A DNA stretch of 33,622 nucleotides from Myxococcales bacterium (GTDB taxonomy: Bacteria > Myxococcota_A > UBA796 > SXON01). The position numbers and the translations under genes are program-made. The DNA lies in contig SHYV01000019.1 in assembly GCA_009692605.1 (NCBI GenBank), positions 1-33,622 on the forward strand. Reading direction: 5' to 3'. Positions 1 to 33,622 of the stretch are shown piece after piece. Numbering within the stretch: position 1 is the stretch's first letter; the number at the start of each line of letters is the position of its first letter. The notes under the pieces were generated by a model that saw only the letters and a list, made by a program, of their open reading frames with translations, was not told where the DNA came from and made no database searches.

Positions 1-201
1 ATCGATGGTCCCGACGCTGGTGACGGTGAACAGCTGAGTGGCGGACGCGCCCATCTCCACGTCGGCGAAGCTGAGGCTCTCCGGCGAGACGTCGATCACC
101 GGCTGGTTGGCGTCGGGATCCTGCTTGGTGATCAGCCCGTTGTCGATGCCACAGCCTGCGGCGAGGAGGAGAGGGAAAGAAGAGAGTGTGCTGATGCGCA
201 T
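1..201 (-). CDS. Lipoprotein with Ig-like/choice-of-anchor-type domain, 3' truncated by window edge (MRISTLSSFPLLLAAGCGIDNGLITKQDPDANQPVIDVSPESLSFADVEMGASATQLFTVTSVGTID...)
   Basis: Hand translation of the minus strand from ATG at 201; lipobox LAAGC; 'VSPESLSFADVEMGASATQLFTVTSVGT' resembles abnormal-spindle/choice-of-anchor repeats. Open to window edge. Confidence 0.7.
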   Translation of the reverse strand, partial: MRISTLSSFPLLLAAGCGIDNGLITKQDPDANQPVIDVSPESLSFADVEMGASATQLFTVTSVGTID

Positions 202-299
202 AGAGGCTCCGATGATCGACCGCACCGTAGATGAAGTCTCCCGGAAATGCAAGCGGATCGCCACCTGAAATTCGTGTGAGTTACGTGACGGAGTCACCC

Positions 300-2099
300 A
301 TGTCCGCCCGTACCCGCTACTGCAGCCGCTGTCTCACGACCTTCACCATCGACGTTGATCGCTGCCCGAACCTGTCCTGTCGGACCGTGCGTCCGCAGTC
401 CGGCTGGGGGGAGATCCTTGAGCCCGGCGAAACTATAGATCGCACCTATAGAATTCGCCAGCGATTGGCGATCGGCGGTGCGGGCGTGACGTACCTCACC
501 CGGGAGATCGGTCCGCGGAATGAGGAGGTCGGGCCGCTGCTGGCGGTCAAGCTGCTCTACCAGCAGCGCGACCAAGGGCCTTACCTGCGTAGGCTGGCGA
601 CAGAGGCTCAGATCCTTCAGGGGCTGAACCACGCGCAGATCGTCGAGTGTAGGGGGTTCGTGCACCGGACCGGCCATTCGCCCTATCTGGTGACGCGCTT
701 CGAGGCCGGCGGGAGCCTGCTTGACCACATTCGCCGTGTAGGGGCCCTGTCGATCCCGGTGACCGCCAACATCGGTCGGCAGATCTGTTGGGCGCTGGAG
801 GTCGCCCACCGACAGCGGGTGGTCCACCGTGATCTGAAGCCGGAGAACGTGCTGCTGGTGAAGCAGGTCAGCGCTGACACCATCCCCGACCTCAAGGTGG
901 CGGACTTTGGGATCGCCAAGGTCGCGGGCGGGGTCGGGGACAAGCTGACCAGGGTCGGCGTGTTTATCGGGACGCCGCAGTACGCCGCGCCTGAGCAGTT
1001 CGAGGGGCTCACGCCGGAGCCCGCCGCTGACATCTACGCGCTCGGGGCGGTGTTGTACTTCTGCATGACTACGCGCCCGGTCGCGGATTTCATGGGAGAA
1101 CTCGACCCTGAGGGCATGCGGGAGCAGCTCATCCTGCACCTGCCCGTAAAGCTGGCCGAGCTCAACGCGCCGCCGCACCTGCGCCGCTGGATGGAGGACA
1201 CCCTCGCGCTCGCTATGTCCGTGGAGCCAGGCGACCGCTGCGATCTCGCCAACTTTGACCGCCGGCTGGCCGACATCGCGGCCGAGCGTGACCCTAACCA
1301 TATCCCAGTTGCCGCGCCGCGCGACCTGCCGACCAGCACTCCCACGATCTCCTCAGGGATGCTCGACCCATTCCCCCTCGATGTGGGACCGGGGGCCGTC
1401 GGCGCTCGTCAGGGCGCCGATGAGCGAGCCCGCGGTGGGCCGGCGTCGCCCGACGCTTTCGTACCCGATCCCGCAGCGGGGACCGCCGACCCGGGGGGTC
1501 CGCCGCCCCTGCCTGTCATCAATTTGCGCGACCCGGTGCTGGAGCGGCTGAACCGCCCGCCCGCTCCTGTGGTGGGGGCGCCCGTGGTGCTCGCGCCGGT
1601 CGTAGCCCAATCCCCGACCCGACCTGAGCCGTTCCGACCCCGTCAGGAGCTGCGGCTTGCGCCTGACCTGCGCTCGACTCCCTTTCCGGAGGAGCCGGCT
1701 CCGAGCCGGGGTGGCGCGCTCTTCGGCGTGGGTGTGGTCGGTGTGCTCGGCGGCGGAGGCTTGCTGGCGGTCGTTGGTGGGGGCATTGCGTGGGTCCTGC
1801 TCGGCGCCGGCCCCCCTTCGCTCACGGGTCAGGAGTCCGATCCGGTGGTTCACCGCGATTGGGAGATGGTCGCAGCTGCGCTCGGAGTATCGGGGGTGAA
1901 GGCCGAGCGCGTGTGCAAAACACCCCCCTACCTGGCCGTCGAGGCGACCGTCCAGCCAGACGGGGCGGTGAGCCACGTCGCGCTCCTGAACTACGACTTC
2001 GAGCCCGCGCGCATCTGCATGGAACGCGAGATCGCCCGGACCCGCCTTCCCCGCAACGTCGGGAACCTCGTCCGGGTGGCCGTCACCCTTCAGGAGTAG
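300..2099 (+). CDS. Eukaryote-like serine/threonine protein kinase with N-terminal zinc ribbon and C-terminal TM plus extracytoplasmic domain
   Basis: Kinase motifs AVKLL, HRDLKPEN, DFGIAK, APEQ; N-term CSRC...CPNLSC; hydrophobic segment GGALFGVGVVGVLGGGGLLAVVGGGIAWVLLG. ATG at 300 is a likelier start than 231. Confidence 0.93.
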   Translation: MSARTRYCSRCLTTFTIDVDRCPNLSCRTVRPQSGWGEILEPGETIDRTYRIRQRLAIGGAGVTYLTREIGPRNEEVGPLLAVKLLYQQRDQGPYLRRLATEAQILQGLNHAQIVECRGFVHRTGHSPYLVTRFEAGGSLLDHIRRVGALSIPVTANIGRQICWALEVAHRQRVVHRDLKPENVLLVKQVSADTIPDLKVADFGIAKVAGGVGDKLTRVGVFIGTPQYAAPEQFEGLTPEPAADIYALGAVLYFCMTTRPVADFMGELDPEGMREQLILHLPVKLAELNAPPHLRRWMEDTLALAMSVEPGDRCDLANFDRRLADIAAERDPNHIPVAAPRDLPTSTPTISSGMLDPFPLDVGPGAVGARQGADERARGGPASPDAFVPDPAAGTADPGGPPPLPVINLRDPVLERLNRPPAPVVGAPVVLAPVVAQSPTRPEPFRPRQELRLAPDLRSTPFPEEPAPSRGGALFGVGVVGVLGGGGLLAVVGGGIAWVLLGAGPPSLTGQESDPVVHRDWEMVAAALGVSGVKAERVCKTPPYLAVEATVQPDGAVSHVALLNYDFEPARICMEREIARTRLPRNVGNLVRVAVTLQE

Positions 2100-2100
2100 C

Positions 2101-3033
2101 GTGCACGTTGTCGTGGGATCTCAGTCCTGCTTCGGCCGCGCCGCCGTCGCCGCGCTGCGCGCCGCAGGGGAGGAGGTGCGCACCGTCGATGCCGACTGGG
2201 AGGACCCCTCCGCCGTGGCCAGAGCGGCTGCCGGCGGCCCGTGCGCCAGCATCACTGCGGGCCTTGAGCTGCCGATGCACCGCTGGCATCGCGATCTGGT
2301 GAAGCTGGCCGACAACATCTGCGCGGCAGCCGAACAGACCGGCGCGGCCGTGTTGTTTCCGAGCAACCTGTACGGGTTCAAGGTCATCTACGACGTCCCG
2401 CTGCCGGCGGATCCGCCGCTGGCCGACGTGAACGACAAGCGCTGCGAGCCGGGCCGGCTCCGCGACGCGATCGAGGCGACCTACTCTCAGCTGGCGGAGT
2501 TGTCGGGCAACCGCGTCATCGTGGTACGGGCGGGGGACACCTTCGGCCCGGGTGCGATCGCGTGGCCCGCAGCCCGAATGGTCTCTTGCGCCAAGGCGAA
2601 GGCGGCGATCCCCTGGCCAGGGAACCGGTCTGTGGGGCACAGCTTCACCTATCTCCCCGACCTCGCGCGTTTAGGCGTCCGGGCGCTCCTTGGGGCGCCT
2701 CTTCCAAAGCCGCTTCGGACCGCGGAGGAGCTCGCCGACCCCGATCTGGCGCCGCAATCCCCGCTGGAGGTTTACGCGCTGCACGGTCATTTGGTGGCCA
2801 ATGCCGCAGAGTGGGCCAGGGCGCTGGGGAGTCCCGGTGCGCGCTGGCTCCCGCACGCTTTCATCCGGGCTCGGGCCCTCGTCGGGTCGGAGCACAGGTT
2901 GCTCGCCGAGGTGCTGTACACGTGGGAGGGAAGCTTGTTTCTCGACGAGCGCCAGACCCGCGCGTGGATGCCGGACTGGCAGGGCACCCCGTTGCCCGAG
3001 GCTGCGCGGGAGGCGGTCGGGTGGTCGGGTTGA
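2101..3033 (+). CDS. NAD-dependent epimerase/dehydratase family protein (SDR), GTG start
   Basis: ORF 310 aa starting 1 nt after the kinase stop; Rossmann-like N-term VVVGSQSCFGRAAVAAL, 'FPSNLYGF', 'RAGDTFGPG'. Confidence 0.8.
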   Translation: MHVVVGSQSCFGRAAVAALRAAGEEVRTVDADWEDPSAVARAAAGGPCASITAGLELPMHRWHRDLVKLADNICAAAEQTGAAVLFPSNLYGFKVIYDVPLPADPPLADVNDKRCEPGRLRDAIEATYSQLAELSGNRVIVVRAGDTFGPGAIAWPAARMVSCAKAKAAIPWPGNRSVGHSFTYLPDLARLGVRALLGAPLPKPLRTAEELADPDLAPQSPLEVYALHGHLVANAAEWARALGSPGARWLPHAFIRARALVGSEHRLLAEVLYTWEGSLFLDERQTRAWMPDWQGTPLPEAAREAVGWSG

Positions 3034-3049
3034 GCGCAGCAGACCTTGC

Positions 3050-3505
3050 ATGCGCCCGATGAGCGACTGGGAGCGGAATCTGGCCGTTGCGCGCGTGGGG
3101 TTGGCACCTGCGTTGGCCTGGGTGGGTGAGTGGCGGGGCGAGGGAACGGCTCATGGTGAGCCGGTTGAGGCGACGCTCCGGGTTCGCGCAGTGCTCGGCG
3201 ACACGCAGATCGAGGTCTGGGAGCGGGTGGGCCCCGTGGCAGGCGCGGCCGGCGAGCCGCACGAAGATGTCTGTTTCTACCGCTTCGACGTCGCCACCGC
3301 GCAGGTGCGCGTCGTGCATCTGATGGCGCCCGCCCTGGTCGCCGAGTACGCGGTTGAGCTCTCGCTCGACGGTGTAGTTTGGGTGACCCCGCCCAACACC
3401 CCCGCCGTCGTGTGGTCACAGGTCGGGGAGACGCTGCAGAGCGAGGTTTACTGGCCCGATCAGCGTGTGCCGGAGGTGCGCATCGTGTACCGCCGGATGG
3501 TCTGA
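3050..3505 (+). CDS. Small FABP-like/nitrobindin-like beta-barrel protein (tentative)
   Basis: ORF sub-region from ATG 3050 (or 3059); 'LAWVGEWRGEGTAHG' resembles the N-terminal motif of nitrobindin-like barrels; weak assignment. Confidence 0.5.
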   Translation: MRPMSDWERNLAVARVGLAPALAWVGEWRGEGTAHGEPVEATLRVRAVLGDTQIEVWERVGPVAGAAGEPHEDVCFYRFDVATAQVRVVHLMAPALVAEYAVELSLDGVVWVTPPNTPAVVWSQVGETLQSEVYWPDQRVPEVRIVYRRMV

Positions 3506-3540
3506 TGACGAGACCACGGCCCGTGACAGATCGCTCGGGG

Positions 3541-3758
3541 CCCGGCAGCATCCCGGTCCAAGCCGGCCACCAAGTTCGTCACATTGGGGGTGGCTGGGAG
3601 CACCATGCCGTGAGCATCGCGAGCCATGCCGTCTGCCTCCACACCTGAGGGGCGGAGTGGGTGGGACGGGGCCCCGCTCAAGGTCCAAGCCGCGGTACCG
3701 CGGCTTGCGGAAGCTGGACGCAGGCGTTAGCCCGCGCACCTCCCAGAGTACTGCTTGG
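3541..3758 (+). ncRNA. Structured RNA candidate, possibly 6S RNA (ssrS)
   Basis: Hand-folded: outer stem GCAGCAUCCCGG (3545-3556) / CCAGAGUACUGC (3743-3754), competing inner stem CUGGGAG (3594-3600) / CUCCCAG (3740-3746), 5' hairpin CCGGCCACC/GGUGGCUGG (3563-3571/3589-3597), perfect hairpin AAGCCGCGGUACCGCGGCUU (3687-3706). Local motif order (CCAC-AAG hairpin, GUGAGCAU, late AAG..CUU hairpin) is reminiscent of E. coli 6S. Confidence 0.4.
3687..3706. repeat. 20-bp perfect palindrome AAGCCGCGGTACCGCGGCTT
   Basis: Read directly; equals its own reverse complement. Confidence 0.95.
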
Positions 3759-3973
3759 CAAGTGACGACCTCATCGAAATCGACGGCGTGATCAAAGAGG
3801 TGTTCCCCGGCGGAGCATTCCTCGTCCAGACCGACGCTGGCACCGAGGTGCACGCGCACCTTGCTGGCAAACTGCGGCGGTTCCGCATCCGCGTGGTGCT
3901 TGGAGATCGCGTCACGGTGGCGGTATCTCCGTACGATTTGAGCAAGGGTCGAATCACCTTCCGGCACAAGTAG
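3755..3973 (+). CDS. infA: Translation initiation factor IF-1 (TTG start)
   Basis: MASDDLIEIDGVIKEVFPGGAFLVQTDAGTEVHAHLAGKLRRFRIRVVLGDRVTVAVSPYDLSKGRITFRHK; typical S1-like IF-1 of 72 aa. Confidence 0.95.
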   Translation: MASDDLIEIDGVIKEVFPGGAFLVQTDAGTEVHAHLAGKLRRFRIRVVLGDRVTVAVSPYDLSKGRITFRHK

Positions 3974-4001
3974 CGCCTGCGCCTCTCCTGGCGGCGATCG
4001 C

Positions 4002-4634
4002 TCAGCCATCCTTGCCGACGACCCTCGACAGGAACAACCTACGGTCCGTCCGCTGGCTGCCGTCGTTCTTTCGGGACTTGACCTCCATGTACACGCCGGT
4101 GTCCTCGAACCCGAGCCGGAGGTACATCTCGTAGCTGGCGTTCCGGCTGGCGCTCGTCCGCAGCAGGACATGGTGGTACCGGGCCTTGTCCATGAGGTCG
4201 AGCCGCAGCTGCACCAGCTCCTGCCCGAGCCCGCTCCTCCGGTAGCTCTCAAGTACGCCAAGTTCGGCGAAGTAGAATGTATCTTCGACTGGAAGCAGGC
4301 CGCGAATGTCCCGCGCCACGTCGCTCTTGGCCTGGACAGGGTAGGCGATTCCGAACCCGGCGACGATGCCGCTCTCACGCACGGCGAGCAGCGTGACATG
4401 GTCGGGCAGGCGCACCGCACGCAAGAGGATGCCCTCAGCTTCGTCCGGAAAGAACCGCTCGTCGTACGGCGGCTCGCTCCAGATCGCCTGATAGGCGCCT
4501 GCGAAGGCCGCGCGCCAGGGCTCGGCGTCGGCGGGGCCCCGCAGCCGCAGGATTCGGATGCCGTCCTCCCGCACGCGCACCACCGGCGGCTCCGCGATTG
4601 ACGTGGCCATGGCGCTGTAGAGGGAGGGCTCCAT
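4002..4634 (-). CDS. GNAT family N-acetyltransferase
   Basis: 'FAELGVLESYRRSGLGQELVQLRLDLMDKARYHHVLLRTSASRNASYEMYLRLGFEDTG' is a typical GNAT motif A/B region; likely start MEPSLYS at 4634. Confidence 0.88.
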   Translation of the reverse strand: MEPSLYSAMATSIAEPPVVRVREDGIRILRLRGPADAEPWRAAFAGAYQAIWSEPPYDERFFPDEAEGILLRAVRLPDHVTLLAVRESGIVAGFGIAYPVQAKSDVARDIRGLLPVEDTFYFAELGVLESYRRSGLGQELVQLRLDLMDKARYHHVLLRTSASRNASYEMYLRLGFEDTGVYMEVKSRKNDGSQRTDRRLFLSRVVGKDG

Positions 4635-4707
4635 GTGTTGAATGTAGCCGGTCGGGGGGGCTCTACGGAGGCAACCCTGGCTCGCTGCGCTCAAAAACGC
4701 TCAGCGG

Positions 4708-6027
4708 TCACTTCCCAACGCAAAACCGTGCGAACAGACGGTTCAGGACCTCCTCGTCCGAGTCCTGTCCGGTGAGGGCGTCCGCGTGCCGGATCGCGGC
4801 CATCAACTCGGTCACCGCGACGGCGGGCCCAGCGGGTGGCAGCGCCCGGGCCGCGTTGCTGGCGGCATCGGCGATCGCCAGCAGCACGTCGCGTTGGCGC
4901 GCTGAGCTGACGATGCAGCCGGCGTCCACCTGTCCGGTGATCGCGGGGAGGATCGCGCCTCGCAGCGCGTCGATCCCCTCGCCCGTCACGCTGGACACCG
5001 CGTAGTCGTGGGCGAAGCCCGGCGTCCCTCGGTCCAGCTTGGTGGCGACCAGCAGCGTGCCTGGCCGGCTTGCTGGTACCCGTTCGGCCGGCTCCGCGTC
5101 TGTCGCCGCCACGCACACGATCCGCAGGTCCGCCCCCGCCGCGGCCTCGCTCCCGAGCACGATCCCCGCTCGCTCGATGTCGTCGGGGCGGACCGGGCCG
5201 TCATCGCCCCCCGCGGACGGCCGATCGCCAGCGGTGTCCATCAATACCACCCGCCCGCCCGGCAGGACCAGCACGCTCTCGACCACGTCGCGCGTCGTGC
5301 CCGCCACGGGCGATACGATGGCCCGCGTCTCCCCCAGCAGCGCGTTGAACAGGCTCGACTTGCCCGCGTTCACGCGCCCGACGAGCACCACGCGCGCGCC
5401 CTGAAGCGCCACGGCTCCCGCGCGCCATCCGGCCGCGATGGACCGGGCCTCCTGCGCCACCTGATCCAGATTCCAAACCAGCTGGGCGTCCGACGAGAAC
5501 AAAAGGTCCTCTGCGGGGTAGTCGAGGATCGCCTCAAGCTCCGCGGCGACGTTGAGCAGGCGGTCCTTGAGCCCGTCCACAGCCGCACGGAGCTTGCCCG
5601 AGCTGCGGGCAACGAGCAGGCCCTCCGGGCTGGTCGCGTGCAGCGATGCCAACACGGCCTCGGCGCCGATCGTGTCCAGCCGCCCGTTCAGCAGCGCTCG
5701 CCGCGTGAACTCGCCGGGGGATGCCATGCGGGCGCCCACGGCGATGAACGCACCGAGCAGTCGCTCGACGATCAGCGGGTTCCCATGGCAGCTCACCTCG
5801 GCGACGTCCTCTCCGGTGTAGCTGTTCGGCCCGCTGAACAAGGTGAGGAGGGCCTCGTCGAACCTACCCTCGGCGTCGCGCACGGCCACCAGGCTGGCCC
5901 GCCTCGTCGTGGGTGTTCGGCCGCAGACCCGGCGGAGCGCCTCGGGCAGTCCGGCACCCGAGAGGCGCACCACCGCGATCGCGGAGTGCCCCAGCGGGGT
6001 GGCGAGCGCGACGATCAGCGGGTGCAC
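4708..6027 (-). CDS. mnmE: tRNA modification GTPase MnmE (TrmE)
   Basis: GRVNAGKSSLFNALLGETRAIVSPVAGTTRDVVES, NGRLDTIGAEAV, C-terminal FCVGK. Confidence 0.96.
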   Translation of the reverse strand: MHPLIVALATPLGHSAIAVVRLSGAGLPEALRRVCGRTPTTRRASLVAVRDAEGRFDEALLTLFSGPNSYTGEDVAEVSCHGNPLIVERLLGAFIAVGARMASPGEFTRRALLNGRLDTIGAEAVLASLHATSPEGLLVARSSGKLRAAVDGLKDRLLNVAAELEAILDYPAEDLLFSSDAQLVWNLDQVAQEARSIAAGWRAGAVALQGARVVLVGRVNAGKSSLFNALLGETRAIVSPVAGTTRDVVESVLVLPGGRVVLMDTAGDRPSAGGDDGPVRPDDIERAGIVLGSEAAAGADLRIVCVAATDAEPAERVPASRPGTLLVATKLDRGTPGFAHDYAVSSVTGEGIDALRGAILPAITGQVDAGCIVSSARQRDVLLAIADAASNAARALPPAGPAVAVTELMAAIRHADALTGQDSDEEVLNRLFARFCVGK

Positions 6028-6084
6028 AGCGTCCGGCTATCATCGGCGACCTTCGGGGCGGCTGCGCTGTGCTACCCTTCGCCG

Positions 6085-7068
6085 ATGCCTCCTGCGTCCT
6101 CCTCCTCCCTGTCCTCGTCCCTCGGCTCACCCGGCTCCGGCGAGCGCGTCGTCGTCACCGGCGGCGCCGGCTACGTCGGCAGCGTCCTCGTCCCGCACCT
6201 GCTCTCCGAGGGCTACCGGGTGCACGTCGTCGACAACCTGCGGTTCGGTGGCGAGAGCATGTTTCAAAACTTCATCCACCCGAATTTCACATTCACGCAG
6301 GGCGACGTCACCGACGCGGCCACGATGAAGCTCGCGCTCGCCGGCGCCGACGCCGTGGTCCACCTCGCGGCGCTCGTGGGCTACCCGGTCTGCAAGAAGC
6401 TCCCCGACGAGGCCCGCCGCACGAACATCTTCGGCACTCGCATGGTGATCGAGCACGCGCCGCCCGACGCAAAGCTCATCAATTTCTCGACCGGCTCCAA
6501 CTATGGCGAGGTGCTTGGCGTCTGTGATGAGGAGACCCCGCTCAACCCGCTCTCCTTGTACGGCGAGACCAAGACCGAGGCCGAGCGCATGGCGATGGCG
6601 CGCCCGAACACGGTCGCGTTGCGGTTCGCGACGGCGTTCGGCCTGTCGTCGCGCTTGCGGCTCGACCTGATGATCAACGACTTCACGTACCAGGCGCTGG
6701 TCAATCGCTACTTGCTGGTCTACGAGCGGCATTTCCGGCGCACGTTCATCCACGTCCACGACATGGCTCGCGTCGTCCCCCACCTGCTCCGGAATTGGGA
6801 CGGGGCGCGGGGCATGACCCTCAACGTCGGGCACGAGTCGATGAACCTGACCAAGGAGGACATCACCCGGATCCTCCAGACCAAGCTCGACTTTCAATTT
6901 TACTTCGCGGACGTGGGGAAGGACGAGGACAAGCGCGACTACGAGGTCAACTACTCGCGTATCCGCGCGCTCGGTTTCGAGACTGCTGTCGACATCCACC
7001 GCGGTCTGGACGAGCTGATCGGGGGCTTGCGCCTCGTGCGCATCCGGAACCCGTACTCCAACGTGTAG
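6085..7068 (+). CDS. NAD-dependent epimerase/dehydratase (nucleotide-sugar type)
   Basis: VVVTGGAGYVGSVLVPHLLSEGYRVHVVDNL, LVHLAA-like, YGETK; ATG at 6085 after the divergent mnmE start. Confidence 0.9.
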   Translation: MPPASSSSLSSSLGSPGSGERVVVTGGAGYVGSVLVPHLLSEGYRVHVVDNLRFGGESMFQNFIHPNFTFTQGDVTDAATMKLALAGADAVVHLAALVGYPVCKKLPDEARRTNIFGTRMVIEHAPPDAKLINFSTGSNYGEVLGVCDEETPLNPLSLYGETKTEAERMAMARPNTVALRFATAFGLSSRLRLDLMINDFTYQALVNRYLLVYERHFRRTFIHVHDMARVVPHLLRNWDGARGMTLNVGHESMNLTKEDITRILQTKLDFQFYFADVGKDEDKRDYEVNYSRIRALGFETAVDIHRGLDELIGGLRLVRIRNPYSNV

Positions 7069-7087
7069 TCCCCCTTCGCCCGCGCAA

Positions 7088-8653
7088 TCAGGCGCTGACG
7101 GTCTTCCATGCCCGGCTCCGCGAGACCTCCTCTCGCCAGGCCTCGACCTCCGCGGTTTTACGCGCGTCGTCCCAACCGCACAGGGTTGCCATTCGGTCGG
7201 CGACGAGGTCCGTCGCTCCCAGGCCCTGATCATGGTCGCGGTAGTAGAGCTGGGTCCGGCGGATCAGGATGTCGCGGATGGTCTTGGCCAGCTCATGCTT
7301 CACCGCAAAGTCCACCTGCGCCAGCCGCTCGGGGCGGCCCTCGATGAGCGGCGTCCCCAGAGTGGGGTCCGCGTTGATCGTCGACGCAACGTCGATCCCG
7401 CGCATCCCGTAGGTCGCGGCGAACAGGCGGGCGGTCGCGTCGTCCACCGGCCCAGCCTCTCGGATCGACTTCACCACGCGCTCGACATCGTCGTCCTCAG
7501 GCCACCCTTGTGCTCCGGGCAGCGGCTTCCGGGCGGTGTGGGCTTCGCGGTACTCCGGCGCCCCCTTGCCGGCTGACCCGCGGGTCGCCCCCGTTGTCAG
7601 GCGAAGGAGCGCCACTGCGCGGTCGACCACCTCCTTGGACATCTTGCGAAACGTGGTGAGCTTGCCGCCCGCGATGGTGATCAGCCCATCGCTTCCCACG
7701 AGGATCTCGTGTTCGCGCGAGACGGAGCTCTCGGAGCCCTCGCTGGAGATCAGCGGTCGCAGGCCGGCCCATGTGGACAGCACGTCGGCCTCGGTGAGCG
7801 TCGACGCCGGAAAATATGAGTTTGCAGCGTCCAGCAGGTAGCGGACGTCGGCGGCGTCTGCCGCCACCAGCGCGGGGTCGCCGGTGTAATCCGTGTCGGT
7901 GGTCCCGATGTACGTCCGATCGTCCCAGGGAATGGCGAACAACACCCGGCCGTCGGTCGGGTGGGAGCAGACGACCGCGTTGTTCACCGGCAGGCGGGTG
8001 CGCTCCACGACGATGTGCACCCCCTTTGTGGGGCGCAGGAGGGGCTTCGGCCCTTGGCGCACGCTGTCGGACCAGGGGCCCGTCGCGTTCACCACGACGC
8101 GCGCGTCGATGTCGCGCTCCTCGCCCGACAGGGTGTCGCGAACGCGCGCCCCGTGGACGCGACCGGATTCGTCTCGGCGCAGCCCGACCATCTTGGTCCA
8201 GGTGTGGATCTCCGCCCCCTCAGCTCGGGCGTCCAGCGCGTTCTCGAGGGTGAGGCGGGCGTCGTCCGTCGAGCAGTCGTAGTAGAGCGGCGCGCCCTTG
8301 AGCTCCTTTTGGTCAAGCGCCGGCTCTTCCTTGGCGACCTCCGCGGTCGAGAGGTTTCGGTGGATCTTGGGCGATCGGAAGAGGGACAGCCCGTCGTAGA
8401 GCCACATGCCGAGGTTGACGGTGAATACGCCGTGGCGGGAGCGCTTGTAGACGGGGAAGACGAACCCGAGCGGGTGGACGAGGTGGGGCGCGATGTCCAT
8501 GAGCACACGGCGCTCGCTCACCGCCTCGAAGACGAGCGAGAACTCGCCCTGCTCGAGGTAGCGAAGCCCGCCGTGGACCAGCTTGGACGAGCGCGACGAG
8601 GTGCCCGAGGCGATGTCGCTGGCGTCCACCAGCACGACCTTGAGGCCGCGCAT
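7088..8653 (-). CDS. glpD: Glycerol-3-phosphate dehydrogenase (FAD), N-terminus apparently split by a frameshift (see findings)
   Basis: [57 protein letters not shown] motif [23 protein letters not shown] lies upstream in the same frame (8654-8713) without an in-frame ATG/GTG/TTG. Confidence 0.93.
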
Positions 8654-8715
8654 GGCGGCGTCGCGCGCCGCGCCGCAACCGACGATGCCGCCGCCGATGA
8701 TCAGGACGTCGACGG

Positions 8716-8752
8716 GCTGCGGGGGACGGGGCTGCGGGGGACGGGGCTGCGG
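8716..8752. repeat. 15-bp G/C-tract tandem repeat (gggctgcgggggacg) in the 5' region of glpD
   Basis: ctgcgggggacgggg ctgcgggggacgggg ctgcgggg read directly; contains G5 homopolymers. Confidence 0.9.
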
Positions 8753-8854
8753 GGTCGGTCATCGGGGAGATTTATCCTCGTGCGCCCCGGAGGAAGCGCA
8801 GTCGCGGGAATTTGCGGTTTTGCTCGTCACTACAAATCGGGTAGATGGCGGACC

Positions 8855-10783
8855 ATGATCCCGGCCAAAGCTCCGCATTCGTCCTCCCACACCGCATCAC
8901 TCGAAGCCTACCACGAGCGCTACGCGCGCAGCGTCGAGGACCCTGCCGCGTTCTGGGCCGACGAATCCGCTGCGCTCGACTGGTTTCGGCCGGCCGACCA
9001 GATCATGCGGTTCGACCCAATCACCGCTGAAATCGCCTGGTTCACCGGCGGCAAGCTGAACGTCAGCTACAACTGCGTTGATCGCCATGCGGCCGTTGAT
9101 CCGACCCGCACCGCCTTGATCTTCGCCGCCAATGCGCCCGGTGAGTACCGGCACATCCCGTTCGGCGAGCTGCTGCGCGAGGTGTGCCGGTTCGCCAACC
9201 TGTTGCGTGAGCTCGGCGTCAAGAAGGGCGACCGTGTCTGCCTCTACCTTCCGATGATCCCCGAGCTGGCGTTCGCGATGCTCGCCTGCGCCCGCGTGGG
9301 CGCCGTGCACTCCGTGGTCTTCGCCGGCTTTTCGGCTGAAGCCCTGCGCGACCGTATCTTGGACGCCGGCTCTGCCGTCGTCGTCACCGCCAACGAAGGC
9401 CTGCGCGGTGACAAGGCGATCGCGCTGAAGGCCATCGTGGACAAGGCCGTGCTCGGGCTCGACGTGGTGAAGCACGTGCTCGTCGCGCGCCACACGCCGG
9501 CGGAGCCGCACATGGTCCCCGGGCGGGATCAATGGCTCGCCGACGGCCTCGGCCGCCAGCGCCCGTACTGTCCGGTCGAGTGGATGGACGCCGAGGACCC
9601 GCTGTTCATCCTCTACACCTCCGGCTCCACCGGAAAGCCCAAAGGCGTCCTGCATACCACCGCGGGGTACCTGCTCTACGCGGCGCGGACCTTCCACTAC
9701 GTGTTCGACGCTCAGCCGACCGACATCCACTTCTGCACCGCCGACATTGGCTGGGTCACCGGCCACAGCTACATCCTGTACGGCCCACTCTGCAACGCCG
9801 TCCCCAGCGTCATGTTCGAGTCTACGCCGCTCTACCCGGACGCCTCTCGCTACTGGCAGGTCGTTGACGATCTGGGCGCGACCATCCTGTACACCGCCCC
9901 GACCGCGTTGCGCGCGCTCATGCGCTTCGGCGACGAGCCGGTCACCCGCACCTCGCGCCGGTCGCTCCGCATCCTCGGATCGGTCGGCGAGCCGATCAAC
10001 CCTGGGGTCTGGCGCTGGTTCCACGACGTGTGTGGCGACGGGCGCTGCACCGTGGTCGATACCTGGTGGCAGACGGAGACGGGCGGCATCCTGATCTCCG
10101 GGCTCCCCGGAGCCACGCCGATGGAGCCCGGGTCGGCCACGCTGCCGTTCTTCGGCGTCCGGCCGCTGCTCATGGACGCCGACGGTCGGGAGGTCCACGG
10201 GAACAGCTCCCCGGGCCATCCGGTGTCGGGGAACCTGTGCCTCGCGGGCACCTGGCCCGGGCAGGCCCGCACGATCTTCGGTGACCACGCGAGGTTCGTT
10301 CAGACGTACTTTTCGGCCTACCCCGGGTACTACTTCACCGGAGATGGATGCCGGCGCGACGAGAACGGAAACTACTGGATCACCGGCCGGGTGGATGACG
10401 TGCTCAACGTGTCCGGGCACCGCATTGGCACCGCAGAGGTGGAGAGCGCGCTCATCGAGCATGCCGCGGTCGTTGAGGCCGCGGTCGTCGGCTACCCGCA
10501 TGAGCTCAAGGGCACCGGCATCCGGGCGTACGTCGTCACCCGGGCGGACATGAACGCCTCGGCAGCGGACCTCCAGGCCCAGGTGCGGATCGCCATCGGC
10601 GCGTTCGCGATGCCGGATCAGGTCATCCTGGTTCCTGGCCTCCCGAAGACCCGGTCCGGCAAGATCATGCGGCGGATCCTCCGCAAGATCGCGGAGGGTG
10701 AACGTGAGCAGTTCGGGGATCTCGCCACCCTCGCCGATCCCGGCGTCGTCGCGGAGATCCTGGATCTCTGCGTGGGCCTGTAG
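8855..10783 (+). CDS. acs: Acetyl-CoA synthetase (AMP-forming)
   Basis: [84 protein letters not shown]. Confidence 0.97.
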
Positions 10784-10818
10784 TGGGTAGGATCGGCGGA
10801 GGGCGGATCCTACCCACT
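10782..10818 (+). terminator. Strong stem-loop after acs (13-bp perfect stem)
   Basis: AGTGGGTAGGATC ... GATCCTACCCACT, 11-nt loop, beginning at the acs stop codon; no U-tract. Confidence 0.75.
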
Positions 10819-10919
10819 CGGCTCGGCCACCGTGGCGGTGCCGCAGCGCGCCTTCCGTAGTCCTGCCGGCATTGCCTGCCGCCCGGGTCGCGTTACCAGT
10901 TGTGGGTTCTTTCCCCAAC

Positions 10920-11112
10920 TTACGTGACGTCCAGGTGCCGCGCAGCGCGCGGTGAAACGGGAAGCTGGTTTAAATCCAGCACGGCCCCCGCCACTGTCAT
11001 CGGGTACGCGTCTCTCCTTGTTGCAAGTCCAAAAGACCAGCAACACGCCACTGGGGTTTCCTGGGAAGGCGGAGAGGTCGCGGACGATCCGAGAGTCAGG
11101 AGACCGGCCTCG
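10920..11112 (+). promoter_or_regulatory. Cobalamin (AdoCbl/B12) riboswitch
   Basis: ggtgccgcgcagcgcgcggtgaaacgGGAAgctGGTttaaatCCagcacggcccCCGCCACTGTcatc ... gAGTCAGGAGACCGGCC (11094-11109), matching the conserved B12 riboswitch core and B12 box. Confidence 0.95.
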
Positions 11113-11207
11113 ACGTTCTTTAGCCGCCGTCCTTCGGGGTGCGTGATGGGGCGTGCTGTGCGGTAGCGTGTTTTCACGAACCTCCGGTGACGTCCCTCTC
11201 CACAGGG

Positions 11208-13400
11208 ATGGCCGGATGGTTCGTGGTCCCTTTTGCCCTCATCGCCGCTCTCATCGCCCACCGGGTGTTCGCGCTTGCGCCGGACGCTTTCGGGGAGGAC
11301 GTTGGTGATCGGCCCGACGAGGCGGATGCCACCGTCGACGTCCAAGCCGCCCCGCCCGGCTCGGCGTCCGCGACGGTGACCTCGGTCCCGCTCGGGCCGG
11401 ACGTCGCCGGCGTCACGAGCCTCGCAGGCGTTCTGGACCGGGTGCCGGGCACGACCGTTCGCAAGATGGGTGGTTTGGGGGACTTTTCGGCGGTGCGCCT
11501 GCGTGGTTCGACGTTTCAACAGGTCGAGATCTTCCTCGACGGTGTCCCGCTCAACCCGAACGGCGACAGCGTGGTCGATCTCGCGTCCCTCCCCGTCGCT
11601 ACGTTCTCCCGCATGCTGGTGTACCGCGGCTTCGCGCCTGCGCGGTACGGCTCCGCCGCGATGGGGGGTGTAGTGGACCTGCTCACGGCATCCGGCTCCG
11701 CGACGGCATCGCCGGCCGCCCTCGGGATCTCGGCCGGCTCGTGGGGAACCCTGCACTCGTGGGGCGCGACCCGGCGGGCCGTTGGGATGACCGACGTCCT
11801 GCTCACCTTCGATCAGCTCCACACCGACGGCAACTGGCCGTACTTTGACGATCAGGGCACGGAGTACAACCGGCTCGACGACCGCACGCCGCGGCGCGAG
11901 CACAACCGGATCGACCGTGCGAGCGGGGTCGCGAGGGTGCGCACTCGGCTCGGCACAGCGTCGTTCACGCTGTTGGACACGCCGACCTGGACCGACGAGG
12001 AGCTCACCGGGACCATCTCCAACCCGGCCTCGGCCGCCATCTGGGCGGGGGCCCGGAACCTGCTGGTGTTCGACGCGGACTTCGTTGGCGCGGTGGCCGC
12101 GGTGCGCCGCACCTCGGTCACCGGGCCACAGGTGCTCTGGCGTGTTCGGCCCCGACTGTGGTGGCTCCACCGGGACGAGACGCTGAATGATCCGCTCGCG
12201 GAGCTGGGGGTCGGGGGTGCGTGGACCCGCGGCGTCTGGAACACCGGCGGCGCGCAGGTGGACACCGTGCTGGCTCCGGCGCGATGGTTGACCGCGAGTC
12301 TGCTGGTCCGCGCCCGCGACGATGTCTACACCGGCTTCGATCTGACCCAGGCCGACGAGAACGGCGGGGCTACGGGTGCGACGGACGGCGAGCGCAGCCG
12401 GCAGGCCCTGACACTGGCGCTGTCGGGCGACGCAGTCCTCCCGGTGGGCATCGGGTCCATCACCCTCTCGCCGATCCTCCAGCTTGACGTGCTCGACAAT
12501 CACCTGCTGGGTGAGGTGCCGTTTGGCGATCTTGCCGTGTCGCCGGGCACCGAGGACCTGGACGTTCACCTGCTCCCGCGCGGCGCGGCCAGCTGGACCC
12601 CCTGGGGCCCGTTGACCTTCCGTGGCAGCGCCGGACTCTATAAGCGCGCGCCGGACCTGAACGAGCTGTTCGGGGATCAGGGCCTGCTCGTGGGGAACAC
12701 GGATCTGGTGGCCGAGAGCGGGTTCGGGCTGGAGGCGGGTGCCCGCGTCGCGGACACCCGGGTGGGCCCGCTCACCGTCGGCACGGACCTCGCGTACGCG
12801 CGGCAGCGGGTCCACGACCTCATCACCTACGTGCCAAACTCCCAGCAGACGGAGCACGCCGTCAACCTCGACGAAGCCTACTTTCGGTCGCTCGAGGGAG
12901 GGCTGTCGTTGGGTCTGGATGGACACCTCGGCGGCTTGGGCCTCGCGCTCCGATCGGACTCCGCTGTGACCCAGATCCTCGCCAGAAACCTCGATTCAAG
13001 CCCGACCTACAGCAACAATGCGCTCCCGAATGTCGCGCCGCTGGACGTGTCACAGACCACATCGTTGTCCATGTCTGCGAGATGGTTGGACCGCCTGTCC
13101 TTGTCCCACTCGTGGTCCTATACGTCGGCTACCTTTCAGGACGAGGCCAACCAGATTCCGACGGCACCGCGGGACCTGCATTCGGTCGCGGCCTCGGTGC
13201 GGGTCTCCCGTGCGCTGCCCACTGTTGAGGCCTCCATCCTGAACCTTTTTAATGTCCGCGGCATGGCCGTCGACCGGAATCCCCTCGATCCCGGCGATGA
13301 CACGCTCGTCGTCAAGCCCCTGACCGACTTTGTCGGCTACCCCCTCCCCGGTCGCACCGTGATGGTCACGGCGCGATGGGAAGGCTCTGTAATCCCATGA
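11208..13400 (+). CDS. btuB: TonB-dependent outer-membrane receptor, BtuB-like
   Basis: Signal peptide MAGWFVVPFALIAALIAHRVFA; plug motifs 'GDFSAVRLRGSTFQQVEIFLDGVPLNPNGDSVVDLASLP...RGFAPARYGSAAMGGVVDL'; directly downstream of the cobalamin riboswitch. Alternative starts GTG 11187 or 11139. Confidence 0.9.
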   Translation: MAGWFVVPFALIAALIAHRVFALAPDAFGEDVGDRPDEADATVDVQAAPPGSASATVTSVPLGPDVAGVTSLAGVLDRVPGTTVRKMGGLGDFSAVRLRGSTFQQVEIFLDGVPLNPNGDSVVDLASLPVATFSRMLVYRGFAPARYGSAAMGGVVDLLTASGSATASPAALGISAGSWGTLHSWGATRRAVGMTDVLLTFDQLHTDGNWPYFDDQGTEYNRLDDRTPRREHNRIDRASGVARVRTRLGTASFTLLDTPTWTDEELTGTISNPASAAIWAGARNLLVFDADFVGAVAAVRRTSVTGPQVLWRVRPRLWWLHRDETLNDPLAELGVGGAWTRGVWNTGGAQVDTVLAPARWLTASLLVRARDDVYTGFDLTQADENGGATGATDGERSRQALTLALSGDAVLPVGIGSITLSPILQLDVLDNHLLGEVPFGDLAVSPGTEDLDVHLLPRGAASWTPWGPLTFRGSAGLYKRAPDLNELFGDQGLLVGNTDLVAESGFGLEAGARVADTRVGPLTVGTDLAYARQRVHDLITYVPNSQQTEHAVNLDEAYFRSLEGGLSLGLDGHLGGLGLALRSDSAVTQILARNLDSSPTYSNNALPNVAPLDVSQTTSLSMSARWLDRLSLSHSWSYTSATFQDEANQIPTAPRDLHSVAASVRVSRALPTVEASILNLFNVRGMAVDRNPLDPGDDTLVVKPLTDFVGYPLPGRTVMVTARWEGSVIP

Positions 13401-13412
13401 AGGAGTATTTCA

Positions 13413-14645
13413 ATGCGACGCTTTAGTTCCAAAACCTCGTTGATCACCGACCTGCTTTCCTCTTCCGTCCTGCTGTTCGTCGCGGCCGGTCTTAGCGGCT
13501 GTGATCCGCGGGTCGGCGACGACACCGCTGGGCCGCCCGCGGACACCGACACGGACACCGACACGGACACCGACACGGACACCGACACGGACACGGACTC
13601 GGACACCGACACCGACACGGACGCCGACGTCAACTACACCGTCGTGGCCACGACCACCGACTACACGACGGGCGCCCTGGTCACGCTCTCGAAGGACGGT
13701 GTCTTGACCGACAGCGTCCTCCCGGTCTCGTCCGATGCTGCGGTGCGCACGATCGGGAACTCGGTTTACGTGCTCAACCGGTCCACTGAAAACACCGTTC
13801 AACGGTTCGACAACCTTAACTTCTCCGCGCCCGGTCCGGGTGGCGAGTTCTCCACCGGGGACAGCTCAAACCCGGTCGACGTGGTGGAGTGCAACGGGTC
13901 CGTCGTGGTCTCGCTCTACGCGACCGACGGCCTCGGGGTCTACGACCGCTCTACCGGCCTTCAGACCGGCTCGGTAGACCTGTCCGCGTTCGCCGACCGC
14001 GACGGCAGCCCCGAGCCGGACTCGATGTTCGTCGCCCCGAACGGCTACCTCTACGTGGCCATGAACCAGCTTGAATTCTACGTCTCCGCGGACGGCAGCG
14101 GCACACTCGCGAAGGTCGACTGCAGCACCTGGCAGGTGGTGGACTCCTGGGACGTCGGCCCGAACCCTTTGATGCAGGCCGACCCGTTCAACGCGGACGG
14201 TGTGGTGCTTACCGGCGGGAATTTCTTCAACGCCGACTACAGTGGCCCCGATCTGGACGGCGGACTCTACACCTTCGATACCAGCGACGACATCCTGACC
14301 GGCCCTCTGCTGACCGAAGCGGACCTCGGGTACAACCTCGGCGGAATCGTCGGAAGCGACGGTTACCTCGTCTCTTCGATCAACGACGGCTCAGTCTGGT
14401 CGCTGCTCTGCATCGATGTCAGCGACTGGTCGATGGTGACGAAGGACCTTGGCAACGCCTACATTGGCTCGATGGCGGCCACGCCGGAAGGGAGCATCTG
14501 GGCCGCTGTGGGGTATGGCTACGGGTCCAGCGGGGCAACCCCCGATGTCGGCTTCGTACCTGTCGACGCCGCTGGCTGCACGACGGGAGCAGCGGTGCTC
14601 TCAGCGCTGGCCCCGAGCTCCATCGCGGTCTCCGTGCAGCCGTGA
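13413..14645 (+). CDS. Surface/periplasmic beta-propeller-like lipoprotein with (DT)n linker
   Basis: Lipobox AGLSGC; linker DTDTDTDT...DADV; repeated blade-like units (VECNGSVVVSLYATDGLGVYDRSTGLQTGSVDL; MFVAPNGYLYVAMNQ; VPVDAAGCTTG). Confidence 0.85.
   Translation: MRRFSSKTSLITDLLSSSVLLFVAAGLSGCDPRVGDDTAGPPADTDTDTDTDTDTDTDTDTDSDTDTDTDADVNYTVVATTTDYTTGALVTLSKDGVLTDSVLPVSSDAAVRTIGNSVYVLNRSTENTVQRFDNLNFSAPGPGGEFSTGDSSNPVDVVECNGSVVVSLYATDGLGVYDRSTGLQTGSVDLSAFADRDGSPEPDSMFVAPNGYLYVAMNQLEFYVSADGSGTLAKVDCSTWQVVDSWDVGPNPLMQADPFNADGVVLTGGNFFNADYSGPDLDGGLYTFDTSDDILTGPLLTEADLGYNLGGIVGSDGYLVSSINDGSVWSLLCIDVSDWSMVTKDLGNAYIGSMAATPEGSIWAAVGYGYGSSGATPDVGFVPVDAAGCTTGAAVLSALAPSSIAVSVQP
13542..13626 (+). repeat. 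GACACS hexanucleotide/12-bp repeat encoding Asp-Thr linker
   Basis: gacaccgacacggacaccgacacg... read directly. Confidence 0.95.
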
Positions 14646-14992
14646 CGGCGTGCAGGTCTCCGTCGTGCAGCCCGCAACGTTGGGGCTGGCTGTTGGTCGG
14701 GGTCTGCGCCGTCGTGGCGACACCGGCCTGCGCGCTGCTCGCGCCGACGGACGCCTGCGATACGCTCTGTGTACACGCTCAGTCCAAATTCGAGAGTTGT
14801 CTTGAGGACAACGGCCTCGAATGGGGGACCTCGGTGGGCTTCACCTCCGAGCTGGACTTCGTGGACTGGTGTGCCACCTACGCCTGGGAGGAGCGCCAAC
14901 TCGACGGCGGTGCGCAATGCGCCGCCCGACAGGCGATCATCGACGGGGGCGATTGCGCCGCCTGGTACACCGCATGGGGTGACCTCGAGTGA
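14642..14992 (+). CDS. Small Cys-rich lipoprotein
   Basis: GTG start overlapping previous stop (GTGA); lipobox-like TPAC; conserved-looking Cys pattern ACDTLC..SC..WC..QC..DC. Confidence 0.75.
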   Translation: MTACRSPSCSPQRWGWLLVGVCAVVATPACALLAPTDACDTLCVHAQSKFESCLEDNGLEWGTSVGFTSELDFVDWCATYAWEERQLDGGAQCAARQAIIDGGDCAAWYTAWGDLE

Positions 14993-16533
14993 GTGGGGCT
15001 CAACACATATCGAGGTGTGTCAGTGGGCTTGGCGTCCTACTGGCGGTGATGATGTTGGGCGTACTCAGCTGTGGGGGGCCTCAGCCGGACCCTTCAACCG
15101 CGCACTTTCTGCGCGGCGCCGTGTTGCGCTCCGATGGTTCGATTGAGGTTCGCGCGTGGACCCCGGGTGAGGTGGTGGACGGCGCGGTCGCTCCGCGCAT
15201 GCCGGAGTGTCGGCCGGTCATGCATGTCCTTCTGGAGGACCGCCGCTCGGACGCGGAGCAGGGAGTCCCGCCCGCGGGGGTCTCGATGGAGTTTTCACCC
15301 GACGGCTCGCTCCTCGCGCTTGGCACGGTCGAAGGGAGGGTGGATGTGATCCGCGTGCCGCGTGGCGAGGTCGTGGCGTCACGGAGGCTGGCGGAGGGCG
15401 CGGTGAAGCAGGTCGCGTTCAGCGCCGATGGAGACACGCTGTTCGTTGGGGAGCAGTCGCCGGACGCGTTCCTCTACGCTCTCGACCCCGCTACCCTCAA
15501 CGAGCGTTGGAAGGTGCGGCTCGCGGACGACATCGACGCGAGCACCTTGCCGGCGACGGATACCATGTACGGCCGGTACTCGTTGCCTGGGGCTTACGCC
15601 GTCAAGCCGCTCGTGGGTGGCGGCCTGATCGTGGCGGGGGCGCACGGATGGACGGTGGACGGCGTGCGGCGGAACCGTTCGCGCATTTGGCGGCTGTCGG
15701 GCGATGGGGCGGTCGTGGCTGCGTTCCCAGTGGGCGGTGCGGCGGACGCCGTGTTCCTTTTCCCGTCCGTGTCCGAGGAGGGAGCCGGTGACGTGCTGGT
15801 CGGAGTCTCACGGTCCGCCGACGGGCCCGCTCCGGCAGAGCTACCGGTGGGTGGGCTTGTGGACCTCGATCTGGAGACGCTCACGCCGCGCTGGACTCGG
15901 ACGTTTTCGCCCCTCTCGCCCTGGTTCTCTGAGGTGTTCTTCTGGGAGGCGGTTGTTCGGGGGCCTGACTACGCCTTCGCGGGGCTCGGGGACGGTCGTG
16001 GGTTCTTGCTCGCCGACGACGGCTCAAGCCGAGCGGAGATCGGGCCTGGGGTGCCGGTGGACACCGCCGGGGTTCCGGTTGGGGTTGGGGTCGGCTACGC
16101 GGTCGCGGGTCCCGAAGGGGTCTGGTATCTTACGACCGGGACGAACATCCCGTGGGGGAGCGCCGATCCCGCGGCCCGCCCTCCGGCAGCTCACCCGGCA
16201 GAAAATACCGTGCATGCTGTATTTCCAGACGGTAAGCCGCGCTGGGATCGCTCCGTTCGTCACTCCGTGGGGGGCATTGTGCTCTCGCCTGACCGCGCGG
16301 AGCTGCTGGTGGCCGCCGGGCCGCGGGACTCGGACAGCCGTACCGACCTCTTCGGCGCGATCGTGCTCGCCGCGGACACCGGGGACTGGATCACGACCTG
16401 CTCCACGTCCGGTCCGGCGGATTTCCGGCCGGTCTTCGGGCCGGACGGCGGCTGGATTGCCATCGCTGAGGCGCCCTACCGTAGGGGCGATGGCACGGTC
16501 GCCGGTGCTTACCAGGTCACGGTGTTTCGGTGA
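14989..16533 (+). CDS. WD40/PQQ-like beta-propeller lipoprotein
   Basis: GTGA overlap start; lipobox LGVLSC; 'GVSMEFSPDGSLLALGTVEGRVDVIRVPRGEVVASRRLAEGAVKQVAFSADGDTLFVGEQ...FLYALDPATLNERWKV'. Confidence 0.85.
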   Translation: MSGAQHISRCVSGLGVLLAVMMLGVLSCGGPQPDPSTAHFLRGAVLRSDGSIEVRAWTPGEVVDGAVAPRMPECRPVMHVLLEDRRSDAEQGVPPAGVSMEFSPDGSLLALGTVEGRVDVIRVPRGEVVASRRLAEGAVKQVAFSADGDTLFVGEQSPDAFLYALDPATLNERWKVRLADDIDASTLPATDTMYGRYSLPGAYAVKPLVGGGLIVAGAHGWTVDGVRRNRSRIWRLSGDGAVVAAFPVGGAADAVFLFPSVSEEGAGDVLVGVSRSADGPAPAELPVGGLVDLDLETLTPRWTRTFSPLSPWFSEVFFWEAVVRGPDYAFAGLGDGRGFLLADDGSSRAEIGPGVPVDTAGVPVGVGVGYAVAGPEGVWYLTTGTNIPWGSADPAARPPAAHPAENTVHAVFPDGKPRWDRSVRHSVGGIVLSPDRAELLVAAGPRDSDSRTDLFGAIVLAADTGDWITTCSTSGPADFRPVFGPDGGWIAIAEAPYRRGDGTVAGAYQVTVFR

Positions 16534-18242
16534 AGCCCGCGGGTTGGATCGCTGCTGCCGGCGTGCTGTTCGGGGTGGGGTGCTCTCAGCCTGGGCCACT
16601 CGTGGTCGGGGTGGAGTGGGTCGGGGACGGGGTCGAGCTTCGCGCCTCGAGTCCTGTGTCGATCGTTCGGATTGAGACGGTGGATGGCGAGCTTCTCGTG
16701 GTGAACGCGCTTGCTACGCCAGCATCAGAGGTCTTCGTCGGTGTGGTGGAGCCCCGAGGCGACGTCGTCGTCCATGTAGTTGGCTGGGTGGGCGACGAGG
16801 AGCAGCGTGTCTCGGTCACGGTGGCGGTCCCGGAGCCGGGGGCCTGGACCGCCGAGGTGCAGCCGGCCCCGGGCGCCGAGTGGGCTCCAGCGGCAGGTCG
16901 CATGGAGGTTCCGCTGTGGGGGCCTTCCGCGACGATCTTCGTCCGGCTCACGGCTGGGGCTGCTGCGGTGGACGTTCCGACTGGACTGGGTGCGGTCCAC
17001 CTCCCGGCGCCGGGGAGCCGCGCGTTGCTCGCTGTGCCGGTGACCGGTGACCGTGTGCTTCACATCGGGGATCTGGAGCTTACGCTGGTGGCGGTTCACC
17101 GTGACGTGTCTGGGGCGGGCGCCGCGCTCACGCTCGATCCCCTCGTCTTCCCGGCGGAGCAGAACGGTACGCGGGACCTGGGGCGCCCAACGGACGCTGT
17201 GGCCCTGCCGTCCCCGGTGTGGGAGCGCGTGCTGGCGCAGACGGGCAGCGGTGTGCGTGGGCGGGCGGTGGAGGAGCCCTGGTCGTTTGTCGCGGTGCCC
17301 GTCCGAAATGAGGGGCCGGTGCCGATCGATCTCGTCGTCGCTACCTGGGTGACCGACGGCGCAGAGCCGGCTGCGACGTTTCGACCGCGGCTCCGCTCGG
17401 CTGACGGGGGCACGGGACGAACCACCGCGCTCCTGCGGGTGCCGGCCGGTGGGGAGTCGCGCGCGGTCCTCCCGGTCTTCGTCGACACCATCGGAGTCGA
17501 GTCCGGTGTCTACGACCTGCATGCGGAGGTGACGCCGCTCGGCAGCCCCACCGTGCTGGCCTCCACGGTCCTGCCCCTGGCGGTGCGCCGGGGGGACGCT
17601 GTCTCATCGGGCGGCTTTGTGGCCACGCTCATCCTGAGTGTCGCCGGGCTGGCGTGGACCGCGTGGACCCTTCCGGGGTGGCTGCGCCGGGCGTCCACGA
17701 CGGACCTCATGGTCAACGCGCTGTTCGGGACTGCGCTGTTTGTGGTCTCGACCGCTACGGACGTGGTCTCTATGTCCGCGGGGGCGGTCCTCGGGCCGTT
17801 CGCGACCTTGTTCACAGGGATCCTCTACGATGCTGGTCGCACCGTGCTCATCGCCACGCTGCTGCAGCTCCAACCTCGACCGGGCGCGTTGGCCTTGTCG
17901 GTGCTGTGCGGTTGGATGGGACGGGGTGTGCTCACCGGTGCGATCAGCGCCCCCGATCTGCTCTACACCGGGGTCGCCATCGCGCTCGGAGAGGGCTTCG
18001 CGTGGATCTCGGGGCTGACACGCGGCCAGCCGCTCACCGTGCTTCGCCTGTCCATCGCGCTGGGGCTGTCGAACGCCTTGCTGACGCTGTGCGGGCTCTG
18101 GCTCCACACCGTGATGTACCGGCTCACGTTCGCGAGCTGGTACATCGCGCTCCAGGTCGGGCTTCCTGGCTTCTTGTACGTCCTGCTCGCCTGTAGGTTG
18201 GCGGTGCCCTTCGCTGAGAGCCTGAGGGAGGTGGATGCATGA
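16530..18242 (+). CDS. Lipoprotein-anchored periplasmic domain fused to a C-terminal polytopic membrane domain; candidate ECF S-component
   Basis: GTGA overlap; N-term lipobox FGVGC; about 360 aa beta-rich soluble region; then about 6-7 hydrophobic helices from GGFVATLILSVAGLAW onward; adjacent to and ATGA-coupled with EcfA-A-T. Confidence 0.75.
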   Translation: MKPAGWIAAAGVLFGVGCSQPGPLVVGVEWVGDGVELRASSPVSIVRIETVDGELLVVNALATPASEVFVGVVEPRGDVVVHVVGWVGDEEQRVSVTVAVPEPGAWTAEVQPAPGAEWAPAAGRMEVPLWGPSATIFVRLTAGAAAVDVPTGLGAVHLPAPGSRALLAVPVTGDRVLHIGDLELTLVAVHRDVSGAGAALTLDPLVFPAEQNGTRDLGRPTDAVALPSPVWERVLAQTGSGVRGRAVEEPWSFVAVPVRNEGPVPIDLVVATWVTDGAEPAATFRPRLRSADGGTGRTTALLRVPAGGESRAVLPVFVDTIGVESGVYDLHAEVTPLGSPTVLASTVLPLAVRRGDAVSSGGFVATLILSVAGLAWTAWTLPGWLRRASTTDLMVNALFGTALFVVSTATDVVSMSAGAVLGPFATLFTGILYDAGRTVLIATLLQLQPRPGALALSVLCGWMGRGVLTGAISAPDLLYTGVAIALGEGFAWISGLTRGQPLTVLRLSIALGLSNALLTLCGLWLHTVMYRLTFASWYIALQVGLPGFLYVLLACRLAVPFAESLREVDA

Positions 18243-20488
18243 CACATCTGATATGTGTTGATGCGGCCGTGTACCAGTTCCCGAGCGGCGGCGGCGTGGG
18301 TCCGTTCAGCCTCCGGGTGGCGGGCGGTGAGCTGGTGGTTCTGGCCGGCGCGACTGGTTCCGGAAAGTCCACCGTGGTTCGGATGATCGCGGGGCTGGTC
18401 CAACGTCACGGGCACGGGCGTATGACAGGCTCGGTCACCGTCTGTGGTCGGGACCCAGGCGCCCTGAGCGGCGGAGAGCGCGTGCGGGTGCTCGGGTTTG
18501 TGGGTCAGGAGGTGGACGACTGCATTCTCGCGGGCACTTGCGCTGGAGAGGTCGCGTTTGCGCTGGAGAGCGCAGGGCTCCCAGCGGACCGGGTGGGCCC
18601 GGCTCTGGCGCGCGTGGGGTTGGCGGGGTTCGAGGATCGTGACCCACGGGAGATCAGCGGGGGTGAGCGGCAACGCCTGATTCTGGCTGCCGCGCTCGCG
18701 GCCGAGCCTTCAGTGCTGCTGCTGGACGAGCCGCTCAGCCAGCTCGATCCCGAGGGTGCGCGGGCCGTGGTCCGGGTGCTGCGGGCGGTGGCCGACGAGG
18801 GCGTGGCCGTGGTGCTCGTCGAGCACCGGCTCGGACTACTGGCCTGCGCGGATCGGGTCGTTACGATGGGGGGGCGGCCACCTGACCGCGCAGTGTTCCA
18901 CGTGGAACGTCCCGCGCCCGCTCCAGCTGGAGATCCGGTCGTTCACGCAGCCCGGCCGCTGCTGGACCTCCGGCAAGTGACGTTCCTGTACGACGGAGCG
19001 CGCGGGGTTCACGGCGTCGATTTCTTGGTCCGTGAGGGCGAGAGGGTCGCGATTGTGGGTGGAAATGGAGCGGGCAAGTCGACATTGATCGGTCTCCTTT
19101 CGGAGCGGTTCAGCCCGATGTTGGGGGCCATTCTTCGCGTCGGGTCGGTCATCGAGGTGCCGCAGAACGCTGACCTTGTCCTGTTCTCCCGGACCGTGGC
19201 TGCGGAGCTGGCGTACGCTCCAGAAGAGTGGGGGGCTGCAGCGGATCTCACGATCCTCGCGGACTTTGGCCTCGCTGGGCTGGGCACCCGCGCCCCTCAG
19301 GCGCTCTCGCGGGGGCAGCGCCTGCGCCTTGCGGTCGCGTCGACGGTCGCGGCGTCTCCCGACGTGCTGGTGCTGGATGAGGCCGGCAGCGGTCAGGACC
19401 CCGCCAGCCTCGCCGGACTTTTCGAGGCCATCCGAAGGCGCTCGACCACCACGGTGTTTTCAAGTCATGATCCCGAGCTTGTCGCCGCCATCGCCACCCG
19501 CGTCGTGTGGCTTGATGGCGGGCGCGTAGTGGACGATCAGCCCGTCGCGGCGAGCCGCTGGCTGGGGCTGGCCGGGCAGGTTCGCGTGGCACCCGCGGCC
19601 GCGCTCCTGCCCCTGCCCTTGCCCACGTCGCCGCCCCCGTCGACCGCGGCGAGGGTGGGCCCCGAGCACCGTGGGCTGGATGCCCGGCTCCGGATCCTGC
19701 TGGTTGGTATACTCGGGGTACTTGTGGTGTTGTTCGAGGGGGTTGTCCCGCTCTCTGGCCTCGCCTGCGGCTGCCTCGTGGCTGCGCTCGCCCACCCCCG
19801 GGCCGTCGGTTGGCGTCGGGGGCTCGTCGTTGCTTCCGCGCTTTTGGCCTGGTCCACGGCGCTGTCGCAGGGGCTCTTCTGGGCCGCCTGGCCAAGGACG
19901 CCGGTGGTCCAGCTCGGCGGGCTCACGCTTTGGAAGGAGGGGGCGCTCCACGGGTTGGCGCAATCGACGCGGTTCATCGCGCTCGGCGCGGGGGGCCTCC
20001 TGCTCGCGCTCTCCACCCCGAGTGACGAGCTGATCACGGCGCTCCGAGCGCGGGTCGGGCGGTTCAGCCTGCCCTTCGCCCTCGTCATTATGGTCGCTGC
20101 GATGGTTCGATTCGTGCCGGTCGTGGCGGTCGAATGGGCGCAGGTCCGACGGGCCCGCAGGGCGCGCGGTCGACCCATCTGGCGCAGATCACCGTCGGCA
20201 TGGCTCGCGGTCGAGGTCGCCCTGCTTCGGCCGGTGGTCGCGCGATGTGTCCGTCGCGCACGGATGCTAGCCGAGTCGCTCGACACCCGCGGGTTCGACC
20301 CCGCGTCGCCACGGGGTATCGCTCGACCGCTCATCTGGCGGACCTCCGACAGCGTCCTCCTCCTGGGGGCGCTGGCCGGTCTGGTTGGCGTCAGCGGGTG
20401 CCGCGTCCTGTACGGGTTGTACACCGCGGACGTCTGGTATCACTCGCGCCTTCGGCCGCTCTACGCCTTCGTGCGTGCGGCGTTTTGA
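18239..20488 (+). CDS. Single-chain ECF transporter energizing module: two ABC ATPase domains fused to EcfT/CbiQ transmembrane domain
   Basis: Walker A GATGSGKST and GGNGAGKST; signatures ISGGERQRL and LSRGQRLRL; Walker B SVLLLDEP and DVLVLDEA; C-term CbiQ-like TM domain with Ala-Arg-Gly-type coupling motifs (RRARRARGRPIW; AESLDTRGFD). Confidence 0.93.
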   Translation: MTHLICVDAAVYQFPSGGGVGPFSLRVAGGELVVLAGATGSGKSTVVRMIAGLVQRHGHGRMTGSVTVCGRDPGALSGGERVRVLGFVGQEVDDCILAGTCAGEVAFALESAGLPADRVGPALARVGLAGFEDRDPREISGGERQRLILAAALAAEPSVLLLDEPLSQLDPEGARAVVRVLRAVADEGVAVVLVEHRLGLLACADRVVTMGGRPPDRAVFHVERPAPAPAGDPVVHAARPLLDLRQVTFLYDGARGVHGVDFLVREGERVAIVGGNGAGKSTLIGLLSERFSPMLGAILRVGSVIEVPQNADLVLFSRTVAAELAYAPEEWGAAADLTILADFGLAGLGTRAPQALSRGQRLRLAVASTVAASPDVLVLDEAGSGQDPASLAGLFEAIRRRSTTTVFSSHDPELVAAIATRVVWLDGGRVVDDQPVAASRWLGLAGQVRVAPAAALLPLPLPTSPPPSTAARVGPEHRGLDARLRILLVGILGVLVVLFEGVVPLSGLACGCLVAALAHPRAVGWRRGLVVASALLAWSTALSQGLFWAAWPRTPVVQLGGLTLWKEGALHGLAQSTRFIALGAGGLLLALSTPSDELITALRARVGRFSLPFALVIMVAAMVRFVPVVAVEWAQVRRARRARGRPIWRRSPSAWLAVEVALLRPVVARCVRRARMLAESLDTRGFDPASPRGIARPLIWRTSDSVLLLGALAGLVGVSGCRVLYGLYTADVWYHSRLRPLYAFVRAAF

Positions 20489-20489
20489 G

Positions 20490-20885
20490 CTACCCGCTGC
20501 CGAGCAGCGCGTCGACGGTCTGTTGGTCTGCCCCGGGAAACTGGTATTGGCCGAATTCATCCGGCCTGACCCAGCGGAACTCGTTCACCCGGGCGGGGCG
20601 GGGCGCTCCGATCAGCGCACATCGGTAGACCACCATGTCGAGCGCGTAGGCTTCGTAGGAGTGCGTCACGTGCAGGACGCGATGGCCGATCTGGGCACCC
20701 GCATCCAGCCGGTCCCGAATGGTCCGTCGAAGGGCGTCCGAGTCGCTCTCGCCCTCCTGCACGCGCCCTCCGGGGAACTCCCAGAGCATCGGCAACGCGG
20801 CCTCCTGCCTCCGCTGGGTGATGAGGTAGCGGCCGTCCCGCTCAATCTCGGCGGCGACGATGCGGATGTGGGGTAGGTTGGACAC
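20490..20885 (-). CDS. Nudix-fold (MutT-like) protein with degenerate Nudix box
   Basis: RYLITQRRQEAALPMLWEFPGGRVQEGESDSDALRRTIRDRLDA. Confidence 0.88.
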   Translation of the reverse strand: MSNLPHIRIVAAEIERDGRYLITQRRQEAALPMLWEFPGGRVQEGESDSDALRRTIRDRLDAGAQIGHRVLHVTHSYEAYALDMVVYRCALIGAPRPARVNEFRWVRPDEFGQYQFPGADQQTVDALLGSG

Positions 20886-21054
20886 GAAGGCTCCCGGGCT
20901 GGCGTGCTCACGCGGACCTCAAGGGTGTATCCCGGCGACCGCAGTGACCCGTTCACCCGCCCCCGCGTGGGCTGCACTACGGTGCGGGCGGCCGGCGACG
21001 GTGGCCGTGCTCCTGCGCGGGGGTACACTGTCAGCAGTTCGACCCCCGGTCAAC

Positions 21055-21618
21055 ATGGAGGCAGCGGTGATTCGTTCAGCGTTCAAGAGTGGCATCAAGC
21101 GTGTCTTCGGGATGGATGCCGCGCCGGTCGCTGCGCCGGTCCCGGCTCCGGTCTGGAAGACCCCGGTCACGGCCGCGCCTCCCGTGCCCGCCGGTCCGCC
21201 AGCGGCCGTTGTGGAGCTGAAACCCGTCCTCCCTGTGGCGGTGGTCACAGAGGCGCCGGCTGACGCTGCGCCCGATGCTGCGCCGGTTGCCGCGGTGCTC
21301 GATGTTGCGTCCGAGGCGGGGCCCGAAGCTGGGCCCCAAGCCGCGCCCGATGCCGCGGTGCTCGATACCGACGACACCGCGGGGTCTGCGTTCACGCTTG
21401 CCGCGGTCCAAGAGATCATGGACGAGATGGTACGCCCGGCGCTTCAGGGCGATGGAGGGGACATCACCCTCCTCCGCATTGAGAACAATGACATCTACGT
21501 CAAGCTGGTCGGGTCGTGCTCTACGTGCCCGTCGTCGATCATGACCATGAAGATGGGGGTCGAGGCGTTGCTAAAGGAGGAGTTCCCGGCGATGAACAAC
21601 CTCATTCAGGTCGACTAG
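21055..21618 (+). CDS. NifU-like C-terminal domain (Nfu) Fe-S scaffold/carrier protein with Ala/Pro-rich N-terminal extension
   Basis: VQEIMDEMVRPALQGDGGDITLLRIENNDIYVKLVGSCSTCPSSIMTMKMGVEALLKEEFP; GDGGD and CxxC motifs. Confidence 0.93.
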   Translation: MEAAVIRSAFKSGIKRVFGMDAAPVAAPVPAPVWKTPVTAAPPVPAGPPAAVVELKPVLPVAVVTEAPADAAPDAAPVAAVLDVASEAGPEAGPQAAPDAAVLDTDDTAGSAFTLAAVQEIMDEMVRPALQGDGGDITLLRIENNDIYVKLVGSCSTCPSSIMTMKMGVEALLKEEFPAMNNLIQVD

Positions 21619-22748
21619 GCGCGAACGAACTCGTCTGCGGTCAGGCGGTTCAGGCTGGTACCGGTGGGCCACATCCCGGGGACCGGGCCCGGGGTCACCA
21701 GGCCGGCTTCCAACCACTCCCCCACCGGGTGGTGAACGCCCACCTTGCCGATGTACAGGTGCTCGATGCGGCCGCCGGCGTCGAGCCAGCGTTCGACCCG
21801 TTGGCGACCCACGCCGTAGACGGCGTCCTTTGCGTAGACTCCAGGCGCACCCGGGACTGCCAGCCCGCGCTTGAGGCGCAGCGAAACCGTGAAGGCGGCT
21901 TTGGCGCTGTATCCGGGCTGCAGGCTCTCCCACAGCTCTCGAAAACCCATGACGCGCGCGCGGCCAATCGCGCCCTGTACCCGGGCCTGATGGTGCGAAC
22001 TGCCGGGCCGCGGGCCTCCTACCAGCGTCTCGGCGGTCACGGCCAGCCCCTCTTCGGTCTGCAGGCTACCGGGCAGGCCGAGCTCAAACAGGAGCAGGGA
22101 CTGCCCGGCTCCGTTCGCTGCCCGCGTCACGTGCACGTCGATCTCGTGGGCGATCAGGCGTCCCACATCGCTGGCCTTGAAGACGGCGCGCGGGTTGACG
22201 CGGATCTCACGGCGTGACGACTCCACCAGAATTCGGGCGCTCATCACGCTGTCGGCTCGGACCACCCAGCCAGCGAGCTCGCGCTCGGCGAGGGCGGCTT
22301 CCAGCGCCCGGCGCATGGTGCTCGCCGAGACCGCAGGCTCTGGAGCCGGTTCGGTCTCCGCGCTGTGAGCCTCCCGACCGGGGGTGGCCTGCGCGCCGTG
22401 GGCCTGCGCGCTGTGGGGCTCCGGGCCGGGTGCGGTTTCCCAGCCCTCAAGGTCCGCCCAACGCTCGAAGCTCTCGGCATCGCGGTAGCGCAGGGCCTCC
22501 GCCATCGCCACGAACGAGCGCACCGCTTCGGCGAGGAGCCCCCCGAACGCGTGTGATCGGGGCACCGGCAGCCGGCCTAGTCGCTCTGCCCATTCCAGCA
22601 GCTCGGTTGACGCTGCGTAGCGAAACGGCGGGGCAGATGCGCCTGCGAAGAAGGCTGCCTGTGCCTCGGGCACGTTCAGCGGGTTGAGGAGGCGAGCGGG
22701 GTCAACCGCTCGCCAGGCCTCGAACAACGCGTTGTCGAGCGCGTGCAC
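21615..22748 (-). CDS. DUF1704 family protein (QEGLA-motif / MATCAP-like HExxxH putative metallopeptidase)
   Basis: VVRADSVMSARILVESSRREIRVN, LIAHEIDVHVTRAANG (HExxxH), LQTEEGLAVTAE. Confidence 0.85.
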   Translation of the reverse strand: MHALDNALFEAWRAVDPARLLNPLNVPEAQAAFFAGASAPPFRYAASTELLEWAERLGRLPVPRSHAFGGLLAEAVRSFVAMAEALRYRDAESFERWADLEGWETAPGPEPHSAQAHGAQATPGREAHSAETEPAPEPAVSASTMRRALEAALAERELAGWVVRADSVMSARILVESSRREIRVNPRAVFKASDVGRLIAHEIDVHVTRAANGAGQSLLLFELGLPGSLQTEEGLAVTAETLVGGPRPGSSHHQARVQGAIGRARVMGFRELWESLQPGYSAKAAFTVSLRLKRGLAVPGAPGVYAKDAVYGVGRQRVERWLDAGGRIEHLYIGKVGVHHPVGEWLEAGLVTPGPVPGMWPTGTSLNRLTADEFVRA

Positions 22749-22768
22749 CTCGGCCGGCGGCGGGCCTG

Positions 22769-23284
22769 TCAGTTGTGGTGCTGCTTGCGGATTTCTTCCA
22801 TGGAGGGCGAACGCTTGGTGCGGTCGGGGGTCTCGGCGGGGTGGGCCGACGAGGGGGCAGGCGCCGCAGGGGTGGTCGCCGCGGGAGCGACCGCCGTCGC
22901 TGCGGGCGTGCCAGCCGCTGCGGGCGCGGAGCAGGTCGCGGGGATGCCGGCCAGCGCGGCTGCGCAGCTGATCTTAAGGCCATCCTTTCCCTGAGGGGTG
23001 GCGGCGGCCAGAATCCACATGTCCTTCGCGGACTTGAAGGCACCCTCAGACGCGGTCCGGGTGGCCGCATCCATGGTGGTGAGACAGGCCTCCATCTTGG
23101 TGATGTAGTCGTCGCACTCGGCGACACCGACCGAGCCGGCCGCGGCGGGGGGCGCGGGGGGCGCGGGCGGGGGCGCGGTGCTGGACGAACCGCCACATGC
23201 GAGGGCGAAGCCGACGGCCAGCGCGACAGTGACCAGTAGGGGGGAGCGGGCAGAACGGGAGGAACGGGCGGATGGGAGCGACAT
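22769..23284 (-). CDS. Small lipoprotein of unknown function
   Basis: MSLPSARSSRSARSPLLVTVALAVGFALACGG lipobox ALAC; Cys-containing helical domain; Ala/Pro-rich tail. Confidence 0.8.
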   Translation of the reverse strand: MSLPSARSSRSARSPLLVTVALAVGFALACGGSSSTAPPPAPPAPPAAAGSVGVAECDDYITKMEACLTTMDAATRTASEGAFKSAKDMWILAAATPQGKDGLKISCAAALAGIPATCSAPAAAGTPAATAVAPAATTPAAPAPSSAHPAETPDRTKRSPSMEEIRKQHHN

Positions 23285-23393
23285 GGGGCCTCGGTGAGGG
23301 CGTGTTTGGGCGTTGAGCGCCCGAAGGCACCCTCGACAGGCTAAGCGGTTTTCCCCGCATGGGTCAAGGGCCTCGGGACGGTTAGCCGAGCAT

Positions 23394-26231
23394 ATGAAGT
23401 CGATCCTGCCGCTCAAGCTCAACGGTTCCGAGGTCGAGTTGGCCGTCCCGGAGCACTGGACGTTGCTCGAAGCCATCCGTTACGAGGCGCGGCTCACTGG
23501 ATCCAAACAGGGCTGCGACAAGGGGGATTGCGGCGCATGCACGGTGCTGATCGACGGCAAGCCTGCGTTGTCGTGTATCACATTGGCGCACTCGTGCGTT
23601 GGTCGGGAGGTCACGACCATCGAGGGGGTCGCCGGCTGCTCCGGGCCCGATCCGCTACAGCGGGCCTTCGACGTCTGCGGGGCCTTGCAGTGCGGATTTT
23701 GTCAGCCGGGGATGATCCTCTCCGCGAAGGCGCTGCTGGCACGGGATCCCGATCCCGACGATGCCGCGATTCGCGACGCGTTGTCCGGGAATCTCTGTAG
23801 GTGCACCGGCTACACCAAGATCATTGAGGCGGTCAAGCTCGCGGCGCGGGGCTTGGGCGCGCTGGAGACGGACGGACAGGTCGCCATCCGATACGGGAAC
23901 CCGGCCCCCGGCTTCAACGTAGTGGGGGCCCGGATGCGAAAGGCCGACAGCATCCAGAAGGCGACGGGAGAGGCCATTTACACGGACGATCTGCTGCCAG
24001 CGCGCCTCGCGCACGGCAAGATCCTCAGGTCACCCCACGCGCATGCGCGAATTGTGTCGATTGATACATCTGCGGCATTGACGCTGGACGGCGTGTATGC
24101 AGTGATGACCGGCCGGGATCTCCCGACCGCTTACTGTGTCATCCCGTGGACGCCTGATGAGACCGCTCTGGCGGTGGACAAGGTGCGATACATCGGGGAA
24201 GGTGTCGCGGCGGTGGCGGCGGTGGACGAGGATACGGCGATCAAGGCCACGGACCTCATTCAGGTGATCTGGGAGGTGCTGCCGGCGGTCATCGAGCCGG
24301 CGGCGGCCATGGCCGAGGGCGCACCGCTGGTGCACGATCTGGATTGGAAGGGGCGGCCGTGGGAGTCCAACGTCTGCAAGGAGGTGGACCTCCGCTTCGG
24401 AGATGTCGAGGCTGGTTTTGCGGCGTCGGTGGCGGTCACCGACGAGACCTGGCACTACGAGGGCTCCAACCACGCTGCCATCGAGCCCCACTGCGCGGTC
24501 GCGTCATGGTCGGCGGACGGTCAGCTCACGGTGTGGTCGGCGAGCCAAGTGACGCACTACTTGCATCGCGAGCTAGCGAAGGTCTTGGGAGTAGGTCAGG
24601 AGAAAGTCCGCGTCATCCAGCCCGCGATCGGCGGTGCGTTCGGCGGCAAGTCCGAGCCCTTCGATCTGGAGTTCTGTGTCGCGTTGCTGTCGCGTCGGGC
24701 TGGCCGTCCGGTCAAGATCCTCTACACCCGCGAGGAGGTCTTCTACAGCCACCGTGGGCGGCACCCGATGGAGATGCGGTTCAAGGTGGGCTGCGACGCG
24801 GAAGGCCGAGTCAAAGCCGTAGAGAGCGACATCGTGATCGACGGGGGTGCTTACCACTCGTTCGGGCTGGTCACCGCCTACTACTCGGGACAGCTGCTCA
24901 CCGGCCCGGTCGCCTTCGGGAGCTACCATTTTCGGTCCCGCCGGGTGTACACCAACAAGCCCTGCTGCGGGCCGAAGCGCGGCCACGGCTCGGTCCAGCC
25001 GCGCTTCGCCTTCGAGTGCGCCCTGGACGATGTCGCCCACACCCTCGGGATCGATCCCATCGAGATCCGGCGGCGGAACGCCATGGTGCCTGGTGATGTG
25101 ACGGTGAACGGGCTTGTCCTGCCGTCCACGGGCCTCGTAGCTTGCCTCGACTCGGTGGAGCTCGCCTCCGGTTGGGCGAGCCGCCGGGGCACGCTCGGTC
25201 CCGGGCGAGGGCTCGGCGTGGCGTGCTCGATGTACATTTCCGGCACCGCCTACCCAATCTATCCCAACGACATGCCGCAGTCCGGCGTGGTTCTGCGGGC
25301 CGACCGCAGCGGAAAGATCACGGTGTTTTGCGGCGCCAACGACATCGGGCAGGGCTCCAATGGGGTGCTGGCTACCATCGTGGCGGAGGAGACTGGGGTC
25401 CTGCCCGATGACATCATCGTGGTCTCGGGAGACACCGACCTCACTCCTGTCGACCTGGGTAGCTACAGCTCGCGGGTCACCTACATGGGTGGCATCGCGG
25501 CCCAGGAGGCCGGTCGCGCGATGGCGCTGCAGATGACGGCCGCGGTGGCAGTGAGCTGGGGTATTCCCGCGGACCGTGTGGGCGTCGCCTACGGGTTCCT
25601 CTACGACAAGGCCGATGGCGGCAGGCAGGTGTCCGCGCGCGCGGCGCTCATCTTGGCCGAGGCCAGCGCCGGCGTACCCCTGGCGACCGCCGGAGGATAC
25701 CGCACCCGGAAGGTGGGAGGGAACTACCGTGGAGGGACGATCGGGGCCTCGCCCGCGTACTCGACGACCGCGCATGTGGCCGAGGTGACCGTGGACCGCG
25801 AGACCGGCGTCGTGCGGGTCGAGCGGGTGTGGGCGGCGCATGACTGCGGCCGAGCGTTGAACCCACAGCTGGTGGAGGGGCAGATCGAGGGCAGCGTATA
25901 CATGGGCTACGCTGAGGCGCTGATGGAGGCCCACACCTTCGACGAGCGGGGGCTGCATCGCGGCCCCAACCTCCTGGACTACCGGATTCCGACGAGCCTG
26001 GAGTGTCCTGAGTTCTTCGCGTCGATCATAGAGACGCTCGATCCCGGCGGCCCGTATGGGGCGAAAGAGGCTGGCGAGGGGCCGCTGCACCCGATCATCC
26101 CGGCGATCGGGAACGCCATCTTCGACGCGGTCGGCGTGCGTTTGAGGCGGATGCCATTCACGCCGGAGCGGGTGCTGGAGGCCATTGCGGGCGTCAGGGG
26201 GGCTCGCGTAGCGGCTCGCGTCGGGGCTTGA
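23394..26231 (+). CDS. Molybdenum hydroxylase: fused [2Fe-2S] small subunit and molybdopterin large subunit (xanthine dehydrogenase/aldehyde oxidoreductase/4-hydroxybenzoyl-CoA reductase superfamily)
   Basis: GSKQGCDKGDCGACTVLIDG, LQCGFCQPGMILSAKALL, NLCRCTGYTKI, then GKILRSPHAHARI, EPHCAVA, QPAIGGAFGGKSEP, GANDIGQGSNGVLATIVAEE, PYGAKEAGEGP. Confidence 0.95.
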   Translation: MKSILPLKLNGSEVELAVPEHWTLLEAIRYEARLTGSKQGCDKGDCGACTVLIDGKPALSCITLAHSCVGREVTTIEGVAGCSGPDPLQRAFDVCGALQCGFCQPGMILSAKALLARDPDPDDAAIRDALSGNLCRCTGYTKIIEAVKLAARGLGALETDGQVAIRYGNPAPGFNVVGARMRKADSIQKATGEAIYTDDLLPARLAHGKILRSPHAHARIVSIDTSAALTLDGVYAVMTGRDLPTAYCVIPWTPDETALAVDKVRYIGEGVAAVAAVDEDTAIKATDLIQVIWEVLPAVIEPAAAMAEGAPLVHDLDWKGRPWESNVCKEVDLRFGDVEAGFAASVAVTDETWHYEGSNHAAIEPHCAVASWSADGQLTVWSASQVTHYLHRELAKVLGVGQEKVRVIQPAIGGAFGGKSEPFDLEFCVALLSRRAGRPVKILYTREEVFYSHRGRHPMEMRFKVGCDAEGRVKAVESDIVIDGGAYHSFGLVTAYYSGQLLTGPVAFGSYHFRSRRVYTNKPCCGPKRGHGSVQPRFAFECALDDVAHTLGIDPIEIRRRNAMVPGDVTVNGLVLPSTGLVACLDSVELASGWASRRGTLGPGRGLGVACSMYISGTAYPIYPNDMPQSGVVLRADRSGKITVFCGANDIGQGSNGVLATIVAEETGVLPDDIIVVSGDTDLTPVDLGSYSSRVTYMGGIAAQEAGRAMALQMTAAVAVSWGIPADRVGVAYGFLYDKADGGRQVSARAALILAEASAGVPLATAGGYRTRKVGGNYRGGTIGASPAYSTTAHVAEVTVDRETGVVRVERVWAAHDCGRALNPQLVEGQIEGSVYMGYAEALMEAHTFDERGLHRGPNLLDYRIPTSLECPEFFASIIETLDPGGPYGAKEAGEGPLHPIIPAIGNAIFDAVGVRLRRMPFTPERVLEAIAGVRGARVAARVGA

Positions 26232-26476
26232 GCGGGGATCGTAGGACATCTGGTTCCACTGCACGATGACCGACGCCAGCTTTCACCCGCGTGCGTGCAC
26301 GAAGCGACCTTGTCCGAGCTGAACCTGCCCGCCCGCCGCAGGGGGAGGTGATCGCGAGCCAGATCGCCGTCGTGCCTGGCTTTTCCCCAGACGAGTCGGC
26401 TATCCGGCGAGGGTGAACCGAGAACCCGGCGCAGGGCTCCGGCCGTGTGGACTGGTGAGGAGTGAAGGGGGAGCGG

Positions 26477-26567
26477 GCGTCGCTTGGGCACGCTCATGGC
26501 GGCGCGGTGACGCTGGTGCAGACTCATGGGGGTCGCCGTGACGCTGGTGCGGACTCATGGGGTCGCG
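26477..26567. repeat. About 3 tandem copies of a 30-31-bp unit (GTGACGCTGGTGCRGACTCATGGGGGTCGCC)
   Basis: Copies 26507-26537 and 26538-26567 near-identical; a diverged copy precedes at about 26477-26506. Confidence 0.85.
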
Positions 26568-26693
26568 GTGTCGTTCGCGTGCCGATGCGCGGCATCTCGT
26601 CAGCCAGACACAATGAAAACGCATGTTTAACTGTCATTTACTCTACAAAACGCGCGCTCGGATCCACCGAAGACGAGGTGGATCTCGTGGAAA

Positions 26694-26755
26694 CGACACG
26701 CCGAGGGGCATGAGTCGCTCACTGCGACACGCCGAGGGGCATGAGTCGCTCGCTG
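26694..26755. repeat. Two tandem copies of 31-bp unit CGACACGCCGAGGGGCATGAGTCGCTCRCTG plus partial third
   Basis: 26694-26724 and 26725-26755 differ at one base; partial copy continues at 26756. Confidence 0.95.
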
Positions 26756-27049
26756 CGACATGGCGGAGTTCCACTGCCTCCACTTCCCAGGAGCGAACGC
26801 GCTGCTTGACGAGGTGGTTCCTGACGCCAGCGACGCGACCAGCTCGCCGTGGTCACCCTCCACCCGACCACGCCGCCGCGACGCGAGCCGGACCGACCGC
26901 AGCGGGCGATCTGCCGGTTGCCAGCGCACGTGGCCGGGCTGACGATCGCAGAGTTGGCTTGCGACACAGCCATTGACCCATGGGTGGCCTGACCGGTCCG
27001 GCGCCGATCTCTCGGTGACCGGGCAGGCGCCGGCTACCGACGCCGCAAC

Positions 27050-28453
27050 TCACGTATTCAGGATGTGAACCGCCTCCCCCAGCGCTGCTTTCGCGGCCTC
27101 CATGATGCCCTCGCTCAGCGTCGGGTGCGGGTGGATCGAAAGCGCGATGTCACGCAGCTCGCACTCCATCTCCACCGCCAGCACACACTCGCTGATCAGG
27201 TCGGACGCATGCGGGCCGACGATGGTGACGCCGAGCACGCGCCCATCGACACGGTTGGCGATGACCTTGATAAATCCATCTGTGTCGTTTGTCGTCAGCG
27301 CCCGGCCGATGGCGGCGAACGGGACCTTGCCGACACGGACGTCGAAGCCGGCCGCTCGCGCCTCGTGCTCCTGCAGCCCGGCGGTCGCGATCTCCGGGTC
27401 GGTGAACACGACGGCGGGCACTGTTTTTGCGTCGTTGAACGCCTTGTGGCCGGCGATGACCTCGGCGCAGATCTCCCCGTCGTGCGTCGCCTTGTGCGCT
27501 AGCATCAGGCCTGTGGTGCAGTCGCCGATCGCGTAGAGCCCGGCCACGCTCGTCTTGAGCTGCTTGTCCGTTTCGATGAAACGGCCGGCCATCTTTACGC
27601 CGGTCTTCTCAAGATCCAGCTGATCGGTGTTCGGGCGGCGCCCGACCGTCACCAGGATGGCGTCTACCGTGAGGGTCTGCTCCCCGTCCGGCGTCTTGTA
27701 GGTCAGCGCTGCGCCGTCGTCGGTCTCTTCCCAGCCGCGGGCCTGCGCGTGCGTGTGAACGACGACCCCCGACTTCTTCAACTTGCGCGCGATCAGCTTG
27801 ACCACGTCGGGGTCGAAGCCAGGCAGGACCTGATCCGCCATCTCGATGACCGTGACTTCGCTGCCGAGCTTTCGATACATGCTGCCCATTTCGAGCCCGA
27901 TGTAGCCCCCTCCGATCACTGCCAGGCGCTTCGGCAGCTGGGGCAGCGCGAGCGCCTTGGTGGAGTCGAGGATCCGGGCGTCCTTGAACGAGAACCCAGG
28001 CACCTCGATCGGCCGGGATCCGGTGGCGATCACGATGTGGTCGGCGGTGAAGCGTTTCGGCCCGTCCTTGGTCGTCACCTCAAGCTCGTGCGGGCCGATG
28101 AACCTCGCGCTCCCCTCCAACATCTCGACCTTGTTGCCCTTCAGCAGCGTACGCACGCCGCCGGACAGCTTGCCGGTCACGGTGCTCTTCCAGGCCTGCA
28201 GCTTGGTCATGTTCACCGAGAGCGATCCCGTGAACTCGATGCCCATCGCGTCGGCGTGCTGGAACTCCTCGAGCCGCTTGCCCGCGGTGATCAGCGCTTT
28301 GGACGGGATGCAGCCCACGTTGAGGCATACGCCCCCCCAGTATTCGCGCTCGACCACGAGCGTCTTCACACCGAGCTGGCCGAGCCGGATGGCGCAGGGG
28401 TATCCGCCGGGGCCGGCACCGAGGACGATCGCCGTGTAATGAGTCGAGGACAT
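27050..28453 (-). CDS. lpdA: Dihydrolipoyl dehydrogenase
   Basis: IVLGAGPGGYPCAIRLGQLG, GGVCLNVGCIPSKALI, GGGYIGLEMGSMYRKLG, AIGDCTTGLMLAHKA, HPHPTLSE. Confidence 0.96.
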   Translation of the reverse strand: MSSTHYTAIVLGAGPGGYPCAIRLGQLGVKTLVVEREYWGGVCLNVGCIPSKALITAGKRLEEFQHADAMGIEFTGSLSVNMTKLQAWKSTVTGKLSGGVRTLLKGNKVEMLEGSARFIGPHELEVTTKDGPKRFTADHIVIATGSRPIEVPGFSFKDARILDSTKALALPQLPKRLAVIGGGYIGLEMGSMYRKLGSEVTVIEMADQVLPGFDPDVVKLIARKLKKSGVVVHTHAQARGWEETDDGAALTYKTPDGEQTLTVDAILVTVGRRPNTDQLDLEKTGVKMAGRFIETDKQLKTSVAGLYAIGDCTTGLMLAHKATHDGEICAEVIAGHKAFNDAKTVPAVVFTDPEIATAGLQEHEARAAGFDVRVGKVPFAAIGRALTTNDTDGFIKVIANRVDGRVLGVTIVGPHASDLISECVLAVEMECELRDIALSIHPHPTLSEGIMEAAKAALGEAVHILNT

Positions 28454-28523
28454 GCGCAATCCGGGTCAGGGGGATGGGCGGCTATCAAGAAACCGCGCCC
28501 GGTGGCGCACCTCCGAGGCTGAT

Positions 28524-29735
28524 TCAGCCCAACTCGTGCATCGCGACGGCGTCTCGCAGCTTCGGCTCGAACCAGGTCGATTTCGGCGGCATGACCTCCC
28601 CAGCGTCAGCGACGTCGAGGAGCTGCTCCATCGACGTCGGGTGTAGGTGAAAGGCGACCGCGTGCGTGCCACTGTCCACCAGCTTCTTCAGCTCTTGCCA
28701 GCCGCGGATGCCTCCGATGAAGTCGATGCGCTTGTCGGTGCGGGGGTTCTCGATCCCCAGCAGGGGTTGGAGCACCCGGTCCTGGAGCATCGAAACATCG
28801 AGCCGTGCGACAGGATCAGAGGGGATGTTCCTCGCGGATAGGCTGTACCACTGCTCATCCAGATACATGGTGTATCGGTTTGGGCCGCTGGGCACGGGGG
28901 CGACAGTGGGCGCGACGTCGAAGTGTGCGCGGATCGCCGCGAGCAGTGAGGCGGCGGTGTGGCCGAACAGGTCTTTCACGGCTCGGTTGTAGGCCAGGAT
29001 CTGCAGCGACGACGCGGGGAACAGGCCGGCAAGGAACCACGCGTGCCGACCTGGAGTGCCGGCGCGCATCCGGTGTACGATGGAGGCGGCGGCCGAGCGG
29101 TGGTGTCCGTCCGCCACATAGGTGGCGGGGAGCTCTGCTCCCGCCGTGGTGATCGCCGCGACGTCGGCAGTGTCGGCTACCCGCCACAGCGTGTGTCCGA
29201 CGCCGTCCTCGGTGGTGACGGTCCACTCGGGCGGGCGCGCACTGAACTCGGCCAGCAGCGCGTTCAGGCGCGGCGTGTCGCGGTAGGCCAAGAACACCAT
29301 GCCGGTCTGGGCGTTCGCGCCGTCGATGTGTTCGACGCGGTCCTTCTCCTTGTCTGGCCGGGTGTGCTCGTGCTTCTTGATGCGGCCCTGATCGTACTCC
29401 TCACACGAGAAGCAGGCGACTAGCCCGACCTGGACGTGGTCGCCCATCTTCTGTCCGTACAGGTAGTAGCCTTCCCCGGGGTCCTGCATCAGCAACCCGC
29501 TCGCTTTCATGGCGTCGTACTCGGTGCGGACTGTGTCGTAGGCGAGCCGGCTGTGGGAGTCAGTGCCCTCGGGCAGCACCGCCTCCGGGCGGCTGACCCG
29601 GATGAAGGAGCGGGGGTTGGCGGCTACGATCGCGCGGGCCTCTTCCGCGCTCATGACGTCGTAGGGCAGCGCGATCACGGCGCTTGCGAGGGCGTTCGGC
29701 GCGCGGACGGCTGCGAAGGGACGAATCTCAGACAA
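28524..29735 (-). CDS. DUF1015 family protein
   Basis: IRPFAAVRAP, PYDVMSAEEARAIVAANPRSFIRVSRPE, KKHEHTRPDKEKDRVEH, ATYVADGHHRSAAA. Confidence 0.9.
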   Translation of the reverse strand: MSEIRPFAAVRAPNALASAVIALPYDVMSAEEARAIVAANPRSFIRVSRPEAVLPEGTDSHSRLAYDTVRTEYDAMKASGLLMQDPGEGYYLYGQKMGDHVQVGLVACFSCEEYDQGRIKKHEHTRPDKEKDRVEHIDGANAQTGMVFLAYRDTPRLNALLAEFSARPPEWTVTTEDGVGHTLWRVADTADVAAITTAGAELPATYVADGHHRSAAASIVHRMRAGTPGRHAWFLAGLFPASSLQILAYNRAVKDLFGHTAASLLAAIRAHFDVAPTVAPVPSGPNRYTMYLDEQWYSLSARNIPSDPVARLDVSMLQDRVLQPLLGIENPRTDKRIDFIGGIRGWQELKKLVDSGTHAVAFHLHPTSMEQLLDVADAGEVMPPKSTWFEPKLRDAVAMHELG

Positions 29736-29769
29736 GGAGGCTCCTAGGTCCTCGGGTTATATTCTATCG

Positions 29770-30891
29770 ATGCTCTCTCTGGCCGATGAACTGCGGATGC
29801 TGCCGCTCTTTCAGCGGGTGCCCGCCTCAGCCGTCAGCAGCGCCGCAGCGCTCTGGTCGGTGCGCACGCTCCATGTCGGCGAGGTCCTGTGGCGAGCCGG
29901 GGCTCCGGTGGAGGAGATCGGAATCGTGCTCGCGGGCGACCTCCGCGCGATGCTCAACGAGGGGGAGGTGGGCCGGGTCCTTCCCGGCGAGGTGGTCGGT
30001 GAGGCCTCGGGGTTCTTCCCTGGGAGCCTGCGCTCGGCGTCGCTGGTCGCGAAGTCTCCGTCCACGGTCGCGCTCTTGCCGGTCAGCGGTCTGCGCACGC
30101 TTCGCTGGCAACGCAGCCCGATGCATGGCGCGCTGCTGGACGCTGCGCTGTCCACGCTCGCGCGGCGGATCCAGTTCGCGAACCAGCGCGTCGCGTCTCT
30201 TGCTCAGGGGCGGGAGGCCGCGCCGGTGCGCTCCGAGCCTGCGCTGCTCGCGAGGCTCTGGCGCTCGCTGGTGCCGGGGCAGCCGAAGGAGCCTTGTCCG
30301 GAGCTCCTCCCGTTGATTCAGGGCCTACCCGGCCTCGGAGACGCTGCTCCGGACGTGCTCAAACCGCTGGAGGCCGCGTTTGTCGCGGAGCCGATGGAGG
30401 AGGGGAAGCCGCTTTTTCTTGAGGGCGAGACGGCGTCGAGCGCCTTCCTCGTCGCGCTCGGGACCGTGGACGTCCTTCGGCATGTCCGGGGCGATCGGGC
30501 CGAGCGCCTCGCGACGCTGAAGCCCGGCGACCTGCTCGGCATCAATACGCTGATTCAGGTCGGACCGCGCACGGCGAGCTGTGTTTCTGTTGGTCGCGGC
30601 TGGCTCTACAGGCTCGACGCCACCGCCTACGAGGGGCTGACGGGGGATACCCGGTTGTGGTGGCGGGAGAGCATGCTCGGCGCCCTGGCGATCCAGCTAC
30701 GGCTCTCGAATCAGGCGTTGCGGCGTGATCTGGCCCAGAGGCAGCAGGCCGTTGCGGGGGATGGGTTCAAGGAGCTGCTCGCGGCCTCGGGGTTCCTGGA
30801 GGGCCTCCCGGTGGGCGAAGACGCGCTGGCCCAGATCGAGGTCGTGCTGACCGAGGATACGAAGAGGAACCGCCGGCCCCCGGGCAGGTGA
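29770..30891 (+). CDS. Protein with two cyclic-nucleotide-binding-like domains and no recognisable output domain
   Basis: 'LHVGEVLWRAGAPVEEIGIVLAGDLRAML...LPGEVVGEASGF' and 'EEGKPLFLEGETASSAFLVALGTVDVLRHVRG...LKPGDLLGINTLIQVGPRTASCVSVGRGWLYRLD'. Confidence 0.8.
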   Translation: MLSLADELRMLPLFQRVPASAVSSAAALWSVRTLHVGEVLWRAGAPVEEIGIVLAGDLRAMLNEGEVGRVLPGEVVGEASGFFPGSLRSASLVAKSPSTVALLPVSGLRTLRWQRSPMHGALLDAALSTLARRIQFANQRVASLAQGREAAPVRSEPALLARLWRSLVPGQPKEPCPELLPLIQGLPGLGDAAPDVLKPLEAAFVAEPMEEGKPLFLEGETASSAFLVALGTVDVLRHVRGDRAERLATLKPGDLLGINTLIQVGPRTASCVSVGRGWLYRLDATAYEGLTGDTRLWWRESMLGALAIQLRLSNQALRRDLAQRQQAVAGDGFKELLAASGFLEGLPVGEDALAQIEVVLTEDTKRNRRPPGR

Positions 30892-30895
30892 GATC

Positions 30896-33226
30896 CTACA
30901 GGATCCAGACGGTGCCTGACCGACCGTCCAGCTCGATCTCGGCGCCATCCGGGATGTTCTGGGTCGCCCCGCTGATGTTGGCCACCGCCGGTAGGCCGTA
31001 TTCGCGGGCCACCACCGCTCCATGGGAGAGTTGGCTCCCCAGCTCGAGGACCAGACCCGCGGCGCGGGAGAACACCGGCGTCCACGCCGGGTCGGTGGAC
31101 CGCGTCACGAGGATCTCGCCGGTGCGGAGCGCGGGCGCCTCCTCTACGCGCCGAAGCACCCGGGCGGTGCCTCGTGCGGTGCCGGGCGAGACACCGAGAC
31201 CTTGCAGCCGGCGACCACCTTGGGACGGGGGCAGCGGGGCATCTCCGCTCAAAAAGTCGGGCGGCTCGGCCGATGGGGCGATCGCCCTCCGGCGTTCGGC
31301 GCGCCGCGCTGCGTCTTCGGGGAGGTCCAGAAGCTCGGGGATGGTGAGCCACGGCAACGCCTCCGCGGGTAGACCCAGGCTCGGGGCGAGCTCGGTCAGG
31401 CGTGTTCGGAGCTCCCAGAGGATCTTGTCGAGGGTGTAGCGCTGCTCTTCTCGGAGTCGCAGGTACTCGCTCGCCAGACGCGCGAACTTTCGGAGCAGGG
31501 GTGGAAGCGCGCCAACGGCCTTTTGGGTCTCGGCTGCCTCCTCCGCCAGCCGGGCGGTGATCCCGGCCGGCTGGCTCTCGGCGAGGACGCGCGCGGTGGC
31601 CCAGGTGCCGGCGAGGTCCTCTCGCAGCCGGGGCGCCCACACCTCCCAGCTGGCCGTCGAGCGGTGGCCGTGCAGCGCGAGGAATTCATCCATGTCCATC
31701 AGCCCGCGACCCACGTCACCGAGCGCAGCGTCCACGCGCCGGGTGATCGAGCCCCCCCACGGGCGGAGGATCAGCGGGCGGGCTTGCTCCGACAGCGCGG
31801 GGGAGAGGAGCTCCCACGCCATGTTCGCGAACAGCAGGGACGTGACGTGAATCTTGATGTAATCCCGGACGAGGGCGTCTCCGTCCCGCAGCGCCTCGCC
31901 GAGCGGAGCGGTCCGCAGCGCTGTGAACCGGGTCTCCAGAGTGTCCCGAAAGGTGTCCCACGCCCGTACGTTGGTCGCCGGGTTCCAGCGGAAGCGCTCC
32001 CAGCGGCCCTCCTCCAACGTCGTCCGGAGGATGCTGGCGTAGACCGCGAAATCCGGCGGCGCCGCGTGGCGACGGATCCACGCGGCCTCCTCGGCGGGCG
32101 GGAAGAAGTCGAGCATGAAGCGGGGTGGTGGGGCGCCCGGCACCTTGAACGCGAGGTGGCGGAAGACGGTCACATTGACGTAGGGGTGTCCGTGGACGAC
32201 GCGGAGCGCCGGCTCGCCGCCGAGGTAGCGCCGGGCCGTCTCCGGGTAGGCGATGAAGTGATCGAGCGCCGGACCGATGAGCGACCAGGTGAATGGAGTC
32301 ACGCCGGTGGGGAAGCGCTCGCCGATGAACCGGCGGGTCCACAGCGTGGCGTCGCCGCGAGGGAGGCGGTGCTGGGTGGTGATGGGCCGGGACTGGAGGA
32401 TGTGGATCGCGCCGGCCCTGTCCATCGCCCATTCCACGTCCTGCGGCCGACCGTGGGCGCGCTCGAGAGCGAGCCCGAGCTTGCCCAACGCCACGAGGTC
32501 TTCACGGAGCAGCTTGCGAGCGTGGGGGGCATCGGTCGGTCGGGTCACCAGCCCCCCGGGTCCCCGCTGCGCTAACGCCCGGCCAAGCACCAGCTCGGTG
32601 TCCTGAGTGCGGATCTCCTCCAGCACCACGCGGGGCGCGCTTCGAGCACCGAGCCTCCGCCCCCGGCTCAACACATATCGGTCGGGGATGGTCGTGCCGT
32701 CAACCAGCGGGGCTCCAAGCCCGCACACCGCCTCCACCACCATCTCCGCCCAGCTGCCGGTCACCGGATTGGTGGTGAACAGGACCCCCGCTACCCGGGC
32801 GTCCACCATCTGTTGGATCAGCACGGTCATCCCGTCCAGCGGCGCTCCTCGGGGACGCCCAGCGATCCAGCTCGACCAGACCTTCCGGACGGCGTCCTCA
32901 AAGCCGGCCGGGGTCACCCCGAGCACGGTCTGGTAGCGCCCTGCGTTGGAGGTGTCGTCGCCGTCTTCTCCCTGACCGCTGGACCGGACGGCGACGCAGG
33001 GCGCGGGGCTCACGAGGCGGCAGGGCATCTGCCCGACGAGCACTGCGTCCGCGAGGGCGGTCGTGCTTGGCGACAGCCCGTTGTGGAGCAGGTAGGCCCG
33101 AAATACCGACCGCCGGATGATCCACGCCGGCGGAACCGCGAATCCCGCACGCTGGAGGTCCGCGAGCGCTTTGGCCTTGCCGCCGAGCTCGTCGTACCGC
33201 CCGGCCTGAGCGAGCGGGATGATCAT
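30896..33226 (-). CDS. PEP-utilizing enzyme/PEP synthase-like phosphotransferase with rifampin phosphotransferase (RPH)-like architecture
   Basis: N-term GGKAKALADLQRAGFAVPPAWII, VRSSGQGED, C-term His domain TRSTDPAWTPVFSRAAGLVLELGSQLSHGAVVAREYGLPAVANI. Confidence 0.88.
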   Translation of the reverse strand: MIIPLAQAGRYDELGGKAKALADLQRAGFAVPPAWIIRRSVFRAYLLHNGLSPSTTALADAVLVGQMPCRLVSPAPCVAVRSSGQGEDGDDTSNAGRYQTVLGVTPAGFEDAVRKVWSSWIAGRPRGAPLDGMTVLIQQMVDARVAGVLFTTNPVTGSWAEMVVEAVCGLGAPLVDGTTIPDRYVLSRGRRLGARSAPRVVLEEIRTQDTELVLGRALAQRGPGGLVTRPTDAPHARKLLREDLVALGKLGLALERAHGRPQDVEWAMDRAGAIHILQSRPITTQHRLPRGDATLWTRRFIGERFPTGVTPFTWSLIGPALDHFIAYPETARRYLGGEPALRVVHGHPYVNVTVFRHLAFKVPGAPPPRFMLDFFPPAEEAAWIRRHAAPPDFAVYASILRTTLEEGRWERFRWNPATNVRAWDTFRDTLETRFTALRTAPLGEALRDGDALVRDYIKIHVTSLLFANMAWELLSPALSEQARPLILRPWGGSITRRVDAALGDVGRGLMDMDEFLALHGHRSTASWEVWAPRLREDLAGTWATARVLAESQPAGITARLAEEAAETQKAVGALPPLLRKFARLASEYLRLREEQRYTLDKILWELRTRLTELAPSLGLPAEALPWLTIPELLDLPEDAARRAERRRAIAPSAEPPDFLSGDAPLPPSQGGRRLQGLGVSPGTARGTARVLRRVEEAPALRTGEILVTRSTDPAWTPVFSRAAGLVLELGSQLSHGAVVAREYGLPAVANISGATQNIPDGAEIELDGRSGTVWIL

Positions 33227-33435
33227 GGGACCGGAGGCGCCCCGGCCAGCCCGAGGCTGTCCGCGACCCCTGTGTAGGGGCGTGCCTCGGCCGCCCGCGC
33301 AGCGCTCCGGTTGAGCGCCTTGTCACCGACCATTTCGTAAAGTAGGCCTGCGGACGAGTACAGTCCGGCGCGGACGGCACGATGCGGGCTGCGTTGCAGA
33401 GCCTCCGGCGCGCTGTACGAAAGGCTTCGGTTCAC
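33223..33435 (-). CDS. Small hypothetical protein coupled upstream of the RPH-like gene
   Basis: GTG at 33435 (VNRSLSYSAPEALQRSPHRAVRAGLYSSAGLLYEMVGDKALNRSAARAAEARPYTGVADSLGLAGAPPVP); stop overlaps RPH-like ATG as ATGA. Confidence 0.65.
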   Translation of the reverse strand: MNRSLSYSAPEALQRSPHRAVRAGLYSSAGLLYEMVGDKALNRSAARAAEARPYTGVADSLGLAGAPPVP

Positions 33436-33611
33436 GGTGCCTCTTGCCCTGCCCCGCGGCTGGGCCCGCCCAGAAGCTCCCAGCCTGCCCCGACCAGGCA
33501 AAGCAGCTCATGTGCCCCGAACCAGATCCACCCGCGCCAGCCCAGCGAGGGGCCGATGAGCACGGCCAGACCCACACCGATCAGCAACCAGGCGGCAGCG
33601 AGCACCTTCAT
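33432..33611 (-). CDS. 59-aa small membrane protein (not in supplied ORF track)
   Basis: Hand translation: MKVLAAAWLLIGVGLAVLIGPSLGWRGWIWFGAHELLCLVGAGWELLGGPSRGAGQEAP; stop overlaps next GTG (GTGA). Confidence 0.6.
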   Translation of the reverse strand: MKVLAAAWLLIGVGLAVLIGPSLGWRGWIWFGAHELLCLVGAGWELLGGPSRGAGQEAP

Positions 33612-33622
33612 CGGACGAAAGC

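Follow-up and report, generated by a model that had tools for sequence, protein, structure and literature searches.

In Bacteroides, the propeller lipoproteins BtuG1, BtuG2 and BtuG3 (DUF5074/PF16819) form pedal-bin complexes, BtuBG, with the corrinoid receptor BtuB (PMC6143338, PMC10404256). btuG has been called exclusively Bacteroidetes (PMC6143338), lipoprotein-capped TonB transporters have been called apparently exclusive for Bacteroidetes (PMC10404256), and no report of BtuG outside Bacteroidota was found in the literature searched. The question raised by the locus described here, located in a 33,622-nucleotide stretch of DNA (hereafter referred to as the window), is whether the lipoprotein gene that follows btuB encodes such a lid in another lineage. 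I argue that it quite probably does, the protein being distantly homologous to BtuG and its counterpart in function, that is a stalked, corrinoid-capturing surface lid on BtuB, where binding, capping and surface display are all inferred.

The lipoprotein gene and its operon

The open reading frame begins 12 nt past the btuB stop codon, with a ribosome-binding site (AAGGAG) just 5' of it. Because of this spacing, this site, and the presence of domain relatives in 69 of the 113 related genomes searched (as a rule one in each, with identities mostly reaching down to ∼30%), it is a real gene. It belongs to a compact, same-strand operon that consists of a cobalamin riboswitch, btuB, the propeller lipoprotein, a Cys-rich lipoprotein, a WD40-like lipoprotein, a membrane protein and a fused ECF module (Table 1). 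These genes touch each other or share a few bases; after them, the first likely gene (20490–20885) lies on the opposite strand.

The original prediction had placed the lipoprotein directly after btuB, under the same cobalamin riboswitch, and both statements hold. The riboswitch reaches 110 bits in Rfam, where the gathering score is 31.5 (E = 5e-27), and the family profile of the upstream gene finds solved BtuB structures as its best matches (6e-36 for E. coli BtuB, 3e-30 for B. theta BtuB3). The likely start of btuB is the ATG at 11208, with the longest open reading frame beginning at a GTG at 11139. The riboswitch is the only cobalamin riboswitch copy detected in its own genome, which is 79%-complete. 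The G+C content of 68.5% speaks against a Bacteroidota host. The B12-binding domain has 18 matches in this genome, which indicates, at the level of predicted domains, that the organism uses corrinoids.

Table 1. Features of the window, with the evidence on which each assignment is based.
Feature	Position	Strand	Basis
Cobalamin riboswitch aptamer controlling the operon	10916..11126	+	Rfam RF00174, 110.2 bits, full-length model 1-189
btuB, TonB-dependent outer-membrane corrinoid receptor	11208..13400	+	Pfam plug and barrel domains
BtuG-like propeller lipoprotein, proposed surface lid, 410 aa	13413..14645	+	ORF, AF2 model, Foldseek, hhalign, synteny
Signal peptide with lipobox LSG/C	13413..13502	+	Sequence; lipid Cys codon 13500-13502
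Acidic low-complexity (DT)n linker, proposed stalk	13503..13625	+	Sequence; length and composition differ among relatives
Propeller domain, 339 aa, net charge -33	13626..14642	+	AF2 mean pLDDT 88.8, pTM 0.89; charge
Loop GGNFFNADYSGPDLDGG, domain residues 197-213, aligned with BtuG2 beta5A	14214..14264	+	Alignments; loop function PMC10404256
Small Cys-rich lipoprotein, conserved next gene	14642..14992	+	10 Cys; family alignment; synteny
WD40-like second propeller lipoprotein	14989..16533	+	Pfam, profile comparison, synteny
Membrane protein, proposed ECF S-component	16530..18242	+	Lipobox-like Cys, Ig-like extracytoplasmic part, C-terminal helical membrane region
Fused EcfA-EcfA'-EcfT energising module	18239..20488	+	Two ABC_tran stretches and CbiQ domain; ECF ATPase NCBIfam matches

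A lipobox was found in 26 members of the propeller family with a readable N-terminus. The long (DT)n spacer that had been noted after the lipid Cys, and read as a stalk, is present in the window protein, but its (DT)n motif is not shared by the relatives, whose linkers are acidic, span 23–62 amino acids, and differ in composition. A putative flexible acidic stalk, and not (DT)n, is the sole linker trait held across the family. The charge of the domain is also conserved, with a family median of -33. The residues that follow the lipid Cys are CDPRV in the window protein and varied in the relatives, and the Bacteroidota lipoprotein export signal is absent at this position from the window protein and its relatives alike. 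Since this signal has been described as exclusive to Bacteroidetes (PMC6143338), its absence leaves the localisation undecided.

Fold and relationship to BtuG

Pfam and NCBIfam scans of the propeller lipoprotein identified no family, the sole NCBIfam match being weak and located on the linker, and a single-sequence phmmer search against the PDB returned just a low-complexity match, also on the linker. The AF2 model of the domain, computed from 13 sequences without templates, is nearly all beta, and its confident propeller-type architecture bears out the blade-like repeats that had been suspected. When 350,542 PDB chains were searched with this model by Foldseek, all but one of the first 16 matches were BtuG structures (E-values of 3.5e-11 to 2e-9, query TM of 0.69–0.76), namely BtuG1 (8blw), BtuG1/BtuG2 (8ptd/8ptf), BtuG2 (8bai, 8bmx, 8bmy, 8bmz and 8bn0), BtuG3 (8okv and 8p97) and a B. 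uniformis homologue (3dsm). The lone non-BtuG structure among these is the archaeal YVTN propeller 1l0q, with a TM of 0.64 and a BtuG-level E-value. The next tier, starting at an E-value of 1e-8 and a TM of ∼0.5, includes XusB, a Bacteroides lid (TM 0.63–0.66). Judged from the model, BtuG is the closest solved fold, and a non-propeller fold, which would have refuted the original prediction, was not obtained. The domain is predicted to be a seven-bladed beta-propeller, although the number of blades is inferred from the match to the seven-bladed BtuG and not from coordinates. In the structural alignments, just 11–16% of residues are identical to BtuG.

For comparison at the sequence level, BtuG references were drawn from Bacteroidota plasmid records, and comprise L113, two Persicobacter proteins and one Chondrinema protein. 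L113 is 100% identical to the solved BtuG2 over a 199-aa stretch and shares its numbering, and the reference genes adjoin TonB-receptor genes where annotated. Genuine BtuGs match Pfam PF16819/DUF5074 at 1e-20 to 1e-33, whereas neither the window protein nor any of 28 propeller-family members has a match to this Pfam family; as Pfam defines the family, the protein is not a DUF5074 member. An hhalign comparison of the propeller-family alignment with the four real BtuGs nonetheless gave a probability of 91.5% (E = 8.8e-7, for a single comparison) over 257 collinear columns, and single sequences gave 82.6% for the Chondrinema BtuG and 33.9% for BtuG2. In contrast, the control values were 0.6% (WD40 lipoprotein of the operon against the propeller family), 1.2% (the same protein against BtuG), 1.3% (E. 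coli YncE) and 2.7% (E. coli Pgl). On these profile comparisons, the kinship to BtuG is therefore specific, beyond that of generic propellers, yet remote. Searching PDB sequences with an HMM gave a less clear picture, with Lp49 first, BtuG entries from ∼0.01 and YncE at 0.025.

In BtuG2, B12 is gripped by the loops Asn54–Thr64, beta5A Asp236–Pro249 (Tyr239) and beta5B Lys266–Ser274 (Trp272), the cavity is narrowed by Trp194, Trp272 and Tyr316, and Tyr335 contacts the adenosyl group of adenosylcobalamin (PMC10404256). These contact loops align to conserved loops of the propeller family, DYTTG (domain residues 12–16), GGNFFNADYSGPDLDGG and LTEADLGYNLGG (residues 229–240), and the Chondrinema BtuG shows GNYTADYSALENSGS at the position of the second of these. 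Tyr335 aligns with Tyr299, and many relatives have an aromatic residue at or next to this position. The two pocket Trp are not conserved: Trp272 is matched by Asn237, and Trp194 falls on a position that is not aromatic. The putative pocket is therefore not identical to that of BtuG2. Long-range electrostatic capture in BtuG2 is held to be driven by its strong negative charge (net -18e; PMC10404256), and the charge of the propeller family would be consistent with this.

The window protein and BtuG thus have in common a lipoprotein nature, the propeller fold, a btuB-adjacent gene, cobalamin-riboswitch control, strong negative charge and a collinear, remote sequence kinship. They differ in bacterial lineage, in the Pfam match, the low identity and the pocket Trp described above, in four Cys conserved in the window protein family, and in the long acidic stalk without Bacteroidota export signal, where BtuG has a short linker. 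Other known proteins are further removed. XusB (DUF4374), the lid of XusA, is likewise a propeller lipoprotein and caps a TonB-dependent transporter, but it binds ferric siderophores via a hook, is a weaker structural match and is from Bacteroidota (PMC13142918). YncE shares with the window protein a propeller gene beside that of a TonB-dependent receptor (PqqU, for PQQ) outside Bacteroidota, but is transcribed divergently from the receptor gene, has no lipoprotein annotation and is distant by profile. The E. coli pqqU-yncE locus (L159, 2964–6369) is another receptor-propeller pair outside Bacteroidota. SusD, BtuH and BtuJ (DUF4465) are surface lipoproteins that aid TonB-dependent uptake in Bacteroides, and their folds differ from that of the window protein (general knowledge and PMC13398666); no Pfam match of the SusD, BtuH or BtuJ type was found among the operon proteins scanned.

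Linkage of the propeller family to btuB

Profile searches identified the propeller family in almost all genomes of the class to which the window belongs, and a weaker form of it across the phylum; a scan of the genome contigs with a narrow-alignment profile gave 13 loci, all in the same group. I examined 61 loci (the window and its relatives), 58 of which have enough upstream sequence for btuB to be assessed, and btuB is directly upstream of the propeller gene in 55 of these. It is the most constant operon partner, the Cys-rich, WD40 and ECF genes being less constant, and in several genomes the unit consists of riboswitch, btuB and propeller alone, which is the minimal unit. Among the 20 larger loci from relatives that were scanned with Rfam, 19 have the riboswitch, and btuB and the riboswitch also neighbour the propeller gene in many of the remote relatives. 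The equivalence to BtuG proposed in the original prediction is supported in those parts that computation can address, by the riboswitch, the btuB partner, the lipobox, a propeller fold nearest to BtuG, the remote sequence kinship with its low controls, and this family-wide linkage; its biochemical half remains inference.

In a tree with long branches, the partner BtuBs group together in a clade separate from the BtuBs of Bacteroidota. A recent transfer of btuB from Bacteroidota, which the tree does not support, therefore looks unlikely.

Several loci depart from the common arrangement. In one remote relative, L097 (5076–6413), a riboswitch lies directly 5' of a lone propeller lipoprotein with no adjoining btuB, possibly a free-standing B12 scavenger. 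Remote propeller lipoproteins without btuB (L093–L096, L099 and L112) imply that the superfamily has further roles. In L138 and L146, ECF and S-component-like genes are upstream of btuB-propeller and not downstream, suggesting rearranged yet still linked modules. In L040 (7150–18741, genome G012), the whole riboswitch-btuB-propeller-cysLP-WD40 block is inverted and duplicated around one centre, possibly as an assembly artefact.

Proposed role and downstream genes

At low B12, the riboswitch would permit expression of the operon, which would fall once cobalamin is bound to it. The lipid-anchored propeller, on its flexible acidic stalk, would capture a corrinoid at the cell surface and dock on BtuB, which would take up the corrinoid with TonB energy. 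Import would then proceed via the ECF-type inner-membrane transporter of the window operon. Corrinoid binding, BtuB capping, outer-leaflet display and hand-over are inferred.

A lipoprotein of a diderm might instead face the periplasm, as a BtuF-like carrier passing B12 from BtuB to the inner-membrane transporter. The operon has no obvious periplasmic binding protein, and E. coli has a propeller gene, yncE, adjoining the PQQ receptor gene. I nevertheless consider this unlikely: the propeller tracks btuB and not the inner-membrane transporter, many riboswitch-btuB-propeller loci being without ECF genes, and some of the genomes with such loci have a BtuC-type permease elsewhere. Also, the nearest folds are surface lids, and YncE is not close by profile. 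ECF transporters need no soluble binding proteins, which counts against a carrier of this kind.

The adjacency to btuB, and a fold nearest to BtuG, also speak against a surface-exposed corrinoid handler that forms no lid on BtuB and scavenges on its own, in the manner of BtuH or BtuJ. The long variable stalk and the L097 locus would fit such a role, which I regard as distinctly improbable. Propellers are common folds, and with remote btuB-less propeller lipoproteins elsewhere in the phylum, a generic protein that is an operon member by chance, with no role in corrinoid uptake, could be envisaged; this is hardly credible given that linkage and riboswitch control are conserved across several families, and that the resemblance to BtuG is specific against control propellers.

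If the protein is indeed a lid on BtuB, lidded B12 receptors, and lipoprotein-capped TonB transport, are not only a Bacteroidota invention. With a near-universal BtuG-like BtuB partner in a second lineage, the lid mechanism would become a general one, and an independent natural variant would be available for testing B12 capture and release by a lid. It would also point to a lid function for further "hypothetical propeller lipoproteins" found next to TonB receptors. I lean towards the view that a class far from Bacteroidota (probably Myxococcota) runs BtuBG-like lidded B12 receptors, with the lid on a long acidic stalk, and that one branch couples these to an ECF-type transporter that replaces BtuFCD and whose extracytoplasmic part is Ig-like.

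The membrane protein of the operon has no Pfam or PDB sequence match, and most of its Foldseek matches, at very low TM, were to Ig-like or other beta folds. Its assignment as the ECF S-component is a proposal, inferred from its topology and its place in the operon. Genomes with operon ECF genes mostly have no strong match of the BtuC type (FecCD), G013 being an exception, and several genomes without operon ECF genes have one. A replacement of BtuFCD by the ECF module is suggested by this pattern but not proven, and B12 transport by the module is inferred. Positions 16530–20488 of the window present a riboswitch-controlled ECF-type transporter in a diderm.

The Cys-rich lipoprotein, directly 3' of the propeller gene, has no Pfam match and shows an invariant Cys pattern and a WGTSVGY-like motif. 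The WD40-like lipoprotein was considered as the BtuG of the operon and ruled out by the profile comparison above, being unrelated to BtuG; it is strongly conserved, with many invariant residues.
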